A DNA stretch of 64,000 bases from Pontibacterium granulatum (GTDB lineage: Bacteria; Pseudomonadota; Gammaproteobacteria; Pseudomonadales; Balneatricaceae): positions 62,001-126,000 of the forward strand of contig NZ_JASBRH010000011.1 in NCBI RefSeq assembly GCF_029961155.1, given 5' to 3'. Each line of letters opens with the position of its first letter. Position 1 is the stretch's first letter. A model generated the notes under the pieces. It saw only the letters and a program-made list of their open reading frames with translations. It was not told the DNA's origin and ran no database searches. Both the position numbers and the translations under genes were made by a program. Positions 1-64,000 of this stretch are shown piece after piece.

Positions 1-524
1 GCCAGTTGTGCGTCAGGGCTGAGGTCTACGCTGCGCACACGTCCTTGGTGGCGGAAGACGCGGCGTTCACCGCCGTTCTTGGCGTCAAAGTAGACAGCGG
101 TATGGTTGGCCAGCCCCAGCAGCGCGAAGTTGCCGTTTGGGGAGAGATCCATCTGCAGGATTTCGGCCGGGGAACTCCAGAAGCCCGCCGGTTGGCCATT
201 GTTGACGTTCCACAGTACCAGATCCTGCTGGTTGGCGGTGGCGGCGTAGTTCTCATCCGGGGAGATCGCCGTCGCCGCAATCAGACTGAACTCATTCGCC
301 TTATGGTTCCAGTTGTACTCGCGTGCATGCTTACGCAGATCCCACAGGCTGCCTCCGTGGTTAAACGAACCCAGGGTTGCGAAGTTGCCTGATTCCGAGA
401 TTGCCGCGGAGTACGCGCCTGTAACCGCGTACTCTTTCCAATCCGCGGGTGGACTGCCGGTGTTGCAGCCCGAGAGTATCAGGGCGAGCGAAATGCCCGT
501 CAGAACACGGTGCGCGTTGCGCAT
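1..524 (-). CDS. WD40-like beta-propeller lipoprotein (3' end outside window)
   Basis: The minus-strand frame is open from an ATG at 524 to the window edge, giving 174 codons. The N-terminus is a lipoprotein signal: basic MRNAHR, a hydrophobic stretch, and the lipobox LSGC with Cys at residue 20 or so. The mature part shows repeated blade-like segments (SLWDLRKHA, ISPDENYAATANQQDLVLW, LSPNGNFALLGLANHTAVY, VRSVDLSPDA), the usual look of WD40 or PQQ-like propellers. The likely site is the inner or outer membrane facing the periplasm. It begins 24 nt after rsd ends, so the two are probably cotranscribed. Function is unknown; a scaffold role is only inference from the fold. Confidence 0.75.
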   Translation of the reverse strand, partial: MRNAHRVLTGISLALILSGCNTGSPPADWKEYAVTGAYSAAISESGNFATLGSFNHGGSLWDLRKHAREYNWNHKANEFSLIAATAISPDENYAATANQQDLVLWNVNNGQPAGFWSSPAEILQMDLSPNGNFALLGLANHTAVYFDAKNGGERRVFRHQGRVRSVDLSPDAQL

Positions 525-548
525 CAGTACCGCCTTGTAGATCTGATG

Positions 549-1025
549 TTATTCGGTTTCGGCAACCAGCGTGGAGTGCGACGTGTGCAGCACTTCGATC
601 ATCTGGTCTTCCAGTTCAAAGCGTTCTTCCAGCAGCTCGCCCAGGCTGGACAGGTCGTTAGCCATCTCTTTCACGATACGCACGTTAAACAACTCGGTGG
701 TTGCATAGGTATCGTTGAAGTCCAGAGCGGCGTCGGTGCTGAGCTGGATGCGTGGAAACAGTTTCTGGGCCTCTTCAACACTGCCATCGTTGAACTCGCT
801 GCCTTCGCGTAGCAGCTGTTCATACACTTCGAAGTGCCCAGAGGAGAGATAATCGACGAGGAGTTCACAGAATTTCTCTACCTGCTCACTCAGACCGTTT
901 TCAACCGGTGTTTCCGGTAGGTGTACAAATGCGCTGATCAGTTGCTGGCGTTCTTCCAGCCAGTGATCAATGATGTCGCTGACACCACCCCAACGTTCTT
1001 TGGCGTTGCGGCATTTTTCCAACAT
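549..1025 (-). CDS. rsd: Rsd/AlgQ anti-sigma-70 regulator
   Basis: This 158-residue protein matches the Rsd/AlgQ family in length and in its N-terminal signature MLEKCRNAKERWGG, followed by an all-helical body. Family members bind region 4 of the housekeeping sigma factor in stationary phase and favour alternative sigma factors; in Pseudomonas the homologue AlgQ affects alginate and siderophore genes. The start is secure because a strong AAGGAGG-type ribosome site lies just upstream (about 1032-1038 on the plus strand). It is divergent from the FliL-like gene and is followed closely by the lipoprotein gene. 6S RNA, another brake on sigma-70 polymerase, is encoded at 54.0 kb in this window. 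Confidence 0.93.
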   Translation of the reverse strand: MLEKCRNAKERWGGVSDIIDHWLEERQQLISAFVHLPETPVENGLSEQVEKFCELLVDYLSSGHFEVYEQLLREGSEFNDGSVEEAQKLFPRIQLSTDAALDFNDTYATTELFNVRIVKEMANDLSSLGELLEERFELEDQMIEVLHTSHSTLVAETE

Positions 1026-1174
1026 CGTGCGCCTCCTTTACATTAATTTGTCTGGCAGAGACTCAATAATATGCCCAACAGGAACAGCGGCGCAACATAG
1101 CGATAACAGGTTAGAGCGGGTTATACTGGGGCACAACTGCCGAGCTGACTGAACCGATAGCGGGGAGAACGATT

Positions 1175-1570
1175 TTGAAACACTTTCTTTTGGCGCTGGT
1201 GCTGGGGTTATTCATGCAGACTGCCTGGGCGGCAGATGAAGAAACACCAGAGAACTACGTAAACTACATCGAACTGAAACCGTTTCTGACCAACTTTGGT
1301 GAGCCGGGTAAGGTTAGCTTTGTGAAGTGCGAGATTACCATTCAGGTCTCAACACCGGCAGCGCACCACGCGGTGAACTTCCACATGCCGCAGATTCGCA
1401 ACGATATTGTATTCCTGCTCAGTGACCAAACCGAGGCGGACATGAATTCCATCGAGGCGCAGTCGGTTCTGGCGCAGAAAGCATTGAAACTGGTGCAGAA
1501 TATTCTGGTCGAGGAGGAGGGCGAAGCCTTCGTGAGCGATCTATTCTTTACCAGCTTTATCACCCAGTAA
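1175..1570 (+). CDS. FliL-family periplasmic protein
   Basis: The 131-residue product starts at a TTG codon preceded by GGGGAGAA. It has a signal or anchor segment MKHFLLALVLGLFMQTAWAA and a FliL-like domain: YIELKPFLTNF near residue 30, a beta-rich middle, and a C-terminal part ending FVSDLFFTSFITQ that resembles FliL ends (VYFTSFVMQ type). True FliL sits at the flagellar basal body, but this copy is not in a flagellar operon and its N-terminus looks cleavable. It is therefore better called a FliL-like paralogue with unproven function. Small proteins of this kind are common near rsd/algQ and gshA genes in marine gammaproteobacteria (from memory). An intrinsic terminator follows. Confidence 0.8.
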   Translation: MKHFLLALVLGLFMQTAWAADEETPENYVNYIELKPFLTNFGEPGKVSFVKCEITIQVSTPAAHHAVNFHMPQIRNDIVFLLSDQTEADMNSIEAQSVLAQKALKLVQNILVEEEGEAFVSDLFFTSFITQ

Positions 1571-1588
1571 GCGGGTGAGTGAAATACA

Positions 1589-1614
1589 AAGGCCTCCAGA
1601 TGGAGGCCTTTTTT
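1589..1614 (+). terminator. Intrinsic terminator after the FliL-like gene
   Basis: AAGGCCTCC and GGAGGCCTT form a perfect 9-bp stem with a short loop and run into six Ts. It sits 19 nt after the stop codon. Confidence 0.92.
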
Positions 1615-1621
1615 GTGTCTG

Positions 1622-1640
1622 TGTCCCGTCCTGAATAACG
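1622..1640 (+). repeat. 19-nt IS-end-like repeat, copy 1
   Basis: TGTCCCGTCCTGAATAACG occurs here and, as its exact reverse complement, at 11424-11442. Here it continues into TTGACACTTTT, so TGTC at the start and GACA shortly after form a small inverted pair. It looks like the end of an insertion sequence, but no transposase or second end is present. It occupies the gap between the convergent FliL-like gene and gshA. Confidence 0.55.
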
Positions 1641-1664
1641 TTGACACTTTTCGAGGAACGGGGA

Positions 1665-3230
1665 TTATCCCGCCAGGTATTCCGCCAGGAACTGATCGAA
1701 GTCCTGGTTATCACGCGCTTCGATCTCGGCTTGCTCCTGCAGAGATTCCTCCGCTTGGCGCTGCAGGTAGCTGCCCGCTTCTTCGCTCAGTGTGTGCTGC
1801 AGCAGGGTTTCGCGGTGTGCGGCGCTCTGTTGCAGGACAAACTGCTCGTAGCTGAGCTGGTCGTCCTGCAGGGCTTTCAGTACCTGGGCCGATGGTGTCA
1901 GTGACGGGTCATCCAGCTTGCTGCGTTGCGCGCTCAGGCTTGCGCTGTAACGGCTGGAGCCATCCACCTGATCCATCATATCGGCGGTCAGCTGGATCTT
2001 ATCCAGCAGTTCGTGACCCCAGCGGGTCAGCTCGATTTTGTCGTCCTTACGCTGCAGCATCAGGCCCGGCTCGCGCCCGCGGGTCACCACCAGATCGTGG
2101 TTGGCGTGAATGCGCTCGCATTCGCAGTTGCTGATTTCGGCGTCCTCCGCCAGCAGGCAGGTAATCAGGAACAGGTCGATAAAGTCGGCCTGGGTCTGAT
2201 CGATACCCAACGGCAGGAACGGGTTGATGTCAGTGTTGCGCACCTCGATGTACTCAACACCCCGTTCACGCAGGGCGTGCAGTGGTTTCTCGCCGGAGTG
2301 GGTGACGCGTTTCGGGCGGATATCACTGTAGTATTCGTTTTCGATCTGCAGGATGTTGGTGTTCAGCTGGCGGTATTGGCCATCCACCTTCACCCCGATC
2401 TTTTCGTACGCAGCGTACGGGGTATTGATCGCCTGGTGCAGGGATTCCGCGTAGGTTGCCAGGTGGTTGAAGCAGATGTTCAGGGAGGCCTGTGCCTTGT
2501 TGGAGTAACCCAGGTCGCTCATACGCAGGGAGGTGGCGTACGGCAGATAGAAGGTATCGTCGTCCAGGCTCTCCAGCGCGTGCGGTTTGTCCTTCATAAA
2601 GCTCTTGGACAGGGCCGGGGACGCACCGAACAGGTACAGCAGCAGCCAGGAGTAGCGGCGGAAATTGCGGATCAGGGTGAAGTACTGTGCGGAACGGAAG
2701 TCCTGTACGCGGTCCTGATTTTCACAGAACACCTGGTATTCCGGCCACAGCGCCTCCGGCAGGGAGAAGTTGTAGTGGATACCGGCGATGGTCTGCATCA
2801 TCTTGCCGTAACGGAAGTTCAGGCCTTCACGGTAGACCGATTTCAGGGTGCCGACATTGGAGCTGCCGTAACGGGCGATTGGGATCGCACTCTCATCCGG
2901 CAGGTGGCACGGCATGCTGGCAGACCAGATCAGTTCGCCGTTCATGTTGGCGTAGGTGAACTGGTGCAGGTCAGCCAGGAATGTCAGCGCGTCACCGCTC
3001 TGCTTGAACACCGGGGTGATGAACTCCAGCAGGGCTTCCGAGTAATCGGTGGTGATGTGGCTGTGCGTCAGTGCTGAGCCCAGCGCCGTCGGGTGGTCGG
3101 TCTCCGCCAGCTGGCCCTGCAGATCAACGCGCAGGCCCTCTTTCTCGATGCCGTGGAGAATTCCTTTCAGCAGTGGTGCATGGCCCTGATTTTTCAGCCA
3201 TTCCAGCTTCTGTTCAAATGCTGCAGCCAA
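1665..3230 (-). CDS. gshA: Glutamate-cysteine ligase
   Basis: The 521-residue protein has the length of the gammaproteobacterial class I enzyme (E. coli about 518). It catalyses ATP-dependent joining of glutamate and cysteine, the first and rate-limiting step of glutathione synthesis. Family features visible are GILHGIEKEGLRV near residue 25 (glutamate and metal binding), the substrate-region string THSHITTDYSEALLEFITP near residues 54-72, and EYIEVRNTDINPF near residue 330. The ATG at 3230 gives the normal N-terminus. It lies downstream of tex with a 168-bp gap, so it may have its own promoter. gshB is not in the window. Confidence 0.96.
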   Translation of the reverse strand: MAAAFEQKLEWLKNQGHAPLLKGILHGIEKEGLRVDLQGQLAETDHPTALGSALTHSHITTDYSEALLEFITPVFKQSGDALTFLADLHQFTYANMNGELIWSASMPCHLPDESAIPIARYGSSNVGTLKSVYREGLNFRYGKMMQTIAGIHYNFSLPEALWPEYQVFCENQDRVQDFRSAQYFTLIRNFRRYSWLLLYLFGASPALSKSFMKDKPHALESLDDDTFYLPYATSLRMSDLGYSNKAQASLNICFNHLATYAESLHQAINTPYAAYEKIGVKVDGQYRQLNTNILQIENEYYSDIRPKRVTHSGEKPLHALRERGVEYIEVRNTDINPFLPLGIDQTQADFIDLFLITCLLAEDAEISNCECERIHANHDLVVTRGREPGLMLQRKDDKIELTRWGHELLDKIQLTADMMDQVDGSSRYSASLSAQRSKLDDPSLTPSAQVLKALQDDQLSYEQFVLQQSAAHRETLLQHTLSEEAGSYLQRQAEESLQEQAEIEARDNQDFDQFLAEYLAG

Positions 3231-3398
3231 GGTGCTGTCCTTCCGTCAAAAGTGTAAAAAGGTTGCCCATTATAGATGAGCTGTTCGTAAAATGCCGTAG
3301 CGAAACAGTCTGTTTGTCGCTTTGTGACAATTCCGCTTCACAGCGGAGCAAGTCAGAAACCCCGGCCTCAAAGTCTTTTCGGATTTGCTGACCGGTTT

Positions 3399-5660
3399 CT
3401 AGGCTTTCCAGCCTGCCGCGCGGAATTTGTCTGCCAGACTGCCCTGTGGGGTGCTCTTTTCATCCCTTGTAGTTTTCAGCGGTTTCTTACCCTTAGGCGC
3501 TGTTGGTGTCGATGCGTCCTTCATCGACAAGCCGATCCGCTTGCGGGCGATATCCACTTCCACTACCTGAACCTGCACGATATCCCCGGCCTTCACCAGC
3601 TCGTGCGGGTCTTTAACAAAACGGTTGGCCAGCTGCGAGATATGCACCAGGCCGTCCTGGTGTACGCCGATATCCACAAAAGCACCAAAGTTGGTGACGT
3701 TGGTGATTACGCCCTCCAGCTTCATGCCCGGCTCCAGATCGTTCAGGGTTTCCACCCCTTCGCTGAACTGTGCAGTACGGAACTCTGGCCGTGGGTCGCG
3801 ACCCGGTTTCTCCAGCTCCTGCAGTACATCCCTGACTGTGTATTCACCAAACTGGTCAGAGATAAACTGTTGCGGGTTGAGCTTGCCCAGCTGCTCGGTG
3901 TTGCCGATCAGTGCATCCTGTTTGCAGTGTAGAACGCTGGCGATCTGTTTCACCAGGGCATAGGCCTCCGGGTGCACGGCGGAGTTGTCCAGCGGGTTGT
4001 CGCCTTCGCGAATGCGCAGGAAACCGGCGCACTGCTCAAAGGCCTTGGGTCCCAGGCGGGCGACCTTCTTCAGCTGGCTGCGGTTATTAAAGCGGCCCTG
4101 TTCGTCGCGGTAGGCGACTATATTGCGCGCCGTGGTGGCGTTCAGACCGGCTACCTGGCTGAGCAGCTCTACGGAGGCCGTGTTGATATCCACACCTACG
4201 CTGTTTACACAGTCTTCCACGACCGCATCCAGCTGCTGTCCCAGTTGGTTTTGATCCACATCGTGCTGGTACTGGCCGACACCAATCGCCTTGGGTTCGA
4301 TTTTGACCAGTTCGGCGAGTGGATCCTGCAGGCGGCGGGCGATGGATACTGCGCCACGGATGGTTACATCGAGATCAGGAAACTCTTTCGCTGCCTGTTC
4401 GGAGGCGGAGTAGACCGAGGCGCCGGCTTCGTTGACCATTACCGCGGTCAGGTCCAGTGCCGGGTGTTTGCTGATCAGCTCCTTTGCGAGCTGTTCGGTC
4501 TCGCGGGAGGCGGTGCCGTTGCCGATACTGATCAACTCGGCATTGTGTTTCTGGGCCAGTTTGGCGAGTGTTGCCAGGGCTTGGTCCCACTGATTCTTCG
4601 GTGCGTGCGGGTAGATGGCACAGTGCTCCAGCAACTTGCCGGTACTGTCGACCACCGCCACCTTGACGCCGGTACGTAGGCCCGGATCGAGACCGATGGT
4701 GGCCCGTGGACCCGCCGGGGCTGCCAGTAACAGGTCGTGCAAATTACGGCCGAAGACGCGTATCGCCTCCGCTTCGGCCTGTTCGCGCAGGCGCTTGAGC
4801 AGGTCGTTTTCCAGTGAAGATTGCAGCTTCTGCTTCCAACATTGGTTGATGGTTTCGCTGAGCCAAAGACCGGCGCTGTTATGGCCCGGATTGAGCTGGT
4901 GGGCGCGGCGGATCTGTTCGGCCGGGTACTGGCTATCGCCGTCTTCCAGTGCAAGCTGCAGGCGCAAGATACCTTCGTTGCTGCCACGCATCAGCGCCAG
5001 GGCGCGGTGCGACGGCACTTTGCGGATGCCTTCACTGTACTCGAAATAGTCGCGGAACTTGGCTCCCTCCTGCTCCTTGCCCTTCACCAGCTTGCTGCGC
5101 AGAACACCCTGCTGCCAGAACCATTCACGCAGCTTGCCCACCAGAGAGGCCTGCTCGGCGAACTGCTCGATCAGGATATGGCGGGCACCGTCCAGTGCCT
5201 GTTCGGTGGTTTCTATGCCGTTGCTGGCATCCACAAAGGGGGCAGCCAGATTCTGCGGGCTGTCGTTACTGCCCTTCAGCAGGTGCTGCGCCAGCGGTTC
5301 AAGGCCTGCTTCGCGTGCTTTCTGCGCCTTGGTGCGGCGTTTGGGGCGGTAGGGCAGATAGAGGTCTTCCAGCGTACTTTTGCTGTCACACGCCTGGATC
5401 TGCTTCTCCAGAGCGTCGCTCAGTTTGCCCTGGTCGCGGATGCTGCCGAGGATCGTCTGCTTGCGGTCGTTCAGCTCGCGCAGGTAACCCAGACGCTGGG
5501 AAAGCTGTCGCAGCTGGCCGTCGTCGAGGGCACCGGTCACCTCTTTGCGGTAACGGGCGATGAAGGGCACGGTGGCGCCTTCGTCGAGTAATTTGATGGT
5601 GGCTTCCACCTGCTGCGGGCGGACCTGGAGTTCGTTGGCGATCAGTTGAGCGACTTGCAT
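3399..5660 (-). CDS. tex: Tex/YhgF RNA-binding transcription accessory protein
   Basis: This 753-residue protein shows the Tex domain order: an N-terminal helical Tex domain with [12 protein letters not shown], a YqgF RNase H-like fold around residues 325-450 beginning [17 protein letters not shown], helix-hairpin-helix repeats around 490-560 ([18 protein letters not shown]), and a C-terminal S1 domain around 640-710 ([18 protein letters not shown]). Tex is a cytoplasmic nucleic-acid-binding protein that affects transcription and stress tolerance. The frame is open 17 codons further upstream, but [13 protein letters not shown] at 5660 matches the family N-terminus. It follows pykA by 79 bp, with a hairpin between them. 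Confidence 0.96.
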
Positions 5661-5703
5661 GGGGATCTCGTTGCGGCAAAGAAAGGGGATACAAAGCGGA
5701 GAG

Positions 5704-5733
5704 ACACCCACGCAGCAGGCGCTACGTGGGTGT
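5704..5733. other. Perfect 9-bp hairpin between pykA and tex
   Basis: ACACCCACG and CGTGGGTGT pair perfectly around a 12-nt loop, directly after the pykA stop on the minus strand. There is no T tract, so it is more likely an mRNA stabiliser or processing site than a full terminator. Confidence 0.6.
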
Positions 5734-5739
5734 GGCAGA

Positions 5740-7176
5740 TCAGGAAACCTTCAGCACCTGCATGGAGTTGGTGCCGCCGTCCTGGCCCAGCTGAGCGCCG
5801 CGGGTCAGGATCACCAGATCCCCCGACTCGAGCTGCCCCTTGGCTTTCAGACCTTCCAGAATTTCGTGATTCAGCTTCTCTTCGCTTACTGCGGTGGCGT
5901 CGAAGAACATTGGATCTACACCACGGTACAGAGCCATACGGCGCAGAGTACGGTCGTTACGGGTCAGTGCGTAGATTGGCAGGCCGGAACGGATACGGGA
6001 CATCCACAGCGGGGTGGAGCCGGACTCGGTCAGGCAGATGATCGCCTTGGCGCCGACCAGGTGGTTGGCCGTGTACATGGCGGAACGGGCGATGGTTTCG
6101 TCGAAACGCTCACAACGCTGGGTGATGCCGGTTGGCGCCGGACGGGAAAGCTGGTGCTTCTCCGCGCCCTGACAGATCTGGGTCATCGCCTTCACCACCT
6201 CGATCGGGTTGTTACCCGCTGCGGTTTCCGCTGACAGCATTACCGCATCGGTACCGTCCAGAATGGCGTTGGCCACGTCGAACACCTCGGCACGGGTAGG
6301 CATCGGGTTCTCGATCATGGTTTCCATCATCTGGGTGGCGGTGATCACTACGCGGTTCAGTTCACGGGCCCGCTGGATGATGTGTTTCTGTACCCCGATC
6401 AACTCGGCATCACCAATCTCCACACCCAGGTCCCCTCGGGCCACCATCACGCCATCACACGCAAGGATGATGTCGTCCAGGGCTTCGGTGCTGGCGACAG
6501 TCTCAGCACGTTCCACCTTGGCGATGATCTCTGCCTTGGAACCGGCAGCATCGAGCAGTTCGCGGGCTTCACGCAGGTCGGCACTGGAACGCGGGAAGGA
6601 CACTGCCACGTAGTCCATGCCGATCTCGGCTGCGACCTTGATATCACGTTTGTCCTTGTCGGTCAGCGCTGCGGCGGAGAGGCCACCCCCCTGACGGTTG
6701 ATGCCTTTGTTGTTGGACAGTGGGCCACCGATCAGCACCTTGGTGTCGACGCGGCTGCCTTCAATGCCGGTTACTTTCAGCTGCACGCGGCCGTCATCCA
6801 GCAGCAGGACGTCTCCGGTTTCACAATCTTCCGGCAGCTGTTTGTAGTCGATACCCACCTGGGTTTGGTCTCCGGCGTTGGTATCCAGTGCGGCATCCAG
6901 TGCAAAACTGTCGTCAGCACTCAGCTGGATCTTATCGTTCTGGAAGCGGGCGATACGTATTTTCGGACCCTGCAGGTCACCGAGGATAGCCACCGGCAAG
7001 CCAAGGCTGCGTGAGCATTCGCGCACGGCCTGGGCGCGGTTACGGTGATCGTCGGCGCTGCCGTGGGAGAAGTTCAGGCGCACGGTGTTGACGCCGTTAC
7101 GCAGCAGCTCCATCAAAACACCAGGTTTATCCGTCGCCGGACCAAGGGTCGCTACAATTTTGGTACGTTTAAGCAT
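5740..7176 (-). CDS. pykA: Pyruvate kinase, PykA type
   Basis: The 478-residue enzyme converts phosphoenolpyruvate and ADP to pyruvate and ATP. Visible signatures are the start [24 protein letters not shown], the B-domain entry [11 protein letters not shown], the active-site lysine region [11 protein letters not shown], and [11 protein letters not shown]. Residues 1-85 resemble E. coli PykA (AMP-activated type II) more than PykF; this is judged from memory of the sequences. The frame extends five codons upstream, but MLKRTK at 7176 is the usual start and has GAGTGAG upstream. It is divergent from dctB, with structured repeat A between the two. Confidence 0.95.
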
Positions 7177-7262
7177 TAGGCTCACTCGCAATTATTAGGT
7201 GATAGAGGGTGGGCCGGTTATCCGGTCTTATTGTTGGCAGCATGAAGCCGCGTGCTTTGTAT

Positions 7263-7529
7263 GGGAAGGCGCGAGTAAGTCCTGTATGTGCTCTGGCTAT
7301 CGGGAAGGTTCACAATCAAGGAATCGCTTTGCAGTAATGTTGAAACCTTGCAAAAAGCGCTGACACCGAGTGTGGATCTTCCCGATAGCCCCGCAGGGCA
7401 AGTCCTAATGCCTGCATCTGCTGTGTTGCAGTTCTTGCTAAGGACTAAGGCCATTAACTGCGAACTGCGCCTTGCATCTACAGGCTTTAGGACTTGCAGA
7501 GCACTCACGAGACTTATTCGCGCCTTCCC
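7263..7529 (+). mobile_element. Structured palindromic repeat, copy A (267 bp)
   Basis: The ends are 33-bp inverted repeats (GGGAAGGCGCGA at the left, its complement at the right; 28 of 33 positions pair). Inside are two palindromic arms: 7295-7390, closed by GGCTATCGGGAAG and CTTCCCGATAGCC, and 7398-7497, closed by GCAAGTCCTAA and TTAGGACTTGC. The core GCCCCGCAGGGC (7388-7399) lies between the arms. The whole would fold as a three-armed cruciform. Copy B is the same element in the opposite orientation, also 267 bp with no gaps. No target duplication is visible. It fills most of the 523-bp pykA/dctB gap; the rest of that gap shows only a TATAAT at 7685-7690. Confidence 0.85.
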
Positions 7530-7699
7530 GCTAGGCTCAATAGGGAACAACATAGGGCTCCGCACTCAGTATTTCAAGTTCTTGCCGTTCCGCGCATAAT
7601 AAGAAGCGTCTGTGACAGACAAATATTCCCCGCGCCGGTTTACGGCTGGTTACCCTATGTGCCCGCGTTGTGCAGGCGGCGTCGTATAATGAAAAGGTC

Positions 7700-9958
7700 A
7701 TGATTAGCTTAGGCTCCCTTATCCAGCCCTGGCGCAAACACCGGATACTGGTTTCGGTGATGGCGGTCATCGCCTATGCGCTGATTACCGGTCAGACCGC
7801 GTCGTTGAGTCGCAGCCAGGGGATGGATGCGCTGCAAAGCCGCGCGCAAGCTGACCTCAACCGGTATATCCTCAGCTTGCAGCAGAAACTGGATCGCTAT
7901 AACAAACTGCCCAGCCTGCTCTCCACCCACTCCCTGTTGCACGATGCCCTGAAGAATCCCGATAGCGCCGCTGCACGCAGCGCGGCCAACGTCTATCTGG
8001 AGTACGTCACCAATACGGTGGAAGCCGCCGACGTGTACCTGATGGACAAAAACGGGACGACGGCTGCGGCTAGCAACTGGGCAGAGCCGCGTTCGTTCGT
8101 GGGGCAGAACTACAGTTTCCGTCCCTACTTCCAGGATGCGATAGCGGGTAAACCGGGGCGCTATTTCGCCCTGGGTACCATGTCTCAGCGACGGGGGTAC
8201 TACTTCTCCTACCCGGTAACCGTGCGCGACAAGATTCTGGGTGTGGTTGTGGTGAAGATCGACCTAAACGAGATCGAGTCGGACTGGAGCGACCCCAACC
8301 GACACATTCTGGTGACTGATGAAGACGGGGTGGTGTTTATCTCCACTGAAGAGGGTTGGAAGTTCCGCACCCTACATCCGCTGACGCCCCAGGACATGCA
8401 ACGTATAGTGAAAAGCCTGCGTTATGGTAATCGGGAACTGCATGCGCTGGAAATCATCGAGCGCAAACGACGTAATGACGGTAGTCAACTGATCACCCTG
8501 CTTGATGGCAAGCGGATCGACAACGCTGCACTGGACGGGATTGCGGCCACCCAATACCTGATGCAGAGCCGGATGATGCCGGACAGCGGCCTCAATGTGG
8601 TGATTCTGGCCAGTACCCGGGAAGTGAGCCGGCAGGTCTTCAACGCGGTGATCCTGGCCTCCTTTGTCTATGTGGCGGTGGGGCTGCTGGTGTTGTTCCT
8701 CATGGCACGGGATCGAATCAAGCGTGAACGTGAGCGCTTCAAGCAGCAGCGTACCGAAGCACTGGAAGAGAACGAATCCCGTATACGCGCCATTATCGAT
8801 AATACCCAGGCGGGCCTGATTACCCTGGATGCCCAGGGACGGATCGAGTCGTTTAATACCACCGCCGAGCGGTTGTTCGGGTACGACGAGGATAATATCC
8901 GCGCGCAGTATTTCAGCATCCTGGTGGGGCATCAGGACCGGCGGGCATGTTGGGATCATATAACCACTGCCGATGAAGAGCGCCCGGCTGAGCTGTTTAT
9001 CGAAGCCAGCGGTTGTCGTCAGGATGGTAGCCGGTTCCCGATCGAGCTGGTGATTGGCGAGATGCGGGTTGCAGGGGTGAACCGTTTTATCGTCACCATC
9101 CACGATATCACCGAACGTAAACTCTACGAGCAGGAACTGCAGCAGGCGCGGGATGAACTGGAATCCCGTGTCGAGTCGCGTACCGCGGATCTGACCCGGG
9201 CCAACGAAAAATTGCTGGAAGAGGTTGAGCAGCACCGCAATACCCAGAACGAGCTGATCCAGACCGCCAAGCTGGCCGTGCTGGGGCAGATGTCGGCGGG
9301 TATCAACCATGAACTGAATCAGCCGCTGACGGCGATCCGTGCCTATGCGGATAATGCCCGCGCTTTTCTGGGGATGGGCAAGACTGAGGTGGCGGCCAGC
9401 AATCTGGATGAGATTGGTGGCCTGACCGAACGCATGGCCAAGATTATCCACCCGCTGAAGGAATTCTCCCGAAAGAGCTCCGGTCAGCCGGAACCGGTCT
9501 GCCTGCAGGCGGTGCGCGATGGGGCGATGTCGATTATGTATGGCCGTCTCAGCAAGGTGGGTGCCGAGATTACCTGGCCGGATAACCTATCCAGGATCTA
9601 CGTGATGGCGGATATGGTGCGGCTGGAGCAGGTGATGGTTAACCTGATCAGCAACGCATTGCAGGCGATGGAAGGGGTGGAGCAGAAACGGATTGAGATC
9701 AGCTTGCAGCAGCAGGAGGAATCCCTGATTATCCGTGTGCGGGATTATGGACCGGGGATACCGTCCAGTGAACTGGGACGTGTATTCGAGCCATTCTTTA
9801 CCACCAAGCAGGCCGGGCAGGGGCTGGGGCTGGGCTTGTCGATCTCCCACCGGATCATCGAAAACCTCAACGGCCGCCTCAGCGTGGAAAACCACCGGGA
9901 CGGCGGGGCAATCTTTATAATCGAATTACCACTGGCGCAGGTCGCAGGGATCGAGTGA
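7700..9958 (+). CDS. dctB: C4-dicarboxylate sensor histidine kinase DctB
   Basis: The 752-residue protein has a transmembrane segment at about 15-33, a periplasmic double-PAS sensor (YVTNTVEAADVYLMDKNG, SFVGQNYSFRPYFQDA), a second membrane segment near 312-334, a cytoplasmic PAS around 360-475, a coiled linker, and a kinase core. The phospho-acceptor is His537 in GINHELNQPLTAIR, and the ATP-binding lid contains DYGPGIP and GLGLGLSIS. Family members sense succinate, fumarate or malate and phosphorylate DctD. MISLGS at 7700 is chosen over a start ten codons upstream because AAAAGG sits just before it. dctD follows after 1 nt. Confidence 0.95.
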   Translation: MISLGSLIQPWRKHRILVSVMAVIAYALITGQTASLSRSQGMDALQSRAQADLNRYILSLQQKLDRYNKLPSLLSTHSLLHDALKNPDSAAARSAANVYLEYVTNTVEAADVYLMDKNGTTAAASNWAEPRSFVGQNYSFRPYFQDAIAGKPGRYFALGTMSQRRGYYFSYPVTVRDKILGVVVVKIDLNEIESDWSDPNRHILVTDEDGVVFISTEEGWKFRTLHPLTPQDMQRIVKSLRYGNRELHALEIIERKRRNDGSQLITLLDGKRIDNAALDGIAATQYLMQSRMMPDSGLNVVILASTREVSRQVFNAVILASFVYVAVGLLVLFLMARDRIKRERERFKQQRTEALEENESRIRAIIDNTQAGLITLDAQGRIESFNTTAERLFGYDEDNIRAQYFSILVGHQDRRACWDHITTADEERPAELFIEASGCRQDGSRFPIELVIGEMRVAGVNRFIVTIHDITERKLYEQELQQARDELESRVESRTADLTRANEKLLEEVEQHRNTQNELIQTAKLAVLGQMSAGINHELNQPLTAIRAYADNARAFLGMGKTEVAASNLDEIGGLTERMAKIIHPLKEFSRKSSGQPEPVCLQAVRDGAMSIMYGRLSKVGAEITWPDNLSRIYVMADMVRLEQVMVNLISNALQAMEGVEQKRIEISLQQQEESLIIRVRDYGPGIPSSELGRVFEPFFTTKQAGQGLGLGLSISHRIIENLNGRLSVENHRDGGAIFIIELPLAQVAGIE

Positions 9959-9959
9959 T

Positions 9960-11345
9960 ATGACAGCAGGGCCTCAGATGCAAAACGAAGAGAGTCTTCC
10001 CATCATTCTGGTGGACGACGAAAAACATATCCGTCTTGCGGCGGGGCAAACGCTGGAACTGGGCGGCTACGATGTAACCGTGCTGGAGAGCGCCGAGCAG
10101 GTGCAGGACCTGATCAGCGACAATTGGCCGGGAGTACTGGTTACCGACATCAATTTGCCGGGCATCGACGGCCTGGAGCTGATGCGCCGGGTGCAGGCAC
10201 GTGACCCGGACCTGCCGGTGATCCTGATTACCGGTCACGGCGATATCTCCATGGCGGTAAGCGCCATGCGCGACGGCGCCTATGATTTTATCGAAAAACC
10301 GTTCTCCTCCGAGTGGCTGCTGGATGTGGTGCGTCGTGCGGTGGAGAAGCGCCGTCTGACCATCGAGAACCGCCGCCTGCGTGACGAGCTGGAGCTGCAG
10401 AGTTCGCCCGGTCCACGCATCATTGGCAACACCCAGTCAGTGGCTCAGATGCGCCGCATGATCCAGACCATCGCCGATACCCCGGCGGATATTCTGATCA
10501 TGGGGGAGACCGGCACCGGTAAGGACCTGACCGCCCGTTATATCCACGACCACAGTGTGCGCCGCGACCACAACTTTGTAGCGATCAACTGCGGTGCGGT
10601 GCCGGAAAACCTGATCGAGTCCGAGCTGTTCGGACACGAGAAAGGCGCCTTCACCGACGCTAAAGCGCGTCGCATCGGTAAATTCGAGCACGCCAACGGT
10701 GGCACTCTGTTCCTCGATGAGATCGAGAGCATGCCGATGACACTGCAGATCAAACTGCTGCGCGTATTGGAGGAGCGGGCGATCGAGCGCCTGGGCTCCA
10801 ACGAGCTGATCCCACTGGATATCCGTATCATCGCTGCGACTAAAGCGGATCTGAAAGAGCTGGCGGCGCAGGGCGACTTCCGCGAAGACCTCTATTACCG
10901 CCTCAACGTGGTGAAGCTGGATATCCCATCCCTGCGTCAGCGTCGCGACGATATCCCGATGCTGTTCCAGCACTTTGCACTGCTGGCCTCCAACCAGTAC
11001 GGGCGGCCCATCACGCCGCTGTCCGCCGAGCGTATGCACAGCCTGATGATGCACGACTGGCCGGGTAACGTACGTGAACTGCGCAACCTGGCGGAGCGTT
11101 ACGTCTTGCTGGGTGAGACCTGCACCTTTGACTTCGACAACCGCCCGATCACCAGCGGTGAGCAGAGCGGCACCATGACCCTGCCGGAGCAGGTGGAGCG
11201 CTTCGAGAAGATGCTGATTCAGGCCGAGCTGGCGCAGCATGGCGGTTCAATCAAGGATACTCTGGTGAGCTTGGGGCTGCCGCGTAAGACTTTGTACGAC
11301 AAGATGAAGAAGTACGGTCTGGATAAGAACGACTATAAGAACTGA
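9960..11345 (+). CDS. dctD: Sigma-54-dependent response regulator DctD
   Basis: The 461-residue protein has a receiver domain with phospho-acceptor Asp63 (VTDINLPG), a sigma-54 AAA+ domain with Walker A GETGTGKD (residues 182-189), the sigma-54 contact loop GAFTDA (229-234), Walker B GGTLFLDEI, and a C-terminal Fis-type helix-turn-helix ending SLGLPRKTLYDKMKKYG. It activates sigma-54 polymerase at dicarboxylate transport genes. The likely target is the promoter at 13427-13443 in front of dctP. A start at the sixth or seventh codon (MQNEES) is also possible. It is translationally coupled to dctB. Confidence 0.96.
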   Translation: MTAGPQMQNEESLPIILVDDEKHIRLAAGQTLELGGYDVTVLESAEQVQDLISDNWPGVLVTDINLPGIDGLELMRRVQARDPDLPVILITGHGDISMAVSAMRDGAYDFIEKPFSSEWLLDVVRRAVEKRRLTIENRRLRDELELQSSPGPRIIGNTQSVAQMRRMIQTIADTPADILIMGETGTGKDLTARYIHDHSVRRDHNFVAINCGAVPENLIESELFGHEKGAFTDAKARRIGKFEHANGGTLFLDEIESMPMTLQIKLLRVLEERAIERLGSNELIPLDIRIIAATKADLKELAAQGDFREDLYYRLNVVKLDIPSLRQRRDDIPMLFQHFALLASNQYGRPITPLSAERMHSLMMHDWPGNVRELRNLAERYVLLGETCTFDFDNRPITSGEQSGTMTLPEQVERFEKMLIQAELAQHGGSIKDTLVSLGLPRKTLYDKMKKYGLDKNDYKN

Positions 11346-11423
11346 TGTGCTGAGTTAGGTGGTATTGGGCATTGCTTCGCAATGGCAAAGCTACCGTGCA
11401 AAACGATTTTTCAGGTTGGTCAT

Positions 11424-11442
11424 CGTTATTCAGGACGGGACA
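11424..11442 (-). repeat. 19-nt IS-end-like repeat, copy 2 (inverted)
   Basis: This is the exact reverse complement of the 19-mer at 1622-1640, lying between the convergent dctD and chemoreceptor genes. Nearby, CATTGCTTCGCAATG (11370-11384) forms a small perfect hairpin. Confidence 0.55.
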
Positions 11443-11450
11443 GAAATAAA

Positions 11451-11474
11451 AAAGGCCGCTGAATGCGGCCTTTT
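11451..11474. terminator. Bidirectional terminator between dctD and the chemoreceptor gene
   Basis: AAAAGGCCGC and GCGGCCTTTT pair around TGAA. A runs precede it and T runs follow, so it can serve both convergent genes. Confidence 0.88.
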
Positions 11475-11492
11475 GGGTGTCCGTTGGTTCGT

Positions 11493-13103
11493 TTAGAGCT
11501 TAAAGCGCTGTACCAAACCTTCCAGTTCGTTGGCCAGGGAGCCCAGTTCGTGCGCCACCTGGTTGAGTTTGCCGGCACGGTTGGAGGTGTGTTCAGCGGT
11601 TCTGGCGATCTCGGATACGCTCTCTTCCACGCTGGATGCCATTTGGGTCTGCTCTTTCACGGAGGAGGCCACCTGGTGGTTCATGTCGTTGATGACACGG
11701 ACCTCTTCGGCTATATTGGTCAGGGCGTTGGATGTGCTTTGTACCTGCTCAACCCCTTGTTCGGCGCTCTGGTGTGCACGTTGCATTACGTTTACCGCAT
11801 CGCGGGCATCCTGTTGCAGCGCTTCGATAATTGCATTGATCTCTTCGGTGGAGTTACGAGTACGGCTGGCCAGTGTGCGTACCTCGTCGGCTACCACGGC
11901 AAACCCTCGGCCCTGTTCACCGGCACGGGCAGCCTCAATGGCGGCGTTCAACGCCAGTAGGTTGGTCTGCTCGGCGATCTTCTGAATCACTTCCAGTACG
12001 GTGCCCACGTTCTGACTCTGCTCATCCAGCTTGTGAATCACGGTGGTGGCGCCGTCGATCTCCTGTTTCAGGGTTTCAATGGCACCAATCGCCGTGTTGG
12101 TGATAGTCGTACCATTAGTACTTTCTTTCAGTGCCAGTTCGGAGGCGGACACGGTGCTTTCGGCGCTGGCTTCCACGCTGCGGGTGGCGACTTCCATCTG
12201 TTCCATCGCTGCGGCAACGGCGCTGGTTTGCACCTGTTGGTTGCGCACCGCTTCGTTGGCCATGGCGGCGATGTCGTTAATCTGGTGGCTGGACGTACCC
12301 AGCTTATGAATGGTGGTACTCACCTTGTTCAGGCTGTCGTGGAAGCTCTGCAGCATGGAGTTGAAGGCGCTAGACATCTCTCCAATCTCGTCATTCGAGG
12401 TCACCGCAATGCGTTGGCTCAGGTCGGCATTCTGGTCGATGGTGGCGATGGTTTGGCTCAGACGTCTCACCGGTTTTACCACGATCTTACGCAGCAGCAG
12501 GCTCATGATGACCAGACCTGCAATAAACAGCGCCAGTTCAACAAAGGCTACCTTCATCACGTTGCTGCTGATCTGCTCGTCCAGGTTGGCGTAGTCATAA
12601 GTCACGCGTACTGCGCCCAAGACGGTGCCTTCCGGTACCTGGTGGCAGAGCAGGCAGTTGGTACCCTTATAGGAAGAGAGGGCTTTCATCGGTGTAACAA
12701 CGGTCAGGAAGTGTCCTTTGTCGTTGTTGATCTCTTCGATGATTGATTCACCTTTCATGGCACGACGATCAAGATCGTCGATAATGCGAGAATCGGCTGA
12801 ACCCGGGCCATAGACGTTGGCAACTGCGTCACCGCGGATTATTCGGGCTTCGCTCAGGTCTTCGTTGGTGAGAATCTTCTGTTGTAGCGACTGGCGGTTA
12901 TTCATCGCGCCACTCAGCATCAGAATGTTGATGCTGTCGAAATAGGAGCTGGCGGTGTCGGTGGTTGTCTTGCGGGCAACAGTTTTCGCGAGAGTAGTTT
13001 CACTGTTGTAGATGGTGGTGAGAGAGCTGATCAGAACAAGTAAAAAAACAACAGCCAGGGAAAGGTTCACCTTGGTCTGGATTGAACTGCCTGTGAATTT
13101 CAC
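11493..13103 (-). CDS. Methyl-accepting chemotaxis protein with a haem c-type sensor motif
   Basis: The 536-residue protein has membrane segments at about 13-31 and 186-204 flanking a periplasmic domain of about 155 residues, a HAMP domain at about 205-258, and a full signalling domain with the hairpin tip [19 protein letters not shown]. The periplasmic domain contains CLLCH at residues 150-154, a CxxCH haem c attachment motif close to the second membrane segment. Related haem-bearing chemoreceptors are known from Geobacter and Desulfovibrio and sense redox state or gases. Lying between dctD and dctP suggests a link to respiration on dicarboxylates, but that is inference. A FliA promoter lies upstream at 13208-13234. 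Confidence 0.93.
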
Positions 13104-13207
13104 GTTTCTACCACCTGTATTACCGGAAAATTTGAGCCCGACGCGTTTTGTTTACAAAGCGCACAGTTTAGGCTGGAAAGCGCCCAAAAGCATAGTGACA
13201 TTGGAGA

Positions 13208-13234
13208 TTATCGGCGGACGCAGATCAATATTTA
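13208..13234 (-). promoter_or_regulatory. FliA (sigma-28) promoter of the chemoreceptor gene
   Basis: On the minus strand the order is TAAATATT, 11 nt, GCCGATAA. The known consensus is TAAAGTTT-N11-GCCGATAA, so the -10 element is perfect, the spacing exact, and the -35 keeps TAAA. Transcription would begin near 13200, about 100 nt before the ATG. Confidence 0.85.
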
Positions 13235-13252
13235 GTACATTTTCTTACAGTG

Positions 13253-13329
13253 CACTTGATATATGACAAGTGATGTATGGGTGGTTTGTCGCCAGCTGAA
13301 AACGGCTAAATGGGTGGATTTCCATCCAT
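13253..13329 (+). promoter_or_regulatory. Two palindromes upstream of dctP, candidate DctD sites
   Basis: CACTTG at 13253-13258 pairs with CAAGTG at 13267-13272. ATGGGTGG at 13310-13317 pairs with CCATCCAT at 13322-13329 with one mismatch. They lie about 160 and 100 bp before the sigma-54 promoter, the usual distance for enhancer-binding sites. The two are not copies of one another, so which of them binds DctD is open. An AT-rich stretch at 13378-13415 between them and the promoter could bend or bind IHF. Confidence 0.5.
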
Positions 13330-13426
13330 AATCAGAAAGGGTTTTTTAGGAACTGCTCAATGAGCAAGACTTTCAAGTATATGAATTTAAAAGGGATAAA
13401 TTTTATTTTTTGTCAATGAGCGCAAC

Positions 13427-13443
13427 TTGGCACCCTGTTTGCT
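13427..13443 (+). promoter_or_regulatory. Sigma-54 promoter of dctP
   Basis: TTGGCACCCTGTTTGCT fits the -24/-12 consensus (TGGCAC, then TTGC) with GG and GC exactly 12 positions apart. Transcription should begin near 13454, leaving a leader of about 90 nt before dctP. Confidence 0.9.
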
Positions 13444-13543
13444 GAATACATCAGTAATCACCGCGCACATCGATTTCAGGTGGCGCGGATGACTCTGTCC
13501 AAACAAAGCAACGCCAAATAAATCAAAAAACAGGAGATGCGTT

Positions 13544-14524
13544 ATGCGTTTACTTACTGCTGCAGTAGCTTCATTGGCTCTGATGGTTGGTGCTCAGACA
13601 GCTTCGGCTGCACCGGTTGAGATCAAGTTCTCCCACGTAGTAGCTGAAAACACCCCGAAAGGTCAGATGGCGATCAAGTTCAAGGAACTGGTCGATGAGC
13701 GTCTGGCTGGCAAAGTAGAAGTAAAAGTTTTCCCTAACTCTCAGCTGTTCGGTGACAACAAAGTTCTGGAAGCGATGATCCTGGGCGATGTGCAGATGGC
13801 TGCACCATCCCTGTCCAAGTTCCAGAAATACACCAAGAAGCTGCAGATATTCGATCTGCCGTTCCTGTTCAAGGACATGGACGCGGTAGAGCGCTTCCAG
13901 AACGGTCCTGAAGGTCAGCAACTGCTGGGTTCCCTGCAGAAAAAAGGCCTGGTTGGTCTGGGTTACCTGCACAACGGCCTGAAGCAGCTGTCCGCATCCG
14001 AGCCACTGAAAGTGCCTGCTGACGCATCCGGTAAAAAATTCCGCATCATGACCTCTGACGTACTGCAGGCGCAGTTCGAAGCGGTTGACGCAGTGCCTCT
14101 TAAAAAGCCGTTCTCTGAAGTATTCACCCTGCTGCAGACTAAAGCGATCGACGGTCAGGAAAACACCTGGTCCAACATCTACTCCAAGAAGTTCTTCGAA
14201 GTTCAGCCATACATCACCGAGTCCAACCACGGTGTTCTGGACTACCTGGTGGTAACGTCTGCTGAGTTCTGGATGGGTCTGGACGACGACCTGCGTGCCG
14301 ACATCCAGGCAGCTCTGAACGAAGCGATCGCACACGGTAACAAGATTGCCGCCGAGAAAGCGAACGCTGACAAGCAGGCGATCATCGACTCCAAACGTTC
14401 TGAAATTGTTAGCCTGACTGACGCTGAACGCGAGCAGTGGGTTAAAGCGATGAAACCAGTTTGGAAGAAATTCGAAGACCAGATCGGTGCTGATGTCATC
14501 AGCGCTGCAGAAGCTTCCAACTAA
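13544..14524 (+). CDS. dctP: TRAP C4-dicarboxylate-binding periplasmic protein DctP
   Basis: The 326-residue protein has a cleavable signal ending near ASA/APVEIKFS. The mature part shows the DctP family pattern: FSHVVAENTPKG, VFPNSQLFGDNKVLEAM, and PFLFKDMDAVERF, with the conserved region GLGYLHNGLKQLSA and an Arg in KFRIMTSD that in family structures contacts the substrate carboxylate. It delivers succinate, fumarate or malate to the DctQM membrane unit. Codon use is strongly biased, as expected for an abundant binding protein. AGGAGA precedes the ATG. A GC-rich hairpin follows, separating it from dctQ by 187 bp. Confidence 0.96.
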   Translation: MRLLTAAVASLALMVGAQTASAAPVEIKFSHVVAENTPKGQMAIKFKELVDERLAGKVEVKVFPNSQLFGDNKVLEAMILGDVQMAAPSLSKFQKYTKKLQIFDLPFLFKDMDAVERFQNGPEGQQLLGSLQKKGLVGLGYLHNGLKQLSASEPLKVPADASGKKFRIMTSDVLQAQFEAVDAVPLKKPFSEVFTLLQTKAIDGQENTWSNIYSKKFFEVQPYITESNHGVLDYLVVTSAEFWMGLDDDLRADIQAALNEAIAHGNKIAAEKANADKQAIIDSKRSEIVSLTDAEREQWVKAMKPVWKKFEDQIGADVISAAEASN

Positions 14525-14541
14525 GCTTCTAGCCTGGTAAC

Positions 14542-14567
14542 GGAGGCGGGCAGGCCTGCCCGTCTCC
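14542..14567 (+). other. Intercistronic hairpin after dctP
   Basis: GGAGGCGGGCA pairs with TGCCCGTCTCC (one G-T pair) around a tight loop. There is no T tract. Such hairpins often protect the upstream mRNA so that the binding protein exceeds the membrane parts. The rest of the 187-bp gap shows a lesser ATGCCAGGCAT palindrome at about 14621-14631. Confidence 0.65.
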
Positions 14568-14711
14568 TCGTCAATTACCACACTCTATACCTTCATGTTC
14601 AGAGGAGAGCTTCGCCCACATGCCAGGCATGTGAGCTGTCCTGTGAGCCTAAGTTCCTTCGGCGATAACGATAAAAGGCGTATGTGAGCGCCACGCGATA
14701 AGGGGGCCGTC

Positions 14712-15299
14712 ATGGTGAAAAGAATAATTGATCATTTTGAGGAGAGTTTTCTCTCCCTGCTGATGGTGTCGATGACACTGTTGGTCTTTGCTGAGGTGGT
14801 TTTGCGCTTCGGCTTTAACACCGGTATCCACTGGGCGCAGGAAGTGACCCTGCTGATTGCTGCCTGGTTTGTGCTTTACGGCGCAAGTTACGGTGTGAAA
14901 GTGGGCGCTCACATCGGTGTGGATGTGTTTGTAAAGCTGCTGCCAAGCCCGATTCACCGCTTCCTGACGCTGCTGGCGATTGTATTGGCGCTGGTGTACT
15001 GCGGCATGTTCCTGTACGGCTCCTGGATCTATCTGGCGAAGATGAAGATGATCGGCATCGAGCTGGAAGATCTGCCGGTCCCTAAATGGATTCCAATGAG
15101 TGTTCTGGTGATCGGTTTTGCACTGCTGGCGCTGCGTTTCCTGGAACTTGGCTGGAAGGTGCTGAAAGGCGATGCGGAAGGTTTCCACTTTGTTGATGAA
15201 GCCAAAGAATCCATGGAGATTGCTGAAGAGCTGAAAGAGCACACCGAAGCGGATGTGGCGGTATCTGAAGCGACCGACGATGGCAAGGAGACCAAATAA
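14712..15299 (+). CDS. dctQ: TRAP transporter small permease DctQ
   Basis: The 195-residue protein has four predicted membrane helices (about 16-36, 48-66, 79-100, 122-142) and the DctQ family pattern EVVLRFGFNTGIHWAQE. The hydrophilic tail after residue 155 is long and acidic. It pairs with DctM to form the sodium-driven importer. AGGGGG precedes the ATG. Its stop codon touches the dctM start. Confidence 0.94.
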   Translation: MVKRIIDHFEESFLSLLMVSMTLLVFAEVVLRFGFNTGIHWAQEVTLLIAAWFVLYGASYGVKVGAHIGVDVFVKLLPSPIHRFLTLLAIVLALVYCGMFLYGSWIYLAKMKMIGIELEDLPVPKWIPMSVLVIGFALLALRFLELGWKVLKGDAEGFHFVDEAKESMEIAEELKEHTEADVAVSEATDDGKETK

Positions 15300-16697
15300 A
15301 TGACTATTGCTGCATTGTTCCTTATGTTGTTCGGTTTCATCTTTATGGGGATGCCGATTGCGATCGCTCTGGGTTTCTCCTCGGTGACCACTATTCTGCT
15401 GTTCTCGAACGACTCGCTGCCATCGATTGCGCTGAAGCTGTTTGAAGCAACGTCTGAACACTACACGCTGCTGGCGATCCCGTTCTTTATTCTGTCCTCC
15501 GCGTTCCTGTCCACCGGTGGTGTGGCGAAACGGTTGATCAACTTTGCAATCGACAGTGTAGGCCACATCCGTGGCGGTCTGGCGATGGCGTCCGTACTGG
15601 CATGTATGCTGTTCGCAGCGGTATCCGGGTCTTCCCCGGCAACGGTAGCGGCGATCGGTACCATCGTAATCGCGGGTATGGTGCGCGCAGGTTACCCACA
15701 GTCATTTGCGGCGGGTGTCATTGCTAACGCCGGTACCCTGGGTATCCTGATTCCACCATCCATCGTCATGCTGGTATATGCGGCGGCGACTGAGGTGTCC
15801 GCATCCCGTATGTTCATGGCCGGCTTCATCCCGGGCATCATGATGGGCGGCATCCTGATGCTCGCCATCTATGTGGTGGCGCGCATTAAGAAGCTACCCG
15901 CACAGCCGTTTCCGGGCATGCGTCAATTGGCGAAATCCGGCGCGATTGCAATGGGTGGTCTGATGCTGATCGTCATCGTACTGGGCTCCATCTACGGCGG
16001 TATCGCATCCCCAACTGAGGCGGCTTCTGTCGCAGCGGTATACGCTTACCTGATTGCGGTCTTTGGCTACCGAGATATCGGCCCGATGAAAGGTGTGCTG
16101 TGGCGCAAAGATGGTGAAGCTTTCGGTACGGCGACCGCACGTAACATCGGTCATATGCTGATTGCACTGCCTAAGTCCGTGACTCACCCGGAAGTACGCA
16201 AAGTGATCCTGGATGCCTCCAAGGTATCCCTGATGCTGCTGTTCATTATCGCCAACGCGATGCTGTTCGCCCATGTACTGACCACTGAGCGAATCCCTCA
16301 CACCATCGCGGAATCCATTATCGAGTGGGGGCTGCCAGCGTGGGGCTTCCTGATCGTGGTGAACATCCTGCTGCTGATTGCGGGTAACTTCATGGAGCCG
16401 TCGGCAATCCTGCTGATCATGGCGCCAATCCTGTTCCCGATTGCAACACAGCTGGGTATCGATCCTATTCACCTGGGTATCATCATGGTGGTGAACATGG
16501 AGATCGGCATGCTGACACCGCCGGTGGGTCTGAACTTGTTTGTAACGGCCGGTATCACCGGAAAGAACATGGTCTGGGTCATCAAGGCGTGCCTGCCTTG
16601 GTTGAGCCTGTTGCTGTTCTTCCTGATACTGATCACGTATATCCCGCAGATCTCTCTGTTCCTGCCGGAGTTGATTGATTCCATGCGCGGATACTGA
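15300..16697 (+). CDS. dctM: TRAP transporter large permease DctM
   Basis: The 465-residue integral membrane protein (about 12 or more helices) has DctM features: GMPIAIALGFSS, the conserved loops AAVSGSSPATVAAIG and GTLGILIPPSIVMLVYA, and in the second half EPSAILLIMAPILFPIA and GMLTPPVGLNLFV. These form the substrate and sodium sites in the family. The ATG immediately follows the dctQ stop, with AAGGAG inside the dctQ end, so the two are coupled. It ends the dctPQM operon before a strong terminator. Confidence 0.96.
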   Translation: MTIAALFLMLFGFIFMGMPIAIALGFSSVTTILLFSNDSLPSIALKLFEATSEHYTLLAIPFFILSSAFLSTGGVAKRLINFAIDSVGHIRGGLAMASVLACMLFAAVSGSSPATVAAIGTIVIAGMVRAGYPQSFAAGVIANAGTLGILIPPSIVMLVYAAATEVSASRMFMAGFIPGIMMGGILMLAIYVVARIKKLPAQPFPGMRQLAKSGAIAMGGLMLIVIVLGSIYGGIASPTEAASVAAVYAYLIAVFGYRDIGPMKGVLWRKDGEAFGTATARNIGHMLIALPKSVTHPEVRKVILDASKVSLMLLFIIANAMLFAHVLTTERIPHTIAESIIEWGLPAWGFLIVVNILLLIAGNFMEPSAILLIMAPILFPIATQLGIDPIHLGIIMVVNMEIGMLTPPVGLNLFVTAGITGKNMVWVIKACLPWLSLLLFFLILITYIPQISLFLPELIDSMRGY

Positions 16698-16788
16698 TTT
16701 CCGAATCCCAATCCGGAAACGTACGGAACCCTTCCCTCCTGGCGGGGTTCCGGTTTGCTCCTATCTGTACCGATTGGTTAGTGCAGTT

Positions 16789-16817
16789 GCCACCGAGGCT
16801 TCCTCGGTGGCTTTTTT
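16789..16817 (+). terminator. Intrinsic terminator of dctPQM
   Basis: GCCACCGAGG and CCTCGGTGGC form a 10-bp stem followed by six Ts. A weaker hairpin (GGAACCC with GGGTTCC, 16725-16751) lies before it. Confidence 0.93.
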
Positions 16818-17158
16818 ATGTCTGGTTGACGCACGTTTCACGCCCTCGAAAACCGTAAGCCTTGTGCTTGATCTTACAAAGCTTGGTTGGCTCTTTGGGG
16901 AATGCACCTTCTTTTATTATCGCCCCGATAGGGCGAGATAAGGGGAGTTGCTGAACTCCCCTTATCAATCCCCGTCAGCCCCACTACTTGCCCGCTTCGC
17001 GGGTTCCCTGTGCGTTTCGAAATAAAACGAAGCAAATAAACTCGGCCTTCGGCCTCAAACAGAATTTGCTTTTAGTCGTTTTATTTCTGTAATGCTCGGC
17101 GGCGTAGAGGGGAGGAAAGTTCAGTGCCAAACGGTAACTTCGATCCCAGAGTATCCAA
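16818..17158. other. Gene-free stretch with nested palindromes
   Basis: No supported gene is present. GATAAGGGGAGTT pairs with AACTCCCCTTATC (16937-16966, 13-bp perfect stem, no T run). CCCGCTTCGCGGG is a small hairpin at 16991-17003. A 69-nt palindrome at 17019-17087 has a perfect 12-bp outer stem (GAAATAAAACGA with TCGTTTTATTTC), an inner CAAAT/ATTTG stem and a GGCC-TTC-GGCC tip. These look like remnants of short dispersed repeats. Confidence 0.6.
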
Positions 17159-17205
17159 TGTAGGGTAGGCATTCAGCCTACCGGCAGCGTGAACGCTGCC
17201 CTACA
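17159..17205. repeat. Double-hairpin repeat TGTAGGG, copy 1
   Basis: TGTAGGGTAGGC and GCCTACC form one hairpin; GGCAGCGT and ACGCTGCC form the next; the element ends CCCTACA, complementary to its start. The same plan with the shared centre TACCGGCAG occurs at 36431-36512 and 42884-42929. Confidence 0.75.
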
Positions 17206-17592
17206 GTAGCGGGGATTCCCATGCGCTAATCTCTAGGCAGGCACAGACCTATCTCCCTTCTACGTAGCCGAGCATTGCAGGGTTCGCGTGATGAAGGCCG
17301 AGGACTGTTTGAGGAGCGAAGCGACGAGTTCCGCAGGCCCACGTGAAGCCGAAACGCGCAGGGCACCGGACGCAGTCCGGCAAGTAGTAGGGTTGGCAGG
17401 GATTGGTAAGGGAGGGCCAACCCCCTCCCTTGCCTCGCACTAATAAGGGCGAACAAGGAAAACAAACGTATTACTTAGCAGCGGTACGTCTGTTAGTCGA
17501 CGGGTGATTTATATCACCTGTCTGTCCGTTCTATCGAATCCCCGCGCACAGTTACGTATAATACCCCGCTGATCTTTTTCTGGAGTATTAAG
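17206..17592 (+). promoter_or_regulatory. Upstream region of the 17593 gene, with a CRP/FNR-like site
   Basis: GGTGATTTATATCACC at 17503-17518 contains GTGA-N6-TCAC, the core half-sites of the CRP family; FNR/ANR-type proteins are an alternative. A TATAAT lies at 17557-17562 with no good -35 element, about 40 bp downstream, a spacing that fits an activator-dependent promoter. The preceding stretch 17206-17460 has no supported ORF and looks like degraded repeat sequence. Confidence 0.45.
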
Positions 17593-18093
17593 GTGTTCGG
17601 TTCTGTTGCAGCATTGTGGGGCTTTACCGGTATCTGCCTGATTCTGGGCAGTGCAATCTATCGCCTGAGCCAGATTGCCTGGCAGATGTTTGATCAACCA
17701 CTGAGCTGGTATCACTGGGCGGCGTTGGTGGCGTGTGTGGGCTTTATGGGGTTTGCCGAGGGCTACCGTGGTTTCCAGAAGGCGTTTTCACCGCGGGTGG
17801 CTGCGCGTATCTATTACCTGTCCCAGCATGTGACGCCAACGCGTGCCTTGCTGGCGCCGCTGTTTTGTATGGGGTACTTCCACGTGCGCCGTAAGCGTCA
17901 GATTGTCACGATCTGCCTGACACTGGGTATCATCGTGTTGGTGCAGTTTGTCCATATGATGCAGCAGCCGTGGCGTGGGATCGTGGATGCAGGGGTGGTT
18001 GTGGGGCTGACCTGGGGGGTGCTGTCGATTGCGTTGTTTACCCTCAAGGCGTTCTTTGGCAAAGGTTTTAGCCATTCGCCGGAAACGCCTTAA
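17593..18093 (+). CDS. Conserved-looking inner-membrane protein of unknown function
   Basis: The 166-residue product starts at GTG with TGGAG about 8 nt upstream. It shows hydrophobic segments at about 6-25, 42-58, 93-108 and 114-131, and a possible further one at 141-158; the loops are basic. Conserved-looking residues include GFAEGYRGFQKAF near 57-69 and GYFHVRRKRQ near 96-105. I do not recognise the family. It stands alone, has its own promoter region with a CRP/FNR-like palindrome, and ends at a shared terminator with ilvA. Confidence 0.75.
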   Translation: MFGSVAALWGFTGICLILGSAIYRLSQIAWQMFDQPLSWYHWAALVACVGFMGFAEGYRGFQKAFSPRVAARIYYLSQHVTPTRALLAPLFCMGYFHVRRKRQIVTICLTLGIIVLVQFVHMMQQPWRGIVDAGVVVGLTWGVLSIALFTLKAFFGKGFSHSPETP

Positions 18094-18117
18094 AGATCTG
18101 TCTTATAAAGAAATATT

Positions 18118-18143
18118 AAAAAAGCTCCCTTGGGAGCTTTTTT
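18118..18143. terminator. Bidirectional terminator between the 17593 gene and ilvA
   Basis: AAAAAAGCTCCC and GGGAGCTTTTTT are perfectly symmetric around TT, giving T tracts for both convergent genes. Confidence 0.93.
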
Positions 18144-18168
18144 AATGGATGAAATCCGGGCCAGGCCG

Positions 18169-19686
18169 TTAGCCGAGGAACAACTGGTAGGCGTGGTTGT
18201 CGGTTTCGTCCCAGTAGTTGTAGCCGATCTCTTTCAGGAAATCCTCGACGTCTGCGCGTTCGGCGGTTGGTACCTGCATACCCACCAGAACGCGGCCGTA
18301 TGCCGCGCCGTGGTTACGGTAGTGGAACATGGAGATGTTCCAGCGACCGCCCAGGGTGCTGAGGAACTTCATCAACGCGCCCGGACGTTCCGGGAACTCA
18401 AAGCGGTACACTACTTCGTTCTTCAGTGTGCCCGGTGCGTGACCACCCACCATGTAACGGATATGCAGTTTGGCGATCTCGTTGTCGGTCAGGTCTTCCA
18501 CCTCGTAGACATTTTCACGCAGATCGTTGAGCAGCTCTTCACGACCATCACCACCCGGACGGGTCTGGATGCCTGCAAACACAACCGCTTCGTTGTCGTC
18601 GCTGTAGCGGTAGTTGAATTCGGTGATGTTGCGCTGACCCAGTGCAGCGCAGAACCCTTTAAAACTGCCCGGACGTTCCGGGATCTTCGCCGCAACAATC
18701 GCTTCGCGCTTTTCACCCAGCTCGGCGCGTTCCGACACGTGGCGCAGGCGGTCGAAGTTAACGTTGGCACCGGAGTCGATGGCGATCAGGGTTTCATCGC
18801 TGCAGTTCTCGCGTGCCACGTATTTCTTCAGACCCGCGACACCCAAAGCGCCGGCCGGTTCGCAGATTGAACGGGTGTCGTCGAAGATATCCTTGATTGC
18901 CGCACAGATCTCGTCGGTGTTAACGGTGATTACTTCATCCACGTATTGGCTGGCGATGTCGAAGGTGTACTCGCCGATCTGGGCAACCGCAACGCCCTCG
19001 GCGAAGATGCCGACCTGGGAAAGAACCACGCGCTCGTTGGCCTCCAGAGCCGCTTTCAGGCAGGCGGAGTCCTCATACTCGACACCGATCACCTTGACTT
19101 CCGGGCGCAGGTATTTGATGTACACTGAGATACCGGCGATCAGGCCGCCGCCGCCTACAGGTACGAACACCGCATCAATCGGACCGCTCTCCTGACGAAG
19201 AATCTCCATCGCGATAGTGCCCTGGCCGGCGATGACATCCGGATCGTCGTAGGGGTGGACATAAACGTAGCCGTGTTCTTCAACCAACTGCCGAGAGTAG
19301 GCGAGCGCTTCATCAAACGCATCACCGTGCAACACCACATTGCCGCCCCAAGCGCGGACGTTATTGACCTTGATTTCAGGGGTGGTTTTCGGCATCACGA
19401 TGGTGGCTTTCACACCCATCTTGTTGGCGGCCATCGCCAGACCCTGAGCATGGTTACCGGCAGATGCTGCTACAACACCCCGTGCACGCTCTTCAGCGGT
19501 CAGGTGATTCATCTTGTTGTAGGCGCCGCGCAGCTTGAAAGAGAACACCGGCTGTTCGTCCTCGCGCTTCAGAAGCACGCGGTTGCCCAGTCGGGCGGAC
19601 AGCGACGGTGCTTTTTCCAGCGGCGTTTCAACAGCCACATCGTACACGCGGGCTTCCAGAATTTTCTTGATATATCGGTGTGCCAT
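18169..19686 (-). CDS. ilvA: Threonine ammonia-lyase, biosynthetic
   Basis: The 505-residue PLP enzyme deaminates threonine to 2-oxobutanoate, the first step of isoleucine synthesis. The PLP lysine is Lys51 in FSFKLRGAYNK; the glycine-rich phosphate loop is VGGGGLIAG near residue 180. Two ACT-like regulatory domains follow (about 325-400 and 420-500), the arrangement of the biosynthetic, isoleucine-inhibited form. The frame extends upstream, but MAHRYIKKILEARVYD at 19686 is the family start. No ilv-type leader peptide or attenuator was seen in the 311-bp gap. Confidence 0.96.
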   Translation of the reverse strand: MAHRYIKKILEARVYDVAVETPLEKAPSLSARLGNRVLLKREDEQPVFSFKLRGAYNKMNHLTAEERARGVVAASAGNHAQGLAMAANKMGVKATIVMPKTTPEIKVNNVRAWGGNVVLHGDAFDEALAYSRQLVEEHGYVYVHPYDDPDVIAGQGTIAMEILRQESGPIDAVFVPVGGGGLIAGISVYIKYLRPEVKVIGVEYEDSACLKAALEANERVVLSQVGIFAEGVAVAQIGEYTFDIASQYVDEVITVNTDEICAAIKDIFDDTRSICEPAGALGVAGLKKYVARENCSDETLIAIDSGANVNFDRLRHVSERAELGEKREAIVAAKIPERPGSFKGFCAALGQRNITEFNYRYSDDNEAVVFAGIQTRPGGDGREELLNDLRENVYEVEDLTDNEIAKLHIRYMVGGHAPGTLKNEVVYRFEFPERPGALMKFLSTLGGRWNISMFHYRNHGAAYGRVLVGMQVPTAERADVEDFLKEIGYNYWDETDNHAYQLFLG

Positions 19687-19997
19687 AGAGATTGCTTTCT
19701 TGCGGGGATTTGAGACCGGATAAACCAAACATGTTAAAGGCTATACCACCCGTGAACAAGCAATAAACCGGGCAAATTCGGCCAATTTAGGCCATTTCTG
19801 TCTGATTTTTATCCTGCCGTGGGAGAGCGTTGTACCTGGCGGCTTTCGTGCGGCAATTTATGCCGATCTGCATGGGGGGAGAATTAGCGCCAAAGCCGTC
19901 TACAAGCGGGCCGGTTCTGTGCGTATAATTTGCGCAAATTTGCTTATTAAATGACTTTCATAAATTACCTTCTTAAATGACCGGGGATGCGTAACGC
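19687..19997 (+). promoter_or_regulatory. Divergent ilvA/rpiA control region
   Basis: TATAAT at 19924-19929 is a likely -10 for rpiA; no convincing -35 is seen. GCAAATTTGC (19934-19943) is a perfect palindrome at the expected transcript start, a possible operator. On the ilvA side only AT-rich DNA is visible (19730-19810). Confidence 0.4.
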
Positions 19998-20675
19998 ATG
20001 ACACAAGACGAAATGAAGAAAGCGGTTGGCCAGGCGGCAGTTGATTACATCAAACCGCGCCTGGAGAAAGACAGCATTGTGGGTGTCGGTACCGGCTCTA
20101 CTGCGAACTGCTTCATCGACGCACTGGCCGAGATCAAGCATTTGTTCGACGGTGCGGTGGCAAGCTCCGAAGCGACTGCCGAGCGTCTGCAGGCACATGG
20201 TATTCCGGTTTACGACCTGAATAACGTGTCAGAAATGGAAGTCTATGTGGATGGCGCGGATGAGTTCGATAACGGTCTTCACCTGGTGAAAGGGGGCGGT
20301 GGTGCCCTGACCCGCGAAAAGATCGTCGCCGCCGTAGCCAAAGAGTTTGTCTGCATCGTGGACAGCACTAAGCACGTGGACGTGCTGGGCGCATTCCCGC
20401 TGCCGGTGGAAGTGATTCCGATGGCGCGTTCGCATGTGGCTCGTGAACTGGTAAAACTGGACGGTATGCCGGAATGGCGCGAGAACTTCGTGACCGACAA
20501 CGGCAACGTGATTCTGGATGTGTACGATCTGGAGATCACCGACCCGAAAGGCCTGGAAAAGCACCTGAACAACATCGTCGGTGTGGTGACCAACGGTCTG
20601 TTTGCCCAGCGTGGCGCTGATGTGGTGCTGATGGGTACGGAAGAGGGTGTGAAGACTATCAAGCTGGACAGTTGA
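19998..20675 (+). CDS. rpiA: Ribose-5-phosphate isomerase A
   Basis: The 225-residue enzyme interconverts ribose 5-phosphate and ribulose 5-phosphate in the pentose phosphate pathway. It shows [16 protein letters not shown] (phosphate loop), the catalytic DGADEFD near residue 82, [12 protein letters not shown], and [10 protein letters not shown]. Length matches RpiA. It is divergent from ilvA, as rpiA and ilvA are adjacent in many gammaproteobacteria. Confidence 0.97.
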
Positions 20676-20687
20676 TAGTCTGACGTT

Positions 20688-20716
20688 ACTGCCCGGACTG
20701 CAACGGTTCGGGCAGT
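20688..20716. terminator. Terminator between rpiA and the small ORF
   Basis: ACTGCCCGGAC pairs with GTTCGGGCAGT (one G-T pair) around a 7-nt loop, followed by only three Ts; it lies between convergent genes. Confidence 0.65.
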
Positions 20717-20731
20717 TTACGCAACAGTCGC

Positions 20732-20854
20732 TTAGAACTGCAGATTAGACACGGCGATGCTTGCCGGCATAGTGATCCATGCCAAAGCTACCAGGTTAAT
20801 CAGAATCCAGCCAAAACCAGAGCCGTCGCGGAAGTTTTCGTCGTGATGTGCCAT
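20732..20854 (-). CDS. Forty-residue single-pass membrane peptide
   Basis: MAHHDENFRDGSGFGWILI begins a 40-residue ORF with a hydrophilic, histidine- and aspartate-rich N-terminus and one hydrophobic segment (about 15-34). AAAGGGTGAA precedes the ATG at a good distance, which supports translation from here rather than from the longer open frame. Family not recognised. It ends close to the rpiA terminator and is divergent from the DUF748 gene, with repeat B between them. Confidence 0.6.
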   Translation of the reverse strand: MAHHDENFRDGSGFGWILINLVALAWITMPASIAVSNLQF

Positions 20855-21067
20855 TGAGTTCACCCTTTCAAATGTTGAAGTCGGAAAATCTGTATCGCAG
20901 TACAGGTTGGACGCCCCGCATAGAATGAGTCGTCCGTTGTTGGCGACGGGAAGACTATGCTCTCTTCTCTCTACGCCCGTGCTGTTATCACTGGTCATCT
21001 CAACGACCGTTCATTTGTGACGGTGTCGAAACGCCAAAATCATCGCTCCGGTTTGCCGGAGTCTATT

Positions 21068-21334
21068 GGGAAGGTGCGAATAAGTCCTGTTAGTGCTCTG
21101 CAAGCCCTTAAGCCTGTATATGCTAGGCGCAGTTTGCAGGTAATGGCCTTAGCCCTAAGCAAAAACTGCAACAACGCAGATGCAGGCTTAAGGGCTTGCC
21201 CTATGGGGCTTTCGGGAAAATTCACACTCGGTGTCAGCACTTTTTGCAAGGTTGCAACATTCCTGCAAAGCGCTTCCTTGATTGTGAATCTTCCCGAAAG
21301 CCAGAGTGCCTACAGGACTTGTTCGAACCTTCCC
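21068..21334 (-). mobile_element. Structured palindromic repeat, copy B (267 bp, inverted relative to A)
   Basis: Read on the minus strand it aligns with copy A over all 267 positions without gaps, at roughly 80-85% identity by eye. The arms are 21100-21199 (closed by GCAAGCCCTTAAGCCTG and its exact complement, 17 bp) and 21207-21302 (closed by GGCTTTCGGGAA and its complement). The core is GCCCTATGGGGC at 21198-21209. The outer stem pairs 27 of 33 positions. Where A and B differ in the arm stems, both strands of the stem have changed together. Confidence 0.85.
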
Positions 21335-21605
21335 TGTGTGCTTATAAATTGCACAGAACTGTCTTGCAGCGCGATTCTAGCAGGACAGATTTCCTTTGAG
21401 TAGTCTGCTAATTCCATGATTTTTATAATGATATATAAGTGCTATTACTTATTTTTGAATGGGCCCTCGGGTATAGGGCGGTCGGGGCAGGTGTCTGAAT
21501 GCGGTGTCTGACCCACAGAGGTGGGATCTTTTTCACGGTCCAATTCCTGAATTTTTCGTGATAGAGAGTATGATAGGAAAAGTTGTCTGCAAAGGGATAG
21601 ATCGG
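21335..21605. other. Upstream region of the DUF748 gene
   Basis: AT-rich DNA at 21405-21460 with a TATAAT-like box near 21424. A stem CTGTC...GACAG lies at about 21359-21387. No further gene is supported. Confidence 0.4.
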
Positions 21606-24323
21606 ATGCGCTGGTTACTGAGTCTGCTGGTTATTTTTGCGTTGCTGCTGCACAACCTTCCCTACCTGGTGCGTGACCAGGTGGTGATCTGGTTACGGTC
21701 CCAGGGGGTTGAGCATGCGGCTCTGAAAGCACTGAATGTAAATTGGTTTAGCGGTGAGATAGAGCTCGTTGAGCTGCGCGCCGAGCGGGAAGGGCACAAG
21801 CCGCTGAATCTGGATCGGCTCTACCTGCAGCTGGACTATGCCGCCCTGACCGAGAAGCGCCTGCTGCTGCGTCACATCGATATCAAAGGCCTGGATTCCG
21901 GCATCGTCGAGCAGGCGCCATCGCTCTGGCTGGGGCCGCTGGATCTCAACGAGCTGGCATCCGGCGACGAACAGACCAGTGAAAGCGAAGACAGCTCCGG
22001 ATCTGCCTGGTTGCCCGGGGTGGACAATATCCGCCTGGATGACATCCGCTGGTATACCGCCATTGCAGGCCAGAAACACCAGCTCAATATTCGTCAGGGT
22101 GAGCTGAGCGACTTCCACTTCTGGGACAAGGAACAACCCACCGCACTAAACCTTGAGGGCAGCGTGAATGGCGCGCCGCTGGTGCTGAAAACCGAAAGCA
22201 CCCCGCTGCCGGAGGAGAAACGCAGCACCCTCAGCATCAATATCCAGCGCTTCCCGCTGCACAGCGTCACGGCACTGATCGAACCCGGCCTGAAAGCCAC
22301 CGTGGATCTGGATCTGCAGATCAGCGCAGCGCTGAAAGGCGAAAGCGGCCAGGTGCAGCAGAGTGGCTCCGTGCGCATCCAGGACCTACAGCTCAAACAG
22401 GAAGCACTGCACCTCAATCAATCCGACCTCACCTGGAGCGGCGATCTGGCTGTAGTGTTGAAAGATGGACAACCTGAGAAGGTAAGCGCTAAGGGCCAGC
22501 TAAAAGGGGCGGGATTGGGCCTGCAGCAGTCGACGCAGGTGATTGGCCTGGACAGCTATGCGCTGGGGCTGGATGCGGTGATGCAGGGGGCACACCAGGT
22601 TCTGAGTCAGGCTGGCCCACTTATGTTGTCGGGGCTCGACCTGCAGATGGGTGATCTGCAACTGAAGCATGCCCAGGTGAACTGGGATGGATCCGTGGGA
22701 CTGACACTGAATCAGGGCAAACCTGCTGACCTGAAAGTCGGCGGCAAACTCAAAGGCGATGGTCTGGCGCTGAAACAGCAGAAGCAGAACATCCGGCTGG
22801 CGGGCTATGCGCTTCAGGCACAGGTGAACAGCGTCGATATGAGTAACTTCGATATCCGCCTGCCCAGCACGGCCCTGAACCGGTTCAGCCTCTCCGTGGC
22901 TGACAATCCGCTGGTAGCCGCACAGACGTTGAAGGTAGAGCAGGCACACGTTGCACTGCCGCTAAGTGTGAAAACCGGTGCGGTGGCGCTGGATGACCTG
23001 CTGGTGCTGGGCGAAGAGCAGCATCTGCTGAAGTTGTCCCGCACCCGTCTGGCGTCGGTGCAGTTTGAGCCAGAGAAGGCGGCCCTTCTGGGTGGCCTGC
23101 GTCTGGCGGGGCTGGATGCCAACGTGACCCTGTCCAAAGAGGGCACGCTGCATGATGTGGAGTGGTTGCAGGCGCAGCTTGCACCGGTGGAAGGCCAGGC
23201 CAGAACTGATGCGGAAACTGAAGCCGAGCCGGAGCAAGCGTCCGGGGATGTGCTGCGCATCAGCCTGAGCAGCCTGGATCTGGTGGGCGAGAACCAGATC
23301 CGCTTTACCGATCAAAGCACCGAACCGCCATTCAAGAGCCGCATCGACCTGAACACCCTGAGCGTGGGCAAGGTGGATACTCAAACAGTCGCCGCGACGC
23401 CGTTTAACGTGCAGGCCACCCTCAACCAGTTTGCCAAGCTGAACCTGCAAGGTGAAGCGGAGCTGGCCGGTAGCAAGCACAACGGTAACTGGAAGCTGGA
23501 CCTGACCGGTCTGGAGCTGCCTCCGCTGAGTCCGTACGCTGAGCGTTACACCGGCTACTACCTCAACAGCGGGCAGCTCAGTCTGGATGCCGAGGGCACC
23601 CTGAGCGAAGGCCAACTGAAGGGTGAAAACAAGATCCGCATCAACCGCCTGACTGTGGATCAGCGTGATGGCGACAAAGTGGCTGAGTTCAGCCAGAAGA
23701 TCACGATGCCGCTGGAAACCGCGATCATGGTGCTGGAGGACAACGACAACAACATCAATTTGGTGATACCGGTGAGTGGTTCTCTGGATGATCCGTCCTT
23801 TGGTTATCAGAGTGTGATCAACGATCTGGCTGGACGGGGCTTGAAGAGCGCCGCGTTGAGTTTCCTCACCAAGTCGCTGCAGCCCTACGCAACGCTGATC
23901 TCCCTGGCAAGCAGCGCCATCGATGCCTCCGAGAAGGGGGCTTTTGTCACGCTGAACCCGGTGGAGTTTACGCCGGGCAGTGTTGCCCTGACCGGCAATT
24001 CCAAGGGCTATCTGGGTAAGCTAGCCGAGATGTTAAATCAGCGTAAGGCGATGCGTCTGAATATCTGTGGCCGGGCAGTACCGGCGGATGCGCCACAGCT
24101 GATGCCAGCCATCGAAGAGGCCAACAAGAAACGTAAGAAACCGTTGCCACCGGAAGCGCTGCAGCAGGAACTGCAGGCCAAGCTGCAGGAACTGGCCGGT
24201 CAGCGTGCGGCCGCCGTCAAAGAGCAGATGTCGGCCAGCGTAGACAGCGGACGTCTGTTCCTTTGCTTTGCCCAGGTGGATAAGTCTGACGACGCTAAAC
24301 CGAGGGTGGAACTGGGGCTCTGA
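21606..24323 (+). CDS. Large DUF748 (AsmA-like) envelope protein
   Basis: The 905-residue protein has one N-terminal membrane segment (MRWLLSLLVIFALLLHNL) and a very long beta-rich periplasmic part with many repeated strands, as in AsmA/YhdP-type bridge proteins. The DUF748 signature lies near residues 640-780 (PLSPYAERYTGYYLNSGQL, LDAEGTLSEG, DNDNNINLVIPVSGSLDDP). An OmpA-like tail follows (TPGSVALTGNSKGYLGKLAEML). The frame opens 34 codons earlier, but AAAGGG precedes the ATG at 21606 and that start gives a clean anchor. Members are thought to act in lipid traffic between membranes; that is extrapolated here. Confidence 0.88.
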   Translation: MRWLLSLLVIFALLLHNLPYLVRDQVVIWLRSQGVEHAALKALNVNWFSGEIELVELRAEREGHKPLNLDRLYLQLDYAALTEKRLLLRHIDIKGLDSGIVEQAPSLWLGPLDLNELASGDEQTSESEDSSGSAWLPGVDNIRLDDIRWYTAIAGQKHQLNIRQGELSDFHFWDKEQPTALNLEGSVNGAPLVLKTESTPLPEEKRSTLSINIQRFPLHSVTALIEPGLKATVDLDLQISAALKGESGQVQQSGSVRIQDLQLKQEALHLNQSDLTWSGDLAVVLKDGQPEKVSAKGQLKGAGLGLQQSTQVIGLDSYALGLDAVMQGAHQVLSQAGPLMLSGLDLQMGDLQLKHAQVNWDGSVGLTLNQGKPADLKVGGKLKGDGLALKQQKQNIRLAGYALQAQVNSVDMSNFDIRLPSTALNRFSLSVADNPLVAAQTLKVEQAHVALPLSVKTGAVALDDLLVLGEEQHLLKLSRTRLASVQFEPEKAALLGGLRLAGLDANVTLSKEGTLHDVEWLQAQLAPVEGQARTDAETEAEPEQASGDVLRISLSSLDLVGENQIRFTDQSTEPPFKSRIDLNTLSVGKVDTQTVAATPFNVQATLNQFAKLNLQGEAELAGSKHNGNWKLDLTGLELPPLSPYAERYTGYYLNSGQLSLDAEGTLSEGQLKGENKIRINRLTVDQRDGDKVAEFSQKITMPLETAIMVLEDNDNNINLVIPVSGSLDDPSFGYQSVINDLAGRGLKSAALSFLTKSLQPYATLISLASSAIDASEKGAFVTLNPVEFTPGSVALTGNSKGYLGKLAEMLNQRKAMRLNICGRAVPADAPQLMPAIEEANKKRKKPLPPEALQQELQAKLQELAGQRAAAVKEQMSASVDSGRLFLCFAQVDKSDDAKPRVELGL

Positions 24324-24367
24324 TCCGGGCCCCTTTTTCACTTGAGTTAATCGCTGCGTAGCGCGGC

Positions 24368-26848
24368 TTAGCTGAGCGTGCGCAGCAGGCGGTAGCTGTT
24401 GCTCTCATCCACCCGGCGCCGTGCCAGCAGGCCGGTCAGGGTGAACAGGGCGGTGGCGGTGAGTGGCAACAAGACCCAGTTACTCGGATGCAACACCGGC
24501 TCGATCAGGACCAGTCGCTGGTGGATAAACCACAGCGCGATCTCTCCCAGCGCGGCAGCCAGCCCGCCGCACACCAAACCCAGCAGGGCAAACTCCAACA
24601 GATCCAGCTGACGGCACTGTTGTGGTGTCGCGCCCAATGTATGCAGCAGGGCGTTCTCGTAACGGCGCTGGTCCAGCTCCTGGCTGAGGGTGGTAAACAC
24701 CAGAATCAGCCCCGCCAGCAGGGTCAGCAGCATCACCATGCCGGAGGTGTCGCTAAGCTTGCCGATCAGGCTGCGTGCCTGCGCCAGCAACTGATCGATA
24801 TCGATCAGCGTGATGGTTGGGAACCGCTGCAACAGGGCGGCTGCAACCTTACGCTGCTCACCCTCGGCATGGAAACTGGTGATATAGCTCATTGGCATAT
24901 TATCCAGCGCGCCCGGTGTGAAGATCACATAAAAGTTGGGTTGAAACGATTCCCACTGCACAGCCCGCACCGAGGTGATTACTCCATCCACCGGAAAACT
25001 GCCCACGGTAAAGCTCAGCGTGTCGCCCAATTTCAGCCCCAGGGTGTTGGCAAACGCCTGTTCCACCGAGATATAGGCCGTATCCCCATCTGCCTGGGGT
25101 GACCAGCGGCCTGCCACCAGGCGGTTGTGGCCTGGCATCTCGGAGGTCCAGCTCAGGTTCAGTTCCCGGTTCAGGGCGTTGTGCTGGCGTTGCTCAGGGG
25201 TAAACGCAGTCGCCACCGGTTCGCCGTTCAGCGCCGAGATTCGCCCGCGGATCATCGGGTACAGGCTGCTGTTGAGCTGGTAGTTGTCCAGCACCTGATC
25301 CACGCCGTCGCGTTCGTGCGGCTGAATGTTGATCAGGAAGTGGTTCGGTGCGTCATCCGGCAGCTGGTTCTGCCAGCGCTCCATCAGGTCGGAGCGAGCC
25401 CAGAGGCTGATTGCCATCAGGGCCAGCAACAGGCTGATCACCGGGATCTGCATACGGTGCCAGCGTTGCTGTTGCTGTATGCGTAGACGCAGCAAGCGCA
25501 CCAGCGTGTGTTTACCGGCCAGGGCAAAGGCAGAAATGCGCAGCAGCCAAGCACCAAACTTACCTAATACCCAAGCGGTGATCAGCAGGGCGCCGATCAG
25601 GATCAGAGTCAGTTGCAAGTCCTCCAGGTAGAGCATCAGTAGGCCGGTCAGCAGAACCCCCGCCACCAGTTGCAGTACGCGCCCCCCCAGGGTGGTCGGT
25701 GCAGCTGTACGGCGGAACAGGTACATCACCGAGACTTGGCTCATCGCCACCATTGGCGGCAATCCCAAGGTGATCAGGCTGACCAGACCCAGCAACGCAC
25801 CGAGGCCATAGAATACCGGTTGGGCCAGAGGTACCGGTTGTGGCAACAGGTCACTGAGTAAAACGAGGGCGAACTGCTCCAGCAGCAGGGCGATGCCAGT
25901 ACCCACCAATGCGCAGGCCACCCAGGCCAGCAACAGCTGCAGCAGGAACAGTATCTGTAGCTGGCGTGCGGTCATGCCCAGGCTGAGCAGCACGGCGGCA
26001 CGATCACGTGAGTTGAGGGTGTAACGACGCAAGCTGAGGGCGATGGTCAGGGCCGAGATCAGCAGGGTCAGCAGTGCACCCAAGCGCAGGTAGCGCGAGG
26101 CATTGTTGAGGGCACTGCTGTTGATGTTGTTATTGCTGTTATCGAGAGTGATTAGTCGCTCATCGCTGGCCATGCTGGCCCGGATGCGGGCTTCCAGCTG
26201 CTTGAGTGCTTGCGGCTCACCGGCAAACAGCTGACGGTAACGGGCGCGGGACCCCACCCCCAGCAGTTTGGTGGCGGTCAGGTCCTGACGGTTGATGATC
26301 ACCTGCGGACTGAAGGTGCTGAAGCCGTTGCCTCGGTCCGGCGTGCTGGTGAGTTGTGCCGCCACGGTAAAGGTGGTGTAGCCCAGCTCGATCTGGTCGC
26401 CGACTTTCAGGTTCAGTCGTTCCAGTACGGAAGGCTCCGCCCACAGGGTGCCCGGTTCGGGTAGGTGGGGCAGCGTGGGTTGGGTGACAATCTTACCGCG
26501 TAGCGGGTAGGGGGCTTCCACCACCCGCAGGGAGATAAGCAGCAGATTGTCACCGGCTTCTATCATGGTCGGGAACTGAATGACACCGGAGGTTTCCAAT
26601 CCCAGTGAGCGCGCACGCTCGGCGATGGCCGGATCAATCGGACGGCCGCTGCGCAGGGTCATGTCGGCACCCAGCAGTTCGGCGGTCTGGCGCCCCAGGC
26701 TTTGTTCCAGGCGATCGCCCAGTACCGCGAGCAGGGTGGCGATGCTGATTGCCACGGTCAGTGCCAGCAGCAGGGCCCGCCAGATCGGCAGGCGGTTGGC
26801 GGCGAGGGTTTGTTGCCACGCCAGCTTGAGCAGGCTGTGGTTAGTCAT
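24368..26848 (-). CDS. ybbP: ABC transporter permease, YbbP type
   Basis: The 826-residue protein has a membrane segment at about 22-44, a large periplasmic MacB-like domain, FtsX-type helices at about 255-345, a second block of helices at about 385-500, a second periplasmic domain, and a C-terminal FtsX block ending LTGLLARRRV. This ten-helix double-FtsX plan matches YbbP. Its start overlaps the ybbA end by 8 nt, so the two are coupled. The transported substrate is not established; the conserved pairing with tesA suggests an envelope lipid or lipoprotein role (inference). Confidence 0.92.
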   Translation of the reverse strand: MTNHSLLKLAWQQTLAANRLPIWRALLLALTVAISIATLLAVLGDRLEQSLGRQTAELLGADMTLRSGRPIDPAIAERARSLGLETSGVIQFPTMIEAGDNLLLISLRVVEAPYPLRGKIVTQPTLPHLPEPGTLWAEPSVLERLNLKVGDQIELGYTTFTVAAQLTSTPDRGNGFSTFSPQVIINRQDLTATKLLGVGSRARYRQLFAGEPQALKQLEARIRASMASDERLITLDNSNNNINSSALNNASRYLRLGALLTLLISALTIALSLRRYTLNSRDRAAVLLSLGMTARQLQILFLLQLLLAWVACALVGTGIALLLEQFALVLLSDLLPQPVPLAQPVFYGLGALLGLVSLITLGLPPMVAMSQVSVMYLFRRTAAPTTLGGRVLQLVAGVLLTGLLMLYLEDLQLTLILIGALLITAWVLGKFGAWLLRISAFALAGKHTLVRLLRLRIQQQQRWHRMQIPVISLLLALMAISLWARSDLMERWQNQLPDDAPNHFLINIQPHERDGVDQVLDNYQLNSSLYPMIRGRISALNGEPVATAFTPEQRQHNALNRELNLSWTSEMPGHNRLVAGRWSPQADGDTAYISVEQAFANTLGLKLGDTLSFTVGSFPVDGVITSVRAVQWESFQPNFYVIFTPGALDNMPMSYITSFHAEGEQRKVAAALLQRFPTITLIDIDQLLAQARSLIGKLSDTSGMVMLLTLLAGLILVFTTLSQELDQRRYENALLHTLGATPQQCRQLDLLEFALLGLVCGGLAAALGEIALWFIHQRLVLIEPVLHPSNWVLLPLTATALFTLTGLLARRRVDESNSYRLLRTLS

Positions 26849-27551
26849 GGAGTGCTCCCGCCGTACGCCTCTCTTTCAGCTCGCCGTTGTGCAGGTGCAG
26901 GCGACGGTCACAGCGGGCTGCCAGGTGGTTGTCGTGGGTGATCAGCACCAGGGTGGTGTTCTGGTCGCGGTTAAGCTGGAACAGCTGTTCGATGATCGCC
27001 TCGCCGGTATGCTCGTCCAGGTTGCCGGTGGGTTCATCGGCAAACAGCAGGTCAGGTTCGGTGGCAAAAGCGCGGGCGATAGCGACACGTTGTTGTTCAC
27101 CGCCGGACAGCTCCGCCGGGTGATGGTCGAGACGTTCGCCCAGGCCAACCTGCTGCAGCCAGCTGCGCGCTTTGTCTGGCGCATCGGTGGTACCGCGGAT
27201 CTCGAGCGGCAGAATGACGTTCTCCAGGGCATTCAGCTCCGGCAGCAGGTGAAAGGTCTGGAATACAAAACTGATATGGCGGGAGCGCAGCTCGGCCCGC
27301 GCCTTCTCGTCCAGCTGATGGGTGGCCTGGCCGGCGATAGTGATGCTGCCCTCAGTGGCGAGATCCAGCCCGGCGAGCAGGCTCAGCAGGGTGGATTTTC
27401 CCGCACCGGACGGACCGGTGATGGCTACTGTCTCGCCCCTTTGGATCTGCAGACTGATGTTGCTGAACAGCTCCAGTGTCCCGGCTTGCGTGTCGAAACG
27501 TTTTGCGACATCTTGAGCAGATAATATGATTTCTGAAACAGGCCCGTTCAT
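26841..27551 (-). CDS. ybbA: ABC transporter ATPase, YbbA type
   Basis: The 236-residue ATPase has Walker A GPSGAGKST, Q-loop FVFQTFHLLPELNALENV (LolD/MacB group), signature LSGGEQQRVAIARA, and Walker B LLFADEPTGNLD. It energises YbbP. The start MNGPVSEIILS at 27551 overlaps the tesA ATG on the other strand; longer starts at 27584 or 27611 would reach well into tesA and are less likely, though not excluded. Confidence 0.93.
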   Translation of the reverse strand: MNGPVSEIILSAQDVAKRFDTQAGTLELFSNISLQIQRGETVAITGPSGAGKSTLLSLLAGLDLATEGSITIAGQATHQLDEKARAELRSRHISFVFQTFHLLPELNALENVILPLEIRGTTDAPDKARSWLQQVGLGERLDHHPAELSGGEQQRVAIARAFATEPDLLFADEPTGNLDEHTGEAIIEQLFQLNRDQNTTLVLITHDNHLAARCDRRLHLHNGELKERRTAGALHD

Positions 27552-28158
27552 GTTACGTATTCTCGTCCTTTCATGGCTCTTCATTATTGCCCCTATCAGC
27601 CAGGCGACCACACTGTTGGTACTGGGGGACAGCCTTTCCGCCGCCTACGGCATCGCTCCCGAACGTGGTTGGGTGGCGTTGCTGGACAAGCGCCTGCAGC
27701 AGCAGGGATATGCTGTGTCCGTGGTCAACGCCAGCATCAGCGGTGAAACCACTCAGGGTGGTTTGAGCCGCTTACCGCGGTTGCTGGAACAGCATCAGCC
27801 GGACATTGTGTTGCTGGAGTTGGGGGCCAACGACGGTTTACGTGGTACGTTCCCGCCGGTGATTCGGAGCAACCTGAATCGTCTGACCCAGCTCTCGAAA
27901 CAGCAGGGCGCCCGGGTGCTGGTGTTGGGTATGCAACTGCCGCCGAATTACGGCCCGGCCTACACCCGCCGCTTTGCGGAGGTGTTCACCGGGGTTGCCG
28001 AAACCCATGATACCGCCCTGGTACCGTTCTTCATGGAGAAGGTGGCACTGGAGCCGTCGCTGATGCAGGGCGACGGCCTGCACCCTAATGCAGCGGGACA
28101 GCCTTTTTTGCTGGATACGGTGTGGCCGGCGTTAGTACCGTTACTGCCTCGGCCGTAA
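27550..28158 (+). CDS. tesA: SGNH arylesterase / acyl-CoA thioesterase I, TesA type
   Basis: The 202-residue protein has a signal peptide (MLRILVLSWLFIIAPISQA) and all four SGNH blocks: GDSLSAAYG (Ser nucleophile), ISGET, GANDGLRG, and DGLHPN (catalytic Asp and His). It is a periplasmic multifunctional esterase, thioesterase and lysophospholipase in the family. The gene is divergent from ybbAP as in E. coli. Its last 74 nt overlap the 3' end of the histidine kinase gene on the other strand. Confidence 0.94.
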   Translation: MLRILVLSWLFIIAPISQATTLLVLGDSLSAAYGIAPERGWVALLDKRLQQQGYAVSVVNASISGETTQGGLSRLPRLLEQHQPDIVLLELGANDGLRGTFPPVIRSNLNRLTQLSKQQGARVLVLGMQLPPNYGPAYTRRFAEVFTGVAETHDTALVPFFMEKVALEPSLMQGDGLHPNAAGQPFLLDTVWPALVPLLPRP

Positions 28159-29866
28159 CCGGCAGCGGGATGGTCACATCCACCCAGGTGCCCGTGCCGG
28201 GGGCGCTTTGAATCTGGAACTGGCCGCCGAGTGCATTTACGCGCTCACGCATGCCGATCAGGCCAAAGCCTTCCGCACTTTCTCCATGCTGGATAAAACC
28301 CAGACCGTTATCGCGGATGGAAAGTTCCAGATAATCCTCATCTTCCTGCTGCCGACGGTGCAATTCCAGCGTGATATGGCTGGCCGAGGCATGGCGCACA
28401 ATGTTGGTGAGGGATTCCTGTACCAAGCGGTAAAGGGTGATGTTATAGGTTTCGCTCATCTCGTTGAGCGGACCACTGAAGCGGGTCTCAAGGCGCAGGC
28501 CCTGCTCCTGCAGGCGCAGGTTGGAGATGCACTCGTGCAGGGCATCCACCAGTCCCAGGTCATCCAGCGCGGTGGGGCGCAGGTAGCGCATCAGGTCGTA
28601 GGTAACCGCGTAGATGTGTCGGGCGATGGTATCGATGGAGTCGGCACTTTGGTGCACGGCGCTGGTCTCGTTGGGGTGCAGGCGCTTGAGCATACTGGCA
28701 TCGGTGCGGATTGCGGTCAGGGACTGGCCCAGCTCGTCGTGCAGCTCCCGTGCCAGGTGACGGCGCTCAGTTTCCTGCACTTCCATCACCTTGTGGGCCA
28801 GGCGCTGGTTTTCGTGCAGCTGGGCATTTAATTCGTGGGTGCGCAGGGAAACGCGGTCTTCCAACTGGTTGCGTTCGGTTTCCAGCTGCTGCAGAACCTC
28901 CTCCCGCTGGCGCTGGCTAGCGGATTTCTGTTCGTGATAGGCCTGGGCAAGCTTCAGCAACGCCAGCGAAAACAGCATTGCACCCAGCATCAGCATCCAG
29001 TTGATATCACTCCAGACCATGCTGCGGGACAGTTGTACCTGCAGGGGTTGACCAAAGCGGTTGAGCTTTTGGGTCACCGACAGGGTCGGTAGCCAGCTGC
29101 CTTCGGCCAACTGGCCGCTCTGCACCAGCAGATCGCCGTGGGCATCCAGCAGCGCCACCTTGGTGTAGCTGTCCTTGGCTGGTGCAGTCGGTAGCAGGCC
29201 TTCGTAGGTAATTACCAATGAGGCGACCTGAAGGCTCTCCAGCGAGTCGTTGCCGCTGTGTGGCACAACTGCCTGATAGAGGGTGTAGGCCGCGCGGCCA
29301 TCATCCAGAGTGAACGGTACCGTCGCCACCGGCCGGCGGTAATATACGCTGTCGAGGAAGGAGGAGGCGAACTGGGCGTCGCTGCTCATATCCAGTCCCA
29401 GAAAACGTCGGGTTTCCGAGTTGAACGGTTCTATAAAGGTAAACGGAAAAAACGCCCTCTCGCCATTGCTGCCAATGAGCTCCGGCCTGGCGTTGTTCTG
29501 GCGGATGCTGAAGTAGGTGTACCCGCGTGCATGCATCCCCTGCTCAAACCGACTTTGTTGGTTGGCAGTGACCCGCTCCTGTAACTGCAGTCGGGCGATG
29601 TGCGGATTACGCGCACGCATACTGGTGGCAAAGCGGCGTAGGGCCTGATGGTCATCCGGTTGGGCATCCACCAGGGTGGTAAAACTTTGCAGCAGCAGTT
29701 CGTTCAGGCGGGTGCGGTCATAGATGTTGTCGTAGAGGTAGCTGGCCTCTTCGCTGACCTGCTGCTGGATACGGGTGTAGTCGAAATTGATCAGAACCAG
29801 CTGGAGGCAGCCGGCCAGGATGAGCCACAAGGTGGGCAACGTCCATTTGTGCAGTGGGGTTTTCAC
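28085..29866 (-). CDS. Orphan sensor histidine kinase, HisKA_3 type
   Basis: The 593-residue protein has membrane segments at about 9-28 and near 295-315 around a periplasmic CHASE-like sensor domain (FDYTRIQQQV, YTYFSIRQNNARPE, SSDAQFASSFLDSVYYRRP). It then has a coiled coil and a NarX/UhpB-type core with phospho-acceptor His376 in RRHLARELHDELGQ, a neighbouring LVQESLTNIVRHA (N box), and DNGLGF. No response regulator is encoded beside it. Kinases of this type normally pair with NarL/LuxR regulators, so the partner must lie elsewhere. The end runs 74 nt into tesA, convergent. Confidence 0.9.
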   Translation of the reverse strand: MKTPLHKWTLPTLWLILAGCLQLVLINFDYTRIQQQVSEEASYLYDNIYDRTRLNELLLQSFTTLVDAQPDDHQALRRFATSMRARNPHIARLQLQERVTANQQSRFEQGMHARGYTYFSIRQNNARPELIGSNGERAFFPFTFIEPFNSETRRFLGLDMSSDAQFASSFLDSVYYRRPVATVPFTLDDGRAAYTLYQAVVPHSGNDSLESLQVASLVITYEGLLPTAPAKDSYTKVALLDAHGDLLVQSGQLAEGSWLPTLSVTQKLNRFGQPLQVQLSRSMVWSDINWMLMLGAMLFSLALLKLAQAYHEQKSASQRQREEVLQQLETERNQLEDRVSLRTHELNAQLHENQRLAHKVMEVQETERRHLARELHDELGQSLTAIRTDASMLKRLHPNETSAVHQSADSIDTIARHIYAVTYDLMRYLRPTALDDLGLVDALHECISNLRLQEQGLRLETRFSGPLNEMSETYNITLYRLVQESLTNIVRHASASHITLELHRRQQEDEDYLELSIRDNGLGFIQHGESAEGFGLIGMRERVNALGGQFQIQSAPGTGTWVDVTIPLPVTAEAVTVLTPATPYPAKKAVPLH

Positions 29867-29984
29867 TGTCAGACATCCTGTCTTGGGGTTAGTGGGCGAC
29901 CGATCTTGAAGAGCTGGTCAAATATTACGCTATTTGCTGAAGTTTGACGAGGCTGCCCGCCGCCGGTTCCATCCGGGGAAAGCA

Positions 29985-30008
29985 CAAGGCACCCCGCAGG
30001 GTGCCTTG
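29985..30008 (-). terminator. Probable terminator of sodB
   Basis: CAAGGCACCC and GGGTGCCTTG form a perfect 10-bp stem about 30 nt after the sodB stop. Only a mixed T stretch follows on the minus strand, so strength is uncertain. Confidence 0.6.
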
Positions 30009-30036
30009 ATCAAGATGTCGGAGAATCCTTAGCGGA

Positions 30037-30621
30037 TTAACCTGCTAGGTTTTCGTTGACGAAATCCCAGTTCACCAGGTTCCAGAACGCCGCCAGGTAA
30101 TCCGGGCGTACGTTGCGGTAGTCGATGTAGTAGGCGTGTTCCCACAGATCGACAGTCAGCAGTGCGGTCTGGCCTGCGGTCATTGGGGTACCTGCGTTGC
30201 TGGTGTTGACGATCTCCAGGGAGCCGTCAGGGTTTTTCACCAACCAGGTCCAGCTGGAACCGAAGTTGTTCACCGCTTTGTCGTTCAGCTCTTCTTTGAA
30301 CGCTTCGAATGAGCCCCATTTAGCGTTGATCGCATCCGCGACAGCGCCGGTTGGCGCACCGCCGCCGTTTGGCGACAGGCAGTTCCAGTAGAACGTGTGG
30401 TTCCAGATCTGAGCTGCGTTGTTGAACACGCCGCCTGCAGGGGCAGACATGATGATCTCTTCCAGCGTTTTACCTTCAAATTCGGAGCCCGGGACCAGAC
30501 CGTTCAGTTTAACCACGTAAGTGTTGTGGTGTTTACCGTGGTGGTAATCCAGGGTTTCAGCAGAGATGTGCGGTTCCAGCGCATCACGCGCGTAAGGCAG
30601 TGCTGGCAATTCAAAGCTCAT
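30037..30621 (-). CDS. sodB: Iron superoxide dismutase
   Basis: The 194-residue enzyme converts superoxide to oxygen and peroxide in the cytoplasm. Metal ligands are visible in the HHGKHHNTYV block, in NHTFYW, and in DLWEHAYYIDY. The string AAQIWNHTFYWNCLSP, with Gln in the second-sphere position before the NHTFYW block, is typical of Fe rather than Mn enzymes. GGAGGT lies before the ATG. It is monocistronic. Confidence 0.96.
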   Translation of the reverse strand: MSFELPALPYARDALEPHISAETLDYHHGKHHNTYVVKLNGLVPGSEFEGKTLEEIIMSAPAGGVFNNAAQIWNHTFYWNCLSPNGGGAPTGAVADAINAKWGSFEAFKEELNDKAVNNFGSSWTWLVKNPDGSLEIVNTSNAGTPMTAGQTALLTVDLWEHAYYIDYRNVRPDYLAAFWNLVNWDFVNENLAG

Positions 30622-30858
30622 GAGTATTTACCTCCATAGTAGTTACAACCATACTGCGATCTTTCCTATGACCTCAGCGCAGTAGAGCTGCATAAGTGAA
30701 TTGAGAATAGCACTGCCTTTCGCGGTTTTCATGGGACAAAACGTAAGGTTTTTTTGAATAGAAATACGCGGGTTGCGACTAAAGTCAGCTGTAAGAGCTG
30801 TGGTGAAGGCCTAGAATGGGGCTTCATAACAATAATCAGAACAAAGTGTTTACAAAAA

Positions 30859-31137
30859 ATGGGTAAGATTTTTCTCTGGATCGGAGCGGTATCACTGGCA
30901 ATCTACCTGGTCAAAACTCAGCTGTGGACGTCCAAGACGTACGAACCTTTTGTTGAAGCCTGTATGACCGGTGAAAACGCAACACAGGAGCGCTGTGAGT
31001 GCCTGGGTAAATATGTACACAAGCACTTCAGCGATAATGAAGTCCGCGCCATCATGGCACAGCGCCTGGACGGTGCCTTTGGCGAGAAGGTAAAAGAAGT
31101 GGTGGCGGCAGGTTCACAGGCCTGTGTGAGCCCTTAA
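30859..31137 (+). CDS. Small cysteine-bearing membrane-anchored protein
   Basis: The 92-residue product from MGKIFLWIGAVSLAIYLV has one N-terminal membrane segment. A soluble tail has Cys in CMTGENATQERCECLG and a last Cys near the end, which could form disulfides in the periplasm. A longer frame starts at 30754, but its extra 35 residues look non-coding. The ATG at 30859 has no clear ribosome site (only an A-rich run), so the start is tentative. Family not recognised; it is convergent with cysQ. Confidence 0.6.
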   Translation: MGKIFLWIGAVSLAIYLVKTQLWTSKTYEPFVEACMTGENATQERCECLGKYVHKHFSDNEVRAIMAQRLDGAFGEKVKEVVAAGSQACVSP

Positions 31138-31154
31138 CCTGTTCCTTTCGCTTT

Positions 31155-31970
31155 TCAGCCTGCGCCGTTCAGCGTGTGCAGCGGGAAGTCCGGATCACCC
31201 ACCACGTAGAAAAACGGGTTGGTCAGGTCCTCCCGCTGGTTGTATCTCAGCGGTGCCAGTGTGACCGCATTCACCAGTTTCCCGCCTGCTGCTTCCACAA
31301 TGGCCTGTGCCGCTGCCGTATCCCACTCCGAGGTTGGGAACAGGCGCGGATAAAGGTCGGCTTTGCCTTCGGCGATCAGGCACATTTTCAGTGAGCTGCC
31401 ACTGGCCAGGCTCTCCACCTGATCGAATTCCCCGGCCAGTTTTTCCAGCAGCTTGTCGTTCTGCTCCTGACCGTGGCGTCGGCTGGCGGTGACCACCAGG
31501 GTGCTGCCCAGCGGGCGGCTCTGGATGGCGTGTACGCTGCCGTCCGTTTCCTGTTTCCAGGCGCCTATGCGGGGGCCACCCCAGTAAGTTTCGCGGGTGG
31601 GGGGCAGGTGGATGATGCCAAGGATCGGTGCACCGTCCCGAATCAGGGCGATGTTGACGGTGAACTCGTCGTTGCGGCGGATGAACTCTTTGGTGCCATC
31701 AAGCGGGTCGATACACCAGAACAATTCCCACTGGCGGCGGGTGGCGAAGCTGATATCGTCAGCTTCCTCGCTCAACTGGGGGATGGTGGGGTTGAGTTGG
31801 TTCAGGCCCTTTTCAATTACCCGGTGGGCGGCCAGGTCGGCGGCGGTAACCGGCGAGTCGTCGCCCTTGGCCTGCACATCGAAGTCGTCGCGCTGGTAGA
31901 CCTCCATGATCGCGTTGCCGGCCTCTTCGCAGATGCGGCGCAGGTCGGGGATAAACAGGTCGATATCCAT
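31155..31970 (-). CDS. cysQ: 3'(2'),5'-bisphosphate nucleotidase CysQ
   Basis: The 271-residue inositol-monophosphatase-fold protein has metal-site motifs EEADD near residue 68, WCIDPLDGTKEFI near residue 90, and SEWDTAAAQAIVEAAGG near residue 213. It hydrolyses adenosine 3',5'-bisphosphate left from sulfate assimilation. Its ATG overlaps the nudE stop by one base (TGATG), so the two nucleotide-cleaning enzymes are cotranscribed. Confidence 0.95.
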   Translation of the reverse strand: MDIDLFIPDLRRICEEAGNAIMEVYQRDDFDVQAKGDDSPVTAADLAAHRVIEKGLNQLNPTIPQLSEEADDISFATRRQWELFWCIDPLDGTKEFIRRNDEFTVNIALIRDGAPILGIIHLPPTRETYWGGPRIGAWKQETDGSVHAIQSRPLGSTLVVTASRRHGQEQNDKLLEKLAGEFDQVESLASGSSLKMCLIAEGKADLYPRLFPTSEWDTAAAQAIVEAAGGKLVNAVTLAPLRYNQREDLTNPFFYVVGDPDFPLHTLNGAG

Positions 31971-32524
31971 CAGCGGCAGCTCTCGTTGGCCAGGAAAGTG
32001 CGGGTCATATAAAGGGCGGCGATGGCACGGCCTTCACTGAACTCCTCCTGCAGCACCAGGTTCTCCAGGTCTTCCAGAGGCCAGCTGACCACTTCCAGCT
32101 CTTCCGGTTCGTCGCCTTCCAGGCGGCATGGATAGAGGTCGCGGGCGATGATCACGTTGATGGTGTGTCCCATGTAGTTGGGGGCGGAGGACATCACCTT
32201 GAGGCTGTTCAGGCGCTCGGCGCCAAAGCCGGCTTCCTCTTTTAACTCGCGGTCGGCAGCCTGGTGGGCGGTCTCGCCAGGGTCGATCAGGCCCTTGGGC
32301 AGGGTGAGGGTGTAGTCCTCCAGACCGGCGGCGTACTCGCGGATCAGCAACACGTTGCCGTCGGCAGTAATGGGTACGATCATCACCGCACCGTGGCCGC
32401 GGGTGGCCAGGCGTTCATAGATTCGTTCGGCGCCGTTGGAAAAGCGCAGGCTCAGCTCTTCGACCTGAAACAGACGGCTGCTGGCGGTTTGGGTGACCTT
32501 CAAAATTTCCGGTTTAGCGGGCAT
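31970..32524 (-). CDS. nudE: ADP compounds hydrolase NudE (Nudix)
   Basis: The 184-residue protein has a complete Nudix box, GLIDPGETAHQAADREL followed by KEEAGFG, around residues 85-107. NudE cleaves ADP-ribose, NADH and diadenosine phosphates. The frame is open 37 codons upstream, but MPAKPEILKVT at 32524 matches the family start and leaves a 45-bp divergent gap to yrfG. The nudE|yrfG-hslR-hslO-pckA order resembles the E. coli chromosome. Confidence 0.94.
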   Translation of the reverse strand: MPAKPEILKVTQTASSRLFQVEELSLRFSNGAERIYERLATRGHGAVMIVPITADGNVLLIREYAAGLEDYTLTLPKGLIDPGETAHQAADRELKEEAGFGAERLNSLKVMSSAPNYMGHTINVIIARDLYPCRLEGDEPEELEVVSWPLEDLENLVLQEEFSEGRAIAALYMTRTFLANESCR

Positions 32525-32569
32525 ACTGTAATCACTCTCATTTGGCTTATCTCCCGGCGCATAATTTCC

Positions 32570-33235
32570 ATGATTGACTGGTCCCAAATCGATACCGTCC
32601 TGTTGGATATGGACGGCACGTTGCTTGATCTGCACTTTGACTCACATTTCTGGCTGGAGTTTTTGCCCCAGCACTATGCGAAGGTGCATGCGATGGAACC
32701 CGGCGAGGCGCGGGCGTGGTTACATCAGCGTATCATACAGGAGCAGGGCACACTAAATTGGTACTGCCTGGATTTCTGGAGCCGCGAACTGGGCATGGAC
32801 GTTCCCGAGCTGAAGAAGGAAGTGGCCGACAGAATCGCCTTTCGGCCACACGTGCAGGACTTCCTGACACGGCTGCGTCAGGAAAATATCCGCACGGTGA
32901 TTGTAACCAATGCCCATTACGGCAGTCTTAACCTTAAGAAGGAACGCACCGAAATCCACACGCTGGTGGATGAAGTGATCTGTTCCCACGATTTTCAGCT
33001 GCCAAAAGAGGATGTGCGCTTCTGGGATAAGCTGCACGAAGTCGAGCCGTTTAACCCGCAGCGCACGCTGCTGGTGGATGACAGCCTGCCGGTGCTGCGC
33101 TCGGCGCAGCAATACGGTATCCGTTACCTGCTGTCGATCTACCAGCCCGACAGCCAGGCGCCGCGCCGTGAGATCGATGAGTTCAACGCAATCGATCATT
33201 TTGATGAAATAATGCCGAAGAAGTCTGATTCATGA
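32570..33235 (+). CDS. yrfG: GMP/IMP nucleotidase YrfG (HAD family)
   Basis: The 221-residue HAD hydrolase has motif I DMDGTLLDL (nucleophile and acid Asp), motif II TNAH, and motif IV LLVDDSLP. It dephosphorylates purine nucleotides in the family. The ATG at 32570 is chosen because the longer frame reaches back into nudE. Its stop overlaps the hslR start (ATGA). Confidence 0.93.
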   Translation: MIDWSQIDTVLLDMDGTLLDLHFDSHFWLEFLPQHYAKVHAMEPGEARAWLHQRIIQEQGTLNWYCLDFWSRELGMDVPELKKEVADRIAFRPHVQDFLTRLRQENIRTVIVTNAHYGSLNLKKERTEIHTLVDEVICSHDFQLPKEDVRFWDKLHEVEPFNPQRTLLVDDSLPVLRSAQQYGIRYLLSIYQPDSQAPRREIDEFNAIDHFDEIMPKKSDS

Positions 33236-33630
33236 GTGAACAACAGGGTGACAAGGTCCGCCTCGATAAGTGGTTGTGGGCTGCCCGCTTTTACAAGACC
33301 CGCGCCATCGCCAAACAGATGATCGACGGGGGTAAGGTGCACTACAACGGCCAGCGTACCAAGTGCAGCCGACATGTTGAGATAGGGGCCACGATTCAGA
33401 TCCGCCAGGGTTTTGATGAGAAGGTGGTCATTGTAATGGCACTGTCTGATACCCGCCGGGGTGCCCCGGAAGCGCAAAAGCTGTACCGCGAGACCGAGGA
33501 GAGTATCGCCAAGCGTGAAGAGCATGCTGCGCAGCGCAAGGCGATGGGCTCCAGCCTCAATCCACGCAACCGTCCGAATAAGAAAGACCGCCGTCTGATC
33601 CGTGGATTTAAAGATCAGGTTGTCGAATAG
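33232..33630 (+). CDS. hslR: Heat shock protein 15 (ribosome rescue factor)
   Basis: The 132-residue protein has an N-terminal S4 RNA-binding domain (VRLDKWLWAARFYKTRAIA, GGKVHYNGQRTK) and a basic C-terminal tail (NPRNRPNKKDRRLIRGF). Hsp15 binds stalled 50S subunits carrying nascent chains. Translation is coupled to yrfG. Confidence 0.95.
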   Translation: MSEQQGDKVRLDKWLWAARFYKTRAIAKQMIDGGKVHYNGQRTKCSRHVEIGATIQIRQGFDEKVVIVMALSDTRRGAPEAQKLYRETEESIAKREEHAAQRKAMGSSLNPRNRPNKKDRRLIRGFKDQVVE

Positions 33631-33718
33631 ACAGCCCCGCAGAAGATAGCGCCCGTTCACTACCGTTTGTGGTAAGATGGCGGGCAGATTAACAACCTCG
33701 TCTATTTACTACCCTCAC

Positions 33719-34591
33719 ATGAGCAATTCCGATCAGATTCAACGTGTCCTGTTCGATGAACTGGATATCCGTGGTGTTTTGGTGGGCCTCGAAACGAGCT
33801 ACCAGCAAGCCCTCGAAAAACACAACTATCCCCAAGTGATCCGCCGCGTGCTGGGCGAGATGATGGCTGCAGCCAGCGTGCTGGCGGCCAACCTGAAGTT
33901 TGAGGGACGCCTGATCCTGCAGGCGCAGGGTGAAGGTGACGTAACCCTGCTGATGGCAGAGTGTAACCACAACCAGGAGCTGCGTGCGATTGCCCGCTTT
34001 GACGGCGAATTGCCGGACGAGGCGCGCTTCATCGATCTGCTGGAGAAAGGTCGCATGGCGATCACCATCGACCCGCTGCAAGGTCAGCGCTACCAAGGCG
34101 TAGTGCCGCTGGAAGGTGATACCCTGGGGCAGTGTCTGGAAGCCTACTTCGGCCAGTCCGAGCAGCTGCCTACCCAGATGCATTTCTGCGCCGATGATGA
34201 ACGTGCCGCGGGATTCATGCTGCAGGTACTACCGGCGGAAGGGACTGCCGAGGAAGACTGGGGCCGAATCAGCCACCTGGCGTCCACGCTGAAGGATGAG
34301 GAACTGCTTGAGCTGGATAATGAAACCCTGCTCTTCCGTCTGTTCCACGAAGAGAAATGCCGACTGTTCGAGGCGGACATGATTCAGTTTCGCTGTGACT
34401 GTTCCCGCGAACGCAGCCTGAATACCCTGAAGTTTATGACCAAGGAAGAGTTGCAGGAGATTCTGGATGAGCAGGGCAACATCGATGTGGCCTGTCAGTT
34501 CTGCAATGAGCAGTACCACTTTGACCAGGCCGATCTGGAGTATCTGTTCTCCGATTCATCCGGTGCTCCGGGCTCTGATTCTGTGCACTGA
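33719..34591 (+). CDS. hslO: Redox-regulated chaperone Hsp33
   Basis: The 290-residue protein has the Hsp33 N-terminal fold and, near the C-terminus, the zinc-binding cysteines CDC in FRCDCSRERS and CQFC in VACQFCNEQYHF. Zinc release on oxidation unfolds the linker and activates the chaperone. MSNSDQIQR at 33719 is the family start; the 14 extra codons upstream are not. It lies 88 bp after hslR, probably in the same operon. Confidence 0.96.
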   Translation: MSNSDQIQRVLFDELDIRGVLVGLETSYQQALEKHNYPQVIRRVLGEMMAAASVLAANLKFEGRLILQAQGEGDVTLLMAECNHNQELRAIARFDGELPDEARFIDLLEKGRMAITIDPLQGQRYQGVVPLEGDTLGQCLEAYFGQSEQLPTQMHFCADDERAAGFMLQVLPAEGTAEEDWGRISHLASTLKDEELLELDNETLLFRLFHEEKCRLFEADMIQFRCDCSRERSLNTLKFMTKEELQEILDEQGNIDVACQFCNEQYHFDQADLEYLFSDSSGAPGSDSVH

Positions 34592-34795
34592 ATGGAAAAA
34601 ATCTTCAGGGGTCAAACAATTAGCTGATCCCTGAATGAGACCCGTTTTTGAAATGGCGTTGATGCCACTTTTTGTGCAATAATACGCCTCCTTTTTATAT
34701 AACTATGACAATAAACTGCCCCTAATCCCTAGGAGCAGAACGTCTAATTGCTTATCAGGTAACGTTATTGGCGCCTACGCCAAGGGAACCCAGTA
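34592..34795 (+). promoter_or_regulatory. hslO-pckA gap and pckA leader
   Basis: TCAGGGGTC and GATCCCTGA (about 34604-34633) form a hairpin without T run after hslO. An AATAAT box at about 34679-34684 may be the pckA -10. GGGAACCC lies just before the pckA ATG. Confidence 0.4.
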
Positions 34796-36343
34796 ATGAC
34801 CAAAGAATCTGTGAATACCGTAAACATTAACCTGAGCCCGGCTCAGCTCGTAGAAAAAGCTATTCAGGCTGGCGAAGGCCGCCTGGCTGATACCGGTGCC
34901 CTTGTTGTGGAAACCGGTAAACGCACCGGCCGTTCTCCGATGGACCGTTTCATCGTAGAAGAGCCAAGCACTGCTGACGCAATCGATTGGGGTAACGTAA
35001 ACCGTCCATTCGATTCCGACAAATTTGACGCGCTGTGGGTGCGTGTTGAGGAATATATGGCAGACAAGGAATCTTATGTCGCCAATGTTCACGTAGGCTC
35101 CGATCCTAATCACTACCTGCCGGTTAAGATGACTACGCAGACTGCATGGCAGAACCTGTTTGGTCAGAACCTGTTCATCCGCCCTGAGGAGTTTAACCCG
35201 AAGAGCAAGGAAGAGTGGCAGATCCTGAACGTTGCAGGTTTCGAATGTGTGCCTGAGCGTGACGGTACCAACAGCGATGGCTGTGTGATCATCAACTTCG
35301 CAAAACGTAAAGTCCTGCTGGCAGGCATGCGTTACGCAGGTGAAATGAAGAAAGCGATGTTCTCTGTGCAGAACTTCCTGCTGCCAGAGAAAGACGTGCT
35401 GCCAATGCACTGCTCCGCAAACGTAGGCGAAGACGAGAGCACTACGCTGTTCTTCGGTCTGTCCGGTACCGGTAAAACTACTCTGTCCGCAGATCCAGAG
35501 CGTTACCTGGTCGGTGATGACGAGCACGGTTGGGGTAAAGGTGTTGTCTTCAACCTGGAAGGTGGTTGCTACGCGAAGACCATCAACCTGTCCAAGAAAA
35601 ACGAGCCTATCATCTGGGACGCGATCCGTTTCGGTGCCATCGTTGAGAACGTTAAGCTGGATGATGCGCGCACTGCAGACTATAACGATACCTCACTGAC
35701 TGAGAACGGCCGTTGTGCATACCCGCTGCAGCACGTTGAAAAGCGTACTGAAACCAACATGGGTGGCGAGCCACAGGCAATCGTATTCCTGACCTGTGAC
35801 CTGACCGGTGTACTGCCGCCAGTGTCCATCCTGTCCAAAGAAGCTGCGGCATACCACTTCCTGTCCGGTTACACTGCACTGGTAGGTTCTACCGAAATGG
35901 GTTCCGGTGGCGGTATCAAGTCTACCTTCTCTACCTGCTTCGGCGCGCCATTCTTCCCTCGCCCAGCAGCCGTTTACGCTGAGCTGCTGATGAAGCGTAT
36001 CGAAGAGTTTGGTTCTCAGGTTTACCTGGTAAACACTGGCTGGACCGGTGGTTCTTTTGGTACTGGCGAACGCTTCAGCATCCCAACGACCCGTGGCATC
36101 ATTGCAGCAATCCAGAGCGGTGCACTGAAAGATGTTGAAACTCAGCATCTGGACGGTATTAACCTGACTGTACCAACATCCGTACCGGGTGTTGAAGCAG
36201 CGCTGCTGAACCCGCGTGAGACTTGGGCTGACAAGGGTGCATACGACGCAACTGCGAAAGACCTGATCGGTCAGTTCACCAGCAACTTCGAGAAGTTCTC
36301 CGGTGTATCTGAAGAGATCATCAGTGCAGGTCCTCAGCGGTAA
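34796..36343 (+). CDS. pckA: Phosphoenolpyruvate carboxykinase (ATP)
   Basis: The 515-residue enzyme makes phosphoenolpyruvate from oxaloacetate, the entry to gluconeogenesis when the cell grows on dicarboxylates such as those imported by DctPQM. It shows [12 protein letters not shown] (substrate Arg), the kinase loop [14 protein letters not shown] near residue 222, and the metal-site string [10 protein letters not shown] near 240-250. Codon use is biased, suggesting high expression. Confidence 0.96.
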
Positions 36344-36368
36344 GCACAGCTTTAGATCCGCGATAAAA

Positions 36369-36397
36369 AACGCCCTCAATTGAGGGCGTTTTTTTTT
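36369..36397 (+). terminator. Intrinsic terminator of pckA
   Basis: AACGCCCTCA and TGAGGGCGTT form a perfect stem with T tract of nine, preceded by six As. Confidence 0.95.
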
Positions 36398-36430
36398 GGC
36401 TTTCTGCGCCCCAGCGTTGAGTGCTGAATA

Positions 36431-36512
36431 TGTAGGGTAGCCTCTGCGTCATCTTTGGTGATCAGGCTACCGGCAGCCTAATCACCTTCGATGACGACGA
36501 GGCTGCCCTGCA
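36431..36512. repeat. Double-hairpin repeat TGTAGGG, copy 2 (long form)
   Basis: It starts TGTAGGGTAGCCT and ends AGGCTGCCCTGCA. The left half (36431-36471) and right half (36472-36512) are inverted copies with about eight mismatches around the centre ACCGGC. Each half also closes its own hairpin (GTAGCCT/AGGCTAC and GCAGCCT/AGGCTGC). Relative to copies 1 and 3 both loops carry the same extra insert, in complementary orientation. Confidence 0.75.
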
Positions 36513-36573
36513 GTAAGGCCCCTGATTGGCCTGCGTTCCTGTCAGAAAGCAGGGTGTGTATCAGCGCAGTAGA

Positions 36574-38094
36574 TTATTCCACGTCCAGAGAATAGTCGAT
36601 CACCTTCAGGTAGTCGGCTTCCTGCTGCAGGTCGGCTGCGGTCAGCGGGTTATGCTGCAGCCAGCCCTCCGGGAAGCGCAGGTGCAGCTGCTTTCCGTCG
36701 GCGCGGAAGATAATAGCCGGCAGTCGCAGGTTGCTTTCACTGCGGTTCAGCAGTACGGATACTCGTAGCAGAATACACAGGCGCTTGTACGGTTCCTGCA
36801 GGTACTTTGGCAGCTTCTTGAACTCCTCTTTCGGAAACTTGCGACGGTGACCGCGTGCCAGGGTGGCAACCAGTTGTTGATCGCGGTTGGTAAAGCCCGG
36901 CAGGTCTGAGTTGTGCAGCAGGTAGGCACTGTGCTTGTGGAACTGGCTGTGGGAGATCGTCAGGCCGATCGGGTGGGTGCGCGATGCCCAGCTCAGCATG
37001 TCGTGGTAGATTGGGCGTTCCAGCCCCCAGTCGTCCTTTACCTGGGCCCAGCCCAGTAGCGCGGTGTTTTCAATACGCTGGGTCAACTCGCTGTTCACGT
37101 GGTAGCGCTCAACCAGTGCATTGATGGTTCGCTCGCGCACATCCTCATGTTCCAGGCGACCAATGGTGTCGTACAGCAGGCCCTCGCGCAGGGCGCCGGT
37201 GGAGTAGTGCATCTTGTCGATGTCCAGCGACTCGAAAATACCGGATAAGATCGCGATGCCGGCGGGCAGTACCATGCGACGCTCTGGCTTGATCGCTTCC
37301 AGATCGATATCGTCCACGGTATCGAACGTCAGCAGCTTATGTTGCAGGTGATAGAGGCTTTGCGCGGTAATGGCATCGTCGCTTAGGCCACTGCTGACCA
37401 GCGCGTTGCGGATCGCCTTGATGGTGCCGGAAGACCCCACGCTGCTGCTCCAGCCCAGGTCGCGGTAACGCGCCTGGATCGACAGCAGTTCCTGCATAGC
37501 TGCGGTTTTCGCCTGCTGGAAACGCTGGGCGGTGATTACACCGTCCGGGAAGAAGCGTTTGGTATAGCTGACGCAGCCCATATGCAGGCTTTCCAGCTCC
37601 TGGGGCTCGAAACGCTCACCAATGACAAATTCGGTGCTGCCGCCGCCTATATCGATCACCAGGCGCTTGCCCAGGTCATCCGCCAGTGTATGGGATACCC
37701 CCAAATAGATCAGGCGAGCTTCCTCACGACCAGCAATGACCTCTAAGTCGGTTCCCAGGATTTTTTCGGCCTTTTCTATAAAATCCGCAGCGTTCTTGGC
37801 TTCGCGCAGGGAATTGGTCCCCACGATGCGTACTGCGCTACGGGGTAGAGAAACAATACGTTGCGCAAATCGGCTCAGGCATTCCAGGCCGCGTTCCTGA
37901 GCGGCGTCGGTCAGTTTCTTGTTTTTGTCCAGGCCTGCCGCCAGTTGCACCTTTTCGGACAATACATCAATCGGTTTTAATTCGCCGTGAGCCAGGCGGG
38001 CGACCATCATATGGAAACTGTTGGAGCCAAGGTCGATTGCTGCCAGGAGAGTGGAGTCCTGGTTGTCGCCGCCGGCTATCTCCTGCTGGGACAT
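36574..38094 (-). CDS. ppx: Exopolyphosphatase
   Basis: The 506-residue protein is of the Ppx/GppA family: AAIDLGSNSFHMMVAR near residues 18-33, VIDIGGGSTEFVIG near residue 147, and a C-terminal HD-like domain with RTHPIGLTISHSQFHKHSAYL. It removes terminal phosphate from polyphosphate. It is divergent from trxA as in Pseudomonas and relatives. ppk is not adjacent. Confidence 0.94.
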   Translation of the reverse strand: MSQQEIAGGDNQDSTLLAAIDLGSNSFHMMVARLAHGELKPIDVLSEKVQLAAGLDKNKKLTDAAQERGLECLSRFAQRIVSLPRSAVRIVGTNSLREAKNAADFIEKAEKILGTDLEVIAGREEARLIYLGVSHTLADDLGKRLVIDIGGGSTEFVIGERFEPQELESLHMGCVSYTKRFFPDGVITAQRFQQAKTAAMQELLSIQARYRDLGWSSSVGSSGTIKAIRNALVSSGLSDDAITAQSLYHLQHKLLTFDTVDDIDLEAIKPERRMVLPAGIAILSGIFESLDIDKMHYSTGALREGLLYDTIGRLEHEDVRERTINALVERYHVNSELTQRIENTALLGWAQVKDDWGLERPIYHDMLSWASRTHPIGLTISHSQFHKHSAYLLHNSDLPGFTNRDQQLVATLARGHRRKFPKEEFKKLPKYLQEPYKRLCILLRVSVLLNRSESNLRLPAIIFRADGKQLHLRFPEGWLQHNPLTAADLQQEADYLKVIDYSLDVE

Positions 38095-38366
38095 GCTATA
38101 AAAGCCTCAAGATCGAAAGAGCTACACGTTGTGTGTGCAAATGTATATACACGTTACTCTTAAGGGTACCAGAAGAGTCATTACAGAACATAGATTCCGG
38201 ACCTGATTGGGTTATACCGATATAAGAAATTGGTCTCGTTTGTCGCTCTTCTGCTGTCGTTAATTGGATGCAACGATGGTGTAAGTTGGTTACCAAATGG
38301 CTACCGACGGTGTTATCATCGGGCGTCTTACAATTTATGCACCAGGTACATTGGAGAAAGTATCCC

Positions 38367-38693
38367 ATGAGCGAGAACATCGTAAACGTTACCGATGCCT
38401 CTTTTGAAGAGGACGTCCTGAAAGCAGAGGGCGCGGTACTGGTAGATTACTGGGCAGAGTGGTGCGGACCATGCAAAATGATTGCGCCTGTGCTTGAAGA
38501 GATCGCCAAGGAATACGAAGGTAAGCTGAAAGTCTGCAAGCTGAACATCGATGAGAACAACGAAACTCCACCAAAATTTGGTATCCGCGGTATCCCAACC
38601 CTGATGCTGTTCAAAGGTGGCAACGTTGAAGCAACGAAGGTTGGTGCACTGTCCAAGTCCCAGCTGGCTGCATTCATCGAAGCGAACCTGTAA
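38367..38693 (+). CDS. trxA: Thioredoxin 1
   Basis: The 108-residue protein has the active site WCGPC at residues 32-36, [11 protein letters not shown], and the cis-proline region [11 protein letters not shown]. It is the general cytoplasmic disulfide reductase. GGAGAAAG precedes the ATG. rho follows after a 247-bp structured leader. Confidence 0.97.
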
Positions 38694-38704
38694 TTCCGGG
38701 TAGG

Positions 38705-38780
38705 AAAATGTGGTGGCCGTACGGCCGCCTCAAAGGTTTAAGTGCCCGCGGGCCTGATTAAGGCTTATACACCACATTTT
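38705..38780 (+). other. Branched RNA structure between trxA and rho
   Basis: AAAATGTGGTG (38705-38715) and CACCACATTTT (38770-38780) are a perfect 11-bp outer stem. Inside are two perfect small palindromes, GGCCGTACGGCC (38715-38726) and GCCCGCGGGC (38744-38753). With an A/U-rich closing stem it may terminate trxA or form part of the rho leader. In E. coli the rho leader is the site of Rho autoregulation. The remaining leader 38781-38940 holds no convincing leader peptide. Confidence 0.6.
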
Positions 38781-38940
38781 CATCTCTATGCTATAGACAG
38801 CGTAGAAACAACCTTTTATAGTGATCTCTATCGACAGCCCGCTGCTCAAATTAGCGGTGCTCCTGTCAAAGAATTCCATTTTTCTTCCCAAAACTTATCC
38901 ATTCATTTCGACGCAGGCTTCCGCCGCGCTCTCATAGCTT

Positions 38941-40200
38941 ATGAATCTTACTGAACTGAAAACGAAAAGCGTTCCCGAACTGCTGGACATCGCTAAAGGC
39001 ATGGGCATGGACAATCTTGCCCGCTCCCGTAAACAGGACGTTATCTTTGCGATCCTGAAACGCCACGCCAAGGGTGGCGAAGACATCTACGGCGATGGTG
39101 TACTGGAAATCCTGCAGGACGGATTCGGCTTTTTGCGTTCCGCAGACTCCTCCTACCTGGCCGGTCCTGACGACATCTATGTATCTCCAAGTCAGATCCG
39201 CCGTTTTAACCTGCGTACAGGCGATACCATTGCCGGTAAGATTCGTCCGCCCAAAGAGGGCGAGCGTTACTTTGCCCTGTTGAAAGTTAACGAGATTAAC
39301 TACGACAAGCCGGAAAACGCCAAGAACAAGATCCTGTTCGAAAACCTGACGCCGCTGTTTGCGCAGGACCGTCTGCGTCTTGAGATGGGTAACGGCAGTA
39401 CCGAAGACCTGACCGCACGTGTGATCGATCTGGTGTGTCCGATGGGTAAGGGCCAGCGTGCATTGGTGGTTTCCCCGCCTAAAGCCGGTAAGACCCTGAT
39501 GCTGCAGAACATCGCTAACAGCATCACCCGCAACAACCCGGAGACCCACCTGATCGTACTGCTGATCGACGAGCGCCCGGAGGAGGTGACCGAGATGCAG
39601 CGTACCGTACGTGGTGAAGTGGTGGCGTCCACCTTCGACGAGCCGCCTTCCCGTCACGTACAGGTGGCCGAGATGGTGCTGGAGAAAGCCAAGCGTCTGA
39701 CCGAGCACAAGAAAGACGTTGTCATTCTGCTGGATTCCATCACCCGTCTGGCGCGTGCGTACAACACCGTGATCCCATCTTCCGGTAAAGTACTGACCGG
39801 TGGTGTGGATGCCCACGCACTGGAACGTCCAAAGCGTTTCTTCGGTGCAGCGCGTAACATCGAAGAGGGCGGCAGCCTGACCATCATCGCAACGGCGCTG
39901 GTTGATACCGGTTCCAAGATGGATGAGGTTATCTTCGAAGAATTTAAAGGTACCGGTAACTCTGAAGTTCACCTGGACCGCAAAGTGGCAGAGAAGCGCG
40001 TATACCCGGCGATCAACATCCGCCGTTCCGGTACCCGTCGCGAAGACCTGCTGACCACGGAAGATGAGCTGCAACGTATGTGGATTCTGCGTAAACTGCT
40101 GGATCCAATGGAAGATTCCGCAGCAATCGAGTTTGTGCTCGACAAGCTGAAAGACTTCAAAACCAACGACGAATTCTTCCTGTCGATGAAACGGAAATAA
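38941..40200 (+). CDS. rho: Transcription termination factor Rho
   Basis: The 419-residue hexameric helicase has the N-terminal [16 protein letters not shown] helical part, the RNA-binding cold-shock fold ([25 protein letters not shown]), the P loop [13 protein letters not shown], and the Q and R loops ([20 protein letters not shown]). No clear ribosome site is seen immediately upstream; ATGAATCTTAC is the family start. It is the last gene before a terminator. Confidence 0.97.
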
Positions 40201-40214
40201 CACTGTTTTCGTAG

Positions 40215-40245
40215 AAAAGGGGTAAGCATTCGCTTGCCCTTTTTT
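40215..40245 (+). terminator. Intrinsic terminator of rho
   Basis: AAGGGGTAAGC pairs with GCTTGCCCTT (G-T and one bulge allowed), running into six Ts. Confidence 0.85.
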
Positions 40246-40269
40246 ATTGCTGATAGATTGGTTGTTTGC

Positions 40270-41745
40270 ATGTCTACACCTAAATACAAAGACCTGCGTG
40301 ACTTTATCCAGATGCTGGAAGCACGTGGTGAGTTAAAACGAATCAAGCAGGAGATTGATCCCAATCTCGAGATGACCGAAATCGCCGACCGCACCCTGCG
40401 TGCCGGTGGTCCTGCGCTGCTGTTCGAAAATCCCAAAGGTTACGATTACCCGGTCCTGGCCAACTTGTTTGGTACGCCGGAGCGTGTGGCGATGGGGATG
40501 GGCGAAGAGACTGTCGAAGCGCTGCGCGAAGTGGGCAAGGTGCTGTCTCAGCTGAAAGAGCCTGAGCCACCGAAGGGCATGAAGGATGCCTGGGATAAGC
40601 TGCCGGTGTTCAAACAGGTGTTGAACATGGGGCCTAAGGTGGTTAAGAAAGCGCCGTGCCAGATGCACGTGGTTGAAGGTGACGACGTGGATCTGTACAA
40701 GCTGCCGATCCAGACCTGCTGGCCGGGTGATGCCGGGCCGCTGGTAACCTGGCCGCTGGTGATCACGCGTGGCCCGAACAAAGAACGCCAGAACCTGGGG
40801 ATCTACCGTCAGCAGCTGATCGGTAAAAACAAGCTGATCATGCGCTGGCTGGCCCACCGTGGTGGTGCACTGGATTTCCGGGAGTGGAAGAAGGAGCATC
40901 CGGGCAAGCCATTCCCGGTTGCGGTTGCCCTGGGTGCCGATCCGGCGACGATTCTCGGCGCAGTGACCCCGGTGCCGGATACCCTGTCTGAATACGCCTT
41001 TGCCGGTCTGCTGCGTGGCGGCAAAACCGAGGTGGTGAACTGCCTGGGCAGTGATCTGCAGGTGCCGGCCAGTGCCGAATTTATCCTTGAAGGTTACATC
41101 GATCCTGAAGAGATGGCAGACGAAGGGCCATTTGGCGACCATACTGGTTATTACAACGAGGTGGACAGCTTCCCGGTATTTACCGTGGAGCGCATCACCC
41201 ACCGTGACCGGCCGATCTACCACAGTACCTACACCGGTCGTCCGCCCGATGAGCCGGCGATCCTGGGTGTGGCGCTGAACGAGGTGTTTGTGCCGATCCT
41301 GCAGAAGCAGTTCCCGGAAATCGTGGACTTCTATCTGCCACCGGAAGGTTGCTCCTACCGCATGGCGGTGGTGACCATGAAGAAACAGTATCCGGGCCAT
41401 GCCAAACGGGTAATGCTGGGCGTCTGGTCGTTCCTGCGCCAGTTTATGTACACCAAGTTTGTGATTGTATGTGACGATGACGTCAACGCCCGTGACTGGA
41501 ATGACGTGATCTGGGCGATCACCACCCGTATGGATCCGCAGCGGGATACGGTGATGATCGAAAATACACCGATCGATTACCTCGACTTTGCCTCGCCGGT
41601 GTCCGGTTTGGGGTCGAAGATGGGGATGGACGCTACCAACAAGTGGGAAGGGGAAACCACCCGCGAATGGGGCGAACCGATCAAGATGGATGACGCGATC
41701 AAGCAGCGGGTCGACGCCATCTGGGATGAGCTGGATATTCTCTAG
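40270..41745 (+). CDS. ubiD: 4-hydroxy-3-polyprenylbenzoate decarboxylase
   Basis: The 491-residue enzyme removes the carboxyl group in ubiquinone synthesis using prenylated FMN. It has [17 protein letters not shown] at the N-terminus and the catalytic-region string [12 protein letters not shown] near residues 289-300, with the Glu and Arg set expected in the family. ATG at 40270 is the family start. The prFMN-making UbiX is not in the window. The next gene overlaps the stop by one base. Confidence 0.96.
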
Positions 41746-42785
41746 TGCACCGCACAGGATTTCAGCTGCACCTGAACGACATCGCGCAACCGGTCCGGGT
41801 GCTGCCGGACCAAACACTGTTGGCGGCCCTGGAAGAGGCTGGTTACAGAATGCGCCGCAGTTGTCGCAACGGGGTGTGTGAAGTCTGTGAAATCAGGTTG
41901 CAGCATGGGCGGGTGCAACAGCGTTACCCCCAGGCAACCTACCAAAACAATAACGCTGCAGAAGATGTCAGGGTGCTGGCGTGTACCGCGACACCACTGA
42001 CGGATCTATGGGTGAATATTGAGGGGCTTAAGGCCCCCGGAGAAAAATCGGTGAAAAAACTGGTTTCTGATATCAAAGGGATTGAGTCCCTGAACCACGA
42101 TGTGTATCGGGTTCGTTTGCAGCTGCCGGCCACAGGGAGCCTGGCAATAGATTTTACAGCAGGGCAGTATCTGGACATGATCCTGCCGGATGGTAAGCAG
42201 TGTTCCTTCTCTATCGGCAGTGCGCCGGAGCAGGGTCGTGACCTGGAGCTGCATATCCGCCATATGTCGGACAGCGATATGTCCAACGCGGTGATGGCTC
42301 ACCTGCAGGATGAAGCAACGGTTGAGCTGGAGCTGCCAAAAGGCGATTGCTGCCTGGCGGCGAATGCGATCGATCCGAAAACCCACTTTATCTTTGCTGC
42401 GGCGAGTACCGGTTTTGCCCAAGTGAAGAGTGTGGTGGAACATCTGCTGGCCAACCAGGTTCCAAACCGGATCAGCATCTACTGGGGTGCGCGTGTGGAA
42501 GAGGACCTGTACCTGGAAGCACTGCCGGAGCAATGGGCCAAAGAACACGCCAACGTGAACTTTGTGCCTGTGGTTAGCGAGCCGGAAACCAGTCCGAACT
42601 GGAAAGGCCGCACCGGTTTGCTGCCGGCCGCAGTGCTGGAAGACTTCGATAACTTCGAGGGCGTAGAGATCTTCGCCAGCGGCTCACCGGGTATGGTGTA
42701 TGCACTGCTGGATGCGGCAGAAACCCGCGGCTTCAACGAAGCGCAGATGCACTCTGATGTGTTTGCTTACGCGCCGCGCGTGTGA
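41745..42785 (+). CDS. 2Fe-2S ferredoxin-flavin reductase (CDP-glucoseen reductase-like)
   Basis: The 346-residue protein has a plant-type 2Fe-2S domain with Cys40, Cys45, Cys48 and Cys80 (SCRNGVCEVC, then VLAC). It continues with a ferredoxin-NADP reductase module: FAD site around CSFSIGSAP, NAD(P) site FIFAAASTGFAQ. The GTG start shares a base with the ubiD stop (TAGTG), so translation is coupled. It resembles AscD-like and phenol-hydroxylase reductase subunits. Coupling with ubiD, seen also in pseudomonads, suggests an electron-transfer task in quinone synthesis; this is inference. Confidence 0.9.
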   Translation: MHRTGFQLHLNDIAQPVRVLPDQTLLAALEEAGYRMRRSCRNGVCEVCEIRLQHGRVQQRYPQATYQNNNAAEDVRVLACTATPLTDLWVNIEGLKAPGEKSVKKLVSDIKGIESLNHDVYRVRLQLPATGSLAIDFTAGQYLDMILPDGKQCSFSIGSAPEQGRDLELHIRHMSDSDMSNAVMAHLQDEATVELELPKGDCCLAANAIDPKTHFIFAAASTGFAQVKSVVEHLLANQVPNRISIYWGARVEEDLYLEALPEQWAKEHANVNFVPVVSEPETSPNWKGRTGLLPAAVLEDFDNFEGVEIFASGSPGMVYALLDAAETRGFNEAQMHSDVFAYAPRV

Positions 42786-42810
42786 TTTGTTAGTCGCCAA
42801 ACGTTAATGA

Positions 42811-42836
42811 AGAGCCTCCGTATCGGGGGCTTTTTT
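42811..42836 (+). terminator. Intrinsic terminator of ubiD-reductase
   Basis: AGCCTCCG and CGGGGGCT stem (one G-T) with six Ts. Confidence 0.9.
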
Positions 42837-42883
42837 GTGGGTGAGTGGTGAATCGTCTGATTGGATCGGTGTGTCGCTGGCGT

Positions 42884-42929
42884 TGTAGGGTAGCCTTCAG
42901 GCTACCGGCAGGCTAAAGCCTGCCCTACA
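42884..42929. repeat. Double-hairpin repeat TGTAGGG, copy 3 (short form)
   Basis: TGTAGGGTAGCCT, TTC turn, AGGCTACC, then GGCAGGCT, AAA turn, AGCCTGCC and CTACA. Two small hairpins sit on an outer TGTAGGG/CCCTACA pairing, as in copy 1. Confidence 0.8.
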
Positions 42930-42985
42930 GGTCTTATGGATTGGATTGAGCAACGCTACCCCTTAAATGCCGTTCCGTCCAAACT

Positions 42986-43017
42986 AAAAAGGCCGATGGA
43001 AATCCATCGGCCTTTTT
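42986..43017 (-). terminator. Intrinsic terminator of the hemCDXY operon
   Basis: AAAAAGGCCGATGG and CCATCGGCCTTTTT are perfectly complementary; T tracts exist on both strands. Confidence 0.94.
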
Positions 43018-43036
43018 ACATGTTGCTAGCGGTTAC

Positions 43037-44293
43037 TTAGCCGGCTTTTGCCATCTCGGCTTTCGGCTGTGGCAGCTCAGGCAGGTTGTCGGCAACCACG
43101 GCCAGGTTGTCCTGCATCAGGTCGCGGGCTTTCTCGACTTCACCCAGGTGGCGCAGCAGGCGGCTTAGCTCAGCCAGAGTCTCCTGGCTAGATTGGATGG
43201 CGAAGCTCTGCTCGAAGTAGCTCAGTGCCTGGCCCCACACCTGATTGCGCAGGGAGAGGCGACCCAGGGTTAGCAACAGATTGGGACTGTCCGGGTGGTT
43301 CTTGATCCAGCCTTGCGCGACTTTCAGCTGTTTCTTCAGGTCCTGACCTACGATGCGGCCGTACAGGTTTACCAGCTCTTCGTTCCACTGCTTGGCGATC
43401 ATCTCGCGCAGCACCTGCTCTGCTTTCGGTTCAGCATTGATGGAGATCAGTAGCTCGATGTAGCGGCGGATCAGTGCCGGTTCGCCACTCAGATTCTGTG
43501 GCAATTTCTGCCATGCCTGGTCGAGGACGCTGTGACGGCTGGCGTTGTCGGTTTCAACCGGCAGTTGCTCCAGACTGTGGTTGAGCAGGTTCATGTAGGT
43601 CTGGCGCTCCAGGGCGATCAGCTTATCGTCACGCACCGCCTGGGACTTTTTAAGTTCCGGCAGCAGCTTGGCGATCGCATCCCAGTCCTGCAGGTTGGCG
43701 TAAACGTCCTTCAGCAGGCGCATCACGTAGGTGTTTTTGGGTGCCAGTTTGCGCAGCTTCAGCAGGTTGGCCAGGCAAGGTTCCAGCTGACCGCGGGCCA
43801 GTTGGATCTGCGCTTGGGTAATACCCACTGCGACTTCCGCCTGCGGTGTAGCCACACGGGCTTTCTGCAGCAGTTCGTCAGCGGCTTTGTCGTCCCCCTG
43901 TTCGTGAGCAGCGCGAGCTGCAGCCAGATAGTTGATCAGGGGGATTTCAGAACGCTCCGCGGCCTGGCCCAGCTGACGCTGTGCCTTCACCCAGTTGCCC
44001 TCGGAAAGGGCCATCAGACCTTTCAGGGTCTTGCGCTGGGAGACATTGTGGTTGCGGCGGTCACGCCAGTTGCGAAGGGTCTTCACCGGCATCATCGCAT
44101 TGGTCAGGATATTCAGCAGCCAGTGCGCCAGCAGGAAACCGAGCACACCGATCACCAGCATTACCCAGAGGCTGGTTTCGATGGTGGTCTGGTTGAAGGC
44201 GATCAGGACGTAACCTGGGTCCTGCACCATCAATTGGCCGATCCATGCCCCTGCGGCAAGGATGACCAGCAGCAGAATAAAGAGCTTCTTCAT
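43037..44293 (-). CDS. hemY: HemY-like membrane TPR protein
   Basis: The 418-residue protein has two N-terminal membrane segments (about 5-25 and 39-61) and a cytoplasmic row of TPR-like helices to the end. This matches the HemY_N family of the hem operon, not the unrelated Bacillus HemY oxidase. Its biochemical role in haem synthesis is unsettled. The start overlaps the hemX end by 4 nt. Confidence 0.92.
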   Translation of the reverse strand: MKKLFILLLVILAAGAWIGQLMVQDPGYVLIAFNQTTIETSLWVMLVIGVLGFLLAHWLLNILTNAMMPVKTLRNWRDRRNHNVSQRKTLKGLMALSEGNWVKAQRQLGQAAERSEIPLINYLAAARAAHEQGDDKAADELLQKARVATPQAEVAVGITQAQIQLARGQLEPCLANLLKLRKLAPKNTYVMRLLKDVYANLQDWDAIAKLLPELKKSQAVRDDKLIALERQTYMNLLNHSLEQLPVETDNASRHSVLDQAWQKLPQNLSGEPALIRRYIELLISINAEPKAEQVLREMIAKQWNEELVNLYGRIVGQDLKKQLKVAQGWIKNHPDSPNLLLTLGRLSLRNQVWGQALSYFEQSFAIQSSQETLAELSRLLRHLGEVEKARDLMQDNLAVVADNLPELPQPKAEMAKAG

Positions 44294-45555
44294 GCTTTAG
44301 CCCCCTCTTCTTTCAGCTTGGCCATGCGCTTCAGGTACGCTTTCAGTTCACGCAGGGAACCAGAGATGTCCGGTACTTCCGGAGACACCTGTACCGCTTT
44401 CAGCTCTTCCAGACCGCGTACAATGGATTGGGTGGTAGCATCTTTTTTATCGAAGAATTCTGCAGCCCACTCCTGGGCTTTTACCAGGCTGTTGTCGTAG
44501 GCGCCTTGTTTACGCTGCAGCAGCGCCATCTGAGCCTGTTCCAGCATCAGGTGCAGGTTCTGCTTCAGGTAGAAGGTTTCTTTTGGCGACAGCAGGGGTT
44601 CGATCTTCGCGTCGCGCTGCTGGATCACCACCAGGGAGCCCAGCTTATCCAGCGCTTTGTTCCAGTTTTCTTTGATGCCTGCCGTCCAGCTTTCGCTGAC
44701 GGTATCCGGAGTGATCTCTTTCAGCAGTTCGGGCAGCTCGCGCTTGTCGGCAATCGGGATCAGGCGCAGGTTTTCCACCTGGTCGTTCATGGCACCCAGC
44801 TTCAGGAAGACACCTTCGGTATCTACGACCGGAACGGCTTCCAGCGCAGCGATATCTGCTGCAACCGCTTTACGTACTTCGTAGATGGTGACGTCATCGG
44901 TTTCTTGCAGCAGTTTGTCTGCAGATTTCAGCAGGGTCAGGGCGCCGTCGGTGGTTTTCTCCATCAGTACACGCTGGTTCGCCAGGCGCAGCAGGTATTC
45001 AACCTCGGCCAGCAGCCATTCGGTACTGGTGTCCTGCTGTTTGGCGTTGATCTGTTCCATGCTGCGGGTCAGACGCAGGTGCAGCTCTTCCACACCGATC
45101 TTGTCGGCAGCGGCCTGGGTACGCACGTCTTCCAGGCGACGACCCAGATCGGCAATAGCACGATTGGTTTCGTTGCTGTTGGCTTTCAGGTTGTTCTGTA
45201 CTTCCTGCGCCATGCTGTTGCGTAGTTGCTGGTTCGCCTGGGTCTGTTGCAGGGTCAGCCAGTACAGGTAGCCGGAGGCGCCCAGTGCCGCAATGGATAG
45301 GGCCAGTGCTACTTTACCCGGCCAGGTTGCACCCGGTTTTTTCTCTTTGGTCGCGTCGGAGGCTGCGGCGGCTGTCGCATTGTTGTCAGTTGCGTCGGTG
45401 CTGGCCGCTTCCTTGGCATTTACTTCTTCAGCGTCGGTAGCAGAGGTCTCAGCTGTGTCTACAGTCTCTTTGTCGGAGTCTTTCACCAGTTCACCTTCAA
45501 TAACATCATTGTCTGGAGTGTTATCTTGCTGCTGATTCTTATCTTTTTCGCTCAT
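44290..45555 (-). CDS. hemX: HemX membrane-anchored coiled-coil protein
   Basis: The 421-residue protein has a cytoplasmic acidic, Ala/Asp/Glu-rich stretch of about 75 residues, one membrane segment near 80-98, and a long helical periplasmic domain beginning with a coiled coil (QQTQANQQLRNSMAQEV). It is often labelled uroporphyrinogen methyltransferase but lacks the SAM-binding GxGxGD motif, so that label should not be used. It overlaps hemD by 4 nt. Confidence 0.92.
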   Translation of the reverse strand: MSEKDKNQQQDNTPDNDVIEGELVKDSDKETVDTAETSATDAEEVNAKEAASTDATDNNATAAAASDATKEKKPGATWPGKVALALSIAALGASGYLYWLTLQQTQANQQLRNSMAQEVQNNLKANSNETNRAIADLGRRLEDVRTQAAADKIGVEELHLRLTRSMEQINAKQQDTSTEWLLAEVEYLLRLANQRVLMEKTTDGALTLLKSADKLLQETDDVTIYEVRKAVAADIAALEAVPVVDTEGVFLKLGAMNDQVENLRLIPIADKRELPELLKEITPDTVSESWTAGIKENWNKALDKLGSLVVIQQRDAKIEPLLSPKETFYLKQNLHLMLEQAQMALLQRKQGAYDNSLVKAQEWAAEFFDKKDATTQSIVRGLEELKAVQVSPEVPDISGSLRELKAYLKRMAKLKEEGAKA

Positions 45556-46373
45556 TTGTCGCTTTCCGCATCGGTTGCAGGCAGCAGGGCGTTGATCATC
45601 GCCTGATCGTCCGCACCTGCAGCAGTCGTAATCCTTGTAAATCCGGCCAGTCTGGCTTGCTGCGCAATCCGCTCACTGGGCACAACCAGTAGGCAGTTGA
45701 GCAGGTTTGTCAGAGCAAACTGCTGCCGGCTGCCTGGGGCAAGCAGTAGCAGGTTCTCCAAACCTTCACCGCTGGTGACCAGCAACACATCGGGGCGCTG
45801 CTGGTGCAAAGTTTGCTCTATATCGCTGTCACTGTACACAGGACAGACACGTTGATACAGGTCGGCATAGTCGACCTGGGCGCCACGCGCGCGCAGTGTC
45901 TCGGCCAGTTTCTCCCGGCCGCCCTGGCCGCGTACGATCAGTACGCGCTGGCCTCTGACCTGTTGCAGGGTCGGAGATTCCAACAGGGCTTCCGAATCGT
46001 AACCCAATGGGTTGTTGTCGGCATCTATACCATAGTCCGCCAATACCGCCGCCGTTTTCCTGCCGATCGCCAGCCAATTGACCTTGATCGGCAGTTGGGG
46101 CCAGTAGTCGTCGATCAATTCTGCACCAAAACGGGCAGCGTTGGCGCTGATAAATATCACGTGCTGATAAAGATCGAGATCGAGAATGCGACCTTTGGCA
46201 TGGTGAAATTCGACGGCAGGGGAGGAGAAGGGGCGGATCTCAAGCAGCGGCAGGACAACGGGGATGGCGCCAAGCGCGCTCAGCCCGTTGATCTGCGGTG
46301 CTGCCTGGTGGGCAGGGCGGGTGACCAGCACCCGTTTGCCTTGCAGTGCTGTCGGGTGGTGCGTATCAGTCAT
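45552..46373 (-). CDS. hemD: Uroporphyrinogen-III synthase
   Basis: The 273-residue protein shows the loosely conserved HemD pattern: [10 protein letters not shown] at the N-terminus, [34 protein letters not shown], and [13 protein letters not shown]. It cyclises hydroxymethylbilane to uroporphyrinogen III. It overlaps hemC by 8 nt. Confidence 0.95.
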
Positions 46374-47307
46374 TGCTGTCGCTGTAGACGGCTTTCAGAA
46401 TTTCGTCGGCACCGGCGTCCAGCAGACGTTCCGCCAGCGCGATACCCAGCGCTTCACCGTTTTCCGGCGCGCCGGTGATCTCGTCGCGTAGCACCTTGCT
46501 ACCGTCCGGGCGAGCCACCAGGCCGCGCAGGTACAGTTCGGAGTTGTCTTCGTTCAGCACCGCGTAGCAGCCGATGGGTACCTGGCAGCCACCTTCCAGC
46601 CGACGGTTCATGGCGCGTTCCGCCAGCACACGCCATGCTGTTTCCTGGTGGTGCAGCGGTTTCAGCAGTTCGATGGTTTCGGCGTCATTCATACGGCACT
46701 CGATACCCACGGCGCCCTGACCGCCTGCCGGCAGACTGTCTTCCGGGGTGATCTCGTGGGCGATACGGTCGGCCAGCTCCAGACGCAGCAGGCCGGCAGT
46801 CGCCAGGATGATGGCGTCGTAGTCACCGGCGTCCAGTTTACCCAGACGGGTCTGCACATTACCGCGCAGCCATTTGATCTCCAGATCCGGACGGCGTTCG
46901 CGTAGCTGTGCTTCACGGCGCAGGGAGGAGGTGCCCACGACTGCTCCGGCCGGCAGGTCGTCCAGATGTGTGTAGGTATTGGAGACAAAGGCGTCGGTTG
47001 GACGCTCACGCGGACAGATCACGCTCAGGCCTAAGCCTTCCGGAAATTCCATCGGTACGTCTTTCATGGAGTGCACAGCGATGTCGGCACGGTCTTCCAG
47101 CAGCGCCGTTTCCAGCTCTTTTACAAACAGGCCTTTACCGCCTACCTTCGCCAGTGGTGTATCCAGGATCTTGTCGCCGCGCGATACCATTGGAACCAGC
47201 TCGACGGTCAGGTCCGGGTGGTGTTTCTCAAGTTCTGCTTTGACGTATTCCGCCTGCCAGAGAGCCAGCAGACTTTTTCGGGTGGCGATTCGGAGGGTTT
47301 TGCTCAT
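46366..47307 (-). CDS. hemC: Hydroxymethylbilane synthase (porphobilinogen deaminase)
   Basis: The 313-residue enzyme has [17 protein letters not shown], the catalytic loop [19 protein letters not shown], and the cofactor-bearing Cys in [11 protein letters not shown]. First gene of the hemCDXY operon, divergent from argH. Confidence 0.97.
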
Positions 47308-47478
47308 CTTCAGATCCTGTTAAACCCACAGACGGGTTGTGGAAAACTTTCAGTTGGCCCGATTGTAACAGATAGAGAGAGGGGCGATGAGAGCTAAGCA
47401 TGATATAATGTGCGGCAAATTTTTTAGTCGGCAGCTGCTCTGACCTGAAGCAAGGCTGCAAGATTTGAGGTTTACCGC
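47308..47478 (+). promoter_or_regulatory. Divergent hemC/argH region
   Basis: TATAAT at 47404-47409 is a likely -10 for argH, with a leader of about 65 nt. A good -35 is not seen. Confidence 0.45.
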
Positions 47479-48876
47479 ATGAGTGAGAAAACTAACCAGC
47501 AGTGGGGTGGTCGTTTTAACGAGCCAACCGATGCTTTTGTTGCCCGTTTTACCGCGTCCGTAGAGTTCGACCAGCGTATGTATCTGCAGGATATCCGCGG
47601 TTCCATCGCCCATGCGAAGATGCTGACCAAAGCCGGTGTGCTGACCGAGCAGGAACGTGACGATATCATCCGTGGTTTGGGTGAGATCCGTATCGAGATC
47701 GAACGCGGTGAGTTCGAGTGGTCTGTGGCACTGGAAGACGTGCACATGAACATCGAAGCGGCGCTGACCAAGAAGATCGGTATCACCGGTAAGAAACTGC
47801 ACACCGGCCGTTCCCGTAACGACCAAGTCGCTACAGATATCCGCCTCTACCTGCGTGACGAGATTGATCTGATCCTGTCTGAGATCACTCGCCTGCAGCA
47901 GGGTCTGCTAGGTATCGCCAACCGCGAAGCCGATACAATCATGCCGGGCTTCACTCACCTGCAGACTGCGCAGCCGGTAACTTTCGGTCATCACCTGATG
48001 GCATGGTTCGAGATGCTGAGCCGCGACTACGGCCGTTTCGAAGATTGCCGTGAGCGTGCCAACATCATGCCGCTGGGCGCGGCAGCGCTGGCCGGTACTA
48101 CGTACCCGATCGAGCGTGATATGACCTGTGAGCTGCTGGAGTTCAGCGCACCGGCGGAAAACTCCCTGGATGCCGTATCCGATCGTGACTTCGCGATCGA
48201 GTTCTGTGCGGCGTCCAGCATCCTGCTGATGCACCTGACCCGTATGTCGGAAGAGCTGGTACTGTGGACCTCCGCGCAGTTCGACTTCATCAACCTGCCA
48301 GACCGCTTCTGCACCGGCTCCTCCATCATGCCGCAGAAGAAGAACCCGGATGTTCCGGAGCTGGTGCGTGGTAAGTCCGGCCGTGTGTACGGTCACCTGA
48401 TGAGCCTGCTGACCCTGATGAAGTCCCAGCCACTGGCATACAACAAGGACAACCAGGAAGACAAAGAGCCGCTGTTCGACGCGATTGACACCGTAAAAGG
48501 CTGTCTGCGTGCGTTCGCTGACATGGTTCCGGCGCTGGAGTCCAAGAAAGAGAGCATGCGTGAAGCTGCCCTGCGTGGCTTCTCCACCGCCACTGACCTG
48601 GCCGACTACCTGGTACGCAAGGGCGTACCGTTCCGTGATGCACACGAGATCGTGGGTAAGTCTGTAGCGTACGGTATCGAGCAGAGCAAAGACCTGGGTG
48701 AGATGACCCTGGACGAGCTGGCGCAGTTCTCCGACGTAATCACCGCTGACGTGTTCGACGTCCTGACCCTGGAAGGTTCGGTGGCGGCGCGTAACCACAT
48801 TGGTGGTACCGCACCGGATCAGGTGCGTGCTGCTGTGGTGCGTGGCGAGAAGAAGCTGGCTGAGCGCCAGGCGTAA
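47479..48876 (+). CDS. argH: Argininosuccinate lyase
   Basis: The 465-residue enzyme releases fumarate from argininosuccinate to make arginine. It has [13 protein letters not shown] at the N-terminus, [26 protein letters not shown]-type string [17 protein letters not shown], and the superfamily signature [12 protein letters not shown]. Placing argH beside hemC is common in gammaproteobacteria. Confidence 0.97.
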
Positions 48877-48897
48877 CCTCCGCATCTAGCTTACTAC

Positions 48898-48929
48898 AAC
48901 GGGGTGGCCATCGGTCACCCCGTTTTTTT
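48898..48929 (+). terminator. Intrinsic terminator of argH
   Basis: AACGGGGTG pairs with CACCCCGTT around a 13-nt loop and runs into seven Ts. Confidence 0.92.
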
Positions 48930-49023
48930 CTCCCTTCGTTCTCCCGGTATTCACCCTTTTACGCTTCTGCTAGCCTTAGGGCTTCTACCTGTTATTGCCC
49001 GTTTTTGCCGGAGTCTTCCTGTT

Positions 49024-49800
49024 ATGGCCGAACACCTCGCGATCTTTGACGCATACCCACGCTGGCGCCTGATCAATGAACCGATCTCTGACGATCCGTT
49101 GGCTGGTTTGCAACGGGACACCGCGTTGCTGAAAGAGGTGGCAGCAGGCAAGCGTGGTGCCACAGCCCGTATCTGGGAGAATCCTCACAGCCTGGTGGTG
49201 ACCCGTCGCGAGACCCGGTTTCCCGCCTTCAATGACGCGCAGGCTCAGCTGGGTGCAGAGGGCTGGCCGGTGCTGGTACGGGAAAGCGGTGGTACCGCGG
49301 TGCCTCATGAGGCGGGGATTGTGCACTTCAGCCTGATGTTCCTGCAGGATAAGCTGTTCCAATTCAGCATGGATACGGTCTACGAAGCGTTGTGCGAACC
49401 GCTGCAGATGGCGCTGACATCGCTGGGATTAGAATCTGGTTACGGCGAGGTAAAAGGCTCCTACTGTGACGGCAAGTACAACCTGGTGGTGGACGGTCTG
49501 AAAATTACCGGCACGGCACAACGGATCATCGGTGCGAAAAAGTCTGCAGACGGCGTACAGCGCTCGGCGGTGCTGGCACAGTCGATGCTGATGGTGGAGA
49601 GCGACCCAGTAGCCGGCACCGATGTGGTGAACCGTTTCTATCAACTGGCGGGCAGTGACCGGGTGTTTGACCCACTGGTGTCCACCAGTGTGCAGCAGCG
49701 CATGGGTGAGCGGGCGGCAGGAATGGCATCCGGTGAGCTGACCTTGCTGGTACGTGAGCGTTTGGCTGAAGCATTTACTCAGCTTACATCCGCGGAATAA
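49024..49800 (+). CDS. Lipoate-protein ligase family protein
   Basis: The 258-residue protein carries the biotin/lipoate A/B transferase fold: RIWENPHSLVVTRRETRFP, VLVRESGGTAVPHEAGIVHFSL (R-x-S-GG-T loop), GSYCDGKYNLVVDGLKITGTAQR with the catalytic lysine in GLKITGTAQR. It could load lipoate or octanoate onto GcvH (60.9 kb) and the 2-oxoacid dehydrogenases, but it lacks an obvious C-terminal LplA accessory domain. The ATG at 49024 is preceded by CCGGAG. Symbol withheld because ligase and transferase members cannot be told apart by eye. Confidence 0.85.
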   Translation: MAEHLAIFDAYPRWRLINEPISDDPLAGLQRDTALLKEVAAGKRGATARIWENPHSLVVTRRETRFPAFNDAQAQLGAEGWPVLVRESGGTAVPHEAGIVHFSLMFLQDKLFQFSMDTVYEALCEPLQMALTSLGLESGYGEVKGSYCDGKYNLVVDGLKITGTAQRIIGAKKSADGVQRSAVLAQSMLMVESDPVAGTDVVNRFYQLAGSDRVFDPLVSTSVQQRMGERAAGMASGELTLLVRERLAEAFTQLTSAE

Positions 49801-49818
49801 CGTCTGTCTCTTCCTCTT

Positions 49819-49851
49819 GTTGCCAGGCGAAGAGGCTGTCGTCCTGGCAAC
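49819..49851 (+). terminator. Probable terminator after the lipoate-ligase-like gene
   Basis: GTTGCCAGG and CCTGGCAAC form a perfect 9-bp stem; a broken T stretch follows. Confidence 0.6.
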
Positions 49852-49953
49852 GATTCTGATTTTGAGAATGTTTGCTTCTTTATAATTCGTTTGTTGTGAG
49901 GTGTTGGCCGATCTAGTCTGGACTGCACCTGAACTACAGACGAGAGCCCAATC

Positions 49954-51150
49954 ATGTCTCAGGCAATGGATCGCTACAAAGTGCTGGCGGCGGGTGTGCT
50001 ATGCATGATCGTCACCATCGGAATTGCCCGTTTCTCCTACACCTCTTTGCTGCCGATTATGCAGGCGGAAACCTGGCTGGATGATGCCGCCGGGGGCTGG
50101 CTGGCCGCGTTCAACTACATGGGATACATGGTGGGGGCATTGTTGGCGGCCTCGGTGGGCAGTCTGCGCACCAAAGACCGTTTGTACCGTCTCTATTTGA
50201 TGCTGGCGGTGGTGACCACCTTTGCCATGGCCTACACCGACAATATGGTGCTCTGGGCGATTCTGCGTTTTATCTCCGGTATCAGCAGCTCGGGTGGTAT
50301 GTTGATCGCCTCCGGTCTGATCCTCAATTGGCTGATCCGTCACCACTACCGAGGTGAGCTGGGTATCCACTTTGCGGGGGCGGGGCTGGGCATTATCTTC
50401 GCCGCAGCAGTGGTGGAGGTGCTGGTGCATCTGGCGCAGAGCTGGGATCTTCAGTGGCTCTGGTTTGCGGTGTTTGCGCTGGTGCTGAGTATTCCTGCCT
50501 GGTTGTGGATGCCGCAGCCGGATACCCGCCCGGTGACGGTGGGAGGCAACCAACTGGTGGATCGTCCGCCCAGCCGCGTGTTTATGTCGATCATGCTGGT
50601 CGCCTATTTCTGTGCCGGTTACGGCTACGTGATCAGTGCCACCTTTATTGTGGATATCGTCGAGGGGCAGGAACCACTCAAGGGGTTGGGGCAGTGGGTG
50701 TTTATGCTGATCGGGCTGGCGGTGATGCCCGCGGCGATTATCTGGGACCGGATTGCCCGTGCATTGGGATACCTGCGGGCGCTGATGCTGGCGTACGGTA
50801 TTCAGGTGATCGGCATTGTGCTGCCCGCGCTGACCGATACGTTGACCGGGGCGTTGCTCAGCGCGCTGTTTTACGGTGGTACCTTTATCGGTTGTGTCAG
50901 CCTGGTGCTGACTATGGCGGGGCGTTTCTACCCGACCAAACCGGCAAAGCTGATGGGTAAGATGACCCTCGCGTACGGTGTGGCACAGATTGTGGCGCCG
51001 GCGCTGACCGGCATGCTGGCGCGGGAGAACGGTAACTACGATCTGGGGCTGTTCCTGGCCGGTGGCTTTATCGCGTTGGGCACCTTACTGATAGGCGCAC
51101 TGTATCAGCTTGAAAGGCGTGAGCAGAACCTGGTGGAGCAACCTGCATAA
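49954..51150 (+). CDS. MFS transporter, YbfB/YjiJ type
   Basis: The 398-residue protein has twelve predicted membrane helices. It opens with GVLCMIVTIGIARFSYTSLLPIMQ, the signature of the YbfB/YjiJ (MFS_4) group, and contains FISGISSSGGMLIASGLIL and GYGYVISATFIVDIV. Substrate unknown. AAGGAG-like signals are weak before the ATG; the start agrees with the family. Confidence 0.88.
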   Translation: MSQAMDRYKVLAAGVLCMIVTIGIARFSYTSLLPIMQAETWLDDAAGGWLAAFNYMGYMVGALLAASVGSLRTKDRLYRLYLMLAVVTTFAMAYTDNMVLWAILRFISGISSSGGMLIASGLILNWLIRHHYRGELGIHFAGAGLGIIFAAAVVEVLVHLAQSWDLQWLWFAVFALVLSIPAWLWMPQPDTRPVTVGGNQLVDRPPSRVFMSIMLVAYFCAGYGYVISATFIVDIVEGQEPLKGLGQWVFMLIGLAVMPAAIIWDRIARALGYLRALMLAYGIQVIGIVLPALTDTLTGALLSALFYGGTFIGCVSLVLTMAGRFYPTKPAKLMGKMTLAYGVAQIVAPALTGMLARENGNYDLGLFLAGGFIALGTLLIGALYQLERREQNLVEQPA

Positions 51151-51182
51151 ATCCTTGCGAAGGATTGAAACGAACGGCACAA

Positions 51183-51215
51183 AAAAGCCGCATGGGAAAA
51201 TCCTATGCGGCTTTT
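51183..51215. terminator. Bidirectional terminator between the MFS gene and gcvR
   Basis: AAAAGCCGCATGGGA pairs with TCCTATGCGGCTTTT around a short loop (one G-T pair); T tracts on both strands. Confidence 0.93.
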
Positions 51216-51233
51216 AATTGGCTGAGTGCAGGA

Positions 51234-51752
51234 TCAGTTGTTCAGGGTGATATCCACCATCAGGTCGCTGGCGATACCTTCCAGAGCGTCCTGCAGATCA
51301 TCCAGGTCGGCTTCTGCGGATGCAGACAGATCTGCACTGGCCTTGAACAGCAGTTCGGCAGACATAGAGCCGGAAACTAGCTCGGTGCTGAGGCGCTCGA
51401 CATTGATGTGGCGCTGGGCCAGGGCTTGGGAAATTTCACGAACGATCCCCGGTTTGTCGTGACCCACCAGTTCCAGGGTGAAGCTTTGACCGGCTTCCTC
51501 TGGTGCATCGGCGGAACGCTCAACAACAACTTTCAAGCCGCATTGTGCTTCCAGTTTGCCCAGTGCTTCTGTGAGTGCATCTGCCTGGTCGGCAGGGACT
51601 TCGGTGATCAGGATGCCAGCGAATTTGCCAGCCAGACGGGACATACCGGACTCAAGCCAGTTGCCCTGATGATCGGCAATGGCCTGTGCTAGTAGTTCAA
51701 CCAAACCTGGTTTGTCCGGACCGATGACGGTAAGTACCAATGATGTCATCAT
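51234..51752 (-). CDS. gcvR: Glycine cleavage system regulator GcvR (double ACT)
   Basis: The 172-residue protein has two ACT domains: LVLTVIGPDKPGLVELLAQ at residue 5 and LELVGHDKPGIVREISQAL at residue 92. In E. coli GcvR blocks GcvA when glycine is absent. Here gcvT and gcvH lie 8 kb downstream, but no gcvA is in the window. Confidence 0.9.
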   Translation of the reverse strand: MMTSLVLTVIGPDKPGLVELLAQAIADHQGNWLESGMSRLAGKFAGILITEVPADQADALTEALGKLEAQCGLKVVVERSADAPEEAGQSFTLELVGHDKPGIVREISQALAQRHINVERLSTELVSGSMSAELLFKASADLSASAEADLDDLQDALEGIASDLMVDITLNN

Positions 51753-51969
51753 GAGTGTGCTCCTGTGTTATGTCGGCCGTTGTCCCCACTGGCCTTTTTA
51801 GTGTTTACCCTTAGCACTATAACACTCCCGCGCTGCAACAGAAGCGCCCTTAGAAAATTTCTGATGAGAATCTTTTTTCAGATTCGCCGGGTTGTTGATA
51901 TGCAGTCATACGGTCACATACGCAGTGTTGTCCGGTTGTACCTGTTACTGAAGAAGCAAGGAGACGGAA

Positions 51970-52893
51970 TTGGCTGAAATTGTTCATGCCCTCTGGCCGG
52001 TATTTGCGCTGATTATGTTGGGGTATCTGGCGCGTCGTACGGATTTTCCCGGGGCGGCGTTCTGGCCGTTGCTGGAGCGGTTGATCTACTTTGTGTTGTT
52101 TCCAGTGTTGCTGGTGGACCGCTTGGCGCAGGCGGATATGCGCGGAGTGCCACTGGAGTGGGTGCTGCTGGCTGTGCTGTTATTGGTGGTCGCGGGCAGT
52201 GTGCTCTGTTACCTGGTACGCCCCGGGTTGCGGCTGTCAGGGCCAGAGTTTACTTCGCTGTATCAAGGGGGGATACGCTTTAACACCTATCTGGGCTTGG
52301 CCATTACGGCAGCGCTGCTGGGAGATCAGGCGATGGCTTATGCTGCAGTGATTATTGCCTTGCTGATCCCTACTTTGAATGTCACCTGTGTGCTGGTGTT
52401 CTCACTGCATACCGGTGGTCGCTTTTTGTCTGGAAGGCTGGTGAAAAATCTGCTGGCCAATCCGTTGATCGTTGCCTGTTTGCTGGGCTTGGCACTGAAC
52501 CTGTCGGGGGGCGGTTTGCCTGCATCGATAGCATCGGTAACCGATTTGCTAAGTCGTACCGCCTTGCCACTGGGGTTGCTTGCGGTGGGTGCTGGCTTGA
52601 GCTTTAAAGTGTTGCTGGACAGTCGGCTGGCGATGCTGGTCTCAGCCGGCATCAAGCTGGTGCTGATGCCTCTGGTTGGCTGGGGCATTGCGCTGCTGTT
52701 GGGATTTGAACCTTTATTGATGCAGGTGTTTGTATTGTTTGCGGCCCTGCCAACGGCAACCTCGGCCTATATTCTGGCTCGGCAACTGGGTGGTGATCAT
52801 GCCGCCATGGCGGGGATGATCACCGGTCAGACGTTGATATCGGTCATCACTTTGCCGATTGTGCTGCAAAATGTTTTGAACTTTTCAGGATAA
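51970..52893 (+). CDS. AEC-family transporter
   Basis: The 307-residue protein has ten predicted membrane helices in two five-helix halves, with ALIMLGYLARR at the N-terminus and PLGLLAVGAGLSF and LPTATSAYILARQLGGD in the second half, typical of auxin efflux carrier-like proteins. The start is TTG with AAGGAG 9 nt upstream. Substrate unknown; bacterial members often carry organic acids. Confidence 0.88.
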   Translation: MAEIVHALWPVFALIMLGYLARRTDFPGAAFWPLLERLIYFVLFPVLLVDRLAQADMRGVPLEWVLLAVLLLVVAGSVLCYLVRPGLRLSGPEFTSLYQGGIRFNTYLGLAITAALLGDQAMAYAAVIIALLIPTLNVTCVLVFSLHTGGRFLSGRLVKNLLANPLIVACLLGLALNLSGGGLPASIASVTDLLSRTALPLGLLAVGAGLSFKVLLDSRLAMLVSAGIKLVLMPLVGWGIALLLGFEPLLMQVFVLFAALPTATSAYILARQLGGDHAAMAGMITGQTLISVITLPIVLQNVLNFSG

Positions 52894-52922
52894 CGCTGTC
52901 ACATACTCGTCGACTTGGAAGC

Positions 52923-52979
52923 ATGTTAGAGGCATTTGTTAAACTTTGTGCGGATCTAGTCGATAAAATTATTGAATAG
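52923..52979 (+). CDS. Possible 18-residue amphipathic peptide
   Basis: MLEAFVKLCADLVDKIIE is encoded 30 nt after the AEC gene, with GGAAG just before the ATG. Hydrophobic residues 2, 5, 6, 8, 9, 12, 13, 16, 17 fall largely on one helical face. It may be chance; no homologue is known to me. Confidence 0.25.
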   Translation: MLEAFVKLCADLVDKIIE

Positions 52980-53088
52980 GAAGGGAAAGGGGTTGAATGT
53001 TTCGGTCAGGTTGGCAACAATGTTGCCTGTTGTCCAAAACACCCGATTAAAACCTTTGTTTGACTGCATGACTGGAAAGTAGAGAACG

Positions 53089-53211
53089 ATGAAGAAAGGC
53101 CCAGATTTAGTAGCAGTACTGGTTTTGGTTTTTGTTGTAGGAACCTTGATGACTGGCATCTCCCACGCAGTTGATATGCCGTCGATTGTTGGCACGGTGG
53201 CCGGTAACTAA
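53089..53211 (+). CDS. Forty-residue single-pass membrane peptide
   Basis: The ORF MKKGPDLVAVLVLVFVVGT continues to 40 residues and ends SIVGTVAGN. It has a basic N-terminus, a hydrophobic segment at about 7-22, and a short polar tail after SHAVD; it could be a membrane anchor or a cleaved signal peptide. Upstream is GTAGAGAACG, a fair ribosome site. The preceding gap has a small GGCAAC/GTTGCC hairpin (53010-53024). Family not recognised; convergent with ygfA. Confidence 0.55.
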   Translation: MKKGPDLVAVLVLVFVVGTLMTGISHAVDMPSIVGTVAGN

Positions 53212-53242
53212 ACCGGCCTCGCCAGCAAGCTGTTACCGGGTA

Positions 53243-53833
53243 TCACTCACCCATGTAACAGTCTTCGTCAGTGATAATACCCGCCAGTGGAATGTCCCAG
53301 CTTTCCACCGGTAAGCGCTCCACGCGCTGCAGCTCATGCGCCAGGCCGACCAGCTTCGGACCCTGAATGCTCTGTCTCCGGCTTTTGAAGCTGAAGGTCC
53401 GGTCATAATAACCTCCCCCCATGCCCATACGATTGCCATCCGCATCAAAAGCGACCAACGGCAGCAGTACCATATCCAGTGCCCATGGTGGACGACGGGG
53501 TGATTTCAGCAGCGGTGGTTCTTCGATGTTGTAGATATTGCGCACCAGTTTGGTGTTGCGGTCAAACGGCACAAACCAGAGGCGGTTGTGCAAGATCGGG
53601 TGCAGCACCGGCAGGTAGGTTTTCTTTCCCATTCTCCAGCAGCTTTCCAGCAGTGGGCGTGGATCGATTTCGCCATCGTTGGGCAGATAGAGCGCAATGT
53701 GGCGGGCGCGAATGAATTCCGGGCGGCGACAGATCTGGGCGTGCAAACGCTTCGCTGCTCTGAGTTGCTGCTGTTTGGTAAGTGCGCGCCGTTTCCGGCG
53801 GATCTCCTGGCGGAGTTGCTGACGTGGATTCAT
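53243..53833 (-). CDS. ygfA: 5-formyltetrahydrofolate cyclo-ligase
   Basis: The 196-residue enzyme has the N-terminal RRKRRALTKQQQ, LYLPNDGEIDPRPLL (substrate site), and the ATP-site GMGGGYYDRTF near residue 139. It returns 5-formyl-THF, a by-product of the glycine cleavage/SHMT system, to active folate. It lies directly behind the 6S RNA gene, a linkage conserved in gammaproteobacteria, and is probably made by read-through. Confidence 0.95.
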   Translation of the reverse strand: MNPRQQLRQEIRRKRRALTKQQQLRAAKRLHAQICRRPEFIRARHIALYLPNDGEIDPRPLLESCWRMGKKTYLPVLHPILHNRLWFVPFDRNTKLVRNIYNIEEPPLLKSPRRPPWALDMVLLPLVAFDADGNRMGMGGGYYDRTFSFKSRRQSIQGPKLVGLAHELQRVERLPVESWDIPLAGIITDEDCYMGE

Positions 53834-53847
53834 AGGGTGTGGTGAGA

Positions 53848-54026
53848 GGGCTCCCCGGGGTGCCGGTGCGGTACTGGCCCTGAACCCGAAGGTTCAAGGT
53901 GGCGGCTTAAGAAACATATTAGGCTTTCCGCAAATCGGACATGCGCATCAATGCTTACGTTAAGCCTCCGGAGGTGTGCTTATCGGCTCGAGGGACGTTA
54001 CCAACTGTCGAACACCTCAGGGAGTT
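53848..54026 (-). ncRNA. ssrS: 6S RNA
   Basis: Between zapA and ygfA, the minus strand gives a transcript of about 180 nt with 6S features. The 5' end CTCCCTGAGGTG pairs with the 3' CACCCCGGGGAG. GAGCCGATA in the 5' part and CACCTTGAACC followed by GGGTTCAGGG in the 3' part match strings of E. coli 6S (GAGCCGATA, ACCTTGAACCAAGGGTTCAAGGG) from memory. The ends are estimated from the closing stem and the -10 box. 6S RNA binds sigma-70 polymerase in stationary phase. Confidence 0.92.
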
Positions 54027-54032
54027 AGTCTC

Positions 54033-54058
54033 ATTATACTCGTCTGGATTTGTAAGTC
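54033..54058 (-). promoter_or_regulatory. Promoter of 6S RNA
   Basis: On the minus strand a perfect TATAAT (54033-54038) lies 7 bp before the predicted RNA start. CTGACT stands 16 bp upstream as a weak -35. Confidence 0.75.
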
Positions 54059-54142
54059 AGGTCTTGAAATAAAACTTTGTTGTGCTAGGCGTCGCCTCTA
54101 ACTATTTGTAATTAGGCGATTTTTTGTGCAATTGAAATCTTT

Positions 54143-54460
54143 TCAATCAGTCGCTTCCGGTTCGCGGCGTTTCGCGCTGCCCAGGGCGTTGTCGATCTTC
54201 AGGCACAGCTGCTGTACATCCGCATTCAGGTCGCCAGACTGTTCGCGGCGCTCTTTGATCAGTTCATGGCTGATGTTCAACGCGGCCATCACCGCGATCC
54301 GCTCCAGGCCAATCAGTTTGCCGGTGCGACGGATATCCGCCATCTTTTCATCCAGATAGCGGGCGGCGGCCTCCAGCTCGGCACGGGCTTCCGGCGGGCA
54401 GTTGACGGTAAACTCTTTCTCCAGCAGTCGGATCGATACCGTTTGAGGTTCCTGGCTCAT
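54143..54460 (-). CDS. zapA: Cell division protein ZapA
   Basis: The 105-residue protein has VSIRLLEKEFTVNCPPE, then LEAAARYLDEKMADIRRTG, and a long helix with ERIAVMAALNISHELI. ZapA bundles FtsZ at mid-cell. The start overlaps the upstream coiled-coil gene by 4 nt. Confidence 0.95.
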   Translation of the reverse strand: MSQEPQTVSIRLLEKEFTVNCPPEARAELEAAARYLDEKMADIRRTGKLIGLERIAVMAALNISHELIKERREQSGDLNADVQQLCLKIDNALGSAKRREPEATD

Positions 54461-54666
54461 GCACTTTGCTCCAATGCTTTAAGGCGCTGAATCATCGCTT
54501 CAACTTTCTGGCGTGTCTGGTCGTTCAGCTGGATCAGCTGCATACGTTCCTGCTTCAGCTCCTGTTCTTGCTGGCGCAAACGCTGATTATCGTGCTCCAG
54601 ACGTTCGCAATAGGTGAGAAGCTGGTCAATTTTCTGTTCCAGTATAGTTAAATGCTGTGCGCTCAT
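54457..54666 (-). CDS. TIGR02449-type coiled-coil protein upstream of zapA
   Basis: The 69-residue protein from MSAQHLTILEQKIDQLL is one continuous Gln/Glu/Leu coiled coil. Small proteins like this precede zapA in pseudomonads and relatives and resemble ZapB in length and form; a division role is inference. The start at 54666 is preferred over 54705 because the extra residues are rich in Gly/Pro. Confidence 0.88.
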   Translation of the reverse strand: MSAQHLTILEQKIDQLLTYCERLEHDNQRLRQQEQELKQERMQLIQLNDQTRQKVEAMIQRLKALEQSA

Positions 54667-54768
54667 CGTATTTCCCGGACTGCCCGGGCCTTTTATGCGG
54701 CCCAATCTGACGGACTATAAAGACCGCCCGCCGGAGGGTCAATGCCGGTCCGTGGCTCCGCGGGGTAT

Positions 54769-55032
54769 GGGAACCTGCGAATAAGTCCGAGACTTTCTCT
54801 GCGGTCGATAAAACAGCTAAATGCGCGAAAGGCAGTGCAGTGGAATGACGAGTCCTTTCCAAGCTGCCTGACAAAGCAGAAAGCTGTTTTAGCGCCCGCC
54901 CTACGGGGCATTCAGAGCAATTCGATCTCTGCGTTAGTGATTTTCGCCTGGCAACCAGCATGGCTGTAACCACTGTCTTGACCTCGAACTGCTCTGAATG
55001 CCAGAGGTGTTTCGGACTTGTTCGCAGGTTCC
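54769..55032 (-). mobile_element. Structured palindromic repeat, copy C (264 bp, divergent arms)
   Basis: The outer stem (GGAACCTGCGAATAAGTCCG at the left, its near complement at the right) keeps AATAAGTCC of copies A and B. The core GCCCTACGGGGC (54898-54909) matches theirs. The arms are 54810-54890, closed by AAAACAGCT and AGCTGTTTT, and 54908-55001, closed by GCATTCAGAGC and GCTCTGAATGC. These arm sequences do not resemble A or B. It fills most of the 446-bp gap between the coiled-coil gene and ygfB. Confidence 0.78.
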
Positions 55033-55112
55033 TAAGTGCTAGGATTAGCACAGAATCGTTAATCCCCCGTGTCGTGGGGCCATTTCAATCCTGGTTTTTA
55101 AGTCCAATATTC

Positions 55113-55712
55113 ATGTCATCTGAAACTCATGCTCAGCCGGAACTGCCGGATTTTGATCTGATCGCCAATCTGATGGTCGCCGAAGGCGTACACGTTGTAT
55201 CACCGTCCGAACTGCATGGCCTGTTCAGCGGCCACCTGGCAGCAGGTGCTCGCCTGGAGCCTGCGGTCCTGCTCCAGGGCGCGTGCGACCTGATGGATGT
55301 CGAAGCGCTCAAACATGAAAACAGTAAGATCCTGCTGCTGGATCTGTATCAGCAGTCTCTGGCGATGCTGGAAGCACCGGAACTGATCTTCGAGCTCTGT
55401 GTGGCGGATGAGGATCAGAGCCTGGCGCAGCGTGCCGAATCGCTGGGGCAGTGGTGTCAGGGATTCCTGAGTGGTTTTGGTCTGTACGGCAAGCACACCG
55501 ACAAAACCCTGTCGCGTGAAGCTAAAGAGGCGTTGGCGGATCTCAACCAGATCGCCCAGATTGTCGCAGGCGTGGAAGAGGATGACGGCAGCGAAAACGA
55601 CCTGATGGAAGTGGAAGAGTATGTTCGTATGGTGGTGTTGATGCTGTTTGCCGAATGCAACAAAGCAGAGCCACCTGCCGATAACAACAGCCCTCAGACT
55701 ACAGTGCACTGA
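55113..55712 (+). CDS. ygfB: UPF0149 protein YgfB
   Basis: The 199-residue acidic helical protein has GVHVVSPSELHGLFSGHL near residue 24 and GLGQWCQGFLSGFGL-like GQWCQGFLSGFGLYGK near residue 116, hallmarks of UPF0149. In Pseudomonas YgfB affects alpA/ampDh3 antibiotic tolerance control. The longer open frame upstream runs through repeat C and is not used. pepP follows after 2 nt. Confidence 0.92.
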   Translation: MSSETHAQPELPDFDLIANLMVAEGVHVVSPSELHGLFSGHLAAGARLEPAVLLQGACDLMDVEALKHENSKILLLDLYQQSLAMLEAPELIFELCVADEDQSLAQRAESLGQWCQGFLSGFGLYGKHTDKTLSREAKEALADLNQIAQIVAGVEEDDGSENDLMEVEEYVRMVVLMLFAECNKAEPPADNNSPQTTVH

Positions 55713-55714
55713 TT

Positions 55715-57034
<1,320 letters not shown>

Positions 57035-57046
57035 GCCGGTTTAAAG

Positions 57047-58294
57047 ATGAAGCAGCATTACGACGTTGTGATTGTAGGTGGTGGTATGGTCGGCGCGAGC
57101 CTGGCCTGTGCACTGCTGCCTGCCAGTGAAAAGCTGGATCTGAATATCGCCGTGATCGAGGCCTTCCCGTTGCCGGAGGCAAATGATCTGGTTTACCAGC
57201 CAAGCTACGACTCGCGCGCGACCGCGCTGGCCTATGGTGCCCGCACCATCTACGAGCTGATGGGAATCTGGGATACGTTGCGCGAACACCTGAGCCCGAT
57301 CGAACATATCCACGTCTCCGACCGGGGGCGTTTTGGCGCCACCCGCCTGCATGCGCAAGATGAGCATGTGGCCGCGCTGGGCTACGTGGTGGAAAACCAC
57401 TGGCTGGGCCGTGTCCTGCTGGACCGCCTGCAGCAATCGGATGCCGGTCGGGTCGATTTTATCTGCCCCGCAGAAGTTACCGATATTGTGCCGGGTGCCG
57501 AGCAGATGGCGCTAAGCGTCAAGCTTGATGAGCAGGTGTACGATCTGACCGCCGAGCTGGTGGTGATGGCCGATGGTGGCCGTTCCGAACTGCGCGAGCG
57601 CATGGGAATCGGTTATACACAGGAAGCGTATGGCCAGCATGCGGTGATCGCCAATATCAGCCCGGATCGTCCACATGAAGGGATCGCCTACGAACGTTTC
57701 ACCGATTCCGGCCCGATGGCGCTGTTGCCGTTGGAAGACGAGGGAGGTCGTCACCGTTGTGGTCTGGTCTGGACTGTGCCGGATGAAATGGCGGACGAGA
57801 TCCTGGGGCTGGACGATGCCGAATTTATCGAGCGGGTGCACGAGCGCTTTGGCTATCGTGCTGGCTGTTTTGTGCATGTGGGTGAACGCCATGCCTACCC
57901 GCTGAAACTGTCGATTGCCGATGAGCAGGTGCGCGCCGGCCTGGCAGTGCTGGGCAACGCAGCGCACGCATTGCACCCGATCGCCGGGCAGGGGTACAAC
58001 CTGGCGTTGCGCGGTGTAGTGGCCTTGGCTGACCAGATTATTGCGGCACGCAAGCAGGGTATCCCGGTGGGTGACCTGGGTGTGCTACAGGCGTTTTATG
58101 AGCAGCAGCGCTATGACCAGCAGCGCACAATCGGCCTCAGTGACCGGGTGATGAAGTTGTTCTCCAACAACAATCCACTGTTCGCCTTTGGCCGCGATCT
58201 GGGGCTGCAGTTGCTGGATGTCTGTCCACCGGCAAAGACCGTATTCGCCCGCGGCGCGATGGGGCTGGATATACCCGCGCCGGACCTGAAGTGA
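57047..58294 (+). CDS. ubiH: 2-octaprenyl-6-methoxyphenol hydroxylase UbiH
   Basis: The 415-residue FAD monooxygenase has the dinucleotide motif VVIVGGGMVGASLACAL, the DG motif VMADGGRSELRERMGI, and the second FAD motif GNAAHALHPIAGQGYNLALR. It hydroxylates ring C1 in ubiquinone synthesis. UbiH and UbiI here are tandem paralogues; assignment follows E. coli gene order. Confidence 0.93.
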   Translation: MKQHYDVVIVGGGMVGASLACALLPASEKLDLNIAVIEAFPLPEANDLVYQPSYDSRATALAYGARTIYELMGIWDTLREHLSPIEHIHVSDRGRFGATRLHAQDEHVAALGYVVENHWLGRVLLDRLQQSDAGRVDFICPAEVTDIVPGAEQMALSVKLDEQVYDLTAELVVMADGGRSELRERMGIGYTQEAYGQHAVIANISPDRPHEGIAYERFTDSGPMALLPLEDEGGRHRCGLVWTVPDEMADEILGLDDAEFIERVHERFGYRAGCFVHVGERHAYPLKLSIADEQVRAGLAVLGNAAHALHPIAGQGYNLALRGVVALADQIIAARKQGIPVGDLGVLQAFYEQQRYDQQRTIGLSDRVMKLFSNNNPLFAFGRDLGLQLLDVCPPAKTVFARGAMGLDIPAPDLK

Positions 58295-58337
58295 ACGTAC
58301 AAAAAACTGATAACCGATTTTGAGTGAAGAGTAAGCG

Positions 58338-59612
58338 ATGAGCGCAGCAGAACAGGTGGATATCGTCATTGTAGGCGCAGGGATGGTCGGCGTGACACTC
58401 GCTACGGCCCTCGCACCCTCAGGGCTCAATATCTGGTTGCTGGAGCAGCGTGACGGTGATCCCGCCGGGTATCCGGACGTGGTGCGCACGCAGCAGGCGC
58501 AGGGCTATGACCCGCGTGTCAGCGCACTGACCTGCGCTTCACAGCAGATCCTGACCTCGGTAGGAGCCTGGTCCAAAATGCAGGATTACCGTGTCTGCCC
58601 GTACACCCATATGGATGTCTGGGACGGTGAAGGCACCGGTCATATTCACTTCTCGGCCAACGAATTGCACGAACCCTGTCTGGGTCATATTGTTGAGAAC
58701 CGCGTCACCCTGGCGGCGTTATACGAAGCGATGGGCGCCTGTGACAACCTGCACTTCCAGTCTGGCGTAGCGGTGCAGCAACTGTCCGAGCCGGATATGG
58801 TGGCGGGTGGTCAGCGTACGCTGGCGCTGAGCGACGGCCGTAAAGTACAGACACCGCTGGTGGTTGCGGCCGATGGTGCGTTGTCTCGCACTCGGCAGAT
58901 GGCGGCGATTCCAATGATGGAGTGGGATTACGGTCACCACGCCATCGTCACCACTATCCGCACCGAAAAATCCCATGAAGCGACTGCGTGGCAGCGTTTC
59001 ACCGAAGATGGCCCGCTGGCGATCCTGCCGTTGCACGCCGATGATAACGATCGCACCAGCTCCATTGTCTGGTCCACCTCGCCGGACCACGCCAAAGAAT
59101 TGATGGAGCTGGACGATGCCGCGTTTTGTGCCGAGCTGGCGCGTACCTTTGAACACCGTCTCGGTGCGGTGGAGTGGGTGGATAACCGGCATGTATTTCC
59201 GCTCCGTCAGCGTCACGCCAAGTACTACGTGCGCGATGGCTTCGCTGCTATCGGTGATGCGGCGCACACCATCCATCCGTTGGCTGGTCAGGGGGTAAAC
59301 CTGGGGCTGCTGGATGCGGCGGCGTTGGCCGAAGTGCTGCTGGATGCAGCTGAACGCGGTGAGGCTTATGGTAGTGAAGCCGTGTTGCGCCGCTTCCAGC
59401 GTGCCCGTCAGAGCGACAACCTGCAGATGTCAGCGGCAATGGAGGGCTTCAAGCGTCTGTTCAACAGCGAGCAACCGGCCCTGCGCCTGGTGCGCAACAT
59501 GGGCATGAATCTGCTGGATAAGGTCGGCCCGGTGAAAAACCATATCGTGATGGATGCGATGGGATTGCGGGGTGATTTGCCGCGCCTTGCCCAGCGCCCT
59601 ATCCGTAGCTGA
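58338..59612 (+). CDS. ubiI: Ubiquinone C5 hydroxylase UbiI type
   Basis: The 424-residue FAD monooxygenase has VDIVIVGAGMVGVTLATAL, VVAADGALSRTRQMA, and GDAAHTIHPLAGQGVNLGLLD. It is the ring C5 hydroxylase by position after ubiH. The gap to ubiH is 43 bp. The following 206-bp gap contains a GGCGAGGG/CCCTCGCC hairpin (59627-59656). Confidence 0.92.
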   Translation: MSAAEQVDIVIVGAGMVGVTLATALAPSGLNIWLLEQRDGDPAGYPDVVRTQQAQGYDPRVSALTCASQQILTSVGAWSKMQDYRVCPYTHMDVWDGEGTGHIHFSANELHEPCLGHIVENRVTLAALYEAMGACDNLHFQSGVAVQQLSEPDMVAGGQRTLALSDGRKVQTPLVVAADGALSRTRQMAAIPMMEWDYGHHAIVTTIRTEKSHEATAWQRFTEDGPLAILPLHADDNDRTSSIVWSTSPDHAKELMELDDAAFCAELARTFEHRLGAVEWVDNRHVFPLRQRHAKYYVRDGFAAIGDAAHTIHPLAGQGVNLGLLDAAALAEVLLDAAERGEAYGSEAVLRRFQRARQSDNLQMSAAMEGFKRLFNSEQPALRLVRNMGMNLLDKVGPVKNHIVMDAMGLRGDLPRLAQRPIRS

Positions 59613-59818
59613 TCGAGGCTGCTATTGGGCGAGGGGATTTGTCGCAAACCCTCGCCACTACTGGCCTCTAACACCTGCCGTCTGCGACAATTGTCTACCC
59701 CGGTTGCGCGATCAAAGATTGATCTGATCGCCAAATGCCTATAAATTGTGATCCCTTTTCTTTTTGTTTTTGCGACAGCTGTTCGGGTCGCCCGTGTATA
59801 CAGAATAAGAGTTTCGTT

Positions 59819-60925
59819 ATGGGCAATAAAACCGCGCTTTACCAGGCACATGTGGATATGGGTGCCAAAGTTGTTGATTTCGGTGGCTGGGATATGCCAC
59901 TTCACTATGGCTCGCAGATGGAAGAACACAACACTGTTCGAAATGCTGCGGGTATGTTTGATGTGTCCCATATGACGGTCGTGGATGTGACCGGTGCCGA
60001 TGCCAAAGAGTATCTGCGTTATCTGCTGGCCAACGATGTGGCTAAGCTGCAAGAGAAAGGCAAGGCGCTTTACTCCGGTATGTTGAACGAAGACGGCGGC
60101 GTGAAAGACGATCTGATCGTTTATCTGATGACCGATCCGGGTGTAACCAGCGAATGGTTCCGTGTCGTGGTAAACTGCGCCACCCGCAAGAAAGACCTGG
60201 ACTGGATGGCGGAGCAGAAAGCCAAGTTTGACGATGTGGCGCTGACCGAGCAACCGGAACTGGCGATGGTCGCGGTGCAGGGACCAAAAGCCCTGGAGTT
60301 GGCGAAAGTGGCGGTGAATGAATCCCGCGCTAAACTGATCGACAGTCTCAGTGTTTTTCAGGGTGTCGAGTCCGAGGGCTGGTTTATTGCCCGTACCGGT
60401 TACACCGGTGAAGACGGCTTGGAAGTGATGGTCCCAGAAGATGAGGTTGCCGCTTTCTGGCAGGCATTGGCTGATGCCGGTGTCGAACCTTGTGGTTTGG
60501 GTGCACGTGATACGTTGCGTCTGGAAGCGGGTATGAACCTGTACGGCAACGAGATGGATGAAAGCATCAATCCGTTGCAGGCGAACATGGCCTGGACCAT
60601 TGCCTGGGAACCGGAAACCCGTGATTTTATCGGGCGTAGCGCGCTGGAAGCGGCGAAACAGGCCGGTATCGAGCAGAAGCTGGTAGGTCTGGTGTTGGAA
60701 GGACGTGGTGTGCTGCGTGCGCACCAGAAAGTAATTATCGACGGTGTGGGCGAAGGTGAAATTACCAGTGGTAGTTTTTCGCCGACACTGGGGCACTCGG
60801 TTGCGATGGCACGTGTACCTGCTGCGACCGGTGACAGTGCTGATGTAGAGATGCGTGGCAAACGGGTGCCGGTCAAAGTCGGTCGCCCGGTGTTCGTACG
60901 AAACGGCAAGAAAGTCTTTTCTTAA
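59819..60925 (+). CDS. gcvT: Glycine cleavage T protein (aminomethyltransferase)
   Basis: The 368-residue protein has [26 protein letters not shown], and the folate-site [13 protein letters not shown] plus [14 protein letters not shown]. It transfers the aminomethyl carbon to tetrahydrofolate. [11 protein letters not shown] at 59819 is the family start. I searched the leader by eye for the paired glycine riboswitch and saw none. gcvP does not follow gcvH. Confidence 0.96.
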
Positions 60926-60948
60926 TATTGAGCGTAGGGGACGCTGGA

Positions 60949-61341
60949 ATGAGTAACAATCCATCCGATCTGAAATATGTAGCGAGTCACGAGTGGATCC
61001 GTGTTGAGGGTGATGGCACCGTAACGGTTGGTGTAACCGATCACGCACAGGAGTTGCTGGGTGACGTTGTGTTTGTTGAGCTGCCGGAAGTCGGCACTGA
61101 GCTGGCAAATGGTGATGATGCGGGTGTAGTGGAGTCTGTAAAGGCCGCTTCCGACATCTACGCGCCGCTGTCCGGTGAAGTGGTGGCAGTGAACGAAGAG
61201 CTGGAAGACGCACCAGAGACCGTAAACAGCGATCCTTACGGTGACGGCTGGTTCTTCAAGCTGAAGCTGACTGATGAATCAGAGTTGGACAGCCTGCTGG
61301 ACGCTGATGCGTACTCCGAGCACTGCGAATCTGAATCCTGA
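60949..61341 (+). CDS. gcvH: Glycine cleavage H protein
   Basis: The 130-residue lipoyl carrier has [19 protein letters not shown] and the lipoylated Lys65 in [22 protein letters not shown] precedes the ATG at 60949, favouring it over the TTG at 60928. Its lipoate could be supplied by the ligase-like protein at 49.0 kb. Confidence 0.96.
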
Positions 61342-61383
61342 TTTAACGTAGCGCATCTTGGGATGCGCTGCGCTGATCTACCT

Positions 61384-61422
61384 ATCCCGGCAGCGGGCCT
61401 GCCAGCGGGATTTTCGTTTTTT
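61384..61422 (+). terminator. Probable terminator of gcvTH
   Basis: ATCCCG/CGGGAT with inner GCAG/CTGC is followed by TTTCGTTTTTT. A separate AGCGCATC/GATGCGCT hairpin lies before it (61350-61369). Confidence 0.7.
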
Positions 61423-61482
61423 ATCGAAAATTCGCTGGTGTGCTCCTGAGCCGGGATTGTTGTTTAAGCCGGACGGAAATTA

Positions 61483-62679
61483 ATGTCACTGCAAACCCTT
61501 AAACTTCGCGACGGTGCTGACCGTCGTCTCCGGGGTGGTCATCTCTGGATCTACTCAAATGAAGTGGATACCGCGGCTACGCCACTGAAAAATTTCGCGG
61601 CGGGCGAACAAGTGGTTGTGGAAAACAACCGCGGTAAAGCGCTGGGTATCGCCTACCTAAACCCGAACACCCTGATCTGCGGCCGTATCGTCAGCCGTGA
61701 TCTGAAACACGTGTTGGATCGCTCCCTGCTGGTACACCGCTTGAACGTGGCGCTTTCCCTGCGTGAAGCCTGCTTTGACGCACCGTGTTACCGCTTGGTG
61801 TACGGCGACAGTGATGGCCTGCCGGGCCTGGTGATCGACCGTTTTTACGACACCTTCGTGGTGCAGATCTCCACCGCCGGTATGGAAGCGGTGCTGGAAG
61901 ATATCATCGAGGCGCTGCACAAGGTGTTCCGCCCGAAAGCGATCCTGCTGCGTAATGACGGCAAGATGCGTGATATGGAAGGCCTGGAAACCTACACCGA
62001 GATCGTGCACGGTGAGTTGCCGGATCTGTGTCCATTGGAAGAGAACGGCGTGCAGTTGCTGGCGCCGTTGCAGAAAGGTCAGAAGACCGGCTGGTTCTAC
62101 GACCACCGTGCCAACCGTGCCGAGATGCAGAAGCATGTGAAAGGCAAACGTGTACTGGACCTGTTCAGTTACGTGGGTGGCTGGGGTGCGCAAGCGCTGG
62201 CAGCGGGTGCCGAGCAGGTAGTCTGTGTCGATGCGTCACACTACGCACTGGAAGTGGCGGCTGAGAACGCCCGTATCAACGGGGCGGAAGAGCGCTTCGA
62301 GGGGTACCACGGTGATGCCTTTGATATCTGTAAGGGTATGATCGCCGAGAAGGAACGTTTTGACGTGGTGATCGTGGATCCGCCGGCGTTTATCGCCAAG
62401 AAAAAGGATATCCGCAACGGCGAGCGCGCCTACTCCCGGATGAACAACTTCGCCATGCGTCTGCTGAATAAAGGTGGTGTGCTGGTCTCCGCGTCCTGCT
62501 CGATGCACCTGGAGTACAACCGCCTGATGGACATTATCCGTTCCAACAGCCGCGAGCTGGATCGCAGTGCGCAGGTGTTCCATCAGGGTCATCAGGGTGC
62601 TGACCACCCGCTGCACCCGGCGATTCCGGAAACCGACTACCTGAAAGCCTACTTCGCGCGCATCCTGCCAGCGAGCTAA
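61483..62679 (+). CDS. rlmI: 23S rRNA m5C1962 methyltransferase RlmI
   Basis: The 398-residue protein has an N-terminal PUA domain (RRLRGGHLWIYSNEVD, KALGIAYLNPNTLI), and a class I SAM fold with VLDLFSYVGGWGAQALAAGA, VDASHYALEVAAENA, VIVDPPAFIAKKKD, and the catalytic Cys in SASCSMHL. It modifies one cytosine of 23S rRNA. The TAA stop touches repeat D. Confidence 0.94.
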   Translation: MSLQTLKLRDGADRRLRGGHLWIYSNEVDTAATPLKNFAAGEQVVVENNRGKALGIAYLNPNTLICGRIVSRDLKHVLDRSLLVHRLNVALSLREACFDAPCYRLVYGDSDGLPGLVIDRFYDTFVVQISTAGMEAVLEDIIEALHKVFRPKAILLRNDGKMRDMEGLETYTEIVHGELPDLCPLEENGVQLLAPLQKGQKTGWFYDHRANRAEMQKHVKGKRVLDLFSYVGGWGAQALAAGAEQVVCVDASHYALEVAAENARINGAEERFEGYHGDAFDICKGMIAEKERFDVVIVDPPAFIAKKKDIRNGERAYSRMNNFAMRLLNKGGVLVSASCSMHLEYNRLMDIIRSNSRELDRSAQVFHQGHQGADHPLHPAIPETDYLKAYFARILPAS

Positions 62680-62748
62680 GGAAGGTGCAAACAAGTCCTG
62701 TGAGTGCTCTGCAAGCCCTTAAGCCTACAGGACTTATTCGCACCTTCC
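62680..62748 (+). mobile_element. Structured palindromic repeat, copy D (69-bp internal deletion)
   Basis: The stem is GGAAGGTGCAAACAAGTCCTG at the left and CAGGACTTATTCGCACCTTCC at the right (two mismatches). The loop GAGTGCTCTGCAAGCCCT, then TAAGCCT, matches the first part of copy B on the plus strand, so D is B-like with about 200 bp removed. TAA flanks both ends (62677-62679, 62749-62751): the rlmI stop on one side, part of the AAGGAG of the next gene on the other. Confidence 0.8.
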
Positions 62749-62761
62749 TAAGGAGATCATC

Positions 62762-63799
62762 ATGCACTACAACACGCTGGGCAATACGGATATTAACGTC
62801 AGCCTGATCTGCCTGGGGACCATGACCTACGGCAGTGATCACAGCGAGGCTGAAGCCCACGAGCAGATGGATTACGCCCTGGCGCAGGGCGTGAACTTCT
62901 TTGATGGGGCGGAGATGTATCCGATCCCAACCTCACCTGAGTATCAGGGGCGTAATGAGGAGATCATCGGCAGCTGGCTGAAACTGCGCGGCAACCGTGA
63001 TCAGGTAGTTGTGGCAACCAAAGTGGCGGCGGCAGCGGATATGGTGAGCTACCTGCGTCCGGGTATGGCGCTCGATCGCAAGAATATCCGTGCAGCGGTC
63101 ACCGGCAGTTTGAAACGTCTGCAGACCGACTACATCGATCTCTACCAATTGCACTGGCCGGAGCGTGCCACCAACTTCTTTGGCCAGCTCAACTATGTGC
63201 ACAAGCCGGAGCACGACGGTACGCCAATCTTGGAAACCCTCGAAGCGCTGGCGGAGCTGGTGGACGAGGGTTTGGTGCGTCACATCGGGCTCTCCAACGA
63301 AAGTGCCTGGGGCACCATGAAGTTTCTGCAGCTGGCGGAACAGCACCAGTTGCCGAAGGTGGTGTCGGTGCAGAACCCGTACAACTTCCTCAATCGTACG
63401 GCGGAGGTGGGGCTGGCTGAGGTGTTGCACCGGGAGAACGTTTCCCTGCTGCCTTACTCTCCGCTGGCCTTTGGCGTACTGAGCGGTAAATACATCGGAG
63501 GCGCCCGTCCGGACGGTGCCCGTATCACCAGGTACCCGATGTACGGCCGTTACTTCACCGAGCAGGGGCAGAAAGCGGTTGAAGCCTACACCGCGCTGGC
63601 GCAGAAACACGGTATCGATCCGTGCATCATGGCGCTGGCCTGGGTGAACGGCCGCCCGTTTGTGGATTCCAATATCATCGGCGCCAGTACCATGGATCAG
63701 CTGAAAGCCAATATCGCCTCGGCGGAGGTAACGCTCTCCGATGAATTGCTGGCGGAGATCGAAGCGATCAACGTGTTGTATCCAAATCCGTGCCCTTAA
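62762..63799 (+). CDS. Aldo/keto reductase, Tas type
   Basis: The 345-residue NADPH enzyme has the AKR tetrad in FFDGAEMYP (Asp, Tyr), VVATKV (Lys) and QLHWPERATNFFG (His). WPERATNFFGQLNY and ending region match Tas-like (AKR11-type) proteins. Function in the cell is unclear; Tas complements tyrosine auxotrophs under starvation. The AAGGAG ribosome site overlaps the edge of repeat D. Confidence 0.92.
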   Translation: MHYNTLGNTDINVSLICLGTMTYGSDHSEAEAHEQMDYALAQGVNFFDGAEMYPIPTSPEYQGRNEEIIGSWLKLRGNRDQVVVATKVAAAADMVSYLRPGMALDRKNIRAAVTGSLKRLQTDYIDLYQLHWPERATNFFGQLNYVHKPEHDGTPILETLEALAELVDEGLVRHIGLSNESAWGTMKFLQLAEQHQLPKVVSVQNPYNFLNRTAEVGLAEVLHRENVSLLPYSPLAFGVLSGKYIGGARPDGARITRYPMYGRYFTEQGQKAVEAYTALAQKHGIDPCIMALAWVNGRPFVDSNIIGASTMDQLKANIASAEVTLSDELLAEIEAINVLYPNPCP

Positions 63800-63828
63800 G
63801 GGCAGCCTGGCAGGTTGTGGATAAAAAG

Positions 63829-63857
63829 AACCCCGCTTGATAGCGGGGTTTGTTTTT
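63829..63857 (+). terminator. Intrinsic terminator of the aldo/keto reductase gene
   Basis: AACCCCGCT and AGCGGGGTT stem, then TGTTTTTT. Confidence 0.9.
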
Positions 63858-63883
63858 TCGCGTAGGGTGAGGGAAATCGGGTT

Positions 63884-64000
63884 TTAGCTGCGGCGCATTT
63901 CGCGGTCGAACTGGAACTTGCGGGAGGTCACGTAACCCTCCATCTGGCGTAGTTTTTCGTCCACCCGGCGCATGCGCTCGCTGATATCTTGCACCTGGCT
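63884..64000 (-). CDS. C-terminal end of a PspC-like protein (partial)
   Basis: Thirty-nine codons are open from the window edge to TAA. The tail RRVDEKLRQMEGYVTSRKF, ending FDREMRRS, resembles the C-terminus of the phage-shock protein PspC (a helix ending MExYVTSxxFxLxREF). Identification from the tail alone is moderate. Confidence 0.6.
   Translation of the reverse strand, partial: SQVQDISERMRRVDEKLRQMEGYVTSRKFQFDREMRRS

Follow-up and report, generated by a model that had tools for sequence, protein, structure and literature searches.

Of the repeats described in PMC10969869, PMC3049150, PMC2229807 and PMC3116915, those that come nearest to the element reported here are BOX, CIR, REPIN and NEMIS, and all comparisons with them are by description. 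CIR repeats of Caulobacter and Brucella (PMC2229807) likewise have two long hairpin arms, a linker and a conserved fold, but they are set apart from repeats that pair end to end, whereas the ends of our element are paired. BOX elements of the pneumococcus (PMC3049150) are also MITE-like and modular, with a stable predicted fold and modules that are gained or lost; there, boxB stands in tandem between boxA and boxC, while our family has a single hairpin, present once or as two inverted copies, within variable ends. REPINs (PMC3116915) resemble our element as inverted doublets of a structured unit with compensatory changes and a possible clover fold, but are linked to RAYT transposases, whereas the ends here are of IS5 type. 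NEMIS or Correia elements (PMC2229807) are similarly small mobile repeats whose transcripts fold, and cutting by RNase III has been proposed for them, but the available part of the source describes no two-arm layout.

No description of this hairpin family was found in the literature searched, which comprised open-licence papers, with preprints outside its scope. A known RNA family was ruled out for the ten loci searched in Rfam, where no family reached its gathering score; over an arm, the highest-scoring model was that of a plant miRNA precursor, at E = 0.0014 and 29.6 bits, where 297 are required.

The element, copy C, lies in a 64,000-nt window of the Pontibacterium granulatum genome, the whole stretch of DNA that was analysed, which also holds two copies of like architecture, A and B. 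Arms were searched for with the covariance models R1, R2 and R3. R1 draws on 17 X arms out of the 19 in this genome, and R3 on 36 arms, none of them from the five genomes of the genus (G000-G004); for some R3 rows the source is a named record or a metagenome contig (L158, L161, L165, L178), two of these being of unstated genus. The features, in window coordinates, are as follows.

54770..55032, plus strand, 263 nt: copy C, a two-arm IS5-type MITE, with an empty site in two sister genomes and relatives in its own genome
54770..54793, plus strand: left terminal inverted repeat of C, GGAACCTGCGAATAAGTCCGAGAC, 24 nt, 92% complementary to 55009-55032
54797..54801, plus strand: inner border CTCTG of C, complementary to CAGAG at 55002-55006 (by eye)
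54801..54899, plus strand: Y arm hairpin of C, motif on the plus strand (R3 match 54812-54888, E = 6e-5)
54898..54909, no strand assigned: core of C, GCCCTACGGGGC, in which a small hairpin is possible
54907..55002, minus strand: X arm hairpin of C, 96 nt, motif on the minus strand (R3 match 54992-54917, E = 8e-13)
55009..55032, minus strand: right terminal inverted repeat of C, pairing with the left end
7264..7528, minus strand, 265 nt: copy A, GGAAGG lineage, architecture as C (X arm match 7305-7380, plus; Y arm match 7409-7486, minus)
21069..21333, plus strand, 265 nt: copy B, GGAAGG lineage (Y arm match 21111-21188, plus; X arm match 21217-21292, minus)
62680..62748, plus strand: minimal 69-nt armless element with GGAAGG-type ends

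The X arm has its motif on one strand and the Y arm on the other, the two being inverted copies, so that each strand reads, 5' to 3', end, motif hairpin, core, anti-motif hairpin, end. Its paired 24-nt ends place copy C outside the CIR definition of two arms and a linker without terminal pairing. The inner border, as CTCWG/CWGAG, recurs among many two-arm relatives (by eye), and copy A is inverted relative to copy B. On one strand the cores of A, B and C approximate GCCC-TNCG-GGGC by eye, resembling a hairpin with a UNCG-type tetraloop. The armless element at 62680-62748 directly follows a TAA stop and directly precedes the TAAGGAG..ATG of a downstream gene with the same orientation (rough ORF call), filling the gap between the two genes almost wholly.

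The earlier note had given C an end motif, core and arm order in common with A and B, and a similar length. This layout is confirmed, with the element at 54770-55032, one base off. It also goes beyond chance: nine full-length relatives of C, 77-93% identical, lie elsewhere in its own genome, and the end motif, allowing up to three mismatches, occurs 41 + 42 times in the 4.66-Mb genome against 4 + 6 for a reversed control. Chance similarity of C to A and B as a member of an unrelated family is excluded.

In this genome 34 such elements were counted, of which 33 are small (48-315 nt) and too short for a transposase gene; the other is an insertion sequence of 1163 bp (L083:601-1763; G000:C66:27488-28650) with C-type ends, GGAACATGCGAATAAGTCC / GGAACCTGCGAATAAGTTC, the left end of copy C being of the same type. 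They were drawn from 39 stretches, five being set aside with no clear end pair at the given places (L063, L064, L068, L072, L078; L063 and L078 are half elements); the lone-end loci L070, L088, L092 and L096 lie outside the element counts, L089 and L095 were covered by the R3 search only, and L068 was searched with R3 as well. A piece of the L083 transposase scores 272 bits for the NCBIfam IS5 family (cut-off 140) and matches Pfam DDE_Tnp_1, and the gene is broken by an in-frame stop; L083 is a possible former source of elements. R1 and R3 searches did not find the conserved hairpin arms in L083. Partial forms are of three kinds, those without an X arm (174 nt; L058, L075, L084), those without a Y arm (169 nt; L066) and armless ones (48-69 nt), while L061, L069 and L087 have additional small hairpin-like inserts in their arms; in these three C-type elements the inserts stand at like places, as expansion forms. 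A short inverted pair of GGATACTG-type ends at the start of L068 is perhaps a minimal element, outside the counts, and a weak R3 match close to an end motif (L089:585-660, E = 0.0025) is perhaps a decayed one.

Evidence of mobility comes from the sister genomes G002 and G003, in which the flanks of C occur without the element (...GTGTCGGGG / AAGTGCTAGG...); in G001 and G004 the match is limited to the gene neighbouring C. YTAR adjoins the left end in 14 and the right end in 9 of the 34 elements, where chance (4/256 tetramers) would give about 0.5. Flanks are alike at three or more of four letters in 12 of the 34, which is not clearly in excess of YTAR-preserving shuffles (mean 8.1; 278 of 5000 reach 12). 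Copy C is flanked by TATG/TAAG, and two armless elements have identical flanks (L059, TTAG/TTAG; L081, CTAA/CTAA). Since armless elements of 48-69 nt exist, the arms are not strictly needed for insertion, unless they were lost later. The assignment of copy C to the IS5-type MITEs, as a non-autonomous member of a lineage with GGAACC ends, is well supported, as is that of A and B to a sister lineage with GGAAGG ends. Their shortness without room for a transposase, ends like those of the resident IS5-family L083 and YTAR targets are shared with IS5-family MITEs, a label which we take to mean Tourist-like in the wide sense. They differ in carrying conserved hairpin arms that the searches did not find in L083 and that recur inside other ends.

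The earlier note had considered the arms of C unrelated to those of A and B, which the X arm alignment and the R3 matches rule out. At E <= 10, R3 gives exactly six matches in the window, and these are the two arms of each of A, B and C. The X arm consensuses of the two groups (Xa and Xc, for the A and C lineages) are each 96 nt long and align nearly without gaps at a score of 67, against 9.3 +/- 7.4 in structure-preserving shuffles, none of 1000 being as high. The Y arms of the two groups give a weaker signal (30 against 8.4 +/- 7.4; 4/1000 as high), and Xa against the reverse complement of Xc scores 29.5 (3/1000), well under the forward score. Between X and Y arms in the same motif orientation, shuffles as high number 7/1000 for Ya-Xa, 19/1000 for Ya-Xc and 8/1000 for Yc-Xc, with Xa-Yc not significant (194/1000). 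R1, made from X arms only, also matches seven Y arms (L060, L067, L077, L079, L091, L085, L080; E 3e-9 to 3e-4), the remaining Y arms among the loci given being missed at E <= 10; owing to arm palindromy, the models match the anti-motif strand of an arm as well. Judged by these alignments and, most cleanly, by R3, the arms of A, B and C are one homologous hairpin family. That the GGAACC and GGAAGG lineages had a common two-armed ancestor, and that each arm is a copy of one hairpin, are likewise well supported.

The arms are built on a well-supported plan of outer stem, internal loop, inner stem and apical part. The internal loop has the well conserved consensus CAAGGCG facing CAACGCNG (CAAGGCG / CAACGC), from which the Y arm of C departs. 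We examined three alignments: A1, the 17 X arms of this genome (L061 and L087, which carry inserts, left out); A4, 46 X, Y and single arms; and A5, 36 arms with the own genus left out. In A5 the C, A, A, G and C of CAAGGC, like the A, A and C of AACGC, either do not vary or are conserved in at least 90% of the rows; in A4 one A of CAAGGC falls below 90%. Paired cells make up 97.2% in A1, where 16 of 29 pairs have changed on both sides, and both values lie beyond all 500 shuffles; the number of pair types is equalled or exceeded in 9 of 500. In A4 93.9% of cells are paired, with 349 double-changed cells against 104 in shuffles; in A5 94.7% are paired and 267 of 680 pair cells are double-changed yet paired, against 77.5. 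Sliding the A5 structures by 1-3 columns lowers the paired fraction to 35-40%. The structures were derived from the motif strand, and cells of related sequences are not independent events. Because nearly every pair varies, the number of pairs that show a double change anywhere does not exceed the shuffled number in A4 or A5 (334 and 204 of 500 reach it). In 52 X arms the unpaired columns, taken together, show no higher conservation than the paired columns (mean majority 0.73 against 0.71).

Within the genome, four arm sets hold 19 double-changed, still-paired cells against 19 single-broken and 2 double-broken ones, with about 0.5 double-changed cells expected in each of the two X sets for which this was computed. 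In the C-group X arms, paired columns change (0.052) no less than apical ones (0.034). Broken and compensated cells being about equally frequent within the genome, the case for selection therefore rests on the comparison between lineages and between genera. At one X-arm pair, L085 shows the change on one side and the second element of L074 (G000:C22:275830-276093) on both, as if a stepwise compensatory change had been caught inside one genome. That the arms diverged through paired substitutions on a common fold is well supported, and selection on the fold is supported by the counts; the proposal of the earlier note that palindromy and length are kept while sequence drifts thus holds, paired change exceeding shuffles in A1, A4 and A5.

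The kind of imperfect pair tells the two strands of an arm apart. On the motif strand of the X arms, G-U exceeds A-C by 90 to 9 (52 rows, the best of 90 in alignment A3, which mixes X arms, Y arms and antisense reads and whose count over all 90 rows therefore serves as no main evidence), and Y arms on their own motif strand, which is the opposite strand of the element, give 126 to 16 (42 rows, with L086, L119, L148, L150 and L172 left out and five others placed by hand). Pairs fixed from A4 give 33 to 3 for X and 32 to 4 for Y. In the X set counted at 87 to 9, four pairs hold 52 of the 87 G-U cells; without them 35 G-U face 6 A-C. The motif strand is predicted to be more stable than its opposite in 50 of 52 X arms and 36 of 42 Y arms, and in 54 (RNA parameters) or 56 (DNA parameters) of 58 single-arm elements. 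This roughly tenfold excess of G-U over A-C on each motif strand points to selection acting on a single strand that folds, and each arm seems to be kept as such on its own motif strand. Because G-T is also the better mismatch in DNA, the excess does not separate RNA from single-stranded DNA.

The hairpin is spread well beyond this genome. In the sample of the order, R1 matched arms in 39 of 293 genomes, from 24 of 119 genera; the class sample gave 31 genomes of 369 and the phylum sample 24 of 398. The samples each include the own genome, have some genomes in common and were searched with stricter filters. One family outside the class accounts for 15 of the 24 phylum matches, and there R2 gives 3-53 matches in each of 15 genomes. 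In twelve genomes with at most 150 candidates scored each, R2 finds from one to at least 140 arms, the latter in a 2.7-Mb genome (150 scored), and 44 in the own genome. Within the genus, C is matched in all five genomes and B in three; 11 genomes from other genera of the same family, among those listed, gave no R1 arm match. The distribution is wide, but patchy as for a mobile element. Named hosts among 32 stretches are Marinobacter, Alloalcanivorax, Microbulbifer and Neptuniibacter, alongside metagenome bins.

In other genomes the same hairpin lies, as read by eye, inside ends such as GGAAGGTRCGAAYAAG (L117, L138), GGGAGCCTCTGAATAA (L119, L123), GGGCACCTCTAATAA (L122), CAGGCTGTTGAAAAACC (L128), CCCGGCRAC (L183, L186, L192), AGCCTKTTCAAAG (L196), TACTCCTTCAACTTAA (L199) and TACCTTCATAAATAAA (L194, L242), and a single genome, G771, has four kinds of ends round one hairpin family (L242, L243, L246, L248; by eye). 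Among these end types, all read by eye, some may grade into each other as variants, whereas others seem plainly distinct. Many of the elements with other ends lie beside YTAR letters, and two-arm and single-arm forms are both present. In L193 and L195 the two arms, each matched by R1, are arranged otherwise and the flanking sequence differs. An exact-pattern search in three genomes for an insertion sequence with TTAACCCGGC ends found the ends only, none at insertion sequence length, with inward-facing close pairs spanning 280-285 bp between outer edges. By blastn, one Microbulbifer element had no match in plasmid, phage or E. coli collections and copy C none in plasmids; as to viral carriage, the one contig from a pattern search contained no R3 match.

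The explanation that we find best as a whole joins the identity of the elements, their common ancestry and a role of the arms in single-strand folding and recognition, and we put its probability at about 0.5. The motif strand of an arm would fold as a single strand, either as DNA exposed in replication or repair or as RNA, and the folded strand would be recognised by something common to many IS5-type systems, which would help the element to be mobilised or kept. Such recognition would explain why the same hairpin is retained inside different transposon ends. The folding and recognition mechanism, taken alone, we infer tentatively, at slightly worse than even odds. In attC sites of integrons, palindrome and unpaired features outweigh sequence, and the folded single strand is recognised. 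Going by this general description, the arms may be likened to attC sites in their palindrome and unpaired features, although the ends here are IS5-like.

A first alternative is that the arms act in host transcripts, where an RNA hairpin in an operon or UTR would alter termination, polarity or decay, for example through RNase III cutting as proposed for NEMIS, and where two-fold symmetry would make either orientation tolerable. It would account for the G-U excess on the motif strand and the position of the motif arm in the 5' half of each strand, and genes in the same direction do flank 19 of the 34 elements of this genome. Divergent genes, however, flank 11 of the 34 (both counts by rough ORF call), and single-arm elements, in which orientation can be read, show no preference for the transcribed strand. 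Of 80 candidate loci, hand-chosen away from contig starts and not random, 58 were taken by eye as single-arm; with L261 and L264 set aside, their motif strand agrees with both flanking genes in 10/24 cases, with the left in 23/50 and with the right in 25/52, many of the elements being near-identical within a genome. Nor is their orientation biased with respect to GC skew (27/58). The lack of orientation bias speaks against a role in host transcripts, which we consider unlikely if still deserving of some weight, and is expected if the function is the element's own. On the strength of these sequence patterns, we favour a function that would serve the element, in its mobilisation or its retention, through recognition of the folded single strand. 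The armless elements of 48-69 nt, two of them with identical flanks, count against such a function.

Less probable still, and in our view improbable, is an origin of the pattern without functional selection, in which template switching or quasi-palindrome correction copies one strand of a stem on to the other, re-symmetrising palindromes and mimicking compensatory change. Double changes even between copies of one genome fit this process, as does the pair changed on one side in L085 and on both in the second L074 element, but it gives no reason for G-U to exceed A-C on one particular strand, or for internal-loop letters to be kept from genus to genus. Two further accounts are very hard to sustain. 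One sees the arms as passive relics of an ancestral transposon, alike only through the youth of the copies. Most arms within one lineage of this genome are indeed 85-96% identical to the reference copy (L061, L086 and L087 lower), but the same fold is present in 24 of the 119 sampled genera of the order, as well as in further orders of the class and one family outside it, with stem letters widely replaced in pairs, and the covariation counts contradict passive descent.

The other, proposed in the earlier note, has unrelated hairpin modules swapped between fixed ends and a fixed centre; it is highly improbable, since the arms are homologous, the ends differ between genomes (by eye, one hairpin family inside different ends, rather the reverse of swapping) and the discrete arm types are unmixed in 18 of the 19 full-length elements. 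These 19 fall into GGAAGG and GGAACC groups, of which, by nearest reference, ten combine X-c and Y-c arms with CC ends and eight X-a and Y-a arms with GG/GA ends. The exception, L077, which has CC ends, a Y arm nearest the A lineage (0.79 vs 0.61) and an X arm slightly nearer the C lineage (0.70 vs 0.63), is either the sole mixed case or a third lineage.

Under the preferred reading, folding and recognition of the motif strand, the hairpin may have a wider meaning, which we put forward as a possibility with the odds somewhat against it. It would be a mobile hairpin of wide occurrence, tied to no particular transposon end. IS5-type miniature elements with many different ends would carry it, singly or as two inverted copies, in Gammaproteobacteria and in one more family of the phylum, and a common partner would recognise the folded single strand, possibly as RNA. 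Covariance models built from the arms allow direct tests of that partner and of RNA against single-stranded DNA. The usual view of miniature elements is one of ends with filler between them, whereas in this family it is the filler that is conserved.
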